Made by a program: the position numbers and the translations under genes
Part shown: positions 1-64,000 of the stretch, one piece after another
Layout of the letters: each line of letters begins with the position of its first letter
How positions within the stretch are numbered: position 1 is the stretch's first letter
Assembly: GCA_029246105.1 (NCBI GenBank)
Contig: JAQWOA010000004.1
Coordinates: 1-64,000, forward strand
DNA from: Woeseiaceae bacterium
GTDB taxonomy: Bacteria > Pseudomonadota > Gammaproteobacteria > Steroidobacterales > Woeseiaceae
Direction: 5' to 3'
Length of the DNA: 64,000 bases
Notes under the pieces: generated by a model
Database searches by the model: none
What the model saw: the letters and a program-made list of their open reading frames with translations, nothing else
What the model was told of the DNA's origin: nothing

Positions 1-781
1 ACTCATCACGAAGACGCGCATTTTCTTCGAGCGTGCGACGCAACTCTCTTTCGGCTCTTCGTCGCTCTGTTACATCCTTTGAGGCAACAAGCATACGATC
101 GACATTACCATCTTTATCACGGTGGGATATTGCAGACATTACCAAATCGAGAACGGCACCATCTTTCGAAATCATTTGACGTTCAAGATTATTGAAATCA
201 CCATCACGGATCAGTTCACGTAAACGACCATCTGCATAATATTCACTGTCTCGAGAAGAAAAAAAATCAGTTATTGAGCGCCCAACAACTTCTTCCCTAT
301 TAAAGCCTAGCTTCTGTAGCCAGTGATCAGTCACCGTTACAATAAGACCTTCTCCGTCGACCGTATGTAACATCGCTGGTGTCGCACGATAAAGTGTTCG
401 ATACTTAAAATTTGCTCGAGCTTGATCAGAAATTTCAGCATACATCGCAACTGTTCGAAGATATTCTCCCTTCTGATCGAGCTCAATAATGGCGTTAGAC
501 ATACAGTCAACAACATCGCCGGACTTAGTAACAAAACTGATTGGCTTATTTTCCAATTTCCCGGTGCGACGCAAGGCAGGTTTTAGTTCATCTCGTATGC
601 GAGCTGCGCTTTCATGAGTTGAAAAATCTTCGGGGCTGCGGCCAACCATCTCTTCACGCTCATAACCCAGCCGCTCTAGCATCGCGTCATTAACATCCAA
701 GTACACACCATCTTCTGCAATCGAAGTCGCCATCATTGGTGACTTGCGAAACAACCATTGGTAATCGTCTTGAGAAATCAT
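1..781 (-). CDS. Tandem PAS-domain signalling protein, C-terminal part cut off by the window edge
   Basis: An uninterrupted minus-strand frame starts with ATG at 779-781 and runs off the window after about 260 residues. It begins MISQDDYQWLFRKSPMMATS. Two PAS/PAC repeats are visible, at roughly residues 1-120 and 125-245. They share PAS hallmarks such as LGYEREEMVGRSPEDF in the first and LGFNREEVVGRSITDFF in the second, and the second ends with the PAC-like DVTERRRAE. A charged helix (LRRTLEENARLRDE) follows, the kind of linker that leads into an output domain. That domain (kinase, GGDEF or sigma-54 activator) is not visible, so the function stays open. No transmembrane segment is seen. The gene is divergent from the sigma-54 module at 837-1311, so a role in controlling it is possible but is inference. 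Confidence 0.85.
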   Translation of the reverse strand, partial: MISQDDYQWLFRKSPMMATSIAEDGVYLDVNDAMLERLGYEREEMVGRSPEDFSTHESAARIRDELKPALRRTGKLENKPISFVTKSGDVVDCMSNAIIELDQKGEYLRTVAMYAEISDQARANFKYRTLYRATPAMLHTVDGEGLIVTVTDHWLQKLGFNREEVVGRSITDFFSSRDSEYYADGRLRELIRDGDFNNLERQMISKDGAVLDLVMSAISHRDKDGNVDRMLVASKDVTERRRAERELRRTLEENARLRDE

Positions 782-802
782 CGTCTCATTATATATGACT
801 TT

Positions 803-833
803 TCGTTAAAAAATCACGGTTTATCGTTAAAAA
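803..833. repeat. Direct repeat TCGTTAAAAA, two copies 21 bp apart
   Basis: The decamer TCGTTAAAAA occurs at 803-812 and again at 824-833, a spacing of two helical turns. It lies between the PAS gene start and the dyad at 837-867. It could be part of a regulator-binding region, but the A-rich sequence makes chance more likely than for the dyad. Confidence 0.4.
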
Positions 834-836
834 TAA

Positions 837-867
837 TACGGAAAAGCGTAAATTACGATATTCCGTA
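837..867. promoter_or_regulatory. Nested 31-bp dyad, likely upstream activator site of a sigma-54 promoter
   Basis: The outer arms are TACGGAA (837-843) and TTCCGTA (861-867). The inner arms are CGTAA (847-851) and TTACG (853-857), centred on A852. The inner and outer arms are separated by 3 bp on each side, so the whole element is symmetric and 24 of 30 flanking bases pair. Its centre is about 89 bp upstream of the start site predicted from the -24/-12 element at 914-930, a usual distance for enhancer-binding protein sites. The bound protein is unknown. Confidence 0.6.
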
Positions 868-913
868 ACAACTTAATATTCATTAACCCATTGTTTTTAA
901 TATAATTTTAATG

Positions 914-930
914 TTGGCACGACTTATGCA
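914..930 (+). promoter_or_regulatory. Sigma-54 (-24/-12) promoter
   Basis: The sequence TTGGCACGACTTATGCA fits the RpoN consensus YTGGCACGRNNNTTGCW with a single mismatch (A for the first T of TTGC). The invariant GG (916-917) and GC (928-929) are separated by exactly 10 bp. Transcription would begin near 941, giving a leader of about 63 nt before the ATG at 1004. A symmetric dyad at 837-867 provides a plausible activator site. Confidence 0.7.
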
Positions 931-1003
931 TTATTAATATTGAAAAGCAATTAAATGTATTAACGACCAACATCGAAGAAGCGATTAACTTTAGGACAAG
1001 ATC

Positions 1004-1141
1004 ATGAAAATTGAATATTTTGAAAACGGGCTCGCCCTTTTGGCCGCATTGATCATTCTTATCGGCGTATCAGCTGCTGCTGAAATAGCGCTGAATGGAG
1101 ATCTTGGCACAATTAAAACTTACAACGCTGCTCAAAGATAG
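1004..1141 (+). CDS. 45-residue small membrane protein in the sigma-54 transcript
   Basis: The ATG at 1004 follows AGGA (993-996) with good spacing, and the frame ends in TAG at 1139-1141. The peptide begins MKIEYFENGLALLAA and has one hydrophobic stretch at about residues 9-29, followed by a short polar tail that ends NAAQR. This suggests a single-span inner-membrane peptide. It sits between a sigma-54 promoter and a compact hairpin array that ends in a terminator, so protein and RNA would be made from one transcript of about 370 nt. No family was recognised. The peptide could be functional, or it could only serve to carry ribosomes to the edge of the structured RNA. Confidence 0.6.
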   Translation: MKIEYFENGLALLAALIILIGVSAAAEIALNGDLGTIKTYNAAQR

Positions 1142-1159
1142 CAGTACCAAATACCCTAC

Positions 1160-1310
1160 CGGGGCCCGACGCCAGATCCCCCCTTATCTTTTGGCTCTGG
1201 GCCCCGAATCTCACCGAATGAAATTCGGTGAACAAACGGACCAAGTTGGTCCGACACGGCACCCCCCTGCCGTTCTTTGAACGCCGAAGATTATTCTTCG
1301 GCGTTTTTTT
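1160..1310 (+). ncRNA. Five-hairpin structured RNA with two C-rich loops (candidate new sRNA)
   Basis: Five stems follow one another with almost no linker. (A) CGGGGCCC 1160-1167 pairs with 1199-1206 and encloses a smaller stem (1171-1176 with 1190-1195) whose loop holds six C at 1178-1183. (B) CACCGAAT 1212-1219 pairs with 1223-1230, loop GAA. (C) CGGACC 1237-1242 pairs with 1248-1253. (D) ACGGCA 1256-1261 pairs with 1268-1273 around a loop of exactly six C. (E) is the intrinsic terminator. The series begins 18 nt after the stop codon of the small ORF. C-rich loops can bind G-rich ribosome-binding sites, as in alphaproteobacterial CcsR RNAs that also follow a small ORF, but no sequence relation is claimed. 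The structures are read directly; the function is inference. Confidence 0.65.
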
Positions 1311-1311
1311 T
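1280..1311 (+). terminator. Intrinsic terminator ending the sigma-54 transcript
   Basis: AACGCCGAAGA (1280-1290) pairs perfectly with TCTTCGGCGTT (1295-1305) across a 4-nt loop and is followed by a T run to 1311. It closes the hairpin array and marks the 3' end of the transcript that starts near 941. Confidence 0.9.
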
Positions 1312-1452
1312 AATTACCATAAGTGAGCTTCAGCACGAATGGCAAGATCGCCAGACATTATTGAATTCATGGAAACTTTTCGATAAAGACACTATTTCGA
1401 TATGTAATATAATTAAAAAGAGATAGGTGAATCAAAAGTAAATTTCACAAAT

Positions 1453-1608
1453 TCAATCGTCCTCATCGCTTTTCCATTTCTTCAGTTTTTTCTTATCAAC
1501 CTTTTTCCACTGACGATCGCTTTGTCGCATATAAGAGATCACTTTTATGATTGTGTATAGAACTACAAAAGCAATAAAGATTAATAGATACTTCAGGCCA
1601 TCGGACAT
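1453..1608 (-). CDS. 51-residue small membrane protein
   Basis: The minus-strand ATG at 1606-1608 is preceded by a GAGG Shine-Dalgarno motif six bases upstream, and the frame ends in TGA at 1453-1455. The peptide starts MSDGLKYLLIFIAFVVLY, has one hydrophobic span at about residues 5-24, and ends in a strongly basic then acidic tail (KKVDKKKLKKWKSDEDD). The layout is that of a small single-span inner-membrane protein with a cytoplasmic charged tail. It stands alone, converging on the terminator at 1280-1311. No family was recognised. Confidence 0.65.
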   Translation of the reverse strand: MSDGLKYLLIFIAFVVLYTIIKVISYMRQSDRQWKKVDKKKLKKWKSDEDD

Positions 1609-1945
1609 GATGGAAACCTCAAAATAACGTAAGTTAAAAATTTTGAGTTATTGTAATAAACAATTTGACTAAACAGCAATCCAATTTGATCCAAACGATT
1701 TTTTTGAGGCTTAATGCAAATAATGGCCGGTATTTCGCGAGAAGATGCCCGTAGGGTAAACTTATTTTTGCAAGTTTTAAGCCTTCGTATCGAGCTCAGC
1801 ATATAATTTGCGATCGTGCATTTAATAGTCCGCGATGGCGCTCACAAATCTATAATAAGATTCCTAGTTTTTGAATCAACCGTATAAATATTCATCAACG
1901 TGAGCATCAAAATTTAACTATAGAATCCTGAGACTTAAAATTTTT
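1609..1945. other. Intergenic stretch without a convincing gene
   Basis: This 337-bp AT-rich stretch separates the 51-residue minus-strand gene from the ABC ATPase. It holds a 30-codon plus-strand frame starting at ATG 1714 after a GAGG motif, but its product has no recognisable feature and I do not call it. Promoters for both flanking genes must lie here. No hairpin terminator or repeat was seen. Confidence 0.5.
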
Positions 1946-2740
1946 ATGTCAAATCTGAAACTCATAGAAATTCACGATGCCACTCTTTGGCGTGGATCGA
2001 CCTGTGTATTTAAAAACCTTACGCTCAGCATCAAAGAGCATGAACGCGTAGCCATACTCGGGCCAAACGGGTCCGGTAAATCAACACTGCTTAAGACAAT
2101 CAATCGAGAAATTTATCCGGCAACAAAAGCAGGTTCATACATACGTATTCTTGGTCGAGATAAATGGGATGTATGGGAATTACGTAAAAAAATAGGCGTT
2201 GTATCAAACGACCTTCATCAACGCTATACCGCAACTACTACCGCAATTGAGGTTGTCGTCTCTGGATTTCACTCAAGTATTGGTGTCCACGGCACACTGG
2301 CTAATCGTATAACTAAAGATCAGGTTGTTGCTGCTCGAAGCACATTATCTGAACTGGGAATTGACGAATTACATGGGACACCATTAAATCGAATGTCTTC
2401 AGGCCAACAAAGACGATGTATTCTAGCCCGTGCATTGGTTCATAATCCGATCACGCTTATTCTTGACGAACCAACGACAGGTCTCGACTTTGCTGCTAGC
2501 TTCGACTACCTCGAGCGCATTAGAAGGCTCGCGCAATCAGGTCACAACATCGTTATCGCAACCCATCATTTAAATGAGATACCGCCAGAGATAGATCGGG
2601 TAATTCTATTGCAAAATGGTGCTATTGCCGCTGATGGCCCTAAAGATAAAATCCTGACGGGAGAGACTTTAAGCGCTGTTTATGAAACACCAATCTGTGT
2701 CAATAAGGTTGCTGGCTACTATTTAGCATACCCAGGTTAA
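1946..2740 (+). CDS. Stand-alone ABC-type ATPase, ModF/YlmA-like
   Basis: This 264-residue protein is one ABC nucleotide-binding domain. It has Walker A GPNGSGKST at 39-47, a signature MSSGQQRR at 150-157 in place of the usual LSGGQ, Walker B LILDEP at 171-176 and an H-loop histidine in ATHH near 207. There is no membrane domain, and no permease or binding-protein gene is adjacent. The overall pattern resembles the soluble ModF/YlmA group of ATPases, for which transport has not been generally shown. It is a single gene with its own promoter region upstream. The ABC ATPase assignment is firm; the substrate or role is unknown. Confidence 0.85.
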   Translation: MSNLKLIEIHDATLWRGSTCVFKNLTLSIKEHERVAILGPNGSGKSTLLKTINREIYPATKAGSYIRILGRDKWDVWELRKKIGVVSNDLHQRYTATTTAIEVVVSGFHSSIGVHGTLANRITKDQVVAARSTLSELGIDELHGTPLNRMSSGQQRRCILARALVHNPITLILDEPTTGLDFAASFDYLERIRRLAQSGHNIVIATHHLNEIPPEIDRVILLQNGAIAADGPKDKILTGETLSAVYETPICVNKVAGYYLAYPG

Positions 2741-2764
2741 TCATTATCAATTAATCGCTAAGTC

Positions 2765-3049
2765 CTAATCTGTCCATAATGTTTGTAAACTTTGAACGCC
2801 GTCAATTAGGGCCTTTTTTTCACTACGATTAAGCCGTTTAATTCTATACTCAAGACTGGATGCTTTAGATCTACCCCCCACAACCTCACTAAAAACTAAT
2901 TTTAAGGGACCTCGCCCTCGTAGATACCTCGCACCTCGAGAGCTATTCTCGTGCTCTTTAAGTCGCCGTTCAACATCTGTAGAGATGCCAGTGTAATAAG
3001 AGCCATCATCGCAATATAAAATATAGACGCTATATTCTGTGTTCTCCAT
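2765..3049 (-). CDS. GIY-YIG nuclease-fold protein, UPF0213/YhbQ family
   Basis: The 94-residue protein has the compact GIY-YIG fold: YSVYILYCDDGSYYTGIS at 6-23 contains the YVYIL-like first strand and the YTG second motif. It is followed by RRLKEHE and the conserved GARYLRGRGPLKLVF segment, then SLEYRIKRL with the motif glutamate. The length matches the single-domain YhbQ/UPF0213 family, which is related to UvrC and SLX1 nucleases but whose cellular role is poorly defined. It faces the ABC ATPase gene tail to tail, with 24 bp between them. Confidence 0.9.
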   Translation of the reverse strand: MENTEYSVYILYCDDGSYYTGISTDVERRLKEHENSSRGARYLRGRGPLKLVFSEVVGGRSKASSLEYRIKRLNRSEKKALIDGVQSLQTLWTD

Positions 3050-3163
3050 GAATATCAGGCACCATCATCATAAAAAATATATTCATAAACGCAAATCATC
3101 ATCTTTGGCGAACTTGGCGAAAGGTCCTTATTTTATTATTCAATAGTAATTCCAGCATCTAAT

Positions 3164-3535
3164 TCAGGCATTACCACCAACAAGTATATTACCAAATACA
3201 AGAAGTGAACCTGCTTCTATACTTTCAATATTTTCTGGAGAATCAATCCAAGTCAATACAATATCGGTTGCTCCATCTAGCTCTTCAGCGGGATTAAATA
3301 ATCTCAAAGTTAGAACGTTTCCAGTCATTTCGGCCTCACGGATCAAATCATTTCCACCATATTGCCCCTCGTTAATCTCAATATAGATCGACTCTTTGAG
3401 ATCTTCGTTCATGTTACGCATCAATAACAAATAATCAGAAATATCACTTTGATCAATGATCTTCGCAAAAAATAATATGATCTCATTATCACGAACATCA
3501 AATGCAACGGTATCGTACTGCCTGCTAACTGCCAT
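3164..3535 (-). CDS. Hypothetical 123-residue protein coupled to an acyltransferase
   Basis: The protein starts MAVSRQYDTVAFDVRDNEII, is acidic and has no signal peptide, membrane span or cysteine pair. Its alternating hydrophobic pattern (EIILFFAKI, SIYIEINE, VLTLRLF) suggests a small beta-rich cytoplasmic domain. I do not recognise the family. A distant likeness to small immunity-type proteins is too weak to name. Its start overlaps the end of the upstream acyltransferase gene by 11 bp, so the two are probably translated together. Confidence 0.75.
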   Translation of the reverse strand: MAVSRQYDTVAFDVRDNEIILFFAKIIDQSDISDYLLLMRNMNEDLKESIYIEINEGQYGGNDLIREAEMTGNVLTLRLFNPAEELDGATDIVLTWIDSPENIESIEAGSLLVFGNILVGGNA

Positions 3536-4439
3536 TTATGTTTCCTGTATTTTCTTTTGTAATCCTAACTATTTCCACATCCTTCTTGCTCCAAAGATCA
3601 GTCAACCAAGAATGTAGTTCTTTTCGAAAAGCTCGATCACTCTCATAATCGCCATCTATGAGCCAACGCTCAATTAGTCTTTCATGAATTTCGACTATGA
3701 CGCGAATATCCTTACCGCAACACATATCCCAGAATCTAGAAGAATTATCAGGATATATAAGCGTGACATCTACGATGCTATTAAATAAATCACCCATTGA
3801 CGAAAGAGTTATCGCAAAACCGCCAGCTCTTGGTTGCAAGAGCTTATTGTAAGGAGACTTTCGATCTGCTCGCTTTTGTTCTGAAAAACGTGTTCCTTCG
3901 ATGAAATTTAAAACTGAGGTCGGAGTATCCCTAAATTTGTTACAAGCGCTTCGTGTCATTTCCAAATCTTTACCCCTCATATTTGGGTACTTGGATAAAT
4001 ACGAAGGTGAAAAACGCTTCATAAATGGCATATCCAGTGCCCACCATGCGATTCCCAATAATGGAAACCACATCAACTCCTGCTTAAGAAAAAACTTCAA
4101 AAATGGCACGCGACGATTAAATACCGCCTGTAAAATGAATATATCAATCCAAGTCTGATGATTTGCAATAATGAAATACCATCCATCTCGTTTGAGTCTA
4201 TCGCCGCCATTGCTTTCAATACGAACCGATCCAGCGTATTGCATTAACCACCCATTTACGCTGACCCAATTTTCGCCAAATGCCATCAGAATTCGCGTTA
4301 TGGTATGTCTTAAAATCGTTATTGGTAGCAATAATTTAGCCACAGCAAAAACGATGATCGGTATGAACCAAAAAAAAGTATTAGCTGTAAGGCCGGCAAA
4401 AAATATGACGCCACGAATGTTTTGAAAGAATCTTGTCAC
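3525..4439 (-). CDS. YihG-like membrane acyltransferase (PlsC superfamily)
   Basis: This 304-residue protein begins with a hydrophobic region at about residues 9-45, then carries the glycerolipid acyltransferase motifs NHQTWID (93-99, the NHX4D catalytic box) and FIEGTR (179-184, substrate binding). These define 1-acylglycerol-3-phosphate acyltransferase-type enzymes that transfer an acyl chain from acyl-ACP or acyl-CoA to a lysophospholipid. Length and the N-terminal membrane anchor match E. coli YihG rather than the shorter PlsC. It leads a two-gene unit with the hypothetical protein at 3164-3535 and is divergent from folD. Confidence 0.88.
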   Translation of the reverse strand: MTRFFQNIRGVIFFAGLTANTFFWFIPIIVFAVAKLLLPITILRHTITRILMAFGENWVSVNGWLMQYAGSVRIESNGGDRLKRDGWYFIIANHQTWIDIFILQAVFNRRVPFLKFFLKQELMWFPLLGIAWWALDMPFMKRFSPSYLSKYPNMRGKDLEMTRSACNKFRDTPTSVLNFIEGTRFSEQKRADRKSPYNKLLQPRAGGFAITLSSMGDLFNSIVDVTLIYPDNSSRFWDMCCGKDIRVIVEIHERLIERWLIDGDYESDRAFRKELHSWLTDLWSKKDVEIVRITKENTGNINGS

Positions 4440-4634
4440 GATATTTAAAAGCTCATCTAAAGAACTATATTTTAGCCTGAATCACTCTAAGGTAAAATCA
4501 TGAATGACTTTATAATTTTTCTCAAACAATTGCCCAATCGTCTCGGAATCATAAGAATGGCATGTACATAGCATTAAATTATATTTCTACTGGGTATACT
4601 CAGCCCTATAAGTGAGCTCAAGGACACAAAGATA

Positions 4635-5531
4635 ATGACAGTTGCAAGACGGATAGATGGCAAAACAAAGGCAGAAAATCTCGCTGAGTCAGTTACACGG
4701 GAAACAGCAATACTGCAGAAAGACCATGGCATAACACCTGGACTTGCCGTCGTAATTATAGGTGAAGATCCTGCAAGCCATATATACGTGCGCAATAAGA
4801 AGCGTATAGCTGAATCCTGTGGCTTTCATTCCGTGCAGCATACACTTGCTGACAATGTCCCACAAAACGAGATTCTACAGTTAATCAAAGAGCTCAATAC
4901 CGATAATGCAATTCATGGCATTCTTGTGCAATTGCCATTACCCCCACACCTTGATGAGCTAATCATTATGCAGGCTATTGAGCCATCAAAAGATGTCGAC
5001 GGATTTCACTTCATAAATATTGGCAAGTTAGCCGCTGGTAATACGTCTAATGCATTTATTCCCTGTACACCAGCAGGCTGCATGATGATGATCGAAGACG
5101 AACTGGGTAGTGATCTTTCTGGAAAAAATGCAGTTGTCATAGGTAGATCAAATATTGTTGGAAAGCCAATGTCCTCACTTTTATTACAAGCTAATGCAAC
5201 AGTGACGATTACTCATAGTCGGACAAAAAATTTACCGGAAATAGTTTCGACTGCAGATATCATAGTTGCTGCAGTCGGTCGTCCAAATATAGTCAAAGCA
5301 AACTGGGTCAAGCCCGGTGCTATTGTTATTGACGTAGGCATCAATCGAGTGGGCAAAGTCATCGATGGTGAAATCAAGATGGGGCTTACTGGTGACGTCG
5401 ACTTTGACGACGTATGTAGTGTCGCTGATGCAATAACACCTGTGCCAGGAGGTGTCGGACCAATGACGATTGCAGTGCTTATTTCTAATACATTACGTGC
5501 AGCACGTCTCTCTGCTGGACTCGAAGATTAA
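4635..5531 (+). CDS. folD: Bifunctional methylene-THF dehydrogenase / methenyl-THF cyclohydrolase
   Basis: FolD interconverts 5,10-methylene-, methenyl- and 10-formyl-tetrahydrofolate using NADP, feeding purine and formyl-methionine synthesis in the cytoplasm. At 298 residues it has normal family length. Diagnostic motifs are YVRNK (51-55, with the catalytic Lys), QLPLP (99-103), PCTPAG (143-148), GRSNIVGKP (170-177) and [10 protein letters not shown] (269-278). The gene stands alone, divergent from the acyltransferase gene with a 195-bp gap that must hold both promoters. No folate-responsive RNA element was recognised upstream. Confidence 0.97.
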
Positions 5532-5707
5532 AAGCTAGCGCGGACTAAAGCTCGCAATAATGACGGCAGCAAAAGGTATGGGCATCATTTTTTAGCGTAC
5601 CAACTAAAAAAATACCTAAAAATATAATGTGCGAATGCAATTACTATAAATTAAAAACACCCTTTTTAAATAATAGACACTCCTCAAAAAGATCTGCTCA
5701 TAACATC

Positions 5708-6268
5708 CTATTTGTCATCCTGAATTACATCGCGCTCGAGTTTTATATTAAGCTCAGATGATGGTAACCATTTACCACGTAACATAACCCCATGAACTCT
5801 ATTACTATTCTTAATTTTGTCGAGTGGATTAGAATCTAGTAGAACTAAGTCAGCATCTTTACCTTCAGCAATTATTCCTCCATTGGAGCCGAGAAAATTA
5901 GCTACTTCCACCGTCCCCGTTCTTAGCGCCTCATAGGGCGTCAACCCTGCAGCAACCAAAAGGCTGAGACGGTCGACCTCTGATGGATGAGTATTCGTGA
6001 CATGAGCATGCATCTCCGCAAGCCCGGGCATAAGAAAACGCTTTGTCCCATCAATTATTAACGCATTTTTGGGAATTGAAATTGTATCCACATGCCCAAT
6101 TTCAGTAATCTCACCATCGGCAACAATAACTGTCTGCTGAAACAATACTGTTTCTGTAGACATCGGAATGACATTGACATTAACAAATACTGCCATGTCG
6201 GCTGACACACTACTCACAGATAAAATAATACTGATGGACAGCACTGAAAAACTAAAAAAATTCTTCAA
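5708..6268 (-). pseudogene. Secreted amidohydrolase remnant with a large in-frame internal deletion
   Basis: The 186-residue frame joins the two ends of a metal-dependent amidohydrolase. Residues 1-23 are a signal peptide. Residues 24-90 are the N-terminal beta domain up to the metal motif MPGLAEMHAHV (H87 and H89). From about residue 100 the sequence is already the family's C-terminal part (LLVAAGLTPYEALRTGTV, KDADLVLLDSNPLD, MLRGKW). Related enzymes have roughly 420-460 residues, so about 250 residues of the TIM barrel with the remaining metal ligands are missing. The reading frame is intact, but the product cannot be a normal hydrolase. It is probably a decaying gene; a retained short protein is less likely. 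Confidence 0.8.
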
Positions 6269-6384
6269 ATGAATAACCTATATGACCTTCTTTTAGTTGA
6301 TGAAAATGAACCGACGAAAACTGCTCATCGTTATCGATTTTCCACCATTTAATATTGACAGACCTTACCTAGCTAATACGCTAA

Positions 6385-7440
6385 TTACCTGTAACGATTT
6401 TGAAGCTTCTTCAGCTCATTTGAGCCCGGGTTGAGGTTCTCAAGAGGCAATTTAGATAAGGGTGTATTAATATTTTCCATCAACTCGTGCATTTCAGCCT
6501 GAGATTCATCTAAATAAAGAAGACCTGTCATGATTTCTCCCGCGTTGGAATGCTCACGCAGATACTGAAATACCGACGCTCTACTTGTTAAATCATAGTC
6601 CTTATCAACCTTACGTAAAACGATCGTGCTGCCATCATGCATTTCAATAGGCATTGCTTCACCCTCAGCATACGCAGCTTTGATTTCTTTGGCTGGTGGT
6701 ATGTAATCAACATCAATAACTTGATGATAAAACTGTCGAGTATGAGCATAGCTTTTTGTTGACCCTTCATGGTCATTAAACGTGACGCAAGGACTAATGA
6801 TATCTACCAGCGCAAAGCCTCGATGCATTAAGGCACCTTTCAACAATGGTACAAGTTGTTCTTTATCTCCAGAGAAGCTTCTCGCTATATATGTTGCACC
6901 GAGACTCAACGCAGTGCTAACAGGATCAATTGGCTCCTGATTATTCGGCTCGCCTTTTTTTGGTTTGCTACCGATATCAGCTGAAGCAGAGAACTGCCCT
7001 TTTGTCAGGCCATAAACACCATTATTCTCAATCACATAGCACATGTTGACGTTTCGACGAATTGCATGCGCAAATTGCCCAATGCCAATCGATAATGAAT
7101 CGCCATCTCCCGAAACACCAATGTACATCAGGTCACCATTAGCCACGTTCGCTCCAGTCGTAACAGATGGCATGCGGCCATGCACAGAATTAAATCCATG
7201 TGACTGACTGACGAAGTATGTGGGAGTCTTTGATGAGCAACCAATGCCGCTCATCTTTGCCAGCATATGCGGCTCAATATTCAATTCGAAAACAGCCTGA
7301 ATAATTGCAGCAGTGACTGAATCATGACCGCAACCAGCACACAGCGTCGACACGGCGCCTTCATAATCACTTGAAGTCAATCCGAGATTGTTTTTCTTCC
7401 TTCCCGGATACATAATTTTTGGTTTAGCTATGTAACTCAT
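6385..7440 (-). CDS. korB: 2-oxoacid:ferredoxin oxidoreductase, beta subunit (KorB type)
   Basis: This TPP-binding subunit of a pyruvate/2-oxoglutarate:ferredoxin oxidoreductase works with the alpha subunit encoded just upstream. The sequence shows LCAGCGHDSV near the N terminus, IGCSSKTP, the TPP/Mg site GVSGDGDSLSIG followed by a YVIENNGVYGLTKGQ segment, and SPCVTFN. Cysteines in these motifs are the usual ligands of the single [4Fe-4S] cluster in KorB-type subunits. I prefer the ATG at 7440 (MSYIAKPKIMYPG, 351 residues) over an in-frame GTG at 7464 that would overlap the alpha gene. The exact oxoacid is not proven by the sequence; 2-oxoglutarate is the best guess. Confidence 0.88.
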   Translation of the reverse strand: MSYIAKPKIMYPGRKKNNLGLTSSDYEGAVSTLCAGCGHDSVTAAIIQAVFELNIEPHMLAKMSGIGCSSKTPTYFVSQSHGFNSVHGRMPSVTTGANVANGDLMYIGVSGDGDSLSIGIGQFAHAIRRNVNMCYVIENNGVYGLTKGQFSASADIGSKPKKGEPNNQEPIDPVSTALSLGATYIARSFSGDKEQLVPLLKGALMHRGFALVDIISPCVTFNDHEGSTKSYAHTRQFYHQVIDVDYIPPAKEIKAAYAEGEAMPIEMHDGSTIVLRKVDKDYDLTSRASVFQYLREHSNAGEIMTGLLYLDESQAEMHELMENINTPLSKLPLENLNPGSNELKKLQNRYR

Positions 7441-7453
7441 TAGTCTTCTGGCC

Positions 7454-9256
7454 TCAGGCAGCACGACCCTTTGTTATTTCCTCAAGTATTCGGTCAACGA
7501 CAAATCCAGAGTTAATTGGCATACCGTTATAATGCAATAACGATACCAATTTTCTCTGATTCGCCTCTATATCATTAATTAACAAGGTGCGTAACTGTGC
7601 GTCACGGTTCTGCTCAACGACGTATACAACATCATGCTTTTCAATAAACTCAGCAACATCTTTACTGAACGGAAACGACCGGATTCGGCAGTAGTTCAAA
7701 CCGATATCCTTTACCACTAATCGATCCAACGCTTCCTTGCATGCACTGTCTCCACTTCCGATAGTGATTATCCCAGCCTTATTGAGTTTGGAATATAGAA
7801 TTTCTGGTTTCGGCAAAATGCTGCGTGCAGTTTCCCATTTTATTAGCAATCGATCGATGACATCCTGATAGGCTGTGGCGTCTTCAGTATAAGTTCCTAA
7901 CTTGGTATGGCCAGATCCTCTCGTAAAAAATGCACCCTTTGGATGTTCTCCTGGAAGTGTTCGGTAAGGAATTCCATCGCCATCAACGTCGAGATATCGA
8001 TAAAATTTATCCATCTCCTCAAGTTGCTCTGCATTCAAAACTTTACCTCGATCCGGCACATAGGATTCATCCCACTCTAGCTCTGGCACTATCCAGTCAT
8101 TCATTCCGATATCAAGATCCGACATAACTATCACAGGTGTTTGCAGGCGTTCAGCCATATCGAATGCTTTAGGTGCCATATAAAAACATTCTCCAGGGTC
8201 CGAAGGAAATAATAGAACATGCTTGGTGTCGCCATGGGAAGCATACGCACAACTTAGTAGATCACATTGTTGTGTGCGTGTTGGCATTCCTGTCGACGGT
8301 CCAGTTCGCTGAACATTGAATATGACAGTTGGAATCTCAGCATAATAAGCAAAACCAATGAATTCACTCATTAACGAAATTCCTGGACCACTGGTTGGTG
8401 TAAAAGAGCGGGCGCCATTCCATGCCGCTCCCAAAACCATACCAATTGCGGCCAACTCATCTTCAGCCTGAATTATTGCGTAAGTATTTTTGCCGGTTTC
8501 AGGATCAACCCTATAGCGTGAACAAAAGCCTCGAAAAGCGTCCATGAGTGATGTCGATGGGGTTATCGGATACCAGGCACCGACAGTTGCACCAGCGTAC
8601 ATACAACCAAGTCCTGCGGCCGTATTACCATCCATAATGACACTGTTTGACGTCTTATCCATTTTCTCGACATGCATAGGTAATGGACATGTGAAGTTAT
8701 TTTTTGCGTAGTCATAGCCAAGACGAATAGCTTGCATATTAGAATCAATCAGATGGGATTTTGCTGCGAACGTTTCCTCGAGTAGCTTTATTATAATTTC
8801 CAGATCAATATCAAGTAATGCCGCAATAGTGCCGACATAGGCAACATTTTTCATTAGGATGCGCGTCCGTACACCGTTAAAACTCTCGTTACATAATTTT
8901 GAGAGTGGAATTCCAATAACAGTTATATCCTCGCGATTAAGTAACTCACTACGCGGCCAAGTTGAGTCATATATCAGCCATCCACCCGGAGTAACTTCAG
9001 CCATATCTTTTACGTAGGTTTGAGCATTCAGAGCGACCATAACGTCGACGCGATTCGAACGTGACTTATAGCCGGCGCCTGTTACACGAATTTCATACCA
9101 AGTTGGCAGTCCTTGGATATTGGAAGGAAAGTAGTTCTTGCCCACTACCGGTATGCCCATACGGAATATGGACTTCATCAGTAATCCATTAGCACTTGCG
9201 GAACCGGTTCCGTTCACTGTGGCAATCTTAATAACAACGTCATTTATCGTCGACAC
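7454..9256 (-). CDS. korA: 2-oxoacid:ferredoxin oxidoreductase, fused gamma-alpha subunit (KorA type)
   Basis: The 600-residue protein starts with the gamma domain (residues about 5-190, KNYFPSNIQGLPTWYEIRV) and continues into the alpha pyrimidine-binding domain from about 205 (GNTAAGLGCMYAGATVGAWYPITPSTSLMD). It contains the conserved TSGPGISLMSEFIGFAYYAEIP segment and ends in a C-terminal domain with YVVEQNRDAQL. Together with KorB it decarboxylates a 2-oxoacid to acyl-CoA and reduces ferredoxin. It lies 9 bp downstream of the flavoprotein gene and 13 bp upstream of korB, so all three form one operon. Gamma-alpha fusion is common in KorA proteins. Confidence 0.9.
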   Translation of the reverse strand: MSTINDVVIKIATVNGTGSASANGLLMKSIFRMGIPVVGKNYFPSNIQGLPTWYEIRVTGAGYKSRSNRVDVMVALNAQTYVKDMAEVTPGGWLIYDSTWPRSELLNREDITVIGIPLSKLCNESFNGVRTRILMKNVAYVGTIAALLDIDLEIIIKLLEETFAAKSHLIDSNMQAIRLGYDYAKNNFTCPLPMHVEKMDKTSNSVIMDGNTAAGLGCMYAGATVGAWYPITPSTSLMDAFRGFCSRYRVDPETGKNTYAIIQAEDELAAIGMVLGAAWNGARSFTPTSGPGISLMSEFIGFAYYAEIPTVIFNVQRTGPSTGMPTRTQQCDLLSCAYASHGDTKHVLLFPSDPGECFYMAPKAFDMAERLQTPVIVMSDLDIGMNDWIVPELEWDESYVPDRGKVLNAEQLEEMDKFYRYLDVDGDGIPYRTLPGEHPKGAFFTRGSGHTKLGTYTEDATAYQDVIDRLLIKWETARSILPKPEILYSKLNKAGIITIGSGDSACKEALDRLVVKDIGLNYCRIRSFPFSKDVAEFIEKHDVVYVVEQNRDAQLRTLLINDIEANQRKLVSLLHYNGMPINSGFVVDRILEEITKGRAA

Positions 9257-9265
9257 GTGATGCCT

Positions 9266-11080
9266 CTATGAGTTCGATTCAATAGCTGATAAGGGTTCTT
9301 CATCAGATAATTGATCTTTTGCATAAGGAATAAGTATTGCAGATTTCTGCATATCCCAGGCTCCTGTCGGACAACGCTCTGCGCACAAACTACAATGCAC
9401 ACAAAGATCTTCATCTTTAATCATTACGCGTCCAGTGTGCGGAAGATCATCTGATACATATAAATCCTGTTCGTGATTATTCGCTGGCGCAGACAAACGC
9501 GTACGAAGATCATCCTGCTCACCATTCATAGTAATCGTCAGACAGTTGACTGGGCAAACATCAATGCAAGCATCACACTCAATGCAGAGATTAGCAGTGA
9601 AAACAGTTTGGATATCGCAGTTTAGACACCTCTCAACTTCCTGCACCGCTTGCTCTGCAGTAAAGCCAAGCTCAACTTCAATATCAACTTTCTTAAAGCG
9701 ATCCAATAAATCCACATGCGGCATTAATCGACGAGACGCATCGTCATAGTCATTTGAAAAACTCCACTCATGCATGCCCATTTTCTGACTGACGAGATTC
9801 AGTCCATCAGGAAGTCGCTTTGAAATACTTTCGCCCTGACAATAGCGATGTATGGATATTGCCGCCTGATGCCCATGCTCTACTGCCCAGATAATATTTT
9901 TAGGCCCAAAGGCTGCATCACCACCAAAGAAAACACCATCACGGCCACTCATCATTGTGGTCTCATCCACCAAAGGACAATCCCAATCATTAAAATTAAT
10001 ACCAATATCTCGTTCAATCCATGGGAACGCATTGTCTTGGCCAATAGCCAATACAACATCATCACAAGGTATGATTTTTTCACCGCTAACGGTGCCACGA
10101 TCAATACCACCGCTCTCATCGACTTTATATTCCATTAATTCAAACTTCATGCCGACTAGTTTGCCATCTTTAATAACAAACTCTTTAGGCGAATGATTAG
10201 TTAATATTTCAACGTTTTCTTCCTCAGCATCTTCAAGTTCCCATTCTGACGCCTTAAAAAATCCGCGTGGCTTCCTAGCCATAACTTTCACACTTTCAGC
10301 GCCAATTCTAAGAGATGTTCTACAGCAATCCATAGCAGTATTGCCAACACCAATAATGAGAACGTTCTTGCCAACTTCTTTAATATGTTCAAAAGCGACA
10401 GACTCGAGCCAATCAATACCAATATGAATTCGATCTGAATCATAGCGTCCTGGAATCTCAAGATTCTTACCACGTGGCGCACCGGTACCAACAAACACTG
10501 CATCAAAGTTATCTTCAAGCAACCCTTTCAGGCTATCGATGGGATGATTCAACTTTAAATCAACGTCCATATCGAGAATATAACCAATCTCTTCATCCAA
10601 AACCTTCGGTGGCAATCGAAATTGAGGAATATTAGTACGCATGAGGCCACCAGTGATTGGTAGCGCTTCAAAAATAGTCACTTCATATCCCAATGGCGCA
10701 AGATCATTTGCCACCGTCAAAGAAGCACATCCAGCACCAATCAATGCAACTCTTTTGCCGTTGCTAATTTTCGGCGCTTTTGGCAAAAATTCAGTGATGT
10801 CATCTCGATGATCAGCCGCAACGCGCTTAAGTCGACATATAGCAACTGGTTCATCTTCGACTCGCCCACGACGACACGCTGGTTCACAAGGGCGGTCACA
10901 GACTCTACCGAGAATACCCGGAAAAACATTGGATTTCCGATTCTCCATGTAAGCTTCGGAAAATTGCCCCTGCGCAATCATTCGAATGTATGCGGGCACA
11001 TCAGTATGTGCGGGACAGCCCCATTGGCAGTCAACTACCTTATGGAAGTACTCAGGATTGGAAGTATCTGTTGGCTTCAT
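9266..11080 (-). CDS. GltD-like FAD/NAD(P) oxidoreductase with C-terminal 2x[4Fe-4S] domain, partner of KorAB
   Basis: This is a 604-residue, three-part protein. Residues about 1-95 are the GltD-type N-terminal iron-sulfur domain with clustered cysteines (CQWGCPAHTDVPAY, VCDRPCEPACRRG). Residues about 105-425 are the FAD/NAD(P) domain (LIGAGCASLTVANDLA; second nucleotide fold VLIIGVGNTAMDCCRTSLR; FFGGDAA). The C-terminal part carries two ferredoxin-type clusters, CIECDACIDVCPVNC and CVHCSLCAERCPTGA. As first gene of the operon with korA and korB, it most likely passes electrons between NAD(P)H and the reductase or ferredoxin. The domain reading is firm; the direction of electron flow is inference. 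Confidence 0.88.
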   Translation of the reverse strand: MKPTDTSNPEYFHKVVDCQWGCPAHTDVPAYIRMIAQGQFSEAYMENRKSNVFPGILGRVCDRPCEPACRRGRVEDEPVAICRLKRVAADHRDDITEFLPKAPKISNGKRVALIGAGCASLTVANDLAPLGYEVTIFEALPITGGLMRTNIPQFRLPPKVLDEEIGYILDMDVDLKLNHPIDSLKGLLEDNFDAVFVGTGAPRGKNLEIPGRYDSDRIHIGIDWLESVAFEHIKEVGKNVLIIGVGNTAMDCCRTSLRIGAESVKVMARKPRGFFKASEWELEDAEEENVEILTNHSPKEFVIKDGKLVGMKFELMEYKVDESGGIDRGTVSGEKIIPCDDVVLAIGQDNAFPWIERDIGINFNDWDCPLVDETTMMSGRDGVFFGGDAAFGPKNIIWAVEHGHQAAISIHRYCQGESISKRLPDGLNLVSQKMGMHEWSFSNDYDDASRRLMPHVDLLDRFKKVDIEVELGFTAEQAVQEVERCLNCDIQTVFTANLCIECDACIDVCPVNCLTITMNGEQDDLRTRLSAPANNHEQDLYVSDDLPHTGRVMIKDEDLCVHCSLCAERCPTGAWDMQKSAILIPYAKDQLSDEEPLSAIESNS

Positions 11081-11186
11081 TCAGATGCTCAAAACTGGCA
11101 TCTAATGATGCCAGATAGTCAATTACGGTCCTTAGTTTTTCGCTAGCATAACGGTATCGCTGTGAAAGTAAACAAATTCTGCCTAC

Positions 11187-12527
11187 TCAGCGCGCGCGTC
11201 CGTAAATCAATCTCTTTCCAGCTATATTCCCGGTCAGCTTACCGTCGTCATAAACAATAGCGCCATTAACAATCGTTGTATCAATACTGGCAGAAAACTC
11301 ATGATTTTCAAACGGTGACCACTGGCACTTAAATAAAATATTTGAGGGTGTGACGCGATACGATTTCTTTGGGTCGACAATCACAAGATCTGCGAACCAC
11401 CCTTCTCTCACATAACCTCTCTCAGAAACACCAAAAATGTCCGCCGGAGCATGACAAGCTCGATCTACTATCAATTCCGGGCTAATTTCATCATTAGCAG
11501 CGAGATCAAATAAAATTAGCAACGCATGTTGAACCAATGGCAATCCAGCTGGAGCTTTAAAATATTTCTTTGCTTTTTCAGTTGCCGTATGAGGTGCATG
11601 ATCTGTTGCTATAACATCGATGCGTTGGTCATTAAGTGCTGCAATTAGTGCCTCTCGGTCCGCCCTGCTTTTTATCGCTGGGTTAGTTTTAATTTTTGCA
11701 CCAAGCTCTTCGTATCGTGAATCATCAAACCAAAGATGATGGACGCAAGCCTCTGCAGTAATACGCTTTTGTGAGCGATGAGAGCTATTAAATAAGCCCA
11801 TTTCAACGGCCGTGGTCAGATGCAAAACGTGCAGCAAAGCATCGTGACGACTTGCAAGCCCGACGGCCAACTGCGAAGACTTCAAGCATGCAGCTTCTGA
11901 ACGAATTGTCGGATGCTCTGAAAATGGAACATTGTCACCGTACCTTTTCCGCGCTTTATCTTCAGCAGTCCAGATCATCGGAGAATCCTCACAATGAGTA
12001 AGTACTATTGTTGGAGCATGCTCAAAAAGCTTCTCCAGCGCCTCTGGATTATCAACTAACATGTCTCCAGTTGACGCACCCATGAAAGCTTTAATACCTG
12101 CCCCCTCACCAACCTTGAGGGCCTTGATCTCTTCAATATTGCTATTAGTCGCACCGAGATAGAAACCGTAATTTGAAGTGCAGCGGTTTTCGGCGATTCC
12201 GTATTTATCGCGCAGCGCGGTGCGCGTGGTAGTTTGCGGATTCACATTCGGCATATCCATAAAGCTGGTTATACCTCCAGCTGCCGCTGCCGCTGACTCT
12301 GATGCCAAATCAGCTTTATGGGTCATTCCCGGCTCACGAAAATGCACCTGATCATCAATCATACCGGGCATCAAATATTTACCCGCCAGATCGATCACTG
12401 ATGCGCTCTCTGGCGCAACTATCGAAGTATCAATCTGAGCAATGCGTTCACCTTCAATAAGGACATCCGCATCCCGAATCTGGCCCTCGTTTATCAAACG
12501 GGCATTCGTTAATAAAAGCTTACTCAA
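11187..12527 (-). CDS. pyrC: Dihydroorotase, class I type
   Basis: The enzyme closes carbamoyl-aspartate to dihydroorotate in pyrimidine synthesis. The 446-residue protein has the amidohydrolase layout: N-terminal LLLTNARLINEGQ, the metal motif region MPGMIDDQVHFREPG at 53-67, AGGITSFMDMPN, GAGIKAFMGASTGDML with the lysine that is normally carboxylated, VLTHCEDS, and IATDHAPHT. In the first motif Gln60 occupies the usual place of the first His of HxH. I recall the same DDQVHFREPG variant in other bacterial dihydroorotases, so this looks like a natural subfamily and not damage. It is divergent from ilvA with 48 bp between the starts. Allantoinase is a less likely alternative. Confidence 0.85.
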   Translation of the reverse strand: MSKLLLTNARLINEGQIRDADVLIEGERIAQIDTSIVAPESASVIDLAGKYLMPGMIDDQVHFREPGMTHKADLASESAAAAAGGITSFMDMPNVNPQTTTRTALRDKYGIAENRCTSNYGFYLGATNSNIEEIKALKVGEGAGIKAFMGASTGDMLVDNPEALEKLFEHAPTIVLTHCEDSPMIWTAEDKARKRYGDNVPFSEHPTIRSEAACLKSSQLAVGLASRHDALLHVLHLTTAVEMGLFNSSHRSQKRITAEACVHHLWFDDSRYEELGAKIKTNPAIKSRADREALIAALNDQRIDVIATDHAPHTATEKAKKYFKAPAGLPLVQHALLILFDLAANDEISPELIVDRACHAPADIFGVSERGYVREGWFADLVIVDPKKSYRVTPSNILFKCQWSPFENHEFSASIDTTIVNGAIVYDDGKLTGNIAGKRLIYGRAR

Positions 12528-12575
12528 TTGACTAATCCCACTAAATTCAATTCCTAATTATGGGAGGGCCGAACG

Positions 12576-14147
12576 ATGATTACCATTACTACTTTTGCGG
12601 AACGTCTCCTAGTATGCGATAACCGCGAGATGAACGCTATCAACTACCTCGAGTTAATTCGGAATGCGGATGTCTATGACGTGGCGATAAAATCGCCACT
12701 TGAGCTCGCCAGTGCTCTCTCTAAGCGAGCAAATAACCGCATCTTAATGAAACGTGAAGACTTACAGCCGGTTTTTTCATTCAAGCTTCGTGGTGCCTAC
12801 AATAAAATCGCCAATTTAAGTGACGATGAACTTGCCAAAGGTGTCATCTGCAGTTCAGCAGGCAATCATGCACAGGGTGTCGCATTAGCTGCTAAGAAAC
12901 GCGGAGTTCGTGCGGTTATTGTGATGCCAGTGACTACACCGCCCATTAAGGTAGATGCAGTTCACGCGCTCGGTGGGGAAGTTATATTGAGCGGCAACGC
13001 CTATGATGACGCTTATGAATATGCCAGGCGACTTGAAATCAAACAAGGTCTCACATTCATTCACCCATTTGATGATCCAGCTGTAATTGCGGGACAAGGG
13101 ACCATTGGCGCAGAAATCTTGCAACAGACTGATGGTAAAATTGATGCTGTTTTTGTACCGATCGGCGGTGGTGGTTTGATCGCTGGAATCGCAGCTTGCA
13201 TTAAACTTCAATATCCAAAAATCAAAATCATCGGTGTCGAACCAGATGACTCAGCAGCTATGCGAGACTCAATCGTAGCAGGCAAACCAGTGTCGCTTGA
13301 GCATGTTGGAATTTTTGCTGATGGTGTCGCGGTGCGTCGCGTTGGAGACGAAACATTCAGACTTTGTCAGAAATTTGTTGATGAGATTATTACAGTCGAC
13401 ACAGATCAGTGTTGCGCAGCGATACGCGACATATTTGAAGACACCCGTTCCATCGTTGAGCCCGCAGGTGGGCTTGCCGTTGCCGGTGCCAAAAAATATA
13501 TCGCGTTGAATAATCTAAATGACAAAACCCTAGTTACGATAAGTTGTGGCGCAAATGTTAATTTCGATCGTTTACGGCATATCGCAGAACGTGCCTCAAT
13601 CGGTGATCGAGCAGAAATGTTACTCGCCGCCGAGATCCCAGAAAAACCTGGCAGCTTCCGTCAATTTTGTGAAGTACTAGGCAATAGAGGAATCACAGAA
13701 TTCAATTATCGATATGCTGATAAAAATAAAGCGCATATTTTTGTCGGTGTTCAGCTATCAAAACGCCAAGGTGAAGCTAGCGAACTATTGACAGAACTTA
13801 ATAAAACTAACACAAATGTTATCAATTTAAGTGACAACGAAATGGCCAAATTGCATGTTCGACATATGGTAGGTGGTCGATCAACTGATATAAAAAATGA
13901 AAGGCTATTTCGATTCGAATTTCCAGAACGACCTGGAGCTCTTCTAGACTTTCTGAACGCTATTGGTACCGATTGGAACATCAGTTTATTTCACTATAGA
14001 AATCATGGCTCTGATTATGGTCGTGTACTAACAGGTATCGATGTACTCGAAAGCGAAAGCGAGAAACTGGAAGCACACCTTTTAAAGCTTGGTTACTCCT
14101 ACTGGGAAGAAAGTGATAATCCCGCCTACACAATGTTCCTTCAATAG
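12576..14147 (+). CDS. ilvA: Biosynthetic threonine ammonia-lyase
   Basis: IlvA deaminates threonine to 2-oxobutanoate, the first isoleucine-specific step. The PLP domain holds SFKLRGAY with the Schiff-base lysine (K70), SSAGNHAQGVALAA, and the glycine loop PIGGGGLIAGIA. From about residue 350 there are two ACT-like regulatory repeats, beginning EIPEKPGSFRQF and FEFPERPGALLDF, as in the isoleucine-feedback form. The ATG at 12576 has a strong GGGAGG site 8 bp upstream and gives 523 residues. An internal ATG at 12630 would give the more usual N terminus (MNAINYLELIRNADVYD) but has a poorer ribosome site. I use the first. Confidence 0.95.
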   Translation: MITITTFAERLLVCDNREMNAINYLELIRNADVYDVAIKSPLELASALSKRANNRILMKREDLQPVFSFKLRGAYNKIANLSDDELAKGVICSSAGNHAQGVALAAKKRGVRAVIVMPVTTPPIKVDAVHALGGEVILSGNAYDDAYEYARRLEIKQGLTFIHPFDDPAVIAGQGTIGAEILQQTDGKIDAVFVPIGGGGLIAGIAACIKLQYPKIKIIGVEPDDSAAMRDSIVAGKPVSLEHVGIFADGVAVRRVGDETFRLCQKFVDEIITVDTDQCCAAIRDIFEDTRSIVEPAGGLAVAGAKKYIALNNLNDKTLVTISCGANVNFDRLRHIAERASIGDRAEMLLAAEIPEKPGSFRQFCEVLGNRGITEFNYRYADKNKAHIFVGVQLSKRQGEASELLTELNKTNTNVINLSDNEMAKLHVRHMVGGRSTDIKNERLFRFEFPERPGALLDFLNAIGTDWNISLFHYRNHGSDYGRVLTGIDVLESESEKLEAHLLKLGYSYWEESDNPAYTMFLQ

Positions 14148-14303
14148 AGTATCTAGGCAATCTATACGACAAATTCACTAATAATTATTATTATTTAATC
14201 AGATGTCGTCACTATCACAACACTCATTACTATGTTGCGTCAGGTCGTGTATAAACAGGGTAAACCCTAAATTTATATTTGCGATAGGCAAAAGAATAAA
14301 CAA

Positions 14304-16664
14304 ATGACGTTCGAGATTGGACTAATCCTCGGAATACTCGTTATTTCACTGATACTTTTTATTAGTGAAATAATTCGTATGGACGTTGTTGCATTGCTCG
14401 TTCTCGGCACACTAGCCATCACAGGATTGGTTGATTCGAAACAGGCTTTCGCTGGATTCAGCAACAGCGCTGTTATTACCGTCTGGGCCATGTTCATATT
14501 AAGTGCGGGGCTAACTCAAACAGGCATCGCTGATATCATTGGCCGACAGATCATGCGAATCGGTGGTAACCGAGAGATCATTCTGATTTTCGTCATAATG
14601 ACTACTGGCGCCGTTTTATCGGCGTTCATGAATAATATTGGCGTCGCAGCACTAATGTTGCCAGTTGTTGTAGAAGTAGCGCAGCGTACCGGTGTCGCTG
14701 CGTCTCGCTTACTAATGCCGCTAGCCTATTCGACGTTGCTCGGTGGCCTCATGACGCTTATTGGGACGCCCCCTAATCTTCTTATAAGTGAATCACTATT
14801 CCTCAGCGGCCATAAGCCTTTTGCTCTGTTCGACTTTATGCCTCTTGGCTCAATAATCATGATTATTGGCGTTCTATTTATTGTTCTTTTAGGTCGGTTT
14901 TTATTGCCAAAAATCAGTATTGAGAGCGAAAAACACGTTAGCCAACGCAGTTTACGATCGCTATACAAACTACAAGAACGCACATTCATGCTACATGTAC
15001 CAAAGAATTCCGTTCTTGTTGGCAAAACACTTATGGAAACACGCATTGGAGCATCAACTGGACTAATAATCCTATCGCTGTTTCGAAATGGTCGGAATGA
15101 CATGCTACCGACGCGAAAAACAATAATTAAGGGTGGCGATGGCTTACTAGTACAAGGTCGGATCGATCAGTTTCGTGAGCTACAGAGATGGAGTGATCTC
15201 GTCATCGAGAGAGAATCAGAAGTTCTCAAACAAATGGTAGCATCAAAAGTCGCATATGCATCGATCGTCGTGACAGAAGGATCGCCTGTTGTTTCCGAAC
15301 TTATCCGGCATGCCGCCTTTCGTACTCGATTCGATGTCGCAGTCGTCGGTATCATGCGAAAAGGAGGTTATCGTCTAACTAACCTCGCTTATGTTCCAAT
15401 CAAAGCCGGTGATCAAATCCTAGTCCAAGGAGAATTAGAGGCGATAGCTCAATTAGAACGATTTCCAGATTTCGAAAAAGTCGAAGTTTATTCGTCAGAG
15501 CAACTTGAGCAGACCTACCAAACTGATGAAAGAATGTTTGTCGTAAGAATTCCTAAGGAGAGTGATCTCGCCGAAGAAACGTTGAAGAAAAGTCGCCTTG
15601 CCGATGTATTCGACTTTCGAGTCTTAGCAGTTTTTCGTAACGGTGAACTTAAAGTAATGCCGCGTGGGGATGAAATTCTTTTTGGATGTGACTTATTGTT
15701 AATCGAGGGACAACAAAGCGATCTGGACGTTTTGCGTGGTATGCAAGAACTCGATATCAACACCAAAGCGCCCAGAAATCAGGCGTCGCAAGAAACTGAA
15801 CGCCTTACACTTATGGACGCGACGTTAGATCCACGCTCTTCTCTAGCAGGCAAAACTGTCGGAGAATTGAATTTTCGAGAGAGATATGGAATCGAATTAA
15901 ATGGAATCTGGCGCGAAGGTAAAACAATAGGCACAGAGCTTGCAGACGAACGTCTGCAAATCGGTGACGCGCTATTGCTACTGGGACCACGTGATCGACT
16001 ACAGCTCTTATCGTCTGATTCAGATTTCCTTATTCTTACTCCGCTCGGACAAAAACCACCGGATACTCGCAAAGCGCCACTCGCCGGATTTATAATGGCG
16101 GCAGTCATCGGCTCAGTAATGGCAGGATACACTCCAATTTCAATTGCAGCCGTTATTGGTGGAACCATCATGGTCCTCACTGGCTGTCTGAGCATGGAGC
16201 AAGCTTATCGATCAATTGACTGGCGAGCTATTTTTCTGATCGCTGGGATGCTGCCACTCGGAACTGCTATGCAAGAAAGCGGCGCAGCTACTTACATTGC
16301 AAGTCAAGTCATGGCCTTCCTTGGTGATGCGGGCCCATGGCCAGTCATTATGAGTCTATACATCTTAACGGCAATAGCGACAATGATTATTCCAACTGCT
16401 GCACTCGTCGTTCTAATGTCTCCAATTGTTTTGTCGGCGATGTCAGATATGGGATTAGCGCCTGAAACCGCAATGATGGCAGTTGCAATAGCCGCATCAG
16501 CGAGCTTCACAAGCCCAATATCACACCCGTCTAATCTGCTCATCATGGGTCCTGGCGGATATCGATTTGTCGATTATCTGAAAGTCGGCATACCGTTAAC
16601 GATTATCGTATTTATTGCGGTAATGATATTGCTGCCTGTTTTTTGGCCGCTGCAGATCTCATAG
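14304..16664 (+). CDS. SLC13/DASS-family permease with internal TrkA-C (RCK_C) domains
   Basis: The 786-residue membrane protein has an N-terminal block of hydrophobic helices (about 1-205) with the DASS-type signature MNNIGVAALMLPVVVEVA and a later TPPNLLISESL. A long soluble insert at about 215-565 contains several RCK_C/TrkA-C repeats, recognisable by recurring phrases such as GDGLLVQG, GDQILVQG, GCDLLLIEG and GDALLLLG. A second helix block follows (about 580-786, with IPTAALVVLMSPIV and SHPSNLLIMGPGGY). This layout is typical of sodium-coupled sulfate or dicarboxylate-like transporters of bacteria, with the soluble part likely sensing a ligand. The substrate cannot be told from sequence. 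It is a single gene. Confidence 0.88.
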   Translation: MTFEIGLILGILVISLILFISEIIRMDVVALLVLGTLAITGLVDSKQAFAGFSNSAVITVWAMFILSAGLTQTGIADIIGRQIMRIGGNREIILIFVIMTTGAVLSAFMNNIGVAALMLPVVVEVAQRTGVAASRLLMPLAYSTLLGGLMTLIGTPPNLLISESLFLSGHKPFALFDFMPLGSIIMIIGVLFIVLLGRFLLPKISIESEKHVSQRSLRSLYKLQERTFMLHVPKNSVLVGKTLMETRIGASTGLIILSLFRNGRNDMLPTRKTIIKGGDGLLVQGRIDQFRELQRWSDLVIERESEVLKQMVASKVAYASIVVTEGSPVVSELIRHAAFRTRFDVAVVGIMRKGGYRLTNLAYVPIKAGDQILVQGELEAIAQLERFPDFEKVEVYSSEQLEQTYQTDERMFVVRIPKESDLAEETLKKSRLADVFDFRVLAVFRNGELKVMPRGDEILFGCDLLLIEGQQSDLDVLRGMQELDINTKAPRNQASQETERLTLMDATLDPRSSLAGKTVGELNFRERYGIELNGIWREGKTIGTELADERLQIGDALLLLGPRDRLQLLSSDSDFLILTPLGQKPPDTRKAPLAGFIMAAVIGSVMAGYTPISIAAVIGGTIMVLTGCLSMEQAYRSIDWRAIFLIAGMLPLGTAMQESGAATYIASQVMAFLGDAGPWPVIMSLYILTAIATMIIPTAALVVLMSPIVLSAMSDMGLAPETAMMAVAIAASASFTSPISHPSNLLIMGPGGYRFVDYLKVGIPLTIIVFIAVMILLPVFWPLQIS

Positions 16665-16824
16665 ATAAATACAATATAATTAAATTCGAAAAAATGCTCT
16701 TGGTTGAAAATTTAATTATCGTAAACGCGAATTATGTTACGGAACAACTAATCATATGACTAAAATAGCAGAGATTTGCACAAATCATTCGGCGATGAAT
16801 ATGGCCCCTAGTACTGTTTTAAAT

Positions 16825-18381
16825 TCAGTATTGTGACAAGTACTCGTCAAGACTTATGATATCTGAAGCTTCAATATCCATCTGACGTTGTAGTGATTCA
16901 TCTACCTCATCTTGATATAGCTCATGCTTGGCTCTACTAGACTCAGCAATCGTTGAAAAGTAATCACGATGGCTCTCAGCCATTGCCAAGGTAAATTGAG
17001 AAAATTCAATATCCGCTTCCATAAGATCGGAAATTATTCTAGCTGATGGAGTTGCATTAGGATCATCAACCAATTTTTGCATTAGTCGCACAGCCCCTGA
17101 ATAGCTTTCATTATTATCATGTTGATCAATTTCAGCTGCAACAGAAAAAACTCCATCGAGAATTTCATCTGCCCAATCCTTAATTGACAACAACTCCCTA
17201 TCTCGAATTAACTTGAATGCGGGATCGCGACCATAATTAGCCATTGAAGTATGATTCTTCGAAATCTCTATAAGTTCATCTGAATCCAATTTCGGACTCT
17301 CTAATAACAAGCAATAAAGCAGCAACGCCTCCATGAAACGCATCGTATTTTGATTAATGCCACATGGATCAAAAAAATTAATATCCAATGATCGAATCTC
17401 TACATATTCGATACCTCCACGCAGCAAAGCAGTTGTTGGTCGTTCCCCAGAATATGCAACTCGCTTAGGCCTAACCGATGAATAGAATTCATTTTCAATT
17501 TGTAAAAGATTAGTATTCAACTGCCGGTAATGGCCGTCGACCTTTACTCCGATATCCTCATAAGAGGATGCAGGCGTTACTATTGCATTGCTAAGATCAC
17601 GCACATACTCCGATAGACTATTCAGCGAGATATCAATGCGTGATTGATTCTGATTGCTATAACCAAGATCACTCATGCGTAATGAGGTACCATATGGCTT
17701 ATAATAGGTTTCGTCATTTAATGATTTCATTGTTGTTGCCTTATCATTTGAAAATGACTTACATAAAGCCGGTGACGCCCCAAACAAATATAATACTAAC
17801 CAACCTATGCGCTTAAAATTTCGGATCATGCCAAGGTATTGTTCCGACCTAAATTCATTAATATCTGAGTTTTCACCAAGAATATCTCTATATACTTCCC
17901 AAAAATTCTGTGGCACAGAATAATTAAAATGAATGCCAGCAATGGTTTGCATTTGCCGGCCATAGCGATGACCCAAACCTCGCCGATAAATTGTTTTCAT
18001 CTGCCCGACGTTCGATGAACCATATCGAGCAAGTGGAATTTTATCCTCCACGGGTATACGACAAGGCATACTAGCGGGCCATAACATCTCATCATCAAGC
18101 TTGCTATAGGCAAACTGATGGATGCCAAAAACATGGTGTAATGCTTCCCAGGTCGTCTCGGAAGTGGGTGTGACAAATTCTAATAAAGCCTCAGAAAAAT
18201 CTGTCGTAATAAAACGGTTCGTCAACGCAGAGCCAAGATTAATAGGGTGGTCCAACATCGAAAGTGAACCATCAGTTGTAATGCGCAACGATTCTTTCTC
18301 AATACCTTTCAATCCCCCATAGAGAAGATTACCTCCAGCGGAGGCTATAGCCTGAAGTCGTTTATCAAATTTCTTAACCAA
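16825..18381 (-). CDS. gshA: Glutamate-cysteine ligase
   Basis: GshA joins glutamate and cysteine using ATP, the first and rate-limiting step of glutathione synthesis. At 518 residues it matches the gammaproteobacterial family. Landmarks are GGLKGIEKESLRI near residue 17, FITTDFSEALLEFVTP, GIHFNYSVP, the run GTSLRMSDLGYSNQNQ, and RPTTALLRGGIEYVEIRSLDINFFDPCGI. It is monocistronic. No gshB lies in the window. Confidence 0.96.
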   Translation of the reverse strand: MVKKFDKRLQAIASAGGNLLYGGLKGIEKESLRITTDGSLSMLDHPINLGSALTNRFITTDFSEALLEFVTPTSETTWEALHHVFGIHQFAYSKLDDEMLWPASMPCRIPVEDKIPLARYGSSNVGQMKTIYRRGLGHRYGRQMQTIAGIHFNYSVPQNFWEVYRDILGENSDINEFRSEQYLGMIRNFKRIGWLVLYLFGASPALCKSFSNDKATTMKSLNDETYYKPYGTSLRMSDLGYSNQNQSRIDISLNSLSEYVRDLSNAIVTPASSYEDIGVKVDGHYRQLNTNLLQIENEFYSSVRPKRVAYSGERPTTALLRGGIEYVEIRSLDINFFDPCGINQNTMRFMEALLLYCLLLESPKLDSDELIEISKNHTSMANYGRDPAFKLIRDRELLSIKDWADEILDGVFSVAAEIDQHDNNESYSGAVRLMQKLVDDPNATPSARIISDLMEADIEFSQFTLAMAESHRDYFSTIAESSRAKHELYQDEVDESLQRQMDIEASDIISLDEYLSQY

Positions 18382-18647
18382 TAATCTTCCTAACGCTTAC
18401 ACTTACTATCAATAACCAGTTTTACCATAATGAGAAAAAAACACGTGCGCTTTCAATAAATATCGTACCCAAAACCTTGCGACAAAAAAATTTAGACTAT
18501 TAAAATTAAATAATTTAGTCGTTGAGGATAGTAATCTCGATTTTGTTTTTTCGTCTGATTTCACTCATGCTCCCCGACATGGTTAAATCATCATATACTT
18601 AACTAAATATCCGTGAATTATTTGCGGCTATAAAAGAGGCCAATTAC

Positions 18648-19007
18648 ATGATAAAAATTCAAAAGCTGATAATTTCTATGGTGCTTATTTTTTGCGCGCC
18701 CCTTGCTTTAGCATGCAATTATCCTGCACCCCCTAAAGACCTTCCAGATGGTACCACGTCAACTAAAGATGAAATGCTGGCTGGAGTGAAGTTGATAGCT
18801 GCTTATCAGGAAGATATGACTGCGTATTTATCCTGCATAGAAACAAATGAAATAAAAGCCAATAAAGCACTTGCGGGTGATGGTGACGAGAAAAAACAAC
18901 GAAAAGAATTATTTGAAAAAAAATATAATGCTGCTATTTCCACACAAATACGCACAGTTGAATTATTCAACGTCGAGATCCGAGTCTTCAAGGAAAAATT
19001 AAAATAA
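18648..19007 (+). CDS. Small secreted protein of unknown function
   Basis: This 119-residue protein has a clear signal peptide (hydrophobic core 8-21, cleavage after ALA), leaving a mature part that starts CNYPAPPKDLPDG. The mature protein has two cysteines (residue 23 and SCIETNE near 64) that could form a periplasmic disulfide, and a charged helical second half (DEKKQRKELFEKKYN). I recognise no named domain. A damaged second copy of its C-terminal end lies just downstream at 19090-19194, so the gene was once duplicated in tandem. Confidence 0.7.
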   Translation: MIKIQKLIISMVLIFCAPLALACNYPAPPKDLPDGTTSTKDEMLAGVKLIAAYQEDMTAYLSCIETNEIKANKALAGDGDEKKQRKELFEKKYNAAISTQIRTVELFNVEIRVFKEKLK

Positions 19008-19089
19008 TATTATTATAGTGAAAGGCACAAGAACCAAGCTTGAAAAGACGTATATTTTTTAAACAATTGAACCTGCAACCTATAAATTC

Positions 19090-19194
19090 AAAAAATCCTT
19101 TACTCTCAATATCGAAGCTGGCGTTGAGGCACAGATGTGAAAGATTAAATTACTCAACGCCGAAATTCATGCCTTTAAGACACAATCAAAATGA
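19090..19194 (+). pseudogene. Decayed tandem copy of the secreted protein at 18648-19007
   Basis: Reading in the frame ending at TGA 19192-19194 gives EAGVEAQM, a stop (TGA 19138-19140), then KIKLLNAEIHAFKTQSK. This aligns with NAAISTQIR followed by TVELFNVEIRVFKEKLK, the very end of the upstream gene. The stop codon falls where that gene has CGC (Arg). No start or signal peptide survives, so it is a degraded C-terminal remnant of a duplication. The similarity is read directly; the extent upstream of 19090 is uncertain. Confidence 0.6.
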
Positions 19195-19213
19195 TATCAC
19201 TTTAGTTAGAAGT

Positions 19214-19603
19214 CTAGTCACTATTACCAGAGTCCTTAGTTGATCTGATTGATTTTGCACGTACCAGAAGTTCCTTAATATCTAGATTAAGACGGCCGAT
19301 CGTCAATACGATCTCGGGCCATTCTTTGTTTATAAAACGTTGTCGCTCAGCTTTTAGAAGCATGGCATGCGCACCATCATTTACAAACATGCCTCGACCA
19401 CGTCTTTTCTCAATCAAACCTTCATCTACTAATTCCTGGTAGCCTTTAAGTACCGTCAACGGGTTAAGCTGATATTCAGCAGCAACGTTTCTGACCGACG
19501 GTAAGATATCCCCATCACGCAAGACCTGTTCAAGAATCATTGTCACAACCAGGTTTCGCAGCTGCCTATAGATCGGCTGACCTTCATTCCATTTTTGATC
19601 CAT
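19214..19603 (-). CDS. GntR-family regulator of the short YtrA type
   Basis: The 129-residue protein starts MDQKWNEGQPIYRQLRNLVV and contains a winged helix-turn-helix at about 10-78 (LRDGDILPSVRNVAAEYQLN, then VLKGYQELVDEGLIEKRRGRGMFV). Only a short helical tail follows, with no ligand-binding domain. This is the YtrA subfamily, whose genes usually precede and repress an ABC transporter operon. Here no transporter follows: downstream lies only the decayed fragment and a gene on the other strand. A perfect inverted repeat with AGTGTT and AACACT ends lies about 160 bp upstream and is its probable binding site. Confidence 0.88.
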   Translation of the reverse strand: MDQKWNEGQPIYRQLRNLVVTMILEQVLRDGDILPSVRNVAAEYQLNPLTVLKGYQELVDEGLIEKRRGRGMFVNDGAHAMLLKAERQRFINKEWPEIVLTIGRLNLDIKELLVRAKSIRSTKDSGNSD

Positions 19604-20173
19604 TGATTATCTGCCTCCTATTACTCATAAGCTTTAGATACCCAGAGAAAAATTCACTTTGACAGGTTAAAGAGCAACGATCTGATAAATCAGTTTGATA
19701 GAAATTTACAGCGCTACCTTATCAATCCTTAGTATGGAGACTATTGAAGTCGCTTATATGTGAATTAGTGTTATAGATGACTATAACACTAAGAATTCTG
19801 ATTACAAGTGATTAATAATCATTAAAACGCCAAACGCAAATTCGAGGTATCAATGTAATAGGTAGAGAGTTTTGAAAGACTATTTAAAAACGAGACTTAC
19901 AATCTCTTCGATGCTTAATGACTGGTCCAGTCTTACCCTTTAGGAAATAAGATTAAATAACTATTAATATTTCACTACAAGAAAACTTCGACATATCTGC
20001 TCGATCTTACGCTGACCATCTCATGCTTGCTTGGTTTGTTGTATAGCAACCCAAATGAATTTTAGAGCCAGCATAGTAAGATCGCAGGCCCTCCAAAATA
20101 GAACCAATTGACATATCGATTCATAGAAGCGGCATTCAGATTAAAATCATTAAACAAATTTATATTTAAGCGT
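19604..20173. other. 570-bp gene-free stretch
   Basis: Between the YtrA-type regulator and azurin there is no convincing reading frame on either strand. The only strong structure is the inverted repeat at 19765-19792. A short palindrome GACTGGTCCAGTC lies near 19920. The length and AT-rich character, next to an orphan regulator and a decayed gene, suggest lost genes, but no recognisable remnant was found. Confidence 0.5.
19765..19792. promoter_or_regulatory. Perfect 12-bp inverted repeat, probable YtrA-type operator
   Basis: TTAGTGTTATAG (19765-19776) and CTATAACACTAA (19781-19792) are exact reverse complements around ATGA. The ends form AGTGTT-N12-AACACT, close to the AGTGTA-N13-TACACT pattern I recall for Bacillus YtrA. 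On the minus strand a TATAAG -10-like hexamer (19753-19758) lies just downstream, so a bound repressor would cover the promoter of the regulator gene and leave a leader of roughly 145 nt. Chance occurrence of such arms in this window is very unlikely. Confidence 0.75.
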
Positions 20174-20620
20174 CTATTTTATAGAACCTCTCATTACGAC
20201 GGAATGACTCATCACCGTACAGAAAAAACTATATTCGTCAGACGCTTTCAACCACTCTGGCCGCAATATTATCTCAGTGCTTTCGCCACCACCAATAATC
20301 TTGGAAGAGGCAATCACTCGATCGTCTCCAGCTAGCAACCAATCGCCAGCCATTCCAACCTTATTTGCATCATTCTGAATGGGTTGTAAATCAGAAGACT
20401 TCGCAACCACGAAGTTATGACCCATAACAGCTGCAGGGAGAGAGCCCAGATGATCGAAAGTAACAACCACCTCCTCACAATTACTAGGTAACTCAATTTC
20501 CGGCATGCTGTAGGCTAGATTATCGCCCGCTGTAATTTTTATTGAACAGTCAGCCGCTTCTACAGCATCAGTCGTGAACATCAAAACAGCTACGAATAGG
20601 GTTGTAAATCCAAGCTTCAT
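20174..20620 (-). CDS. azu: Azurin, periplasmic blue copper protein
   Basis: Azurin shuttles electrons in the periplasm between cytochromes and terminal enzymes. I start at the ATG at 20620 (MKLGFTTLFV, AGGAAAAG upstream), giving 148 residues with a signal peptide cleaved after VEAA. Copper ligands are visible at exactly the classical spacing: H68, C134, H139 and M143 (66, 5 and 4 residues apart), with G67 before the first His. C25 and C48 match the conserved disulfide. The ligand loop reads CTVMSHSVVM, lacking the Pro-Gly that usually precedes the second His. A cognate enzyme is not in the window. Confidence 0.95.
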   Translation of the reverse strand: MKLGFTTLFVAVLMFTTDAVEAADCSIKITAGDNLAYSMPEIELPSNCEEVVVTFDHLGSLPAAVMGHNFVVAKSSDLQPIQNDANKVGMAGDWLLAGDDRVIASSKIIGGGESTEIILRPEWLKASDEYSFFCTVMSHSVVMRGSIK

Positions 20621-20900
20621 TTCTTTTCCTTTTAAATTGCGAGTAAAACGTGGAAATACCATTAATATGAATCTCCACTATTTATGTACTTTGCATGATA
20701 ATTAATATGATTCATGGTTGAAAGCTAACTCTTGATTTTTTTATATCTAAAATCCTTAGGTCTTTATATTTTGAACGATTTTTAACAATTTAATGAAAAT
20801 ACTATTACAACTGTCGTTCGACCGCGGTTACAAGCTCAACTGCCAGTGCTAGAATTCTCGAACTTAATTAATTCTAAGCACTTAAACAGGAATTACTAAA

Positions 20901-21878
20901 ATGAAAACACCTGTTCGCGTCACTATCACTGGCGCAGCTGGCCAAATTGGATACCAGCTCGCATTCCGAATCGCCGCTGGCCAAATGCTCGGCCCCGACC
21001 AGCCGATTATTTTGCAAATGCTCGAAATCCCACAGGCATTATCAGCCTTGCAGGGCGTTGTAATGGAGGTTGATGATTGTGCGTTCAGCACACTCGCCGG
21101 TGTTATTGGAACTGATGACCCCAATGTAGCATTTAAAGATAGTGACTTCGCCTTGCTAGTGGGTGCTCGCCCACGTGGACCGGGTATGGAACGCAAAGAT
21201 TTATTGGAAGCTAATGCAGCAATTTTTTCAGTACAAGGCAAAGCCATAAATGACTATGCAAATAGTGACATTAAAGTTCTGGTAGTAGGCAACCCAGCCA
21301 ATACAAATGCATTAATTGCTAGCAGTAACGCACCTGATATTGACTCTGGAAGCTTTACCGCGATGACGCGACTGGACCATAATCGGGCAAAAGCAAAACT
21401 TGCAATGAAGACTGGCTGCCACGTAAATGACATTAACCAGATGACTATATGGGGTAATCACTCAGCAACACAATATCCAGACGTCAACCATGCCACTATT
21501 CACGGCGAAAAGGCCACTAATTTTGTCGGCCAGAAGTGGCTCGCAGAATCATTCATTCCAATCGTTCAGCAACGTGGCGCAGCCATTATTGCAGCAAGAG
21601 GTGCCTCTTCTGCAGCTTCTGCTGCATCCGCCGCAATCGATCACATGCGTGATTGGTCGCTTGGAACAGCAGATGACGATTGGGTAAGCATGGCAATCCC
21701 GTCCGATGGTAGTTATGGTATAGAACCAGGCATCGTCTATTCCTACCCGGTTCGCTGCAGCGGTGGCCAATATGAGATCGTTCAGGGTCTCAATATTGAC
21801 GATTTTAGTCGGCAGCGAATGGAAGCGACGGAAGTCGAGCTGCGCGAAGAACGTAATGCTATAGAGGCACTGCTATAG
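20901..21878 (+). CDS. mdh: Malate dehydrogenase
   Basis: This NAD-dependent enzyme of the TCA cycle converts malate to oxaloacetate. The 325-residue protein shows the Rossmann start [17 protein letters not shown], the substrate loop with arginines [28 protein letters not shown], the catalytic histidine in [12 protein letters not shown], and [17 protein letters not shown]. This is the cytosolic-type (dimeric) MDH group used by many proteobacteria and not the E. coli type. An AGG-containing site precedes the ATG. fadE begins 66 bp downstream. Confidence 0.97.
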
Positions 21879-21944
21879 AAACTGCTATAAAATCTACAAT
21901 ATCACGGTCGTGTTTTACGGCTACTATTCCAAGAGGAAAAAAAA

Positions 21945-24500
21945 TTGTTTGAATTCATTATAGCATTTCTCTGGTTCTTACTATTTTTCAGTGGTGGTAT
22001 TTTTCTCGCATATCAGAGAGTAGATCTTCAATCATCCACGATTGCCGCTGGAGCGGCTATCGCGGTCTATGTGATTTTCAGTGAAGGTCATCCACTGTGG
22101 AAACTATTCCTGATAGCTGCTTTTAGCGTAATGCTCATTCTTAATCTAATCGAGTTCCGGCGCGAAAAAATCACTAAGCCGTTACTTTCAATTTACAAAC
22201 GAATGCTACCTTCGATGTCAAACACTGAACGTGAAGCATTAGAGGCAGGAAGTGTCTGGTGGGATGGTGAATTGTTTTCTGGTATGCCTCAATGGGATAG
22301 GCTCATATCCAACCCTGCACCGAAATTATCAGAAGAGGAGCAGGCTTTCCTTGATGGGCCCTGTGAGGAGCTCTGTCAGATGCTTGACGACTGGGATATA
22401 TGCCACTTCCGCGCTGATATGCCTGAAGAGGTATGGAACTACATCATTGAGAAGCAATTTTTCGCTATGATTATTCCAAAAAAATATGGTGGCCTTGAGT
22501 TTTCGTCATACGCCAATGCAATTGTCATAACAAAACTCGCAAGTTGTAGTCCGACAGCATCATCAACGATCGGCGTACCAAACTCACTTGGACCTGCTGA
22601 ATTATTGCTTCATTACGGCACCGAAGAACAAAAACAGCTTTATCTCCCTGGGTTGGCCACAGGAAAAGAAATTCCTTGTTTCGCATTAACTTCACCACAA
22701 GCTGGGTCGGATGCTGCAGCGCTAATAGACAATGGTATTGTTTGTAAAGGTAAGTGGAAGGGTAAAACTATCACCGGTATCCGCCTTAACTGGAATAAGC
22801 GTTATATTACGCTCGCTCCCATCGCAACAGTACTCGGCCTAGCCTTCAAATTAAATGATCCTGATCACCTAATCGGCGAAAAAGATGAATATGGCATCAC
22901 TGCTGCATTAATTCCAACAAATATAGACGGAGTCGAAGTAGGGCGACGACATTACCCATTAACAATTGCATTTCAAAATGGGCCGACCTCTGGCAAGGAT
23001 GTATTTGTGCCACTAGATTACATTATTGGTGGACCCAAAATGGCTGGCAAGGGATGGAAAATGCTAGTCGAGCTTCTTTCAGTCGGACGTGCCATAACAC
23101 TACCATCCACAGGCTCAGGTGGTGGCCAAGCAGCCGCTTATGCGACCGGTGCATACTCAGTAATTCGCAAACAATTTAATACCTCCATTGCTAACTTTGA
23201 AGGTGTTGGCGAAGCGCTAACGAGAATAGCCGGACACACTTACATAATGAACGCGGCAGTTTCCGTAACTTCAGCCGCCATCGATCAAGGTGAGAAACCC
23301 GCAGTCCCGTCAGCAATACTTAAATATCACTGCACTGAACTCGGTCGGAAAATTGCTAATGACGCAATGGATATACATGGCGGTAAAGGCGTGATGATGG
23401 GGCCTAAGAACTATCTCAGTCGAGCATATATGGCGACTCCGATTGCAATTACAGTTGAAGGTGCAAATATCCTCACTCGCAGTCTAATTATATATGGCCA
23501 AGGCGCGATTCGCTGTCATCCATTTGTACTGCGTGAACTCAACGCTGCTGGCGATGAGGACAAGGACCGCGGTCTCATCGAATTTGACAATGCACTGTTC
23601 GGCCATATTGGATATGCGATCAGCAATATGGCTCGTTCTTTTTTTCTTGCAATAACCCATGCTAAGTTTAGTCGAGTACCCCTAAACACACCAACTCGAC
23701 GCTACTATCAGAACATTAATCGTTATAGCGCGGCCTTTGCGCTAGCTTCCGACTTTGCAATGCTTACGCTAGGCGGTTCACTTAAAAAGCGCGAATTACT
23801 CTCTGCGCGTCTTGGAGATATCTTAAGTTCGATGTATCTAGCATCTACAGTATTAAAGCATTTTGAAAACCAAGGTCGTCGGGCAACTGATCTGCCGCTT
23901 GTAGAATGGTCGATTCGAACATTAATGTACCAGGCGCAGGAAGCATTGCACTCGTTTCTACGTAACTTTCCAAATAGATTTGTTGCCGCTCTTCTAAGAT
24001 TCTTTATTTTTCCTCGTGGACGCACCTACTCTGCACCATCGGATGAAATATCTGGAAAAATAGTCAATTTAATTACAACACCAGGTGAGTCGCGAGAACG
24101 CCTTAGTGAATTCGCCTACACAACTAATGATTCAAACAATCCTCTCGGTTTACTGCAAGAAGCACTTGAGCTCGTTAAAGAATATGAACCTATCGAACGG
24201 CGTTTGAGACAAGCCCATAAGGAAGGCCTTCTGGTCTCTGACTACCTAGGCGATCAAATTATCGAGGCAGAAAAAGCGCAAGTTATTAGTAAAGCAGAAA
24301 GTCGCAATATGCGTATATACCATGAAAAAGTTCTTGCACTTCTAGCTGTTGATGATTTTACGCCTGAGGAATTATCTCGAAACACAGGAAAGAAAACGTC
24401 TTCAAATACAGCATCTAAAAGGAAATCATTAACCAAGAAAAAAACAACTAAGAGGAAAGCGGCAAAAAAATCATCCTTAACGAGTAAGAAAGAAGCTTGA
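21945..24500 (+). CDS. fadE: Acyl-CoA dehydrogenase, FadE type, with lysine-rich tail
   Basis: FadE carries out the first step of fatty-acid beta-oxidation, making the trans-2-enoyl-CoA with FAD. The 851-residue protein has two N-terminal membrane helices (about 1-70), then the acyl-CoA dehydrogenase core (FFAMIIPKKYGGLEFSSYAN, CFALTSPQAGSDAA, DIHGGKGVMMGPKNYLSRAY, TVEGANILTRSLIIYGQGAIRCHPF) and the FadE-specific C-terminal half. It starts with TTG at 21945 behind AGAGG; no ATG fits better. E. coli FadE has 814 residues; the excess is a C-terminal tail of about 35 residues dominated by Lys, Ser and Thr (KKKTTKRKAAKKSS), unusual for this enzyme. Confidence 0.95.
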   Translation: MFEFIIAFLWFLLFFSGGIFLAYQRVDLQSSTIAAGAAIAVYVIFSEGHPLWKLFLIAAFSVMLILNLIEFRREKITKPLLSIYKRMLPSMSNTEREALEAGSVWWDGELFSGMPQWDRLISNPAPKLSEEEQAFLDGPCEELCQMLDDWDICHFRADMPEEVWNYIIEKQFFAMIIPKKYGGLEFSSYANAIVITKLASCSPTASSTIGVPNSLGPAELLLHYGTEEQKQLYLPGLATGKEIPCFALTSPQAGSDAAALIDNGIVCKGKWKGKTITGIRLNWNKRYITLAPIATVLGLAFKLNDPDHLIGEKDEYGITAALIPTNIDGVEVGRRHYPLTIAFQNGPTSGKDVFVPLDYIIGGPKMAGKGWKMLVELLSVGRAITLPSTGSGGGQAAAYATGAYSVIRKQFNTSIANFEGVGEALTRIAGHTYIMNAAVSVTSAAIDQGEKPAVPSAILKYHCTELGRKIANDAMDIHGGKGVMMGPKNYLSRAYMATPIAITVEGANILTRSLIIYGQGAIRCHPFVLRELNAAGDEDKDRGLIEFDNALFGHIGYAISNMARSFFLAITHAKFSRVPLNTPTRRYYQNINRYSAAFALASDFAMLTLGGSLKKRELLSARLGDILSSMYLASTVLKHFENQGRRATDLPLVEWSIRTLMYQAQEALHSFLRNFPNRFVAALLRFFIFPRGRTYSAPSDEISGKIVNLITTPGESRERLSEFAYTTNDSNNPLGLLQEALELVKEYEPIERRLRQAHKEGLLVSDYLGDQIIEAEKAQVISKAESRNMRIYHEKVLALLAVDDFTPEELSRNTGKKTSSNTASKRKSLTKKKTTKRKAAKKSSLTSKKEA

Positions 24501-24689
24501 ATATCGTCTCTCAAAAGTTATACATTACATTGGATTTTTTTATTTCGGTATAACTGTATACGTTGATGCGCTATGTTTACGGATAGAAGCACCTGAACTA
24601 GGATATTAAAAATCTTGTGCTGATCGTCACTAATTTAATTAGCGCTAAACTTGTTGAGTTATTATCAACCTGATGCCAGGAACAGTGAA

Positions 24690-25181
24690 ATGAAATCAAT
24701 CATTCCAGTAATTATTAGCAGCTTTCTAATTTTTGCTGCCTGTAGCGAAAAAAAATCTCATAATCAACCTATAGTTGATCATGGCCATGTCACTGAAGTT
24801 GTTGAGGAACCCATGGGAATGCCACGTTCATATTCAGCTAAAGGTGCCAAAGTGCAGCTCATAGAACCTAAAGATGGCGCGATAGTATCCAATCCCATTG
24901 CAATTGAATTCGGCGTCAATGGAACTATGGTGATAGTAAAAGCTGGCACCAAGGAAATAAACTCGGGGCATCATCACCTCTTGATCGATACCGAATTACC
25001 CGCAATGCATATGCCTATACCAGCAGATGACCATCATATTCACTTTGGGGATGGCAGTATTAAAACTGAAATAAATCTAGAACCGGGTGAGCACACTTTG
25101 CAGGCAATACTAGGTGACCATCTACATGTTCCACATGATCCACCCCTTTTTTCTGAAAAAATAATGATTACTGTGAAATAA
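24690..25181 (+). CDS. DUF4399-type lipoprotein
   Basis: With the ATG at 24690 the product has 163 residues, begins MKSIIPVIISSFLIFAAC and carries a lipobox ending at Cys18, so it is a predicted lipoprotein. The mature part contains KVQLIEPKDGAIVSNPIAIEFGV, the histidine-rich SGHHHLLIDTELP, DDHHIHFGDG and LEPGEHTLQAILGDHLH segments that typify DUF4399 domains. The many histidines would suit metal binding, but no function is established. Upstream in-frame TTG starts would add residues in front of the signal sequence and are rejected. It is 58 bp upstream of the HMG-CoA synthase gene. Confidence 0.85.
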   Translation: MKSIIPVIISSFLIFAACSEKKSHNQPIVDHGHVTEVVEEPMGMPRSYSAKGAKVQLIEPKDGAIVSNPIAIEFGVNGTMVIVKAGTKEINSGHHHLLIDTELPAMHMPIPADDHHIHFGDGSIKTEINLEPGEHTLQAILGDHLHVPHDPPLFSEKIMITVK

Positions 25182-25239
25182 TGTATTTGAGCAAAATTTA
25201 TAGGGCCACTAGAATTGTCAAACTAGACAAATATCATTC

Positions 25240-26724
25240 ATGAATCAATCTAACTTAAATAGATCTATCGGAATCAGCGGACTTGCTGCGTACGTACCTC
25301 CGTACAGAGTATGGTTGGAGGATTGGTGTGGCTGGACAAATAATGAGTGGCCCAAAATTCGTGATGTTGTGGGACGTAGTTTCCGTGTACGCGGACCTGA
25401 TCAAAGCGTCTATACGATGGCAGCCAATGCTGTAATTCGTCTTATTGATCAGTATGATATTGATCCAAGTCGCGTTAAGTTTTTTGGACTTGGTACTGAG
25501 TCGAGTACTGATAATTCCGCAGGTGCGATCATTGTAAAAGGCATGGTTGATGAAGCCATGGGAGTTAGGGGTAAAGCACCAATTTCACGCAGCTGTGAAG
25601 TACCTGAATTCAAGCATGCATGTCTCGGTGGCGTTTACGGAATGAAAGGAGCAATACGTCATCTTGCTTTAGATGGCATTGGTAGCCAAGCAATTGTTGT
25701 TTGTGCCGATATTGCGGAATATGCACGAGGCAGCTCAGGAGAGCCCACACAAGGAGCAGGCGCTGTTGCGATGCTGCTTGAGGAAAACCCACAGCTCGCA
25801 GTCGTCGACTTGACCGGATCTGGATCAGCATCGGACTACCGTATCATGGATTTTCGTAAACCCATGCTACGTTTCTGTGGCCAAGACCGTTCTGAGACCC
25901 ATCAGGTTCGGGACTTCCCCGTATTTAACGGCAAATATTCCACCACCTGTTATATAGATCAAACTCTACATGCACTAAATGACATGTATGAGAAAAGACA
26001 ACTCAAACCAATTAAGTATCTGCGCTCGCTAAAAACCTTATTTCTACATCGACCATATCGTCGTATGCCAGAAACTGGCTTAGCATTATCCTATCTGTTT
26101 GCATTAGGACAAGGTAATTCCAAAGATCGAGAAGAACTTGCATCATATTGTGATGATGTGAATGTTGAAATAGATAAATTACTTTTGGAAATGGTGAGTA
26201 AACCTGATATATCGGATTTTGCTGGACCAGAAAAACATCAGCATGAAGCTTATCCTATGGCGATGGCTGTACTCAGGGCGTTCCGTACCTCAAGTCATTA
26301 CCAACATGAGGTAATTAACAAACTGCCTCTAGGTAGCGATGCCATGCTTGATCTAGGCAATCTATATACCGCAGCTCTTCCAGCGTGGATGGCAGCTGGT
26401 TTCGAGCAAGCACTTAGCGCAGACTCACTAACTTCTGGGGAAGAAGTTTTAACCCTCGGTTACGGCAGTGGTGATGCAGCTGAAGTGATTCCATTCTTCA
26501 TGGCTGAAAACTGGAGAAAGGCAGCTGAAAAAATTAACTTCGCCGCAGCGATGAAACCAACGATAGACCTTAACTATAAACAGTATGAAATGTTACACGA
26601 TGGTCGACGCGTGCAAGGCCTAAACTACGTTGCCCATAATGAATTCATCATTGATCGTGTAGGCGTTAATGATGATCGACACTTTTCCGATCTGGGTATC
26701 GAGTATTATCGCTATATTGCGTAA
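25240..26724 (+). CDS. mvaS: Hydroxymethylglutaryl-CoA synthase
   Basis: The enzyme condenses acetyl-CoA with acetoacetyl-CoA to HMG-CoA, the entry to the mevalonate pathway. The 494-residue thiolase-fold protein shows the three catalytic positions of the family: Glu in GLGTESSTDNSAG, Cys in EFKHACLGGVYG, and His in LFLHRPYRRMPE. It is longer than the roughly 390-residue Gram-positive MvaS, with the additions mainly in the C-terminal half. It converges on idi and overlaps its 3' end by 13 bp, and the other pathway genes follow on the opposite strand. No acetoacetyl-CoA thiolase lies here, so that step must be encoded elsewhere. Confidence 0.93.
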   Translation: MNQSNLNRSIGISGLAAYVPPYRVWLEDWCGWTNNEWPKIRDVVGRSFRVRGPDQSVYTMAANAVIRLIDQYDIDPSRVKFFGLGTESSTDNSAGAIIVKGMVDEAMGVRGKAPISRSCEVPEFKHACLGGVYGMKGAIRHLALDGIGSQAIVVCADIAEYARGSSGEPTQGAGAVAMLLEENPQLAVVDLTGSGSASDYRIMDFRKPMLRFCGQDRSETHQVRDFPVFNGKYSTTCYIDQTLHALNDMYEKRQLKPIKYLRSLKTLFLHRPYRRMPETGLALSYLFALGQGNSKDREELASYCDDVNVEIDKLLLEMVSKPDISDFAGPEKHQHEAYPMAMAVLRAFRTSSHYQHEVINKLPLGSDAMLDLGNLYTAALPAWMAAGFEQALSADSLTSGEEVLTLGYGSGDAAEVIPFFMAENWRKAAEKINFAAAMKPTIDLNYKQYEMLHDGRRVQGLNYVAHNEFIIDRVGVNDDRHFSDLGIEYYRYIA

Positions 26725-27281
26725 GCGGCAAGCTGCTCAGCATATATCTCCCGAAGCATCTTCCATTCTTTTTTGAACCAAGGCGTAAAACGGCCTGGAT
26801 TTTTAGCAAGTTCGCTATCCAGTTCATCGGCCGAAATATATCGGATATTTTCAACTTCATTGTCATTTGGGCGAACAGTACCCTTCAAATTACCCAGAAA
26901 TACATGACACAATTCATTCTCTGATCCGGCTTCACCAAAGTTGGCCTGGTACTTAAAGTGATAAATCAATTCAAGCTCTGCGGCTACATTCAGCTCTTCA
27001 TTCAAGCGCCGCATGGTGGCAATTGATAGCGACTCACCTCGACGTGGGTGACTGCAACAACTATTAGACCAATAACCTGGCCACAGTCTTTTTTTCTCAC
27101 TTCTTTGCTGCAGTAACAATCGTCCTTCATTATTAAATAAAAACAAGGAAAACGCTCGATGCAAAACACCATCTCCATCATGGCAATTCGCTTTTGATAA
27201 AAAACCGATCTCATTATCCTGATCATCAACCAGGATTAACTCCTCACCTTCTGACGATACTCGGCGATGTACATTATTCAA
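26712..27281 (-). CDS. idi: Isopentenyl-diphosphate delta-isomerase, type I
   Basis: Idi interconverts IPP and DMAPP, essential when isoprenoids come from mevalonate. The 189-residue Nudix-fold protein has the catalytic Cys in SNSCCSHPR, followed by ATMRRLNEEL, and the ENELCHVF segment with the catalytic glutamate. It is the last gene of the minus-strand mevalonate operon: its start overlaps the stop of the HMG-CoA reductase/mevalonate kinase gene by 4 bp (27278-27281). Confidence 0.95.
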   Translation of the reverse strand: MNNVHRRVSSEGEELILVDDQDNEIGFLSKANCHDGDGVLHRAFSLFLFNNEGRLLLQQRSEKKRLWPGYWSNSCCSHPRRGESLSIATMRRLNEELNVAAELELIYHFKYQANFGEAGSENELCHVFLGNLKGTVRPNDNEVENIRYISADELDSELAKNPGRFTPWFKKEWKMLREIYAEQLAAYAI

Positions 27282-29506
27282 CTCATTGACCCTCTTGAGG
27301 CATGCGACTGAAAAGTTTCATAACCCGCCTGATGTAATGCCGATCGAACTTTATCTAAAGTACCCGGACATAAAGCTACCATCGATCCACCTCCACCGGA
27401 TCCAGTCAACTTAGCTCCACTTGCACCACTATCGCGTGCAATAGCAATCATATTCTCGAGATCAGGCGTTGATAGCTCGATCGCATTTAATAAGCCATGG
27501 CAAATATTCATCAATCGTCCCAACTCTTCATAATGCCCTGCTGTCAACGCTCTCGATCCTCTACAACTAATTTCGTCAATCTGATCAAATATAGCCTCGT
27601 ACTGAGACAAATTCTTATCATAGCGAGAGCGAACTCCCAAAACCTGATCAATAGTAAGACTTGTGTTTTTACTAAATCCAACAAGCAATGGTAGTGGATT
27701 ACAGAGCTCCAGTGCCTTAGACGCAAGAGGTTTTCCCTTCTGAAATAACATCGGTTTGCCATAACAAGACAATGTGTTATCTAATCCAGACGGATTGCCA
27801 TGCGTCAATTTCTCACATGCATAAGCAATCGCATTGACACGTTCATCATCAATGTCGGCCCCGATACATAACGCAATAGCACGAGTAATAGCTACGGCGA
27901 TCGCCGCTGACGACCCTAAACCCATACCCCGTGGCAAATTCGATGACACATTTATCAGAAATTTAGAATTATCAACATCGAGCTCATCAAGAATCGTATT
28001 CACAACTGCACCCACACCACTCTGATTTTCACGATCAACAATAGTGTTAAGACCCCATTCTTTTAGGGTAAGGCATGTCTTATTGTCATTTAAAGTAGCG
28101 TTAGCACGTACAGCATCTAGGATGGGAATTGCCAGCGCATGTCTTCCATAAACAGCCGCATGTTCTCCTAACAAAATAATTTTTCCAGCTGCAAATGCAC
28201 TGCCAGTCGGATGTCCGGCCTGCTTATTTTCCAAGTCTTGGAGTATCTCCATAGCTTTCCAGTCTTTAATCTCACCACTTGCGACCAAGCGCTGTATGGC
28301 AAGGTCAAGGTAACGGTCTGGAGTCCCCGCTGCCATTGCCACGCTGCGCGCATGCAAGCGCATATGGCCTTTTTGAATTCCACTGGTTACCAACGCCCTA
28401 AGCGCTGCAAAGTTTTGTGCCAAGCCGACCGCTGCCATCATTTCTGCCAGCTGTACCGCGGACTCAACTCCAGCAATTGCGATACCCAGTATTGCAGCCG
28501 GATTTGAGGATGTAGTTCCACCTACTATGCCTGGCTTAAGAGGTATAGTAATTTCTCCTAGCAAATCACCATTTGTTGTAGATGACCATTTAGTTAACGC
28601 TGAATAATGGCCGCTCCTTGCAGCATAACCATGAATGCTTGCCTCAATCGCTCGCCAATCATTCCCCGTTGCAATAGCAAATGCATCAATGCCATTCATC
28701 ACACCTTTATTATGAGTTACTGCTCGATATGAATCAGCAATGGCAATTTCGTTCGCCATAATAATTCGGTCTCTTACCTCTGCACCGGACATTGAATCAC
28801 TCATTAGATCATCGACTCTGTAAGTGACAGTCGCTGAACAAACTGAGCGGTCTACAAGATTTGAAAGAATCTTGAGTGCAGCCTCACCACCCGAGATTTT
28901 CTCAAGCATGGGTGCGATTGATTCGCATATCGTATTGACCAAATTAGCACCCATCGCATCACGGGTATCAACCAATATATGTACAGCAACAACAGATACT
29001 TCATTCGCAAGACTGAGGACCTTATATTCAATATCGCGTACGCCACCACCACGGGCACTAAGTCTTGGATGAATACCGTTCGCCTTATCAATCAATTGGG
29101 GAAGCTTTTCTCGCAATGACACAAGGGCCACCTCAACATCCGAGATACCAACAAGATGAATCTGCCCTATTAGCAATGATTCAGAAAGCAACGCTGTAAA
29201 ACCACCCGTAACCCTTGCCATTGCTGCAGCTGCGCTTAATCCAGCTACAACTGACGGCTCTTCGACAACTAGCGGCACAATGCATTCCCGCTTGTTAATA
29301 ATGAAATTAGGCGCTACCGCAAATGGCAATCCGAAGATACCCAGCGTGTTTTCGACCATCTTGTCTGCCGCTTTTTCAGCAATAACATGACGTCCTGATC
29401 TAAGATTTTTTGCCGCATCAGATGACAGCCAACCCAATTTCTCGAGTTTACTAATACGATTGGCAATTGAGAGTTTATGAAGTCCGGAAATGCGCGATTT
29501 ATTCAT
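27278..29506 (-). CDS. Fused HMG-CoA reductase (class II) and mevalonate kinase
   Basis: One 742-residue polypeptide covers two consecutive steps, HMG-CoA to mevalonate and mevalonate to mevalonate-5-phosphate. Residues 1-428 are a class II reductase: EEPSVVA 82-88, DTRDAMGAN 180-188, NKGVMNG 266-272 and KGHMRLHA 379-386. Catalytic E83, K267, D283 and H381 even carry the Pseudomonas mevalonii numbering. Residues from about 433 are a GHMP kinase: AAGKIILLGEHAAVYG, PRGMGLGSSAAIA 525-537, GNPSGLD with D576, and TGSGGGGSM 701-709. Both parts look complete and no start signal lies between them. Neighbours overlap by 4 bp on each side. Confidence 0.95.
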   Translation of the reverse strand: MNKSRISGLHKLSIANRISKLEKLGWLSSDAAKNLRSGRHVIAEKAADKMVENTLGIFGLPFAVAPNFIINKRECIVPLVVEEPSVVAGLSAAAAMARVTGGFTALLSESLLIGQIHLVGISDVEVALVSLREKLPQLIDKANGIHPRLSARGGGVRDIEYKVLSLANEVSVVAVHILVDTRDAMGANLVNTICESIAPMLEKISGGEAALKILSNLVDRSVCSATVTYRVDDLMSDSMSGAEVRDRIIMANEIAIADSYRAVTHNKGVMNGIDAFAIATGNDWRAIEASIHGYAARSGHYSALTKWSSTTNGDLLGEITIPLKPGIVGGTTSSNPAAILGIAIAGVESAVQLAEMMAAVGLAQNFAALRALVTSGIQKGHMRLHARSVAMAAGTPDRYLDLAIQRLVASGEIKDWKAMEILQDLENKQAGHPTGSAFAAGKIILLGEHAAVYGRHALAIPILDAVRANATLNDNKTCLTLKEWGLNTIVDRENQSGVGAVVNTILDELDVDNSKFLINVSSNLPRGMGLGSSAAIAVAITRAIALCIGADIDDERVNAIAYACEKLTHGNPSGLDNTLSCYGKPMLFQKGKPLASKALELCNPLPLLVGFSKNTSLTIDQVLGVRSRYDKNLSQYEAIFDQIDEISCRGSRALTAGHYEELGRLMNICHGLLNAIELSTPDLENMIAIARDSGASGAKLTGSGGGGSMVALCPGTLDKVRSALHQAGYETFQSHASRGSMS

Positions 29507-30486
29507 AATTCAATCCTAACGCCCACATCACTTAACTCACAGTCCAATATCTTAAAATTATTTGATAGCGAATGACAAAATGCATCCAGTTCTACATTAT
29601 CCAGTCCCAATAAAATACCCACGTCACCACCGCCTGCGCCACAAGGCTTGTATATCAGATTCCTTGCCTTTGCTTCACGCCATAATTCGTCATGCCCCAT
29701 ATCAAAAATTCCGAGCTTATAATCATCACTAAACTCTCGAAGCTGTTCACAATAGTCCCGGTAACCATTCAGAACTCTTACAGGATCTCCACTTTGCCAA
29801 TGGCATGCCATAGATTCTGATGCGTCAGCCAGCCGTACTCGAGAAGGTTTACTGACGCCCATATTCAACTGTGCGAGCTTGTCCCTAGTAATTGCAGGAG
29901 TGCCTGTCCAAATGAGTCGATATGATAACCCGTTAGGCCACGACAAAATTTTTACCGCATTGTCCTCAACTCGATATTCAATCAGTCCTCCTTGCAGGCT
30001 GGTAGCAATATCTACACCACTCCCTATGCCACCTTGTAGTTCCTTGTGAGCCTTATGTGCCAACATTCCAATTGTTGCAATATCAGCACATCCCATAACA
30101 GCAGCAGTCAAAGCAACACTAATCGCGGCACTTGATCCAACTCCTATTTTTTGAAGTGTTAGAGAATCAATGAACGAAGTAGTATCGAGATGAATATCTC
30201 GCCCAGTATCCTTACCTATATTCACCGCTTGCCAGACGGTATCTATAACAATGAAAGACTTCCGCCCAATCTGCCATCGAATTCCGCTGTCTGTGGATTG
30301 AAATTCGCCTCTCTCAGACACATACCCCTTGGATTCAACACGAGAAAAGCCATCAACACGAACACTGATCGTAGCCCGAGCCCGATAATTAATTGCCATA
30401 CAAATCGCTGGAGCGCAATCCAGAACAGCATACTCACCACTGAGTACGACTTTGCCCGGAGCAGTTGCAACGATTGACGTACTCAT
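29503..30486 (-). CDS. mvaK2: Phosphomevalonate kinase (GHMP family)
   Basis: The enzyme phosphorylates mevalonate-5-phosphate to the diphosphate. The 327-residue protein has the GHMP pattern: TAPGKVVLSGEYAVLDCAP near the N terminus, KIGVGSSAAISVALTAA as the ATP loop, and PCGAGGGDVGILL near the C terminus. By position between diphosphomevalonate decarboxylase and the reductase/kinase fusion, and by its own motifs, phosphomevalonate kinase is the only unfilled step of the pathway here. It overlaps both neighbours by 4 bp. Confidence 0.92.
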   Translation of the reverse strand: MSTSIVATAPGKVVLSGEYAVLDCAPAICMAINYRARATISVRVDGFSRVESKGYVSERGEFQSTDSGIRWQIGRKSFIVIDTVWQAVNIGKDTGRDIHLDTTSFIDSLTLQKIGVGSSAAISVALTAAVMGCADIATIGMLAHKAHKELQGGIGSGVDIATSLQGGLIEYRVEDNAVKILSWPNGLSYRLIWTGTPAITRDKLAQLNMGVSKPSRVRLADASESMACHWQSGDPVRVLNGYRDYCEQLREFSDDYKLGIFDMGHDELWREAKARNLIYKPCGAGGGDVGILLGLDNVELDAFCHSLSNNFKILDCELSDVGVRIEL

Positions 30487-31445
30487 GATGACTCAATCAA
30501 CCGAGCAGCAGTGCCTAGGCCACTTACCATTACTTGTTGAACACCAGGTGTTTTTTTCAATGCCTCTCGCACATCTATAGCGTACTCAGGCAAACATACC
30601 GCCTTAACTTGTGGGCCAGCGTCGATAGTAAAAAATACCTTACAGCCATCCTCTTGTAGTCGACGTATTCGCTGCATACAGGCTATCGTCGCAGAATTCC
30701 AATATACCAGTGAAGGCCGTGACGTCCACATTACTGAATGCATCTTGAGGCAATTGTGCTCAGCAACTGTAGCAAGGCCATCAAAGTCACGCCGATCAAT
30801 CGCAAGACGTGCTGAATCAAGATCTTTATCTTGTTGTGCAATCCAGCTCTTATAGAATGGTGACGTTTTACGAGAAAACTCCATCGCAACAGTGGAACCA
30901 ACTGCCTTTTGTCCGGTCTCGGTGATCGCAACGATTACTTGAATAGGCCAGGAATCGTCACTACAAAGCGATGTAACTTCAATGTTCTCACCAGAATTTT
31001 TTAGTTCCGCGAACCCACCATACAAAGACCGAGCGGCAGATCCTGATGCCTGTCCTGCAAGTTTCGCCAGCTCTGAAGTACTAAAAGACAGCCCTGCAGC
31101 ACCCGCTATGGCTACCGTTGTTGCTGCAAATGCAGAGGCAGACGATGCAAGTCCAGCAGCAATAGGAAAATTACTCTTGCTGCTGACGCGAACACGGCAC
31201 CGGTCACCTCCTGCCACGCTGTCGATACAAGCAGAGATTCTTGGCAACATTTCGATGTTTCGCTTGCCATTAACCACCAACTCATCCTGAGACAAGCCAG
31301 AGCTAAAATCGATACTAACCTCAGTATATAGATCGCTCAATGTGATCGAAATCGAACCAACCGCGGGTAGGTTTCGCGAAACATTGCGCTTACCCCAATA
31401 TTTGATTAGCGCGATATTCGGCTGTGCGATTGCCGTCGCATGCAT
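30483..31445 (-). CDS. mvaD: Diphosphomevalonate decarboxylase
   Basis: MvaD converts mevalonate diphosphate to isopentenyl diphosphate with ATP. The 320-residue protein has the diagnostic QPNIALIKYWGKRN (8-21), the phosphate loop FPIAAGLASSASAFAA, and IDAGPQVKAVC near the C terminus. It is the first gene of the operon mvaD, phosphomevalonate kinase, reductase/mevalonate kinase, idi, all joined by 4-bp overlaps. The promoter should lie in the 123-bp gap shared with the divergent ispA. Confidence 0.96.
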   Translation of the reverse strand: MHATAIAQPNIALIKYWGKRNVSRNLPAVGSISITLSDLYTEVSIDFSSGLSQDELVVNGKRNIEMLPRISACIDSVAGGDRCRVRVSSKSNFPIAAGLASSASAFAATTVAIAGAAGLSFSTSELAKLAGQASGSAARSLYGGFAELKNSGENIEVTSLCSDDSWPIQVIVAITETGQKAVGSTVAMEFSRKTSPFYKSWIAQQDKDLDSARLAIDRRDFDGLATVAEHNCLKMHSVMWTSRPSLVYWNSATIACMQRIRRLQEDGCKVFFTIDAGPQVKAVCLPEYAIDVREALKKTPGVQQVMVSGLGTAARLIESS

Positions 31446-31568
31446 TTAAGTGTGCCTCAATTATTTATCTGAATGAAAGATATGAATTATAGCTCAGAGA
31501 GAACCGCGCACAGTGAATGAATTCAGTGTACGCTTCATCACCAAATTTTTAATGGTAGCGACTTACCC

Positions 31569-32453
31569 TTGAAATTCAAAAACCGCATCGAAATGTATAC
31601 CAAAAGGGTTGACGCCAATTTGGAGGTAATATTGCCGCCAGCTTCTTCAAAGCCTGAGCGCCTGCATGATGCTATGCGCTATGCGATTTTTAATGGTGGA
31701 AAACGAATTCGACCGTTATTGGTTTATGCTACTGGTGAGTCCCTGAATGTAAATCCTGAATTACTCGATGCGCCTGCCGTCGCTATCGAGCTAATTCATG
31801 CTTTTTCGTTGGTTCACGATGACCTTCCCGCCATGGATAACGATGAGCTCCGACGTGGAAAACCATCAGTTCACAAACAGTATGACGAGGCGACTGCGAT
31901 TCTCGCGGCGGATGCACTGCAACCTCTTGCATTTTCAGTGCTGGCGAATATTAAAAAAGCACCGCCAGGCGTGGAACTTAAACTTATCCAGCTTTTATCG
32001 AGAGCCTGTGGCTCTATTGGCATGACTGGTGGTCAATCCATTGACCTTGCAGCAGAAGGCATGACCCTTACTCCCAATGAAGTTGAGCACATGTATTCCT
32101 TAAAAACAGGTGCGCTGATCCATGCCGCAATCTTGTCTGTCAGCCTCTTGAGTGAAAGCATCTCTGTGGAAGACACTTTGGCTTTGGATCGCTTTAGTCA
32201 TAATGTCGGTATAGCATTTCAGATTAAAGACGATATTCTCGATGTTGTCGGAAACACAAAGACCATCGGAAAACCAGTTAGATCAGACGAATTTCTGAGA
32301 AAAGCGACCTATCCCGCCTTATTTGGCATAGACGCCTCTCAAGCTCGTTGCAAAGAACTCTTAAAACAAGCGCTTAATGAGCTAACTAGATTTGGTGATA
32401 CTGGTGCCCCATTGGCATGGCTTGCTAGGTTTATTGTCGAGCGCGGCCTGTAG
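31569..32453 (+). CDS. ispA: Farnesyl diphosphate synthase
   Basis: This polyprenyl synthase condenses DMAPP with IPP to FPP for quinones, undecaprenyl phosphate and heme O. The 294-residue protein shows GGKRIRPLLVY, the first aspartate motif in LVHDDLPAMDNDELRRGKP and the second in FQIKDDILDV, with TIGKPVRSDE in place of the more usual GK-G-D. The frame starts at TTG 31569; an ATG at 31593 would also be possible. It stands divergently beside the mevalonate operon whose product it uses. No dxs or ispB is adjacent. Confidence 0.94.
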   Translation: MKFKNRIEMYTKRVDANLEVILPPASSKPERLHDAMRYAIFNGGKRIRPLLVYATGESLNVNPELLDAPAVAIELIHAFSLVHDDLPAMDNDELRRGKPSVHKQYDEATAILAADALQPLAFSVLANIKKAPPGVELKLIQLLSRACGSIGMTGGQSIDLAAEGMTLTPNEVEHMYSLKTGALIHAAILSVSLLSESISVEDTLALDRFSHNVGIAFQIKDDILDVVGNTKTIGKPVRSDEFLRKATYPALFGIDASQARCKELLKQALNELTRFGDTGAPLAWLARFIVERGL

Positions 32454-32495
32454 TGGCAAGCGAAGAAGCTCGGCCAATAGGGTAGAATCTCAGTA

Positions 32496-34130
32496 ATGTA
32501 CACTAGTTTTTTCGGGCTTAATGAAAAGCCATTTTCAATAACGCCGGATCCGCGTTACCTTTTCATGAGCGAGAGGCACAGCGAAGCTTTAGCACACTTG
32601 GTATATGGCGTAACGGAAAGTGGTGGATTTTTACAGCTAACAGGTGAGGTAGGAACGGGCAAAACGACGTTGGTGCGTAGCTTGTTATTGAATCGAATGC
32701 CCGGCAATGCAGATGTGGCAGTCGTACTCAATCCACAAATAACGGCACAAGAATTCCTGCTGACTATCTGTGAGGAATTAAGCATCACGCCTCCTGAAAA
32801 AATAGATAGCATCAAGGCATTAACTGACACCCTCAATCAACACTTGTTAAGCGCTCACGCTGCTGGAAGACGGACGATACTGATCGTAGATGAAGCGCAA
32901 AATCTTGCTCCAGCTGTGCTTGAACAGGTCAGACTTTTAACAAACCTCGAAACAGCCAAACAAAAATTACTGCAAATAATCCTAATTGGTCAACCTGAAT
33001 TACGTGAACTACTTGGACGAAATGATCTCCGGCAGTTAGCACAACGAATCACCGGCCGTTATCATCTCGAGCCACTGACCAAAGAGGAAACTATTCAATA
33101 TATTGAACACCGACTCCGTGTTGCGGGAGCGCTCAGTGAAGTAATAGATAGTAGTGCTAAGAAAGAAATCTTTCGCCTTTCAGGTGGGGTGCCACGACTC
33201 ATCAATGTCATATGTGATCGAGCACTTCTAGGCGCATATAGTCAGGAATGTCGAGTCATTACAAAACGATTAATTCGCCATGCAGCAGCTGAAGTCTCGG
33301 GTGAGTTGGCAAGAAAACCACTTACTCCAAGCATTGCTATGGTCACAGGACTAATTGGTATGGTGATTATTATTTTGAGTATCTGGTCGGCAACAAGTGA
33401 AATTAATTTAACACCAGAAACATCACAAAATGCTGCAGTCCCAATTTCTGCCACTGAAAAACTGATTGTCGTTACCAAGAAAACAACATCAGCAACTCTA
33501 GCTGATAAACTTTCACTTGCTCAGGAATTAACAACAAAAGATTTTGCATTCTCTTCTTTATTCAGCCTTTGGGACCTCAATTATAAAAGTGAGTCAGATG
33601 ATGGCTGCTCACAAGCCGCCGCTGCCGGACTGGCATGTTTTATTCAGCGTGGATCCTGGAATGGGCTGAGTCAACTAGATCGACCCGCGATTCTTACTGT
33701 CATTGATGCTGAAGGAATTTCTCATGAACTGGTATTGATTGCCATTAATGAAGATATAGCGCACTTATCGATTGGAGGAGTGGCAGCTTCTCATCCAATA
33801 AATGAAGTGACAGATATTTGGTTTGGAGATTTTTTGATGCTGTGGCGGCCGCCGAGTAGTATCTCACTTTCGCTTTCGTCGAAATCTTTTGGCCCAGATG
33901 TTGTTTGGCTTCGACAAAGCTTGGCGGCAATCAATAAAAACTATGCAAGTGTTAACGCTAATAAAGAATCTTATGATATCAATTTACAAAATATTGTTAG
34001 GCAGTTTCAAAAAGACAATCGCTTGGAGGTTGACGGTCTCGTCGGTCAGCAGACCTTAATAATCATTAATTCATTGCTGGGTCTGAATGATTCCCCGCGA
34101 CTATCAGCTTCTCGACTTGCTCAGGACTAA
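32496..34130 (+). CDS. gspA: GspA/ExeA-like AAA ATPase with peptidoglycan-binding domain
   Basis: The 544-residue protein has an ExeA-type ATPase (MYTSFFGLNEKPFSITPDPRYLFMS, Walker A GEVGTGKTT at about 50-58, Walker B ILIVDEAQNL), one membrane helix at about 285-305 and a C-terminal peptidoglycan_binding_1 domain (SFGPDVVWLRQSL through VDGLVGQQTL). In Aeromonas, ExeA with ExeB helps insert the type II secretion secretin through the cell wall. The partner gspB follows 3 bp downstream. No other gsp gene is in the window. Confidence 0.92.
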   Translation: MYTSFFGLNEKPFSITPDPRYLFMSERHSEALAHLVYGVTESGGFLQLTGEVGTGKTTLVRSLLLNRMPGNADVAVVLNPQITAQEFLLTICEELSITPPEKIDSIKALTDTLNQHLLSAHAAGRRTILIVDEAQNLAPAVLEQVRLLTNLETAKQKLLQIILIGQPELRELLGRNDLRQLAQRITGRYHLEPLTKEETIQYIEHRLRVAGALSEVIDSSAKKEIFRLSGGVPRLINVICDRALLGAYSQECRVITKRLIRHAAAEVSGELARKPLTPSIAMVTGLIGMVIIILSIWSATSEINLTPETSQNAAVPISATEKLIVVTKKTTSATLADKLSLAQELTTKDFAFSSLFSLWDLNYKSESDDGCSQAAAAGLACFIQRGSWNGLSQLDRPAILTVIDAEGISHELVLIAINEDIAHLSIGGVAASHPINEVTDIWFGDFLMLWRPPSSISLSLSSKSFGPDVVWLRQSLAAINKNYASVNANKESYDINLQNIVRQFQKDNRLEVDGLVGQQTLIIINSLLGLNDSPRLSASRLAQD

Positions 34131-34133
34131 CAA

Positions 34134-34772
34134 ATGTCATTTATTTTAGATGCACTTAAAAAGTCGGAAGTTGATCGTCAACAGCAAGGCTCTACTGAGT
34201 TCACTAGCATGCCATCAAGCAAAGCTAGTGTGGTAGTGCCGCGCTGGTTATGGATTATTTGCATCTTATTGGTGGTCAATCTCGCCGTTCTAATCGGCCT
34301 ATTACAGAGACTCGATTCAAAGCAAGTGGCAGCTGAAGTATCTACTACAAAATCAATAATGTCGGAGGTCGAGGATAAACCTGAGACATTGCCCAACTTT
34401 GTGGAGCAAGTGGAAAATGCGAAACAAAGTCGCCCAGATCTGCAACAGGAAATTCAGACCTCCGATAAATCCAATTTACAGTCCAATATGGTTGAGCCAA
34501 TTCTGGCTTCACAAGAACTTGCACTAACTTCGATACCCAAACTTTACCCTTCAATTTATGAAATCCGTGCAAGTGACACTAGAAATATTCCAGAACTACA
34601 TCTCGATATTCATGCCTATGATGACGACCCCTCAGGTCGATTTGTATTTATAAACATGGTGAAATATCGCGAAGGATCGCGGCTCGATGGCGACCTCATC
34701 GTCTCAGAAATTACGCCTGATGGTGTCGTGCTGGATCATAAAGGTCAATTGCTTCTGTTGCCACGTGAATAG
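34134..34772 (+). CDS. gspB: GspB-like general secretion pathway protein
   Basis: The 212-residue protein begins with the GspB hallmark MSFILDALKKSEVDRQQQG, has a membrane helix at about 36-58 (WLWIICILLVVNLAVLIGLL), a polar linker, and a C-terminal domain with IPELHLDIHAYDDDPSGRFVFINM typical of the type II secretion assembly factor B (T2SSB). It follows gspA by 3 bp and most likely works with it at the inner membrane and periplasm. Confidence 0.93.
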   Translation: MSFILDALKKSEVDRQQQGSTEFTSMPSSKASVVVPRWLWIICILLVVNLAVLIGLLQRLDSKQVAAEVSTTKSIMSEVEDKPETLPNFVEQVENAKQSRPDLQQEIQTSDKSNLQSNMVEPILASQELALTSIPKLYPSIYEIRASDTRNIPELHLDIHAYDDDPSGRFVFINMVKYREGSRLDGDLIVSEITPDGVVLDHKGQLLLLPRE

Positions 34773-34788
34773 TCACCAATACTCACAT

Positions 34789-36606
34789 ATGAACACTGAT
34801 GATCTAGCGAATGCGCTTATTTCAGGTTTTCGCTCTGTCATTGCTCAACAAGAATATCTAAACCGCATAAATGTTTTTCCAGTAGCAGACAGCGATACCG
34901 GAACTAATCTCAGTCTTTCACTCAGCTCTGCCTTAGTTATTGTTGATAATAATAAGGAAAAGCACGTTGGTCCGATGCTTGTATCATTGGCAGACGCAAT
35001 GCTCGATGGTGCGCGCGGTAACTCTGGAGCAATTTTTGCTCAATTTTTTCAGGGTATTAGTGATTCTGCAGGTGAATTGACATATTTCACTACTGACACC
35101 TTTAGAGATGCCATAAATTTGGGTTCTGAATACGCTCACGACGCACTATCAAACCCACGCGAAGGTACCGTGCTATCGGTTATTCAGGCTTTCGCTAAAA
35201 GTATCACCCAGCTCACATCAGAAAACCCGGAAGCCGAATTCATAGACGTTATCAGTAAGGCTCAGGCCATAGTCGAAAAGGCACTTACTGAAACACCCAA
35301 ACAACTAAATATTCTCAAAAAAGCAGGCGTTGTAGATGCTGGAGCAAAAGGTTTTGCACTTCTCATCGGTGGTATGTCCGACTATCTTCAGAATGGAGTA
35401 ATCAAACCAATGCCAGAAATGGCTCTTCTGAATGAGGTCGAATCAGGAATTGAGATTTCCACTGACAATACCTCATCGCAATTCCGCTTCTGCACAGAAT
35501 GCCTAGTGACTGCAAGCGACATCGACCGAAGAAAATTACGAGAAGCTCTTGCTGGCCTCGGCGACTCAATTGTTTTGGCAGGCAGCAAACACAAGGCAAA
35601 GATTCATATTCATGTGGACAATCCTGACACCGTCTTTGGGGTTGCAAGACAATTTGGTGAGATTAGCGGAAAAAAAGCTGATGATATGCATCGACAACAA
35701 AGTGCAGCACATAATTCATCTAAAAGTTTTGTTGTTATTACAGACTCAGGTGCTGATATCAGTGACGAAGACATCGAGCGTCTTGATATTCATATGGTCC
35801 CATGCCGAATTCAATTCGGCAATCAAGGCTACCTCGACAAAGTGAGCATATCTTCAGCTGAGTTTTATGCAGAACTTAAAAATAATCCCCATCACCCAAC
35901 AACATCACAGCCCTCACCCGGTGATTTCCGACGACAATTCCAATTCCTAGCCAGTCATTTTGAGAATGTTCTTTCAATTACACTGTCTTCTAATGCCAGC
36001 GGAGCTTACGAAGGAGCAAAATTAGCGGCAAAGCGTAGCAAAGCGCCGGGGTATATTCATGTTGTTGATTCATTAAATGCATCAATAGGGCAAGGGCAAT
36101 TAACTATTCTGGCTGCCGAATGCGCAGCAGCTGGAATTAGTATTGATAAAACATTAAAAATTCTTGAGCGGGAAATTCCACAAACAAAGACTTTCGCACT
36201 TCTGTACGACTTAAGCTACGCCGTTCGTGGCGGCCGCCTTCCGCAATGGATTAAATTAATAGCCGACTTACTACGAGTAACGCCAATCATTTATATTAAA
36301 GCAAACGGACAACTTGGATTGGCAACATGCCTTCTCGGACGTGGCAACCGAATTAGAAGGTACGCTAAATTTATCAGCTCTCACTATAAAGATAACGAAA
36401 ATTTACAAATAGGCATTGGACACGCAATCTGCTCGAAAGATGCGGAAGAGCTGGCCAAGCAGCTCCGGAATAACATCGAATCAATTGATGAGTTGAAAAT
36501 TTGTGAATTAGGCCCTGGACTTGGTGCTCACGGCGGACCCGGAACACTAATTGTATCGACTCGTTCTGCAATATCAGATGATGGCCTCACCAGTGGGCCT
36601 AATTAA
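34789..36606 (+). CDS. Fused DAK2-DegV protein (fatty-acid kinase FakA-FakB type)
   Basis: The ATG at 34789 gives 605 residues; an earlier in-frame start would lie inside gspB. The N-terminal half is a DAK2/FakA-type kinase domain with NVFPVADSDTGTNL and GARGNSGAIFAQFFQGI, the nucleotide and metal motifs. The C-terminal part from about residue 310 is a DegV domain (VVITDSGADI, HHPTTSQPSPGDF, SNASGAYEGAKLA, YAVRGGRLPQWIK), which in FakB carries a bound fatty acid. In Firmicutes the two are separate subunits that phosphorylate exogenous fatty acids; here they are one chain. The substrate in this organism is inference. Confidence 0.9.
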   Translation: MNTDDLANALISGFRSVIAQQEYLNRINVFPVADSDTGTNLSLSLSSALVIVDNNKEKHVGPMLVSLADAMLDGARGNSGAIFAQFFQGISDSAGELTYFTTDTFRDAINLGSEYAHDALSNPREGTVLSVIQAFAKSITQLTSENPEAEFIDVISKAQAIVEKALTETPKQLNILKKAGVVDAGAKGFALLIGGMSDYLQNGVIKPMPEMALLNEVESGIEISTDNTSSQFRFCTECLVTASDIDRRKLREALAGLGDSIVLAGSKHKAKIHIHVDNPDTVFGVARQFGEISGKKADDMHRQQSAAHNSSKSFVVITDSGADISDEDIERLDIHMVPCRIQFGNQGYLDKVSISSAEFYAELKNNPHHPTTSQPSPGDFRRQFQFLASHFENVLSITLSSNASGAYEGAKLAAKRSKAPGYIHVVDSLNASIGQGQLTILAAECAAAGISIDKTLKILEREIPQTKTFALLYDLSYAVRGGRLPQWIKLIADLLRVTPIIYIKANGQLGLATCLLGRGNRIRRYAKFISSHYKDNENLQIGIGHAICSKDAEELAKQLRNNIESIDELKICELGPGLGAHGGPGTLIVSTRSAISDDGLTSGPN

Positions 36607-37242
36607 GTACTTTCCCTGATTACGCACATTATTCACCTGAAAACTTACCGGCCAAGCACGTAATTTGGGTGTTTCCCGGTCTGCATTTTCAAGATAGTCA
36701 GCTTTTCCAAATAACCAATCATCAGTAGCATCAGCAGGAAGAATTACTGGCATTCGATGATGTAATTGCAGCATAAAGTCATTTGCAGCAATTGTTAACA
36801 ATGCCGTTGTCTGCATCACCCCACCGCTTTTGTGATCTTTCCAATTCTCCCAAATTCCGGCCAATGCAAATGGCTCGCCACTCGCGAGAGATATAAAATG
36901 TGGTATTTTTTTATCCCCCTGTTTATGCCATTCATAGAAACCATCAGTGAGCACAACACAGCGACGATGCCTAAATGCGGAACGAAAAGATGGTTTCTCA
37001 GTTACAGTCTCAGCACGAGCATTAATCATACGATTTCCAATCATAGGATCTTTCGCCCAAGATGGTATTAATCCCCAACGTAACATCGTAAGTTCACGCT
37101 GTTGTCGGTTGTCGTTTCGAATTACGGCTATGTATTGAGTTGGTGCGATGTTGAAATATGGTTCAACTTTGAGTGAACTATCAACACCAAATGAAGCTAT
37201 TGTCGATTCACTAGGAGAATAAAAAGCGAAACGTCCACACAT
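36574..37242 (-). CDS. SRAP-domain protein (YedK/HMCES family)
   Basis: SRAP proteins cross-link to abasic sites in single-stranded DNA and shield them. The true start must be the ATG at 37242, because the N-terminal residues MCGRF put the catalytic cysteine at position 2 after methionine removal. That gives 222 residues with FNIAPTQYIAVI, MLRWGLIPSWAKD, INARAETVTEKPSFRSAF, CVVLTDGFYEWHK and HHRMPVIL, all family motifs. It follows the ABC-2 permease gene by 2 bp in the same direction, an unexpected operon partner. Its 3' end overlaps the convergent DAK2-DegV gene by 33 bp. Confidence 0.95.
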   Translation of the reverse strand: MCGRFAFYSPSESTIASFGVDSSLKVEPYFNIAPTQYIAVIRNDNRQQRELTMLRWGLIPSWAKDPMIGNRMINARAETVTEKPSFRSAFRHRRCVVLTDGFYEWHKQGDKKIPHFISLASGEPFALAGIWENWKDHKSGGVMQTTALLTIAANDFMLQLHHRMPVILPADATDDWLFGKADYLENADRETPKLRAWPVSFQVNNVRNQGKYLIRPTGEAII

Positions 37243-37244
37243 AC

Positions 37245-38018
37245 TTATTCGCGAATTCCAATGCCTTTTTTCATTAAAAATAAACTTACCGAGAACAAAA
37301 GGACTACAAATACAACGAGTATGGTATACGCATAAGTAATACTTATATCCGAGGTTCCTAATATTCCATATCGAAAAGCATTGACCATGTAAAGAATTGG
37401 ATTCGCCTTCGAAATCCCTTGCCAAAAATCTGGCAACATGGATATTGAATAGAATACGCCACCGAGATACGTAAGCGGTGTAAGCACGAATGTAGGCACA
37501 ATTGAAATGTCGTCGAATTTCTTAGCAAAGACTGCATTTATAAATCCGGCTAACGAGAAGACAATAGACGATAACAAAACAACAGATATCATAATGAAAG
37601 GGTGTGCAATCTCAAGGCGTGTGAAAAACAAAGCTATTATGGTAACCAATATTCCAACTAGCATGCCGCGTAATACGCCACCTGCAACATGACCAATAAT
37701 AATGCTTACATTCGACATTGGTGAAACCAACATTTCTTCAATGTACCCAGTAAATTTTGCGCCGAAGAACGAGGAAACAACGTTTCCATAGGAGTTAGTA
37801 ATCACAGACATCATAATCAGGCCTGGAGCAATGTACTGCATGTAATCGAAGCCATCCATGCTACCAATACGACGCCCAATTAGATTGCCGAAAATTATAA
37901 AATATAGAGTCATAGTTATAGCCGGCGGCACAATTGTCTGAATCCAGATTCGGAGTACCCGATTCATTTCCTTACGAATTACTGTGCGCACCGCAACCAA
38001 ATTAAGTTGAATATTCAT
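37245..38018 (-). CDS. ABC-2 type permease, YadH-like
   Basis: The 257-residue integral membrane protein has about six hydrophobic helices and the ABC-2 signatures NRVLRIWIQTIVPPAITMTLYFIIFG near the N terminus and VPTFVLTPLTYLGGVFYSI in the middle. It forms an exporter with the ATPase encoded upstream, whose stop overlaps its start by 4 bp. The pair resembles E. coli YadG/YadH, of unknown substrate. Confidence 0.92.
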   Translation of the reverse strand: MNIQLNLVAVRTVIRKEMNRVLRIWIQTIVPPAITMTLYFIIFGNLIGRRIGSMDGFDYMQYIAPGLIMMSVITNSYGNVVSSFFGAKFTGYIEEMLVSPMSNVSIIIGHVAGGVLRGMLVGILVTIIALFFTRLEIAHPFIMISVVLLSSIVFSLAGFINAVFAKKFDDISIVPTFVLTPLTYLGGVFYSISMLPDFWQGISKANPILYMVNAFRYGILGTSDISITYAYTILVVFVVLLFSVSLFLMKKGIGIRE

Positions 38019-38947
38019 ATATTGCCAGCCGGTTCGTATTTACCATCAACCAAACGCAAGAATAATTCCTCAAGACGATTTGCCTTATTCCGCATACTCA
38101 CCACTCGAATACCGTTTGCATTGAGCTGCTCAAATAAATCATTAATATTACGATCAGGGCCTTTCTCAACCTCGAGCTGGCAGTCGCTACGTAGTTTTGC
38201 CTTGAAGCCCACGAGAGACGGCGCTTGTTTCAGATCATCTGCCAAACTTAAGATCAGCACTTCTCGCTGCAACTTCCGCAAAACTGTACTCATTTTCGCA
38301 TCCTCGATTATTTTACCTTCATCGATAATGGCAATATGACGACAAAGCGATTCCGCTTCTTCCAGATAATGCGTAGTCAATATAATCGTAGTACCTGCTT
38401 CATTAATTTCTTGCAGGTAATTCCACATAGAGCGTCGAATTTCGATATCAACTCCAGCGGTCGGCTCATCAAGTATGAGTAAGCTTGGCTCATGCACGAG
38501 CGCTCTAGCAATCATTAACCTACGCTTCATACCACCCGATAAACTTAATGCAATGTCATCACGTCGGTCCCAAAGATGCAGTGCACGCAAATATTTTTCG
38601 ACGCGTTGACGCGCAACTTTTTCACTAATGCCATAGTAACCAGCATGATTAATAACAATGTTACCGACGGTGTCCCACAAATTGAGATTAATCTCCTGTG
38701 GCACCAGCCCAAGAAAAGACTTTGCAACTTCGTGATCGCTATCAATACTGTGGCCAAATATTTCTACTTGACCGCCTGACTTATTAACTAATGAACTAAC
38801 GATACCGATCGCTGTAGTCTTTCCTGCGCCATTGGGGCCCAATAACGCATAGAAATCACCAGCCTCGACATTCAGGTCTATACCTTTAAGGGCTTGATTA
38901 CCGTTATCGTATGTTTTTTTAAGATTTTTTATTGTTAGGGCATTCAT
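38015..38947 (-). CDS. ABC exporter ATPase, YadG-like
   Basis: Starting at the ATG at 38947 (MNALTIKNLKKTYDNG) gives 310 residues; an upstream ATG at 38968 adds seven residues without a better ribosome site. The domain has Walker A GPNGAGKTT, the signature LSLSGGMKRR, Walker B LLILDEP and the H-loop LTTHYLEEAE, followed by a C-terminal regulatory extension. It drives the ABC-2 permease YadH-like partner. It is divergent from nudC. Confidence 0.93.
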   Translation of the reverse strand: MNALTIKNLKKTYDNGNQALKGIDLNVEAGDFYALLGPNGAGKTTAIGIVSSLVNKSGGQVEIFGHSIDSDHEVAKSFLGLVPQEINLNLWDTVGNIVINHAGYYGISEKVARQRVEKYLRALHLWDRRDDIALSLSGGMKRRLMIARALVHEPSLLILDEPTAGVDIEIRRSMWNYLQEINEAGTTIILTTHYLEEAESLCRHIAIIDEGKIIEDAKMSTVLRKLQREVLILSLADDLKQAPSLVGFKAKLRSDCQLEVEKGPDRNINDLFEQLNANGIRVVSMRNKANRLEELFLRLVDGKYEPAGNI

Positions 38948-39066
38948 AAAGTTCGGTATTGTAACCATGACATCTCATGATCGTCACAACTTCTTCTCTG
39001 TCACTCACAGTAGGGTATTATCCATCGCTTAATTTTGACTGAAATAATAAGGAAGCGCCCCACTGT

Positions 39067-39963
39067 ATGGAAGACCATAATGTTTTTGCCGGTGCGTTTG
39101 TTGACCGTAACACACAAAGACGTAAAGACAGCCATTGGCTGGATACAGCGTTGCTGCATGAGAACACGCGCTTCATTCCAATCTGCGGTGATTACTTCCT
39201 AATTGGCGGTGATCCTCTGCATCTCAAGCTACTTGAACGACATCAGGTTGAATCTCTTCTCGAAGAACACAACCAAATTTTTATTGGTTTATTCCGCGGA
39301 AATCCCACGTTCGCGATCATGACAAATAAGGATAAAATAACTACATATAGAGAACTTGGAGAGTTACAAGATCTTCGATCTCTTGGCAGCGCAATACCTG
39401 CTGACGAGGCGAATCTAGCGGCCCATGCTCGTGGATTAGCGCTATGGCATGGATCGCAACAATTCTGTGGTCAGTGTGGCTCATCAACGTACTCTGATAA
39501 TGGGGGTAATTCCCGTCGCTGTATGAACATCGATTGCAATCGCGCAATATTTCCAAGAGTAGACCCTGCAATCATAGTTCTTGTCACTGATGGCGATCGA
39601 TGTTTGCTTGGCCGACAGGCTGGCTGGCCAGAAGGCCGTTACTCGACTATCGCAGGATTTGTCGAACCGGGCGAAAGCCCCGAAGATGCAGTTTGCCGGG
39701 AAGTATTCGAGGAGACCAATATTCGAGTTTGTGACGTTTGCTATAGCAGCTCTCAACCTTGGCCATTCCCCTCATCATTAATGCTTGGTTTTATTACCAA
39801 GACTGATGCTACAGTCACTCAAGAAATACGTCTGAATGATGGCGAACTGGAGGATGCCGCTTGGTTTACACGCAAGGAATTAACCTCCGGATTTCCCAAG
39901 CTACCGCTTAGAATATCAATAGCACGTAGACTCATCGACGGCTGGCTATCGTTAGAGGGCTAA
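39067..39963 (+). CDS. nudC: NAD(H) pyrophosphatase / RNA decapping hydrolase NudC
   Basis: NudC cleaves NADH and removes NAD caps from RNA. The 298-residue protein contains a four-cysteine zinc ribbon (CGQCGSS and CMNIDCNRAIFPRVDPA), the Nudix box GFVEPGESPEDAVCREVFEE, and the NudC-specific motif SQPWPFPSSLMLGF right after it. It is cotranscribed with the TANGO2-like gene that starts 9 bp downstream. Confidence 0.96.
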   Translation: MEDHNVFAGAFVDRNTQRRKDSHWLDTALLHENTRFIPICGDYFLIGGDPLHLKLLERHQVESLLEEHNQIFIGLFRGNPTFAIMTNKDKITTYRELGELQDLRSLGSAIPADEANLAAHARGLALWHGSQQFCGQCGSSTYSDNGGNSRRCMNIDCNRAIFPRVDPAIIVLVTDGDRCLLGRQAGWPEGRYSTIAGFVEPGESPEDAVCREVFEETNIRVCDVCYSSSQPWPFPSSLMLGFITKTDATVTQEIRLNDGELEDAAWFTRKELTSGFPKLPLRISIARRLIDGWLSLEG

Positions 39964-39972
39964 TAAATAAAG

Positions 39973-40740
39973 ATGTGCCTCGTTGTAATAGCATGGCAGA
40001 AATGCGCAGATTACCCACTGATTGTTGCTGGTAATCGCGACGAGTTCTATGAAAGACCAACCGAGAACGCACACTGGTGGCCTGACAATCCTAACCTTGT
40101 TGGTGGCCGTGATTTACAAGCCGGCGGTACATGGTTAGCAATACATCGCAATGGTCGCTTTGCGACAATTACAAACTTCCGAGATGCCAAACCGTCGTCC
40201 GAAAGGTATCGATCCCGTGGACATCTCATTACGGAATTTCTAAATAGTGAGGACTCACCAATCGATTACTTCAAAAGCATTAATGGGTCACTCTATGATG
40301 GCTTCAATTTACTCGCATCTGATGGCAAGACACTTGGATGGCTCTCAAATCGCGATGGCGATGTAAAAATCCTTAAGCCAGGAATTTATGGCCTAAGCAA
40401 CTCTCTTCTAAACTCGCCCCAACACAAGGTAAAGCGAAGTAAAACAGCACTTAATAAGCTAATCCAGAATAACAAGATAAATGAAAAAGAATTGTTAAGA
40501 TTGTTATACAACAAGGAAAGAGCAGTCACTGAAGAAATAAACTCTAACTATCTACCTTTCGCGGCCGCACATGCAATCAGCGCTCCCTTTGTTACCTTAA
40601 ATGACTATGGAACACGAAGCTCTAGTATCGTGTTATGCGACTCAAAAGGTTACTGGCGACTTCATGAGCGTCGTTTCAATAAGAGCGGCAATCATCGTGG
40701 TGATTCAGCTTTTGCATTTACAGTCGGAGAAGATCGATAG
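39973..40740 (+). CDS. NRDE/TANGO2-family protein
   Basis: The 255-residue protein starts MCLVVIAW, with the family's Cys2, and has the motif that names the family in VAGNRDEFYERP, then WWPDNPNLVGGRDLQAGGTWLAI and RFATITNFRD. Its human relative is linked to lipid and heme handling, but bacterial function is not settled. It follows nudC closely, and its stop lies 1 bp from the stop of the convergent esterase gene. Confidence 0.93.
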   Translation: MCLVVIAWQKCADYPLIVAGNRDEFYERPTENAHWWPDNPNLVGGRDLQAGGTWLAIHRNGRFATITNFRDAKPSSERYRSRGHLITEFLNSEDSPIDYFKSINGSLYDGFNLLASDGKTLGWLSNRDGDVKILKPGIYGLSNSLLNSPQHKVKRSKTALNKLIQNNKINEKELLRLLYNKERAVTEEINSNYLPFAAAHAISAPFVTLNDYGTRSSSIVLCDSKGYWRLHERRFNKSGNHRGDSAFAFTVGEDR

Positions 40741-40741
40741 T

Positions 40742-41422
40742 TCAAGAGTAAATTTTTGATAGCCAGTTGCTGATATCAACTATTTCTTGTGAACATATCG
40801 TATGCGCCATCGAATATTCATGCCAATCGACCCTATATCCAGCCCCAACTATTTTGTCGGCCGATGCTAATCCCCAATCAATTTTCAATACTGGATCAAA
40901 ACTACCATGTGCCATAAAAATCGGAAGATCTCTTCGACTTACAGCAGCATCTGCAGCATCCGGTAAAGCTATATAAGTTGATAACGCCATCAAACCAGCA
41001 ATGTTATAGCTCGTTCGCAGGGCCGTATTAATGGCGATCGCCCCACCTTGCGAGAATCCAGCAATAACGATCATTTCTTCTTTTATTCCACGTTCTATTT
41101 CCCGTCTAATTAAATCATGCAAAATGTCGCTGCTTTTCAACACACCGGCTCTGTCAATCCTCCCCTCTGAATCAAAACTCAATATATCGTACCAGGCACG
41201 CATAGCCATTCCGTCATTGACAGTTACTGGTTGTATCGGAGCATGTGGAAACACAAACCGTAATGGGGTATCTATCGATAAGCGAAGCTCGGGAACGATC
41301 GATTCAAAATCATGGCCATCCGCCCCCAATCCATGCAACCAGATAACACTGCCCTGAGGATTGTCGCCAGTAGTGATTTCAACAATGTCAGATGATTGCA
41401 AAATACGCCCCAAATTACTCAA
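40742..41422 (-). CDS. Carboxylesterase/phospholipase of the alpha/beta-hydrolase fold
   Basis: The 226-residue enzyme has the oxyanion stretch VIWLHGLGADGHDF, the nucleophile elbow GFSQGGAI with Ser, an acid residue in HGSFDPVLK and the catalytic His in MAHTICSQE. Size and motifs match the small bacterial carboxylesterase II / acyl-protein thioesterase family (EstB-like), which acts on short acyl esters. The physiological substrate is unknown. It is divergent from argR. Confidence 0.9.
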   Translation of the reverse strand: MSNLGRILQSSDIVEITTGDNPQGSVIWLHGLGADGHDFESIVPELRLSIDTPLRFVFPHAPIQPVTVNDGMAMRAWYDILSFDSEGRIDRAGVLKSSDILHDLIRREIERGIKEEMIVIAGFSQGGAIAINTALRTSYNIAGLMALSTYIALPDAADAAVSRRDLPIFMAHGSFDPVLKIDWGLASADKIVGAGYRVDWHEYSMAHTICSQEIVDISNWLSKIYS

Positions 41423-41456
41423 AGCGGCGCAGTGTAACGCAAAAAATAAAAATAAA

Positions 41457-41516
41457 GCGCATTAGTATTTGACTAAATATGTGCATTATGTTGAAATTAT
41501 GCGCATATTTATGCGA
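41457..41516 (+). promoter_or_regulatory. Array of four octamer half-sites upstream of argR, probable ArgR operators
   Basis: GCGCATTA (41457-41464) and GTGCATTA (41481-41488) are direct repeats, and TTATGCGC (41497-41504) and TTATGCGA (41509-41516) are their inverted counterparts. The second and third form a near-palindrome spaced by GTTGAAA-like sequence. They cover the 60 bp before the argR start, around a TTGACT -35-like hexamer at 41469-41474. ArgR normally binds paired palindromic ARG boxes, so autoregulation of argR and the operon is likely. The site assignment is inference. Confidence 0.55.
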
Positions 41517-41524
41517 GAAAGCCT

Positions 41525-41971
41525 GTGCCAATTACAAATCACGAAGAAAAATGCGAAGCACTCCGCCAATTATTAATGCAAGGCCCTGCCCAAACGCAAG
41601 GCAAGCTGGTCGATGCATTAAATGCTCTGGGTCATAATGCAACCCAGTCCAGTGTTAGTCGCAACTTGAAAGAGCTCGGCGCGATCAAGACGGCAGCTGG
41701 CTACGAGCTACCTATTGAAAACACTTCGGATGAAAATCATTTCGCCGAAGTTAAAGATTTGCTTCGCGCAATGTTTCCGGCGGGCCCCAACCTGCTTGTT
41801 GTTGATACAGAGATCGGTGCTGCACAGCGTGTTGCTCTAGCTTTTGATCGTTGTAATTGGCCTGAAATCGTCGGTAGCATTGGTGGCGATGATACCGTTT
41901 TTGTCGCAACTGAATCTGGTGTTGCACAAAAAAATATAATCTCAAGGATCGAGCACTCCGCTCGACTTTAA
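41525..41971 (+). CDS. argR: Arginine repressor
   Basis: The 148-residue protein has a winged helix N-terminal domain with the ArgR signature NATQSSVSRNLKELGAIK (about 39-56) and a C-terminal arginine-binding, oligomerisation domain (NLLVVDTEIGAAQRVALAFD, VGSIGGDDTVFVAT, with the conserved GDD). It starts with GTG at 41525 behind GCGAGAAA. It is the first gene of the arginine cluster, with argG starting 17 bp downstream, so it probably senses arginine and represses its own operon. Confidence 0.95.
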   Translation: MPITNHEEKCEALRQLLMQGPAQTQGKLVDALNALGHNATQSSVSRNLKELGAIKTAAGYELPIENTSDENHFAEVKDLLRAMFPAGPNLLVVDTEIGAAQRVALAFDRCNWPEIVGSIGGDDTVFVATESGVAQKNIISRIEHSARL

Positions 41972-41988
41972 CTTTTTCGGAGAGCGCA

Positions 41989-43197
41989 TTGAGTACAGAT
42001 AAATCACCTATAATTTTGGCGTTTTCAGGAGGCCTTGACACGTCATTTTGTGTTCCATGGTTAAAAGAGAACTATGGGCGCGATGTTATTACTGTTTGCG
42101 TTGATACTGGAGGCATTGACTTGCCTGCTGCTGTGGCGCTCAAAGAGCGTTCAATCGCATTAGGTGCGATTGAACATATTCTAATCGACGCAAAGCAAGA
42201 CTTTTTTAACACTGTTATCAAATACTTGATTGCCGGTAATGTACTGCGAGGTCAGGCCTATCCGCTGTGCGTCGGCGCTGAAAGAGGACTACAAGCAGAA
42301 AGACTAGCGAAGATTGCGTCCGAACGAGGTGCAACAACGGTTGCCCACGGTTGTACAGCAGCGGGGAACGATCAAGTGCGATTTGAGGTTGCCCTCAGAA
42401 CACTAAATCCTGGGCTAGAAGTTTTGGCACCAGTCCGTGACAACAACTGGGTTCGCGAGAACCAACTGGCTTACCTTAAAAAACATGGTTTGCCATTACC
42501 ATCTCAAGGATCTGCTTACTCAATTAACCGAGGTTTATGGGGTATAACCATCGGTGGCCAAGAAACACTGACATCAGAGTCATCGATTCCAGAGTCTGCG
42601 TGGGTTTTATCTTCGACTGCTTTTTCAAAGCCGCTTGTAGCATCTACTCATACCTTAGAATTCGTCAACGGAGTTCCAGCCGCTCTTGACAAAAGAGCAC
42701 TTGCGCCCGTTGAGCTTATTGAGCAACTCGAAACCCTTGCGGGCAGCTATGGTATCGGCCGAGGTATTCATCTTGGTGATACAGTTCTTGGAACCAAAGG
42801 ACGTGTCGCGTTCGAAGCACCAGCAGCGATCACATTAATTGCAGCACATCGTGAACTTGAAAAGCTGGTTTTAAGTGGTCAGCAGATACGAGTCAAAGAT
42901 AGTATATCTGCGATCTATGGAGATCTCGTACACGAAGGAAAGCAGTTGGATCTGGCTTGCGACGATATCGAAGCACTGCTGACTTCATCACAAAGACGTG
43001 TCAGTGGGGTTGTTACATTTACGTTAAGGCCGGGTCAGTTATTTATTGATGGATCTACCTCACAACACTCATTACTGGCCGCAACCAAAGGCGTATACGG
43101 TGAATCAGCTGGTGAATGGACCGCTGGCGATGCACTTGGTTATGCACGAATTCTATCATTGCCGGGCTCGCTCCAAACAAGAGCGGCGGAAGAATAA
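41989..43197 (+). CDS. argG: Argininosuccinate synthase
   Basis: ArgG joins citrulline and aspartate with ATP. The 402-residue protein has the PP-loop ILAFSGGLDTS (8-18), YPLCVGAERGLQAE, VAHGCTAAGNDQVRFE with the citrulline-site Asn, and the run YSINRGLWG. It begins with TTG 41989 behind GGAG. It is of the shorter class seen in arginine operons with transcarbamylases of the N-acyl type. The following gene starts one base after its stop. Confidence 0.96.
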   Translation: MSTDKSPIILAFSGGLDTSFCVPWLKENYGRDVITVCVDTGGIDLPAAVALKERSIALGAIEHILIDAKQDFFNTVIKYLIAGNVLRGQAYPLCVGAERGLQAERLAKIASERGATTVAHGCTAAGNDQVRFEVALRTLNPGLEVLAPVRDNNWVRENQLAYLKKHGLPLPSQGSAYSINRGLWGITIGGQETLTSESSIPESAWVLSSTAFSKPLVASTHTLEFVNGVPAALDKRALAPVELIEQLETLAGSYGIGRGIHLGDTVLGTKGRVAFEAPAAITLIAAHRELEKLVLSGQQIRVKDSISAIYGDLVHEGKQLDLACDDIEALLTSSQRRVSGVVTFTLRPGQLFIDGSTSQHSLLAATKGVYGESAGEWTAGDALGYARILSLPGSLQTRAAEE

Positions 43198-43198
43198 T

Positions 43199-44254
43199 AT
43201 GAAGAACATTGTAGTCGACAAAATAGCGTCCGTAGCTCAACATAATGATCTAACATCAGTGTTGCGACTATCGCCAGATATTCCTTGTGAAGAAGGTGTA
43301 CTCATCGCTGTTCGTGTATTAAACAATAAATCTCGATACAACCAACTCGAACTAATATCAGGTCGAATGGCGACTGTCACTATGGGCGACGTTGTGGTTG
43401 GAGCACTTGGACACCGTAATGCACTGCGCGGTTACTCTGGCCACTTACCCACTGAGCTATCAGTTGGCGATCATGTGCAGATCCTAAACATTGGTGGAGT
43501 TATCGGTATTTGTGATTCGGCAAATCCTGACGTTGGCGCGGCATTTAACTGCGAAGTGCTTGGCACTGTCCTAGAGTTTCCTTACTTGGGTGAACGAATA
43601 GGTGTTCCAGCTCGTGCTGGAATCGCTGCGCTTGATATTAATGCACAACTTGAAATGAATGGTGTTCCTGTTGTCGCGCTCGCAGGTACATGTATGGACT
43701 CGGGCAAAACTGCAGCGGCCTGTGCCATCGTCGGAAGATTACGGCACCTTGGATTAGACGTAGCCGCCTGCAAAGCAACAGGTGTTTCATTGCGTCGGGA
43801 TGTGCTCGCAATGGAAGATGCAGGCGCAACTAACACAATGGTCTTTTCAGATCTCGGAGTCGTCACGACGACAGCCGAAAATGGCCCAGCTCTAACACGC
43901 TCGCTATTAACTAGCCTTGGTGCGAAAAAACCAGACGTGATCGTCCTCGAGCTTGGCGATGGCCTACTCGGCACTTACGGCGTTGCCGCTATTCTTGCCG
44001 ACGAACAAATTAAAGACTCACTCACGGCAGTCGTATTGTGCGCCAATGATCCTGTATCAGCATGGGGTGGCGCCAAGATCTTGCGAGATGAATTCAATAT
44101 CGAACCTGCGGTGGTAACAGGTCCAGTTACGGACAATGATGTTGGTATACAACAAATCGATGAGCGTCTTTCTTTGCCAGGAATTAATGCACTCTCAAGC
44201 GGTGTTGTACTTGGTGATAAAATTGCTAATCTGCTCGATAGGGGCGCGACATGA
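43199..44254 (+). CDS. P-loop protein of unknown function inside the arginine operon (BioD/DUF1611-like)
   Basis: The ATG at 43199 (GGAAG upstream) gives 351 residues. Residues 1-150 form a beta-rich domain of unknown type (MGDVVVGALGHRNALRGYSG). Residues 155-350 are a P-loop domain: GTCMDSGKT at 163-171, VAACKATGVSLRRD, DVIVLELGDGLLGTYG at 246-261 and VLCANDPVSAWGG. The order of motifs recalls dethiobiotin synthetase and DUF1611 enzymes, which phosphorylate or activate a carboxyl or amino group, but the similarity is remote. It sits between argG and argC with a 1-bp gap and a 4-bp overlap, so it is surely part of arginine synthesis or its control. Confidence 0.8.
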   Translation: MKNIVVDKIASVAQHNDLTSVLRLSPDIPCEEGVLIAVRVLNNKSRYNQLELISGRMATVTMGDVVVGALGHRNALRGYSGHLPTELSVGDHVQILNIGGVIGICDSANPDVGAAFNCEVLGTVLEFPYLGERIGVPARAGIAALDINAQLEMNGVPVVALAGTCMDSGKTAAACAIVGRLRHLGLDVAACKATGVSLRRDVLAMEDAGATNTMVFSDLGVVTTTAENGPALTRSLLTSLGAKKPDVIVLELGDGLLGTYGVAAILADEQIKDSLTAVVLCANDPVSAWGGAKILRDEFNIEPAVVTGPVTDNDVGIQQIDERLSLPGINALSSGVVLGDKIANLLDRGAT

Positions 44255-45312
44255 ACACTTCAATTAAGGCAATCATTATTGGTGCAAATGGCTATGTCGG
44301 TGGTGAATTATTGCGATTGATTGCAGATCATCCAAAGTTCGAACTCGCTGCTGCTGTTTCCAATAGTTGCGCTAACCAATTAGTTAGTGAAACTTTCGGT
44401 CATCTATCTCAAGCATTATCAGGAACCCAATTTGTTAGTCGCAAAGATTGGTTAAGCAAAGTTGAAGACGGCAGCAATGTTGCTCTATTCTCTGCTGCGC
44501 CACACGGCGTTTCAGCTGGAGCAATAGCAACGGCGATTACAGCTGGTGAAGAAAAAAATCTAACCCTTCGAGTCGTAGATTCATCTGCAGATTTCAGATA
44601 CCCAGAGCAATCAGCCTGGGAGTCCATATATGGAGTGAAGCATGGTGCGCCAGAGTTGCTCAGTCACTTCACCTGTGCAGTACCCGAACATCTGAATACA
44701 ATTTCGACAGCGCATATTGGACATCCAGGTTGTTTTGCCACCGCGAGTCTGCTCGCAACAGTACCTTTGATGCAGTCGGACCTAACAGAACCAAATATTT
44801 TTATCTCGGGCATAACTGGCAGCACTGGGTCTGGGCGAAGTCCACAAGCAGGTACTCATCATCCTGAACGAAACAGTAATTTATATGCCTACAAACCGCT
44901 GGATCATCGACATTCACCAGAAATCGCGAGACTCGCAAGTGCTGCTAGTGGTCGTGAATCGACTGTGCATTTCGTGCCACACTCAGGACCATTCGCAAGA
45001 GGTATACATGTAACAGTACAAGCAAAAGCTAAAGTAACTGTGAGTGAAGATCAACTTCGAGATGTATATGTCAATGCATATAAAAATTCCCCGTTTGTTG
45101 AAGTCGTTAGCACGACACCTAAACTAAAAAACGTCGTAGCAAGCAATATGTGTCACATCGGTGTCGCTACTGACGGCGATTCAATCGTTGTAATGAGTGC
45201 AATTGATAATCTCGTCAAGGGTGCCGCTGGTGGCGCAGTACAATGGATGAATCGTCTCTGGAATTTGCCTGAAACCACTGGTCTCACGGCCGCTGCGCCG
45301 GGCTGGACTTGA
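44251..45312 (+). CDS. argC: N-acyl-gamma-glutamyl-phosphate reductase
   Basis: ArgC reduces the acylglutamyl phosphate made by ArgB to the semialdehyde with NADPH. The 353-residue protein shows the Rossmann start IIIGANGYVGGELLRLI, SAAPHGVSA, VVDSSADFRYP, the catalytic Cys161 in GHPGCFATA, and GSTGSGRSPQAGTHHPERNSN. Whether the N-acyl group is acetyl or succinyl is not settled by ArgC itself; the transcarbamylase argues for succinyl. It overlaps the P-loop gene and argD by 4 bp each. Confidence 0.95.
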   Translation: MNTSIKAIIIGANGYVGGELLRLIADHPKFELAAAVSNSCANQLVSETFGHLSQALSGTQFVSRKDWLSKVEDGSNVALFSAAPHGVSAGAIATAITAGEEKNLTLRVVDSSADFRYPEQSAWESIYGVKHGAPELLSHFTCAVPEHLNTISTAHIGHPGCFATASLLATVPLMQSDLTEPNIFISGITGSTGSGRSPQAGTHHPERNSNLYAYKPLDHRHSPEIARLASAASGRESTVHFVPHSGPFARGIHVTVQAKAKVTVSEDQLRDVYVNAYKNSPFVEVVSTTPKLKNVVASNMCHIGVATDGDSIVVMSAIDNLVKGAAGGAVQWMNRLWNLPETTGLTAAAPGWT

Positions 45313-46511
45313 TACCCATGAGCAATGATCAAACGATAATTTCAGATCCTCGAATTCGAGAATCCAACACAATGATTCCAGTTTATGGTCAATTGCCTTT
45401 TGTTCCAGAGAGTGCCAGTGGTTGCGACATATTTACAAAAGACGGCCGACGTATTCTCGATTTATACGGAGGTCATGCTGTCGCTGCGCTTGGTTACGGG
45501 CATCCAAAACAATTAAAAGCGATTACTGAACAGTGCAACAAACTGCTTTTTCAAAGTAACCTAGTGGCGCTAGATATTCGCGCTCAGGCTGCCGAGAAAC
45601 TAATAAGTGTTTCGCCAAAAGGACTGGATCGCGTCTTCTTCGTCAACTCCGGTGCCGAAGCAAATGAAAATGCCTTGCGCATGGCATGCATGGCGACGGG
45701 CCGCAAGAAAGTACTTGCAATTACTCATAGTTTCCATGGGCGCACAGTTGCTGCGGCCGCAGTAACCTGGAATAACGGGCGCTGGTATGGCTTCCCAAAT
45801 AAGCCGTTCGAAGTGGATTTTATAACACGTGATGACGTTGCTGCGGCAGAAGCAATGATAGGTGATGATATCGCAGCTGTAATCTTTGAGCCTGTTCAGG
45901 GCGTAGCTGGTGGATATGACTTATCGACAGACTTTATTCATGCCTTACGAAAACTTACCAGCGCCAACGGTGCACTTCTTATTGCTGACGAAGTACAGTC
46001 TGGCATTGGTCGCTGCGGTCAGTTCTTCGCGGTGGATGTACATCAGATAGAGCCGGACATTCTCACCAGCGCGAAAGCATTGGGAGGTGGAGTCCCCTGT
46101 GGCGCCGTTCTCTGCAGTAACTCAATTGCAGCCCTGTTTGGTAACGGCGACCTTGGCACGACCTTCGGTGGGGGACCACTAGCGGCCGCGGCAATAGCGG
46201 CAACGATCGATATAATTAATGAAGAAAACTTACTTAATAATGTGCGTCGTTCAGAGGCCTCCATTCGCAAAAAATGTGTTGTCGGACCAGTTACACGAAT
46301 TCAAGGTATGGGCCTCTTGCTTGGCCTAGTTTGTGACCGTCCAGCGGTCGAGGTACGCGATGCACTTCTGAGTCATGATATTTTAACGGGAACCAGCAGC
46401 AATCCGAATATAATCCGGATACTCGCTCCGCTTATTCTTGAATCAAAACACATTAATCATCTCGCTGAGGCGTTAATAAATATTGTGCCAAAAAACCAAG
46501 GGAAGTATTGA
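45309..46511 (+). CDS. argD: N-acylornithine aminotransferase
   Basis: ArgD is a PLP enzyme transferring an amino group from glutamate to the N-acyl semialdehyde. The 400-residue protein has LYGGHAVAALGYGHP, FVNSGAEANENALRMA, ITHSFHGRT, IADEVQSGIGR and the Schiff-base Lys256 in LTSAKALGGG. A TTG at 45309 overlaps the argC stop; an ATG at 45318 (MSNDQT) is equally plausible and would shorten it by three residues. It may act on acetyl- or succinyl-ornithine, as many ArgD enzymes accept both. Confidence 0.94.
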   Translation: MIPMSNDQTIISDPRIRESNTMIPVYGQLPFVPESASGCDIFTKDGRRILDLYGGHAVAALGYGHPKQLKAITEQCNKLLFQSNLVALDIRAQAAEKLISVSPKGLDRVFFVNSGAEANENALRMACMATGRKKVLAITHSFHGRTVAAAAVTWNNGRWYGFPNKPFEVDFITRDDVAAAEAMIGDDIAAVIFEPVQGVAGGYDLSTDFIHALRKLTSANGALLIADEVQSGIGRCGQFFAVDVHQIEPDILTSAKALGGGVPCGAVLCSNSIAALFGNGDLGTTFGGGPLAAAAIAATIDIINEENLLNNVRRSEASIRKKCVVGPVTRIQGMGLLLGLVCDRPAVEVRDALLSHDILTGTSSNPNIIRILAPLILESKHINHLAEALINIVPKNQGKY

Positions 46512-47518
46512 TGAAAGCGTTTAACAACCTTACTGATTTTTCGAATGAAGAAATTCAAGCCCTTATAGAGCTTGCAGTTCGACTTGACTCAAACCCAGAA
46601 CCAGAAGCACTAAAAGGAAAAGTATTGTCGCTTTTATTTTTGAGTCCTTCATTGCGAACACTAGCCTCTTTTCAGGCAGCAATGACTCGCCTCGGTGGTG
46701 GCTCCTTTGTTATTTCACCTGAGATGTCCATCCATGGCATAGAATCAAGACCTGGAATTGTCATGGATGGAGCTGCTGCAGAACATATTCGAGAAGCTGT
46801 TCCAGTTATTGCATCTTATGGCGACGCCATCGGTATTCGTGCTTTTGCCGAACGCAAGAACATTGAAGCGGATATGCAGGAAAACGAATTTAGTGCTCTG
46901 ACAGATCTGATTGATACACCTTATATCAATATGGAATCAGCAATGAATCATCCCTGCCAGAATCTCGCTGACTGGAAAACCATGGATGATTTGAACGTAC
47001 CTTCTAATGGCGGTAAGTTTGTATTGAGTTGGGCTTATCACCCACTCGCTTTGCCTCTAGCGGTTCCTGCCTCCACCTTGCATATGGCTGCCAAACGTGG
47101 AATGGACGTTACAGTGTTGAGGCCAGAAGGATTCGAGCTACCTGCCGCTCTTATGGAAAAAGCAAATACAATCGCCGCAGCAACTGGTGGGTCCATAAAG
47201 GAAACAGATCAACGCGCGGAGGCAATGGAAGATGCACATATTATTTATGCAAAATCTTGGTCGTCAACCCGCCACTATGGCGACAAACTAAATGACCAGA
47301 AGCTGCGTGAACAGCATCTTGACTGGTGCGTTGATGAGCCCTGGTTCGAAAATGCTAGAAATGATTGCCGCTTCATGCACTGTTTGCCTGTTCGAAGAGG
47401 TGTTGTCGTTGCAGATAATATTCTAGACGGTCCACGCAGTGTGGTGATCGCAGAAGCGCGTAATCGAATGCTTGCGCAAATGGCCGTATTGCATCAAATG
47501 CTTGGAAATCAGAAATGA
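46511..47518 (+). CDS. argF': N-acylornithine carbamoyltransferase, probably succinyl-specific
   Basis: This transcarbamylase makes N-acylcitrulline from N-acylornithine and carbamoyl phosphate. ATG 46511 overlaps the argD stop and gives 335 residues. Motifs are SPSLRTL (45-51), HPCQNLAD and HCLPVRR. It aligns end to end with Xanthomonas acetylornithine and Bacteroides succinylornithine transcarbamylases and not with ornithine transcarbamylase. The residue that sets the acyl choice (Glu92 in Xanthomonas, Pro90 in Bacteroides) is Ala90 here, and the carboxylated Lys302 of the acetyl enzyme is Val. I recall that Glu92-to-Ala turns the acetyl enzyme into a succinyl one. The last Arg of the usual SxRTR is Leu51. 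Confidence 0.9.
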   Translation: MKAFNNLTDFSNEEIQALIELAVRLDSNPEPEALKGKVLSLLFLSPSLRTLASFQAAMTRLGGGSFVISPEMSIHGIESRPGIVMDGAAAEHIREAVPVIASYGDAIGIRAFAERKNIEADMQENEFSALTDLIDTPYINMESAMNHPCQNLADWKTMDDLNVPSNGGKFVLSWAYHPLALPLAVPASTLHMAAKRGMDVTVLRPEGFELPAALMEKANTIAAATGGSIKETDQRAEAMEDAHIIYAKSWSSTRHYGDKLNDQKLREQHLDWCVDEPWFENARNDCRFMHCLPVRRGVVVADNILDGPRSVVIAEARNRMLAQMAVLHQMLGNQK

Positions 47519-48444
47519 GTAAAAAAAATGATCATGCGATGGTGGTTTCGGCACTAAAACATGCCGCTCCATATATCCGTCTTTATAAGGGAAAAGTATT
47601 TGTCATCAAGGCGGGAGGCGAAATATTTGCCGATAAAGATAAAGCCGCCATATTAATGGAGCAGGTTGGCATCCTTTATCAGGTCGGTATTCGCGTCGTA
47701 TTGATTCATGGTGGTGGGCCGCAATCTACCAAACTAGCATCTGCACTTGGACTTGAAACCACATTCATTGAGGGTCGTCGTGTGACCAATAGCGAGTCAC
47801 TCGATGTTGCGACGATGGTCCTGAACGGCCAAATCAATACGCGAATTCTCGCCACTTGTCGTGACTTGCATATTCCGGCCGTCGGTATCAGCGGTGTCGA
47901 TGCTGGTTTGATTCAAGCGCATAAGCGGCCGCCGGTCGAGTGCGCTGATCAAACTTCTGTTGACTATGGCTTCGTCGGCGATATCGATTCTGTCGACGCT
48001 GATATTTTACGTAAGCAACTTGATAACGGAATGATGCCAGTCGTTAGTCCAATCTCATGTGACGATTCAGGTACCATTCTTAATATTAACGCCGATACAG
48101 TTGCAGCAGCCATTGCCGCTGAGTTAGGTGCCGAAAAATTGATACTCGCAACTGGAGAAGCAGGAATTCTAGAAGATATAAATGATCCAACGTCTTTGAT
48201 CAGTTACATCGACAGAGCTGCACTCAAGAAGCTCTGCGAATCTGGAAGCATTGCTGACGGAATGCTTCCAAAAGCTGCTGCGATAGACTCAGCCATCGCA
48301 AATGGAGTGCAGCGCGTGCATGTTATTTCTAGTAAAGTTGCCAATAGTATTCTTCTTGAAATCTTTACTAACGAAGGAACCGGCACTCTGATTGTAGATG
48401 ATATCGATGGACTAACGCATGCTGAGAAGAGTGCTGACTCATGA
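47515..48444 (+). CDS. argB: N-acylglutamate kinase
   Basis: ArgB phosphorylates N-acylglutamate. The 309-residue amino-acid-kinase fold protein shows GKVFVIKAGGEIF near residue 23, IHGGGPQSTKL, FIEGRRVTN, INADTVAAAIAAELGAEKLILATG and SGSIADGMLPK. It overlaps argF' and argH by 4 bp. Because the arginine route here uses N-acyl intermediates to the end, the N-acetyl or N-succinyl group must be set before this step and removed after the transcarbamylase; neither enzyme gene is in this operon. Confidence 0.95.
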   Translation: MSKKNDHAMVVSALKHAAPYIRLYKGKVFVIKAGGEIFADKDKAAILMEQVGILYQVGIRVVLIHGGGPQSTKLASALGLETTFIEGRRVTNSESLDVATMVLNGQINTRILATCRDLHIPAVGISGVDAGLIQAHKRPPVECADQTSVDYGFVGDIDSVDADILRKQLDNGMMPVVSPISCDDSGTILNINADTVAAAIAAELGAEKLILATGEAGILEDINDPTSLISYIDRAALKKLCESGSIADGMLPKAAAIDSAIANGVQRVHVISSKVANSILLEIFTNEGTGTLIVDDIDGLTHAEKSADS

Positions 48445-49625
48445 GTAGACTCTGGGAAAAAGGCTTGCCACTCGACGAACGAATCTTGCGTTACACAGCA
48501 GGCGAAGACCATCAACTTGATGCTCGTCTTATTCCATATGACGTTCGCGGCTCAATAGCACATGCTGAAATGCTGACTGAACAGGGTTTAATCAGCGCGA
48601 CTGACTGTACTGCAATTTGCGATGGCTTAACTGCGCTTAGCAAGAGCTTCGAAGCAGGCGATTGGTGTATCAACCTCGAAGATGAAGATGCGCATACTGC
48701 ACTTGAATCACGGCTAACTGATGCGATCGGGCCAACAGGAGGTCGACTGCATCTTGGCCGCTCGAGAAATGATCAGGTTCTCACTGCACTCAGGATGTAC
48801 CTCCGAGACGCATCTAGTGATCTGGTTAGCCGTGTCAATCAACTACGTAAATCAATCGGCAATCTGCAGGATCGTCAGGGTGATATTAAGTTACCTGGCT
48901 ATACGCATATGCAACATGCAATGCCATCGTCAGTGGCACTTTGGTGTGGCGGATTCAACGAGGGATTTGCGGATGCTGCTGAAGGACTGGCGTCATTAAA
49001 AAAACGCATCAATAAGAATCCATTAGGAAGCGCTGCTGGCTATGGCGCGCCAGGACTCCCGCTGGATCGAGATGCAACAACCACGAAACTTGGTTTTGAT
49101 ATCACGCAGAATCCAGTAACAGCAGCACAGTTGTCTCGAGGTAAGGCCGAAAGTGCCTTACTTTTCGAGATTACACTCTTGTTGCAGGATCTCGGCCGCA
49201 TGGCAAGTGACCTTTTACTATTTTACACACAGGAATTCGCCTACATATCGCTCGCAACGGAGGTAACAACTGGCTCATCTATAATGCCGCAAAAGCGTAA
49301 TCCTGATGTCCTTGAGTTGCTTCGAGCATCATCAGCAACCGCACAAGCCTGTCTTGATGAGTCGCTAATGATCACCGCAAAACTACCGTCCGGTTATCAT
49401 AGGGACCTGCAACGCCTTAAGTCGCCGCTATTCCGCTCGATCGATTTGGCTATCGACAGCGTAGATATTATGGCGTATTTGCTGGAAGGACTGCAGTTTA
49501 TCCCTGACAACATTAATCTTGATGAAGCAATATTTGCGACCGAGGAAGCCTATCGGTTGGTTCACGAAAAAGGCATCCCTTTTCGTGATGCCTATAAGCA
49601 GGTCGCTAAACGCTTTGTAAAATGA
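48441..49625 (+). CDS. argH: Argininosuccinate lyase, short form
   Basis: ArgH splits argininosuccinate into arginine and fumarate. It shows LHLGRSRNDQVLTALR, GYTHMQHAMPSS, the flexible signature loop GSSIMPQKRNPD, and SGYHRDLQRLKSPLF. The protein has 394 residues against about 430-460 in relatives and stops soon after the conserved KGIPFRDAYKQV motif. The missing part is the end of the small C-terminal domain; all active-site segments remain. It is the last gene of the arginine operon, with a 4-bp overlap to argB. Confidence 0.94.
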   Translation: MSRLWEKGLPLDERILRYTAGEDHQLDARLIPYDVRGSIAHAEMLTEQGLISATDCTAICDGLTALSKSFEAGDWCINLEDEDAHTALESRLTDAIGPTGGRLHLGRSRNDQVLTALRMYLRDASSDLVSRVNQLRKSIGNLQDRQGDIKLPGYTHMQHAMPSSVALWCGGFNEGFADAAEGLASLKKRINKNPLGSAAGYGAPGLPLDRDATTTKLGFDITQNPVTAAQLSRGKAESALLFEITLLLQDLGRMASDLLLFYTQEFAYISLATEVTTGSSIMPQKRNPDVLELLRASSATAQACLDESLMITAKLPSGYHRDLQRLKSPLFRSIDLAIDSVDIMAYLLEGLQFIPDNINLDEAIFATEEAYRLVHEKGIPFRDAYKQVAKRFVK

Positions 49626-49694
49626 TGCGCCTTACAAAACTTCAGGGCCTATAATTAATCAATCACTGTCTGCCGATATGTAAGAGTTAACCCT

Positions 49695-49883
49695 ATGAAA
49701 TGCTTTTATTTATTAATTTCTCTATTTATATCGATATTTGCTGTTATAGGTTGTGGGCAAAGTGGTGCTTTATATGTTCCCGGCAACCCAAGCCAAATAA
49801 CTGTCCTTCCATCACTGGAGACTAATGCTATGGAAGGTTCTGATGGCGTTGAGGACAACAGCGAAACAAACGAGCAGAAATAG
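49695..49883 (+). CDS. lptM: LptM (YifL)-like small lipoprotein
   Basis: This 62-residue protein has a signal peptide and a lipobox ending at Cys20, followed by GQSGALYVPG, matching the CGxxGPLYxP pattern of LptM/YifL. LptM binds the LptDE lipopolysaccharide translocon and helps its oxidative folding. The tail is short, acidic and disordered. In many gammaproteobacteria lptM lies next to dapF; here it is 3 bp upstream of polA, and dapF is 13 kb away. Confidence 0.82.
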   Translation: MKCFYLLISLFISIFAVIGCGQSGALYVPGNPSQITVLPSLETNAMEGSDGVEDNSETNEQK

Positions 49884-49885
49884 CA

Positions 49886-52576
49886 ATGGCCGACCTTGTC
49901 CTGATAGATGGGTCATCGTACTTATACCGCGCTTATCATGCACTACCGCCACTTACCAACGCCGCGGGCGAACCGACTGGTGCGCTGTATGGCGTTTTAA
50001 ACATGATCCAAAAACTCCTACGCAAAGAGCAGCCAAGCAATATTGCCGTGGTGTTCGATGCCCCCGGTAAAACATTTCGTGACAAACTTTACTCCGAGTA
50101 CAAAGCTAACCGACCACCAATGCCTGATGAGCTACGCTCGCAAGTACAGCCCATTCTTGATGCGATCGAAGCAATGGGATTGCCGCTGCTGAGAGTGCCT
50201 GGAGTTGAAGCAGATGACGTCATTGGAACACTGTGCAACCAAGCGAGTGAAACGGGCCTCAGCATTCTTATTTCTACCGGCGACAAAGATCTTGCTCAAC
50301 TCGTAAATGACAAAGTGACCTTGATCAACACCATGAACGATTCAAGAATGGATAGGGGTGGCGTCAAAGCGAAATTTGATGTTTTCCCAGAACAGATTGT
50401 GGACTATCTTGCTCTTATTGGTGACACATCAGACAATATTCCTGGAGTACCTAAGGTTGGCGCCAAAACCGCTGCAAAGTGGTTAAACCTATACGGCAGC
50501 ATCGATGGGATTTTAAAAAATGCTAACAAAATCAAGGGTAAAGTTGGCGATAGTCTTCGAGAGAATATAGAGCAACTTCGCTTATCCGAGAATCTGGCCA
50601 CCATTCGGATAGACCTTGATCTCGAGACGAGCATCGCGGAACTCGCTCTGAATCCAGCAAACACAAGTCGCTTGCGCGAACTTTACAGTCATTTTGAGTT
50701 GCGCTCTATGCTTGATCAACTTAATGATGAAACTCAACAAACAGTCACTTCAGTCAAAGAGACGAAGGAAATCAAATACGAGACCGTCCTCACGTGGGAA
50801 GCTTTTGAAAGTTGGATGGATAAAATAAATAAATCGAAACTCACTGCTTTCGACACCGAAACGACGAGCATCTATTACATGGAGGCGCAAATCGTCGGAC
50901 TCTCACTTTCTATAAGTGCAAATGAGGCTGCTTATATTCCTTTGACACATGACTATCCAGGCGCGCCAAACCAATTACCAAGAAACGAAGTACTAGAGAA
51001 ACTTCGTCGTTGGTTTGAAGACGAAGATAAGAAAAAAGTTGGTCATCATCTAAAGTACGATGCGCATATTCTGGCTCGATACGGTATCGCATTAGCAGGC
51101 ATGCAGTTCGATTCCATGATCGAGTCATATGTACTCAACAGCGTAGCAACGCGTCACGATATGGACTCGGTAGCAAAATACTATCTAAATCGCGAAACAA
51201 TCCATTATGAAGATGTTGCTGGCAAGGGTGTCAAACAACTTACATTCAATCAGGTCGACCTAGAAGTGGCCGCGCCTTATGCAGCTGAAGATGCTGACGT
51301 CACCTTGCAGCTACATAAAAACCTATGGAATCAACTGAATAAAAACCCCGCATTAAAGAGCGTTTATGAAGATATTGAACAGCCACTTGTGCCTATATTG
51401 CTGAAGATGGAAGAAAACGGTGTGTTAGTTGATCGTAAAATGCTCGCAAAGCAAAGCAGTGAACTAGCGAAAAAAATAATTGAACTTGAAAGTAGGGCGC
51501 ATGAACTAGCAGGTGGACCTTTTAATCTTGGTTCACCCAAACAGCTTCAACAAATACTTTTTGAACAACAGGGTCTGCCAATCATCAGAAAGACGCCTAA
51601 GGGGCAACCGTCAACGGCAGAGGACGTATTAGTTGAATTGGCAAACGACTATGAGTTGCCGGCCGTCATTATAGAATTTCGCAGCATCAGTAAACTCAAG
51701 AGCACATACACTGAAAAGCTGCCTTTGCAGATATCTGAAAGTACTGGACGTATACATACCTCATATCATCAAGCTGTCACTATCACTGGTCGACTTTCCT
51801 CCACCGATCCCAACCTACAGAACATACCCATTAGAACGCCGGAAGGCCGCCGTATCCGACAGGCATTCATCGCACCAAAAGATCAAATTTTACTGGCAGC
51901 AGACTACTCTCAGATAGAGTTACGCATTATGGCGCACTTGTCTTCAGACTCTAATCTAATAAAGGCCTTTTTAGATGAGAAGGATGTACATCGAGCCACG
52001 GCAGCTGAGGTTTTCGCCTTAACTATCGATGAAGTCACTGATGACCAGCGACGCTCTGCTAAAGCGATTAACTTTGGATTAATTTATGGCATGTCAGCGT
52101 TTGGTCTTGCCAAACAACTCGGTATTTCTCGCGGTGAAGCTCAGGAATATGTGGACATGTATTTTGACCGTTACCCAAGCGTGAAGACCTATATGGACAA
52201 CATACGCAAAACTGCTAGTGTCAATGGATTTGTTGAAACAGTTTTTGGTCGACGATTATATCTTCCAGAAATTAATGCCCGAAATGCCAATCGTCGCCAA
52301 TACGCTGAGCGCACTGCAATCAACGCGCCTATGCAAGGTACAGCTGCTGACATCATCAAGCGAGCGATGATTTCAATACATCAATGGCTACAAGATGAGC
52401 AACCTGATGTCCGCATGATTATGCAGGTACATGACGAACTCGTTTTCGAAGTTAATAAGAATAAAGTAGAGAATATTAAGGACCGCATTACAAACCTAAT
52501 GAATAACGCAGCATCCTTGTCAGTTCCTCTGAAAGTAGACGTTGGAATTGGCAAGAACTGGGATGAAGCACATTAG
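49886..52576 (+). CDS. polA: DNA polymerase I
   Basis: The 896-residue enzyme for Okazaki fragment processing and repair has all three parts. Residues about 1-290 are the 5'-3' exonuclease (LVLIDGSSYLYRAYHALPPL, GVEADDVIGTL, LIGDTSDNIPGVPKVGAKTA). A 3'-5' proofreading domain from about 300 keeps the acidic site AFDTETTSIY. The polymerase domain has QNIPIRTPEGRRIRQAF, ADYSQIELRIMAHLS, AKAINFGLIYGMSAFGL and MQVHDELVFEV. It follows lptM by 3 bp and faces engB. Confidence 0.98.
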   Translation: MADLVLIDGSSYLYRAYHALPPLTNAAGEPTGALYGVLNMIQKLLRKEQPSNIAVVFDAPGKTFRDKLYSEYKANRPPMPDELRSQVQPILDAIEAMGLPLLRVPGVEADDVIGTLCNQASETGLSILISTGDKDLAQLVNDKVTLINTMNDSRMDRGGVKAKFDVFPEQIVDYLALIGDTSDNIPGVPKVGAKTAAKWLNLYGSIDGILKNANKIKGKVGDSLRENIEQLRLSENLATIRIDLDLETSIAELALNPANTSRLRELYSHFELRSMLDQLNDETQQTVTSVKETKEIKYETVLTWEAFESWMDKINKSKLTAFDTETTSIYYMEAQIVGLSLSISANEAAYIPLTHDYPGAPNQLPRNEVLEKLRRWFEDEDKKKVGHHLKYDAHILARYGIALAGMQFDSMIESYVLNSVATRHDMDSVAKYYLNRETIHYEDVAGKGVKQLTFNQVDLEVAAPYAAEDADVTLQLHKNLWNQLNKNPALKSVYEDIEQPLVPILLKMEENGVLVDRKMLAKQSSELAKKIIELESRAHELAGGPFNLGSPKQLQQILFEQQGLPIIRKTPKGQPSTAEDVLVELANDYELPAVIIEFRSISKLKSTYTEKLPLQISESTGRIHTSYHQAVTITGRLSSTDPNLQNIPIRTPEGRRIRQAFIAPKDQILLAADYSQIELRIMAHLSSDSNLIKAFLDEKDVHRATAAEVFALTIDEVTDDQRRSAKAINFGLIYGMSAFGLAKQLGISRGEAQEYVDMYFDRYPSVKTYMDNIRKTASVNGFVETVFGRRLYLPEINARNANRRQYAERTAINAPMQGTAADIIKRAMISIHQWLQDEQPDVRMIMQVHDELVFEVNKNKVENIKDRITNLMNNAASLSVPLKVDVGIGKNWDEAH

Positions 52577-52641
52577 ATCATCTATAGTATGCTTCTTCTT
52601 AACCTCTGAATAACTGCCACAACAACTTCTTATAGAATGTT

Positions 52642-53238
52642 TTATTCCTCACGCCCCAATGCCAAAAACTCATCTAGCTTAATGCGTGCATCATCTTCAC
52701 CCAAACGCGTCAGAGCTGAGAAATTTTGCACCGTAGCTACGTCGCCAAGATCTCTTTCTACTTCAAGTAATGCCTTCGCTGCCTGACCTCGCTTTAGCTT
52801 ATCTGTTTTCGTCAATAATACATGTGTTGGCAGCGAGATCTGCTCTGCGAAATCCAGCATCTGTAGATCATAGACCGTAATCTGCCTTCTAATATCCACA
52901 ATTAAAAACAGTCCGCGCAAGCTTTGTCGAGTTTCAAAATAATCGGCCATGAGATCACGCCAATGATACTTTTTCTTATCTGACACCTTTGCGAACCCAT
53001 AGCCTGGTAGATCAACCAGCCGCGTTGCTTCATTTAACGCAAAGAAATTGACTAGCTGCGTTCGACCGGGAGTTTTACTTGTACGAGCGAACTGGCGACG
53101 ATTGACAATGATATTAATAGCACTTGATTTACCAGAATTTGAGCGGCCAGCGACAGCAACCTCGGCCCCTAAATCCTGAACAAACTGATTCAGTGCATTA
53201 GCACTCTTAATAAAATGAGCTTCTGGATATTGCGACAT
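52642..53238 (-). CDS. engB: Ribosome-biogenesis GTPase EngB/YsxC
   Basis: This essential GTPase acts in assembly of the large ribosomal subunit. The 198-residue protein has the G1 loop GRSNSGKSSAIN, FVDLPGYGFAKV-like G3 (VDLPGYGFAKVS), G4 TKTDKLKRGQ and the FSALTRLG-type G5. It lies convergent to polA with 66 bp between stops, an arrangement kept across many gammaproteobacteria. No Spot 42- or ErsA-like RNA gene fits in that short gap. Confidence 0.97.
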   Translation of the reverse strand: MSQYPEAHFIKSANALNQFVQDLGAEVAVAGRSNSGKSSAINIIVNRRQFARTSKTPGRTQLVNFFALNEATRLVDLPGYGFAKVSDKKKYHWRDLMADYFETRQSLRGLFLIVDIRRQITVYDLQMLDFAEQISLPTHVLLTKTDKLKRGQAAKALLEVERDLGDVATVQNFSALTRLGEDDARIKLDEFLALGREE

Positions 53239-53430
53239 AGGGTATGCCCTACGGATAATGTGTATAATTTAGGCTGCTAAGTACTGGACCGCCAGACTAA
53301 TCGGGCGTGCTCAGAAATGCCCAGCAAAACATTAAATAATCAAGTAACCTTTTAATCCTACGTCACTATTCGGTGTAATTAAATATTTGATTCACATATA
53401 CACAACGCAGGAAAGTCACAATTATACGAT

Positions 53431-54060
53431 ATGAAAATGAAGTTCTCACATCTATTCGCAATAGTCAGCCTAGTACTCATGAGCGCCACCATTCAGGCTG
53501 AAAGTCTCATAGAAGGAACGATAAACGCTGGCAAGCAGCGTGCAGTTACCTGCGTAGCTTGCCATGGTCCTGAGGGCAACAGCTCAATTCCAATGTGGCC
53601 AAATATTGCAGGTCAAAATGCACCTTATATACTTTCACAACTACAAGCATATAAGGATGGCAGTCGCAGAAATCCACTAATGTCTAGTCAGGCAATGATG
53701 TTATCTGACACTGATATGGCAAATCTCGCAGTCTATTATGAAAGCCTCTCAACAGCCGTTCAATCGGTCGCAGATGAGAACCTAATTGAACATGGTGAAG
53801 CACTTTATCGAGGTGGCAATAAAGAAACCAAAGTGCCAGCTTGTCTTGCCTGTCATGGCCCTAGTGGCAGTGGAAATCCTGCCGCTAATTACCCCTCTCT
53901 AAAAGGGCAGCATGCAGCGTATACAGCTAAGCAATTAAACGATTACGCAAACGGTACTCGTGCGACAGACGGCCCAACACGCATCATGCGAGATATCGCA
54001 GCGAATCTTGATAAAGATGATATTGCGGCACTTTCTTCCTACATACAGGGTCTTAAGTAA
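53431..54060 (+). CDS. Periplasmic diheme cytochrome c4
   Basis: The 209-residue protein has a signal peptide cleaved after IQAE-like residues near 24 and two class I cytochrome c domains, each with a CxxCH heme site: CVACHG near residue 40 and CLACHG near 141. The methionine ligands fall in the conserved NPLMSSQAM and TRIMRDIA regions. Cytochrome c4 carries electrons to terminal oxidases. The dsbA-like gene starts 2 bp downstream, the same pairing seen in Pseudomonas. Confidence 0.95.
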   Translation: MKMKFSHLFAIVSLVLMSATIQAESLIEGTINAGKQRAVTCVACHGPEGNSSIPMWPNIAGQNAPYILSQLQAYKDGSRRNPLMSSQAMMLSDTDMANLAVYYESLSTAVQSVADENLIEHGEALYRGGNKETKVPACLACHGPSGSGNPAANYPSLKGQHAAYTAKQLNDYANGTRATDGPTRIMRDIAANLDKDDIAALSSYIQGLK

Positions 54061-54062
54061 AC

Positions 54063-54905
54063 ATGAGAAAAACTACCTGGACCACCATAGCCATACTTGC
54101 ACTTTTCATTTCTGGATGCAGCAAAGAAGATACTGTTGAAATATCAGTTGCAGAAACCGCTGAAGAACAGATCGACAATAGCGCTGCTGAAGTCACAGAA
54201 TCAGCCACAGGAGAAAACGAGTCACTGGAGGTTGTCGAAGAATCAGCCGCAGAAACAGAACCAGAGGATAAGGCGATTATTCTAGCTCGTGCGGATGATC
54301 CTGCAGAAACAGTATCCAGATCTTGGAAATACAAGGAAGGCCGTAATTTCACTCGCCTAATCCCTACTCAACCAACTGTTGGCGGCCCAGATAAAATAGA
54401 AGTCGCTGAAATTTTCATGTACAGCTGCCCGCATTGTTTAACTCTCGAACCACATATCAATGGATGGGCTGAGAACAAAGATCCCAATGTCCGATTTGTT
54501 CGAATCCCTGCAATTTTCAATCAACTCGCTCAAATACATGCGCAGCTTTATTACACGGAAGTTTTTCTTGTAAGAAATGGTCAGCTTAAGAATCCCGCCG
54601 CGTTCCGCAAAATGGTTTTTGAGGAGTATCATAACCGCGGCAATCGCCTAACATCGCAAACAAGCATTGAACGCTTGTTTGTTCGCGCTGGCATAAGCTC
54701 AGATGAATTCAACCGTACGTGGAGCTCGTTTGAGGTCAATCAATCTTTACGCATTGCTCAAGATCTTGCCCGTCGCTATAACGTTACCAGTGTTCCGATG
54801 GTGGTTGTAAATGGAAAGTATCATACTGATGTCAGTAAGGCTGGTGGAATACCACAGCTTCTAGAGCTCATCGACGAACTCACTGAACGTGAAGGTTTAC
54901 GCTAG
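54063..54905 (+). CDS. DsbA-family thiol-disulfide oxidoreductase, lipid-anchored with acidic linker
   Basis: The 280-residue protein has a lipoprotein signal (LFISGC, Cys19) and then a glutamate-rich spacer of about 50 residues (residues 22-72) before the thioredoxin-like DsbA domain. The active site is CPHC in FMYSCPHCLTLEP near residue 123, and the cis-proline loop is TSVPMVVVNGKYHTD. Typical DsbA proteins are soluble and lack the spacer. The extra anchor and acidic arm would tether the oxidase to a membrane. It is cotranscribed with cytochrome c4 and overlaps the convergent transpeptidase-like gene by 4 bp. Confidence 0.92.
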   Translation: MRKTTWTTIAILALFISGCSKEDTVEISVAETAEEQIDNSAAEVTESATGENESLEVVEESAAETEPEDKAIILARADDPAETVSRSWKYKEGRNFTRLIPTQPTVGGPDKIEVAEIFMYSCPHCLTLEPHINGWAENKDPNVRFVRIPAIFNQLAQIHAQLYYTEVFLVRNGQLKNPAAFRKMVFEEYHNRGNRLTSQTSIERLFVRAGISSDEFNRTWSSFEVNQSLRIAQDLARRYNVTSVPMVVVNGKYHTDVSKAGGIPQLLELIDELTEREGLR

Positions 54906-55807
54906 CCGACATCCTCGGCGACAATTTTTAAAAGACCGCTTTCCTCGCGACGCCAATACAGTCGAATAATGGAATTAATTTGCTTACTCGCAGTTCTTAC
55001 TGCTAATCGAAAATGACTTAAATAAAGACCCTCCTCCTCGGGGTAAGCTACCAACAAAAGGTCCTGAACCTTAGCGTTCTGATAATCTTTAAATTCATTC
55101 GACTGCATGGAAAGCGCCGACCATTCCGCCTTATTCATCCCCCAACGGCGAAAATCAGCGCCATATGAGGACAAATAGGCATGCAAATCACCATTCGCTT
55201 TGCTGGCCGCCCACTCAGAAACTGCTATTTCCAACTCAAGCCTGAGTGCCATGCCACTATGATCTTCCCTCCAGTCAAGCTGCTGCATAACTAATACCGG
55301 AGTTACGTTGCTTTTGATTTTGCCCTGCAATGAATTAAGGTCATCATTCGGCAGTGCGATGCAGCCGTCAGTATCGAATTCAGGTCGAAGACCGCCTTTC
55401 GGATGAACGCCATGCACCCAAATTCCATCGCCATCCCTTCCTTCGTTTTTGTCCCATACATTAGGATAGTCCAAAACATAAGCCGTCACTCCATATTTTT
55501 CATGAAGCTTGCTGGTATCCAATTGCTCCGTTACGAAGTAAAGGCCGAGTGGTGTTCGTTTGTCACCAGATCGTTGCTTGCCAGCACCCTTCTTTCCGAT
55601 CGACATATAAAAGCTATTGGCAATTGCAAGATTGCCATCAAGATTATTGAACTGATGAAATTCTGAAGTCGATGTTTCGGCAACAAAGACTGTTTTTATT
55701 GATTCAGGAACACGAATGAGCGCCGTAGGGTATCGATCTTCAGCAAGCAATAAGTCTGGAGTCACAAATACAAAAATGGCTAAGACAATCAACGAAAATC
55801 GGAGCAT
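54902..55807 (-). CDS. L,D-transpeptidase-family (YkuD-fold) periplasmic protein, YafK/DpaA-like
   Basis: The 301-residue protein has a signal peptide (1-22) and a YkuD catalytic region: GKKGAGKQRSGDKRTPLGLY, then IWVHGVHPKGG with H132 and the nucleophile Cys149 in DTDGCIALP. The usual SHGC is TDGC here, as in the YafK branch, which removes Braun lipoprotein from peptidoglycan instead of adding cross-links. The C-terminal part (about 200-300) resembles the NTF2-like domain of that branch (AYLSSYGADFRRWGM). Cross-linking versus hydrolytic activity cannot be decided from sequence. Confidence 0.87.
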   Translation of the reverse strand: MLRFSLIVLAIFVFVTPDLLLAEDRYPTALIRVPESIKTVFVAETSTSEFHQFNNLDGNLAIANSFYMSIGKKGAGKQRSGDKRTPLGLYFVTEQLDTSKLHEKYGVTAYVLDYPNVWDKNEGRDGDGIWVHGVHPKGGLRPEFDTDGCIALPNDDLNSLQGKIKSNVTPVLVMQQLDWREDHSGMALRLELEIAVSEWAASKANGDLHAYLSSYGADFRRWGMNKAEWSALSMQSNEFKDYQNAKVQDLLLVAYPEEEGLYLSHFRLAVRTASKQINSIIRLYWRREESGLLKIVAEDVG

Positions 55808-55976
55808 ATATCGATAGTACAGCTAATTAGTGGAGATTCTAAAGTTTACCGTACACCAATTTCGCCAAAGAATCTGCCCATTGAGGATAGCTTCCACTCA
55901 TCGGCTGATGATATATAATCATAATCTGACGCTAGGCTTTTGCCCGGCACCTCCCTTGACACCCCCGGAGTTTACC

Positions 55977-56480
55977 TTGAGCCAGGACCAGAAATTTTTT
56001 GATATGTATTCCATCGTTATCATTGTTGTTTTGCTGGTAGCTTTTCTCGCTTATCTAATAAAAATATACGACCTCACACAAGAGGTTTACGTCAGTGATA
56101 CTACTGAAATACAAGCAGCGGTTGCCGAACGCATTCGTCCGGTCGGACAAGTCAATAGATCCAGCGAAGAGCAGAAAAGTTCAGCGCCTATCATTAAAAT
56201 ATCACCGGAGCCTATCGCCACAGCAATGACAGGACTGGAAGTTTACAACACAGCCTGTATCGCTTGTCATAGCGTAGGTGTTGGTGGTGCGCCTATTACT
56301 GGCGACGTTACAGCATGGACTGAACGTATTGCGCGAGGTGCAGCTATGCTTAAAAATAATGCTGTGCAAGGCTATATTGGGTCGGTTGGCTATATGCCGC
56401 CAAAAGGCGGTCGTCCTGATATATCAGATGCCGAAGTCGAAGCGGCTGTCGATTACATGATTGGCGAAGTTGAATTATGA
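55977..56480 (+). CDS. Membrane-anchored cytochrome c5-family protein
   Basis: The start is placed at TTG 55977 behind CGGAG at 55965-55969, giving 167 residues beginning with SQDQKFFDMYSIVII after the initiator. This matches the usual N terminus of the family; the longer frame upstream has no such logic. One membrane helix (about 10-30) anchors a single class I cytochrome c domain with heme site CIACH and the methionine-ligand region GYMPPKGG. It is probably an electron donor to a terminal oxidase. It overlaps the next gene by 4 bp. Confidence 0.9.
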   Translation: MSQDQKFFDMYSIVIIVVLLVAFLAYLIKIYDLTQEVYVSDTTEIQAAVAERIRPVGQVNRSSEEQKSSAPIIKISPEPIATAMTGLEVYNTACIACHSVGVGGAPITGDVTAWTERIARGAAMLKNNAVQGYIGSVGYMPPKGGRPDISDAEVEAAVDYMIGEVEL

Positions 56481-56803
56481 AAAAACTTATCATCTTAACA
56501 AGCCTAATAATGTCAGGAAATTTATGGGCTAACCCAATGGATGAAACCTGTGTTATCTATACTAAAAATTCCATCATTGAGCGCATAGAGGAAAAAGTAA
56601 TAGCTGAAAGATGTGAAAGAAATAATATTTTAGTTGTCACGGGCTTAAATCTTATAGGTGCACACAATTCAGTTTTTCGTTTCTGTAGATTTGATAGAAA
56701 TGTAAATACTTCTGAAAGACCTAATAGCAGCTGGATGGTTTCATGCGTTCTTTATGATAAAAATTCTAGAGAATCAGCAACATCTAAATTTGGACTTAGG
56801 TAA
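56477..56803 (+). CDS. Hypothetical secreted protein
   Basis: The 108-residue protein has a signal peptide (MKKLIILTSLIMSGNLWA) and a mature part with four cysteines (ETCVIY, AERCERN, FRFCRFD, VSCVLYD) that could form two disulfides. No named domain was recognised. Its start overlaps the cytochrome c5 stop by 4 bp and its stop overlaps the next start, so it belongs to the same operon. Confidence 0.75.
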   Translation: MKKLIILTSLIMSGNLWANPMDETCVIYTKNSIIERIEEKVIAERCERNNILVVTGLNLIGAHNSVFRFCRFDRNVNTSERPNSSWMVSCVLYDKNSRESATSKFGLR

Positions 56804-57039
56804 TGGAAATAATCAAAAAAATTGCTTTGGCTGTACATTGGATTGGCTTTATTTGTGCAATCTTTTTAGGCCTATTGTTCATTGGTTGGGCGCTAGTCCC
56901 TGAGTTTGCTGATCGACGTGTACTTATGTTTTCACTTGGGATATTTGGCTGCTTTTCGTGCTTAGGATTTGGTTGGTTGGCTAGATTTATTATAGTCGGC
57001 AAAGTACATTTTCTACCTTGGAAAAAACCAAGCAATTAA
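56803..57039 (+). CDS. Small two-helix membrane protein
   Basis: The 78-residue product has two hydrophobic helices (about 7-30, ALAVHWIGFICAIFLGLLF, and 45-68, FSLGIFGCFSCLGFGWLARF) and a short basic C terminus. It begins on the last base of the preceding stop codon. No family was recognised. It may be a membrane partner of the neighbouring redox proteins. Confidence 0.7.
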   Translation: MEIIKKIALAVHWIGFICAIFLGLLFIGWALVPEFADRRVLMFSLGIFGCFSCLGFGWLARFIIVGKVHFLPWKKPSN

Positions 57040-57102
57040 AAAACTGATACTTAATTTGTTGTAAGCCTTACTCAATAAGAATTAATTATAGGGATTTGTA
57101 TT

Positions 57103-57477
57103 ATGAAACGAGCTAAAGACTACTTAAGTCAAGCAAACAGTGTGTGCCCTAGAATCAGTGCAGCCGAAGGTGTCAAAAAATATGAAGCTGGACATTCAGT
57201 ATTCATTGATGTTCGAGACAGTGCAGAAATCAATGCTACAGGATCCATAGCTGGTTCTCTCAGGATACCAAGAGGATTTATCGAGTTTGCAGCAGACGAT
57301 GAAACTGACTTCCATAATAAATTATTAACAAAAGAATCTGATATTGTCTTAGTTTGTGGCGCCGGCGGAATGGCTGCGTTGAGCGGTAAAACTTTAATAG
57401 ATATGGGTTATGAAAACGTCTCTAACGTGGGTGGAATTGGCGATTGGATTGATGCGGGTGGTCCGATCGAGACCTAG
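57103..57477 (+). CDS. Rhodanese-like domain protein
   Basis: A single rhodanese domain fills the 124 residues: AAEGVKKYEAGHSVFIDVRD, a conserved IAGSLRIPRGFIEF segment and the active-site loop VLVCGAGGMAALSG with the catalytic Cys, then NVGGIGDWIDAGGPI. Such proteins carry sulfur as a persulfide. There is no signal peptide, so it acts in the cytoplasm. It is 63 bp downstream of the two-helix membrane protein, the widest gap in this run of genes. Confidence 0.92.
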   Translation: MKRAKDYLSQANSVCPRISAAEGVKKYEAGHSVFIDVRDSAEINATGSIAGSLRIPRGFIEFAADDETDFHNKLLTKESDIVLVCGAGGMAALSGKTLIDMGYENVSNVGGIGDWIDAGGPIET

Positions 57478-57483
57478 AATATT

Positions 57484-57798
57484 TTGAATACTAGCTCAAA
57501 ATTTATTCTTAGATGTTTAAGCGTATTTTCAGTTATTTTAATACTGCCTTTTCCTACTGAGTTTTATTATTTTGCAAGGGTTATAGTTTTCTTAGGCGCC
57601 ATCTACGCCGCTATAAAGATCAAATCACTTAACTACACGCAAGGGGAATCTTTATTCTTCCTTCTTTGCGTAATTGCCTTTATTTTTAACCCTATAATAA
57701 TGATCTTCCTTTATTCAAAGGCCTTATGGTCAATATTAAACATACTGGCAGCTTTTGCTTTCTTTAAGGCTGCTTCTTTACCTAAAGATGAAAGCTAG
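57484..57798 (+). CDS. Small membrane protein
   Basis: The 104-residue frame starts with TTG 57484, 6 bp after the rhodanese stop, and contains three to four hydrophobic segments (LRCLSVFSVILILPFP, VIVFLGAIYAAIKI, LFFLLCVIAFIFNPIIMIFL, ILNILAAFAFF). Its pattern resembles small DUF-type membrane proteins, but no family is named. It is read in the same direction as, and directly before, a 41-residue frame. Confidence 0.65.
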   Translation: MNTSSKFILRCLSVFSVILILPFPTEFYYFARVIVFLGAIYAAIKIKSLNYTQGESLFFLLCVIAFIFNPIIMIFLYSKALWSILNILAAFAFFKAASLPKDES

Positions 57799-57807
57799 GA
57801 AGCTTAG

Positions 57808-57933
57808 ATGAGAGAAGACAATACAATAAGAAATATAGGCTTATTATTACTAGTACTTTACTTTGTCTTCAGATGCTCTGTTGGATTTGAACCTTATGAT
57901 GATAATAGCTTCTGGATGGACGGAGGTCGCTAA
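57808..57933 (+). CDS. 41-residue membrane peptide
   Basis: The ATG at 57808 follows AGGA at 57797-57800, which overlaps the stop of the preceding gene. The peptide MREDNTIRNIGLLLLVLYFV continues with a short acidic tail and ends at TAA 57931-57933. One hydrophobic span covers residues 9-22. The ribosome site and tight coupling support translation, but no family is known. It is the last gene before the hairpin at 57948-57969. Confidence 0.55.
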   Translation: MREDNTIRNIGLLLLVLYFVFRCSVGFEPYDDNSFWMDGGR

Positions 57934-57940
57934 TAAACGA

Positions 57941-58020
57941 TTAAAAAAAACGGGCCCGAAGGCCCGTTTGGGTAACTGAAATGGCAATAAGCCGCTCTTA
58001 TACAATAAAAACCCTCCCTA
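57941..58020 (-). ncRNA. Candidate ~80-nt small RNA antiparallel to hemC
   Basis: On the minus strand a TTGCAG / TAATAC promoter-like pair precedes GGGAGGG (58019-58013). It is followed by a short stem-loop (GGC-TTATT-GCC) and a strong terminator ending at 57941. No minus-strand gene lies upstream that would need this terminator, since hemC and the genes to the left are on the plus strand. A short independent RNA explains it best. Start and function are inference. Confidence 0.4.
57942..57969 (-). terminator. Strong minus-strand intrinsic terminator with UUCG loop
   Basis: Read on the minus strand, AAACGGGCC (57969-57961) pairs with GGCCCGTTT (57956-57948) around a TTCG loop closed by C-G, followed by a run of eight T. 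On the plus strand the same stem has only three T, so it would be a weak stop for the preceding operon. Orientation therefore favours a minus-strand transcript. Confidence 0.75.
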
Positions 58021-58156
58021 AAAATGTATTAAATTAATAAAGAAAGCTGCAAAGTGGGAAGGAACTTTCTTAACGATCACTCGCAAGTCGACAATAAAGA
58101 GCTGATAATCAGCTGCTAGTATTTAGATAGAATATGCTGGTAGATAATAAGGAGTT

Positions 58157-58168
58157 ATGCCCGTTTGA
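58157..58168 (+). other. Three-codon upstream frame overlapping the hemC start
   Basis: AAGGAG (58149-58154) lies only 2 bp before ATG-CCC-GTT-TGA, whose stop overlaps the hemC TTG start (58165-58167) in TTGA. It is about 10 bp before that TTG, a good distance. The tiny frame may be chance, or may affect how often hemC is started. Confidence 0.3.
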
Positions 58169-59091
58169 AAATTCGTATCGCAACTCGCAAAAGCGCTCTC
58201 GCGCTTTGGCAAGCTAAGCATGTTGCCGCTGAACTCATTAAGCTCCCGGACGTTTCAGAAGCTGAGCTTGTTCCGATGTCGACTAAGGGCGATGAAATTC
58301 TCGATCGCAGTTTGCAAAAAATTGGTGGTAAAGGACTATTCATCAAAGAGTTGGAGATTGCTATGCAAAATGGTATGGCAGATATTGCAGTACATTCAAT
58401 GAAAGATGTGCCAGCTGAAATGTCAACAGGATTCTGTATCGCCGCAACTATGACTCGAGCGAATCACAGAGATGCACTGATAACGAACGGTGGAATACAG
58501 CTCAATGATCTAGCAAAGAACGCATTAGTTGGCAGTTCGAGTTTACGCCGACAGGCACAACTTAAAATGCTCCGCCCCGACCTTTGCGTTAAGCCGCTCA
58601 GAGGCAATGTGGATACACGGCTCGAAAAACTTGAGAATGGTGATTATGACGCGATCATTCTCGCTGCGGCTGGCCTAGAGCGACTTCAACTCGAAAATCA
58701 TATAAGTCATCAGTTTTCGCCCACTGAGATGTTGCCAGCTGCAGCGCAAGGTGTGCTGGGAATCGAATGTCTTGAAGACAATATTGAACTTCGTAGAATA
58801 CTTAAATCGCTCAATAACCCGACAACATTACAAACCACCAATGCGGAGCGCGCAATTGCGCGCGTTCTCAAGGCAAGCTGTCAGTCTCCGGTCGCAGCAT
58901 TCGCCACAGTTAAAGATGGTGCATTGGAATTAACTGCCCTAGTAGCACATCCTAACGGCAGGGAAACAATCAAGGATTCAATCAACGGTGATGCAAGTGA
59001 GGCAGAACAGCTCGGCGAAATGCTGGCCTTTTGCTTAATTACCAGTGGTGCTAGAGAGCTTCTAGACTCTATTGAGGCTTTAAATGAATGA
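58165..59091 (+). CDS. hemC: Porphobilinogen deaminase (hydroxymethylbilane synthase)
   Basis: HemC assembles four porphobilinogen units into hydroxymethylbilane. The 308-residue protein begins at TTG 58165, giving MKIRIATRKSALALWQAKHV, the usual family N terminus. SSLRRQAQLKMLRP and LRGNVDTRLEKLENG are visible, and the dipyrromethane cofactor Cys lies in VLKASCQSPVAAFA. hemD overlaps its end by 8 bp. It leads the heme gene set hemC-hemD-hemX-hemY. Confidence 0.96.
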   Translation: MKIRIATRKSALALWQAKHVAAELIKLPDVSEAELVPMSTKGDEILDRSLQKIGGKGLFIKELEIAMQNGMADIAVHSMKDVPAEMSTGFCIAATMTRANHRDALITNGGIQLNDLAKNALVGSSSLRRQAQLKMLRPDLCVKPLRGNVDTRLEKLENGDYDAIILAAAGLERLQLENHISHQFSPTEMLPAAAQGVLGIECLEDNIELRRILKSLNNPTTLQTTNAERAIARVLKASCQSPVAAFATVKDGALELTALVAHPNGRETIKDSINGDASEAEQLGEMLAFCLITSGARELLDSIEALNE

Positions 59092-59857
59092 CGCTGTACT
59101 AAAAGGAATTGGTGTTCTTATTACTCGGCCAGAAGCTTTAGCTACCGAACTCATTGAGGCAATCGAGAAAAAAGGAGGAATTGCTTATTGCTTTCCTGCT
59201 CTAAAGATTCTACCTCGAGAAAGTGAGGTGATCGATGTGGAGGCAGCCAACCTACCAATTGCAGATATCGCTATTTTTGTTAGTCGTAACGCTGTTGCTA
59301 AGGGGCTTAAACATGCACAAAACGCCATTATATGTGCAATTGGACCGGCAACCGCAGCTGCTATTCGAAGCACCGGTCGAAACGTTGACACCGAACCCAG
59401 CGAAGGCTTTGATAGTGAAAATTTACTCAAAGAAAGATCTCTTCAGGATATCGCAGGTAAGCAAGTACGAATTATTCGTGGTAGTGAAGGCCGGGAAGTG
59501 TTGGCGGATACTCTAAGAGAGCGCGGCGCCATAGTTAATTACCTCTCCGTCTATGAACAAACGCTACCAAAAGTAGACGAAATAACATTAGCAAAAATTG
59601 AAACGGCGTGGCGTGATGGCAGAATTCATGTTGTCACGGCCATGAGTGTGCAAACACTCAAGAATCTTCCTACACTGCTACCAACATGGTGTCGAGAGCG
59701 ACTGGGATCGCTAACACTGGTTACACCAGCGACACGTGTGATAAAAGAGATGCAGGTACGCTACCCTTTGTCCCAACCTGTCTTGGCAGCTGGAACTGAG
59801 ACTAGCAAAATAGTTGACGCGATTGTTACTGCATGCAAACCAGATTACAAATCATAA
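59084..59857 (+). CDS. hemD: Uroporphyrinogen-III synthase
   Basis: HemD cyclises hydroxymethylbilane to uroporphyrinogen III with inversion of ring D. This family has low conservation. The 257-residue protein shows VLITRPEALATELIEAIEKKGG, FVSRNAVAKGL, CAIGPATAAAIRSTG, IIRGSEGREVLADTLRERG and VTAMSVQTLKNL, the usual landmarks. Its start overlaps hemC and hemX follows 16 bp downstream. Confidence 0.93.
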   Translation: MNDAVLKGIGVLITRPEALATELIEAIEKKGGIAYCFPALKILPRESEVIDVEAANLPIADIAIFVSRNAVAKGLKHAQNAIICAIGPATAAAIRSTGRNVDTEPSEGFDSENLLKERSLQDIAGKQVRIIRGSEGREVLADTLRERGAIVNYLSVYEQTLPKVDEITLAKIETAWRDGRIHVVTAMSVQTLKNLPTLLPTWCRERLGSLTLVTPATRVIKEMQVRYPLSQPVLAAGTETSKIVDAIVTACKPDYKS

Positions 59858-59873
59858 CTACGATCTACACGTC

Positions 59874-60980
59874 ATGAATGAAAAACAAAAAAACGTACAA
59901 AAAAACGATGATGCAGAATTCGCCACGGAAGATTCCGCACCTAAAAAAAAGGTGCTATTAAGTAAGAGCATCAGATGGACAGCAATTGTGGTCGTAATTA
60001 TTGCGTTGGTCTCTGTTTATATAACGTTTGACGACTGGAACCCCTTCAATGGCTCAAGCGAACTCGACAATCTCACCAGCATCGAAAACATTAACCAGCA
60101 AGAGGAGCCGCCCAGAAGCACGCTCGAATCGCAGGATAACCAAATCAATGTTCCTGACTACAGCTTAGAAATAGATGCTTTACAAAAGAACCTTGAGGGT
60201 AGGTTACGTCAATTAAATTCACTGCCGTCACGTATGTCGACGATCGAAGACAGAGTCTCATCACTAGTCGGAATCTCAGCCGGCGCGCGAGAAGTCTTTT
60301 TATTGTCTGAGGCAGAATACTATTTACAGATAGCAAATGCTCAGTTACAGCTGGCAAACAATCCACGACTATCATCGCTTGCGCTTCAGTTAGCAAGCGA
60401 GAGGATTACGCAGATCTCAAATCCGGATTTAGACGACGTACGAGACGCCATTTCTGATGAGCTCGCCATGCTTGATGCAATGAAAACAACAGATCTGGAA
60501 GGTATAACACTGACGCTAGCAAGTCTCGCTCAGGTGGTTGAATCCCTGCCACTAGCGATTACGAAGTTAGCGGACGAAATTGACGAAGAAGTAGGTCCTG
60601 AAAAAAGCAATGTTGATCGTGCCTGGAACTCAGTGAAAAGTGCCATGTCAGGCCTAGTCAAAGTCACGCCTCCTGACGCAGAAAAACTTACGCCCATCAC
60701 TCCAAATACGGAATCTCTACTGCGCAATAATATTGCATTACAACTTCAATCAGCACGACTCGCACTCTTGCGAGGAGAACAAATAATTTTTGAGCAAACC
60801 CTCAATGACATCAGTACATTGCTCGATACTTTTTTTGACACTGACAGTGAGCAAGTAAATGGTGTTAAAGCAACAATTTCAGAAATTAAAACCACTGTCT
60901 TTACCCCATCAGTTCCAGATATTTCAGGATCGCTTCATCTATTACGTCAGTTCCAAACCTTACGTGAGGCGAGCAAATGA
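59874..60980 (+). CDS. hemX: HemX-like membrane protein
   Basis: The ATG at 59874 (MNEKQKN) gives 368 residues; a frame starting earlier would lie within hemD. A charged cytoplasmic head precedes one membrane helix (about 36-53), then a long helical periplasmic domain (NLEGRLRQLNSLPSRMSTIEDRV, FLLSEAEYYLQIANAQLQLANN, LLRNNIALQLQSARLALLRGEQ). This is the HemX family found beside hemC and hemD; despite older annotations it is not shown to be a methyltransferase. It overlaps hemY by 4 bp. Confidence 0.9.
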   Translation: MNEKQKNVQKNDDAEFATEDSAPKKKVLLSKSIRWTAIVVVIIALVSVYITFDDWNPFNGSSELDNLTSIENINQQEEPPRSTLESQDNQINVPDYSLEIDALQKNLEGRLRQLNSLPSRMSTIEDRVSSLVGISAGAREVFLLSEAEYYLQIANAQLQLANNPRLSSLALQLASERITQISNPDLDDVRDAISDELAMLDAMKTTDLEGITLTLASLAQVVESLPLAITKLADEIDEEVGPEKSNVDRAWNSVKSAMSGLVKVTPPDAEKLTPITPNTESLLRNNIALQLQSARLALLRGEQIIFEQTLNDISTLLDTFFDTDSEQVNGVKATISEIKTTVFTPSVPDISGSLHLLRQFQTLREASK

Positions 60981-62146
60981 AAATCGGCATTATTGTAGTA
61001 CTCACATTATTTGCGAGCACATTTGCAGCATATTTCCTGCTTTCAGATGCTGGCCGCGTTGGTATCGAATATCGTGGCTACGTGATCGAAATGTCATAAC
61101 ACACTCTGGCTCTCTTGATGATAGCCCTGTTCGCCTTGATCTGGCTAATCAGCAAAATAATTATTGCACCTCGTAGAATTGGTGAGGCAGCAGGTCGCTA
61201 TCGAGCCGCTCGCTCCAGTCAAAAAATGACTCGCGGAATGATTGAAGTAGCTGAAGGTAATTTTACACGCGGTGAACGTATGCTTGCCACGGCTGCCAGC
61301 ACCAGCGACTCTCCATTATTTAACTACCTACAAGCAGCGCGAGCAGCACACCTGCAAGGTCGCAATGAACGCCGTGATGATTGGCTAAAACTTGCCTATC
61401 AGGAAGTCCCAGAAGCGGCGAATGCAGTGTTACTTACTCAAGCTGAGTTTCAACTTGATCAGGGCCAGCATGAACAGGCGCTAGCTACATTAAGACGCCT
61501 GGACGATAACTCAAAAAATCATGGGCACGCACTGGCTCTGATGGGGCGCCTGTATTTTCAACTGGAAGATTGGTCATCACTGCAGGAAATACTGCCGCGA
61601 ATAAAAAAATACGCACAAATAAAATCAGAGACAATGATTAAATGGACGTCACGAATTCACCGTGAAAAATTACAAGATGCATCCGACGGGGAAACTATCT
61701 TAGCCATATGGAAAAAAATTCCCCAATCTCACAAATCCGATATGTCACTACTCGAGGCCTACTATCAAGGATTAATACGCATCGGACTGCATGAAAAAGC
61801 AGAAAAAGAATTAGTCACCGCTCTGAAAAAAAACTGGCGAAGCCCTCTCGTTCTATTATTTGGACAAGTTCAAGGCGCCGACGCCACTAAACAACTAACA
61901 AAAGCAGAAGACTGGCTAGAAAACCACGCGGAAGATCCAGATCTGTTGTTAACAGTAGCAAGGCTTTGTCTTAAGAATGAACTCTGGGGGAAAGCTCGCA
62001 GCTACTTAGAGGCGCTGATAAACCTGAAACCCAGCGCAGAAGGCTACCAGGTATACGGTGATTTATTAAATCAAGTCGGTGAAGCCGATGCAGCATCAAA
62101 AGCCTATGAGGACGGCCTCAGAATGATTACTAAAAATACCCTGTAA
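60977..62146 (+). pseudogene. hemY: HemY-like TPR membrane protein interrupted by an in-frame TAA at codon 41
   Basis: The ATG at 60977 overlaps hemX and opens a typical HemY N terminus (MKIGIIVVLTLFAS through GYVIEMS). TAA at 61097-61099 ends it after 40 codons, and the same frame resumes directly with HTLALLMIALFALIWLI, the expected second helix, and then TPR-like repeats to 62146 (390 codons in total, without a frameshift). A single base change from TTA, CAA or similar explains it. The downstream part could be made from TTG 61115 or ATG 61118, giving a 343-residue protein lacking the first helix. A sequencing error is a simple alternative. Confidence 0.85.
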
Positions 62147-62185
62147 GTTAAACAGGTACAGCCCTTTAATAGTTTTAAAATCTAC

Positions 62186-62824
62186 TTAAGGTTGGCTGCG
62201 TTTAGTCCTGAGCCACGCGGTTAGGGGCTCCCACTCATACCAGTCTGGCCAGGCCATATACTCAGGTAGTTCAAAAATTCCGATGCCGCGCGTGTAAGCC
62301 CGCACGTAATTTTGCGCATCTCTTAGTGCTGCGATGTAGGGAACTCGTGCCTTGGTTAAGTATTCATCGAGATCTTCATAAATCAGCGTATTTTCACGAA
62401 CACGGTTCGCAACAACACCAATTTTCGCATTTTTCTTAGCGATTTTCGGAACCTCCTTTAATCCCCTAAGGAAATTGGAAGCTGCTTGCATATCGATTGG
62501 CGATGGCAATACTGGAACAACGATTGTCTCAGCATGCTTAATAAGATCCACCAATTCTGGGCCACGCGTTCGAGCTGGCGCATCTATAACGATAATATCT
62601 GCACTGCGTGGAGCATGTCGAAGGCCATCTTCAAATCCAGCAACACCCGCAATCTTTACACGATTATCTGGGCGACGTTCAAGCCAATCAAGACTCGAAC
62701 GCTGTGAATCATAGTCAGCCAATGCAACTGCAGCGCCCTCAGTTGCAAAGTAAGACGCTATATTGGTTGCAAGGGTGCTTTTACCGCTACCACCCTTCTC
62801 ATTTAGTACTACTATGTGTCGCAT
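62186..62824 (-). CDS. ParA-family ATPase, orphan
   Basis: The 212-residue protein has a deviant Walker A (NEKGGSGKSTLATNIASYF near residues 8-26), Walker A' region DYDSQRSSLDWLE, and VIDAPARTRGPELVDLIKHAE as Walker B region, as in ParA/MinD ATPases that move cargo on the nucleoid or membrane. No parB or minC gene is adjacent and the sequence lacks an N-terminal DNA-binding domain, so it is an orphan. It is convergent with hemY and divergent from dapF. Confidence 0.92.
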   Translation of the reverse strand: MRHIVVLNEKGGSGKSTLATNIASYFATEGAAVALADYDSQRSSLDWLERRPDNRVKIAGVAGFEDGLRHAPRSADIIVIDAPARTRGPELVDLIKHAETIVVPVLPSPIDMQAASNFLRGLKEVPKIAKKNAKIGVVANRVRENTLIYEDLDEYLTKARVPYIAALRDAQNYVRAYTRGIGIFELPEYMAWPDWYEWEPLTAWLRTKRSQP

Positions 62825-62930
62825 ATCGCGCTCCAGGGGCAGTTTATTAGTTTAGGTGGCATTTATATGTAAACTACAGACGCCACATTAAAAAGTCCAT
62901 TAACACATATAACAAAGCATAATCAACGAC

Positions 62931-63761
62931 ATGCAAATTCCTTATAAAAAAATGCACGGTACTGGAAATTTAATTCTGGTAATTGATCAACGTCACGGAA
63001 ATTTACCTCCGCCGAGCAGTAGCAAATTACAAGAGCTCAGCGACGAAAAAACAGGGCCTGGTTTCGATCAATTAATGTGGCTTAGCCCATCCAAGAACGA
63101 AGAGTATTTAGCGAGCTATCGAGTATTTAATAGCGATGGCTCTGAAGCAGAGCAATGCGGAAATGGTGTTCGCTGCGTTGCGCAGTACTTGGCTGGGATA
63201 GAAAAAAATGCAAAATCATTCACGTTGATGAGTCCAGCAGGATTAGTTTCTGCCCGTGTTTATGAGGATGGCCTTGTTGAAGTCAGTATGGGTGTACCTA
63301 ATTTTGAACCATCGAATATTCCCTTTGTAGCCAGTAAAAATCAGCTCTCCTATGAACTAATCGTTGATAATAAAACTATAGAAATCAATGTACTTTCTAT
63401 GGGAAACCCTCATGCTGTTTTACAGGTGGATGACGTTAACATTGCTCCAGTAAGCCAAATTGGACCCTTGATAGAGGTTCATGAGCGGTTTCCAGAGCGA
63501 ACGAATGTCGGTTTTATGCATATAACAGACAAGGCCAACATCGAACTGCGCGTACACGAACGTGGTGCTGGTGAAACAGCCGCGTGCGGCACAGGCGCGT
63601 GCGCAGCGGTGGTGTCAGGCCAACGGCTAGGATTGCTCGACAAAGAGGTCTCTGTTCAACTGCCAGGCGGTCAAGTCGTGGTAAGCTGGCTTGGTAGTGA
63701 CGCACCTGTCTGGCTCAAAGGCAATGCCGTTTTGATCGAAGAAGGGACGATGAACCTATAG
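62931..63761 (+). CDS. dapF: Diaminopimelate epimerase
   Basis: DapF converts LL- to meso-diaminopimelate for lysine and peptidoglycan. The 276-residue protein has KMHGTGN, the first catalytic Cys76 in EQCGNGVRC and the second in GETAACGTGACAAVV. Substrate contacts lie in NPHAVLQVDDV and ERTNVGFM. The segment after KMHGTGN reads LILVID where most relatives have DFVVID. The DUF484 gene follows 13 bp downstream, the standard gammaproteobacterial order. Confidence 0.96.
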   Translation: MQIPYKKMHGTGNLILVIDQRHGNLPPPSSSKLQELSDEKTGPGFDQLMWLSPSKNEEYLASYRVFNSDGSEAEQCGNGVRCVAQYLAGIEKNAKSFTLMSPAGLVSARVYEDGLVEVSMGVPNFEPSNIPFVASKNQLSYELIVDNKTIEINVLSMGNPHAVLQVDDVNIAPVSQIGPLIEVHERFPERTNVGFMHITDKANIELRVHERGAGETAACGTGACAAVVSGQRLGLLDKEVSVQLPGGQVVVSWLGSDAPVWLKGNAVLIEEGTMNL

Positions 63762-63774
63762 GAATGGGTGAACT

Positions 63775-64000
63775 ATGAGCACGCAAGCAGAAGTTGATTA
63801 CGAAAACGAAGAATTGTCAGAGCAATCTGTACACAATTATCTCGCAGCACATCCGGATTTTTTTGAAAAACACGCGGATCTTTTAGGTTCTCTTAACCTG
63901 TCACACGCCTCAGGCGAAGCAGTATCATTGGTCGAACGACAGGTCTCTATGTTACGCGAAAAAGACCTCACTCTTCAGAAACAGCTCAAAGAATTGATTG
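63775..64000 (+). CDS. DUF484-family protein, N-terminal part only
   Basis: The frame opens at ATG 63775 and runs off the window after about 75 residues. It reads MSTQAEVDYENEELSEQSV then NYLAAHPDFFEKHADLLGSL and ends in a coiled segment (VERQVSMLREKDLTLQKQLK). The HPDFF motif and position behind dapF identify the DUF484 family, usually followed by xerC. Function is unknown; the rest of the gene is outside. Confidence 0.9.
   Translation, partial: MSTQAEVDYENEELSEQSVHNYLAAHPDFFEKHADLLGSLNLSHASGEAVSLVERQVSMLREKDLTLQKQLKELI

Follow-up and report, generated by a model that had tools for sequence, protein, structure and literature searches.

The 64-kb window (the whole 64,000-nucleotide stretch of Woeseiaceae DNA analyzed here) carries on its plus strand, in order, a cytochrome c gene, two small ORFs, a rhodanese gene, a gene for a DUF6804 protein and a 41-aa ORF (57808-57933), followed by a short hairpin (57943-57969), hemC, encoding porphobilinogen deaminase (58165-59091), and hemD. 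The segment made up of the rhodanese, DUF6804 and 41-aa ORFs (57103-57933) occupies the place held in relatives by gcw_chp-glnK-amt. The DUF6804 protein (57484-57798) was found in just one other genome of the genus, at 33% identity, and together with the rhodanese at 57103 it was possibly acquired in place of gcw_chp-glnK-amt. In a search of a plasmid collection with the locus the sole match was hemC, and a literature search found nothing on this locus.

Analysis of the hairpin revealed an intrinsic terminator, with a GC-rich stem-loop and a T-rich tract directly after it, on the minus strand only. Folding and sequence define a 9-bp stem (AAACGGGCC/GGCCCGTTT), a cUUCGg tetraloop and a T8 tract; the minus strand from 57969 to 57948 reads AAACGGGCC-TTCG-GGCCCGTTT and then TTTTTAATCG, with the T8 tract after the GGCCCG arm. 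The minus strand of the 80-nt stretch that includes it folds at −27.3 kcal/mol (z = −2.99). The bare hairpin is worth about −15 kcal/mol on both strands (−15.7 kcal/mol on the plus strand), and the terminator is assigned to the minus strand because T8 follows the stem there, as against only TTTGGG on the plus strand. A strict scan of the 64-kb window (minimum stem length 8, with five or more G-C pairs and six or more T among 8 positions) returned two sites, this hairpin and a plus-strand one near 1306; of 12 dinucleotide shuffles of the window, 11 contained none. The other very strong intrinsic terminator of the window (1280-1313, plus strand) consists of CGCCGAAGATTATTCTTCGGCG followed by T8. 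In its GC-rich stem, cUUCGg loop and T8 directly after the stem, the hairpin resembles other UUCG-tetraloop Rho-independent terminators, but it differs from them in having no gene on its own strand and in adjoining a pseudogene relic. These results bear out the initial annotation in its description of a strong UUCG-loop terminator, on the minus strand only, before hemC.

The further claim that no protein gene needs this terminator is correct for this genome, as no minus-strand gene lies ahead of it, but the hairpin starts about 10 nt past the stop codon of the plus-strand 41-aa ORF. It might therefore act on the rhodanese-DUF6804-ORF41 transcript, terminating it weakly or bidirectionally or stabilizing its 3' end. 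The equal stability of the stem on the plus strand is consistent with such a role; however, just three T precede GGG on that strand and the T tract of the relatives' hairpins described below is found on one side only, and we consider a plus-strand function unlikely.

Comparison with other members of the genus revealed gene loss directly upstream of hemC. The algZ-algR-hemC cluster is known from Pseudomonas, and in the genus the genes for a histidine kinase and a LytTR regulator and hemC follow one another in the same order, with an algR-like LytTR response regulator gene directly 5' of hemC in most members. In contrast, the window retains only a decayed algR 3' end (58055-58160, plus strand). 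The C-terminal protein sequence is readable from about 58080 to 58160, in frame but with stops (SQVDNKELIISC*YLDRICW* versus SQVDDKELIISRRHLAEVRRRLKG in the intact protein, asterisks marking stops), and nucleotide similarity extends left to about 58055. Over about 50 nt the relic is 83-89% identical to intact algR, and blastn matched this stretch in many relatives at 81-92%. A hairpin-like sequence within it (AGCTGATAATCAGCT, 58100-58114) was rejected as an RNA element; it is algR coding sequence (ELIIS). In one relative (L009 of G014), about 70 extra bases, absent in other relatives, lie between the end of algR and hemC. A search for algR orthologs in G000 (the window genome), G004 and G011 found none, the best matches being generic receiver domains at 25-34%; algZ-algR is lost in the window genome and in two further reduced genomes. 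Genomes G000, G004 and G011 measure 1.35-1.5 Mb, compared with 2.0-5.4 Mb for other members of the genus.

The same comparison provided a candidate source for the terminator. The gene order of the genus is gcw_chp, glnK (P-II), amt, a terminator, DUF4124, algZ (the histidine kinase), algR and hemC, and this order, with the terminator 3' of amt, was present in 16 of the 20 regions fetched. The amt terminators have the sequence CGGGCC-TTCG-GGCCCG or one close to it, with a T tract after the stem on one side only, and most of the hairpin matches in the genus are located about 2.45 kb 5' of hemC and on its strand. Within 57930-58066, only the hairpin, the T tract and a small number of adjoining bases matched other genomes of the genus or family. 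The exact 21-mer CGGGCCTTCGGGCCCGTTTTT occurs in seven of 73 genus genomes and is absent from the other 66, with one copy each in G000, G072, G011, G013 and G083, two in G059 and three in G070; no genome exceeds three copies, and the window genome has a single one. Of the nine copies outside the window, six are situated 3' of amt and upstream of hemC, between amt and algZ or hemC; the remaining three occur elsewhere in G059 and G070. The window hairpin is like the genus glnK-amt terminator in stem, loop, T tract and syntenic region upstream of hemC, but it is in the opposite orientation relative to hemC and belongs to a genome without amt.

We propose that the hairpin is probably a relic derived from the amt terminator, which was turned round in the course of gene loss as the genome shrank. 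The case is made by the rarity of the hairpin and its position, and the amt terminators of the genus share hairpin and T tract with the window. Because the window hairpin has the opposite orientation to these terminators, an inversion must be assumed. Different states of decay were seen among the reduced genomes. In G011, amt is followed by a terminator facing hemC, an algR relic and, 155 nt on, hemC, an intermediate state; the G011 and window hairpins are 92% identical over 38 nt but have opposite orientations relative to hemC. In G004, amt and its terminator are gone from the locus and a 78-aa ORF is joined straight to the algR relic. In the window, amt is absent and the hairpin is kept once, at the expected place and facing away from hemC. 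In G011 (L077:4087-4424) we also observed a 39-nt inverted repeat whose arms, separated by 260 nt, enclose the amt 3' end and terminator. Its right arm abuts the algR relic, and the repeat may reflect either a fold-back rearrangement or an error of assembly. Recombination between arms of this kind would turn the terminator round and is a possible route for the flip in the window, where no inverted repeat of the G011 type was found.

Several observations count against descent from the amt terminator. The lack of a G011-type inverted repeat in the window is one; another is the short flank homology to the G011 amt terminator, which is limited to TCAGTTAC (anchored shuffle p ~0.08). This upstream flank (57970-57979, minus strand) contains CAGTTAC, which also precedes the G011 terminator, as a weak match outside the hairpin. 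No amt coding relic was recovered, matches on the minus strand beside the hairpin being no better than shuffles and therefore rejected. Hairpins of this type are also present in G059, G070 and further members of the family at sites not next to amt, and amt was not found in the window assembly, although this absence could be due to chance since neither the window genome nor its relatives have complete assemblies. Some of these points would also fit an unrelated terminator, of independent origin or brought in with the rhodanese-DUF6804 segment, whose likeness to the amt terminator is fortuitous: similar UUCG hairpins stand at other family genes, the flank homology is weak, and most genomes of the genus lack the rhodanese-DUF6804 segment. 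Nevertheless, such a coincidence appears improbable for an exact 21-mer that is missing from most of the genus, as counted above, and occurs singly in the window genome at the expected syntenic place.

According to the relic explanation, the ancestral state, which is preserved in the relatives, was an intrinsic terminator of a glnK-amt operon reading towards hemC, about 2.45 kb upstream of it. Deletion of DUF4124, algZ and almost all of algR in the reduced lineage placed the terminator beside hemC; this is seen in G011 and would have occurred likewise in the window lineage. There, a short segment carrying the terminator would also have been inverted and amt lost. Today the hairpin may stop antisense transcription from running into the rhodanese operon; such transcription could start in the interval between that operon and hemC, for instance through divergent firing at a new hemC promoter. 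Once flipped, the hairpin would no longer block plus-strand read-through into hemC. The descent, the inversion and this present effect are inferred.

Two opposed candidate promoters were predicted between the hairpin and hemC with approximate E. coli matrices: CTGAAA-19-TACAAT (57976-58006, plus strand, 9.1 bits), possibly for hemC, and a mediocre σ70-like TTGCAG-18-TACATT (58023-58052, minus strand, 8.5 bits). Two reports (PMC12825309, PMC10268837) describe bacterial promoters as commonly firing in both directions. Like the bidirectional promoters treated there, the opposed sites (57976-58052) could yield divergent transcripts, but the sites in the window are predictions whose −10 boxes lie about 17 bp apart with no shared symmetric box.

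The minus-strand candidate bears on the proposal, made in the initial annotation, that a short RNA starting near GGGAGGG (58011-58018, minus strand) explains the terminator. A dedicated small RNA of about 70-75 nt, starting near 58016, ending at the T tract and pairing with pyrimidine-rich targets, would have a strong terminator and a candidate promoter with a predicted start at 58014-58018, near GGGAGGG. A score of 8.5 bits arises by chance in about 2% of cases for a given 5-nt stretch, but in 35% of composition-matched local shuffles somewhere in the region, and such scores are common by chance in AT-rich DNA. The would-be RNA body and promoter (57980-58066) had no match in the 72 other genomes of the genus or the 106 other genomes of the family that were sampled, and GGGAGGG was absent from all of them, contrary to the conservation that the initial annotation named as a check. 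An Rfam scan returned no family at threshold; the best match was MicF (25.7 of 79 bits), in which the terminator hairpin aligned most clearly, and the MicF, rimP and L20-leader matches, weak and centred on the hairpin and T tract, were rejected. Given also that the terminator has another likely and simpler origin, a dedicated small RNA seems very unlikely, and the original proposal keeps in its favour the minus-facing terminator and a mediocre candidate promoter. A young, lineage-specific small RNA, formed when inversion turned the stranded amt terminator towards a divergent promoter that had emerged at hemC following the algZ-algR deletion, is less likely still.

A short minus-strand transcript ending at the hairpin is plausible, though less likely than its absence, and any RNA so made would be a by-product; a selected, functional regulator RNA at this locus is unlikely. 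Overall, we regard the locus as an ordinary feature with an instructive history. It illustrates how comparison of neighbours can account for a terminator that seems to have no purpose in a genome undergoing reduction, and it is a warning that a strand-specific terminator alone does not justify calling a small RNA. If a transcript is made, the locus would represent a traceable case of deletions joining a promoter and a terminator.
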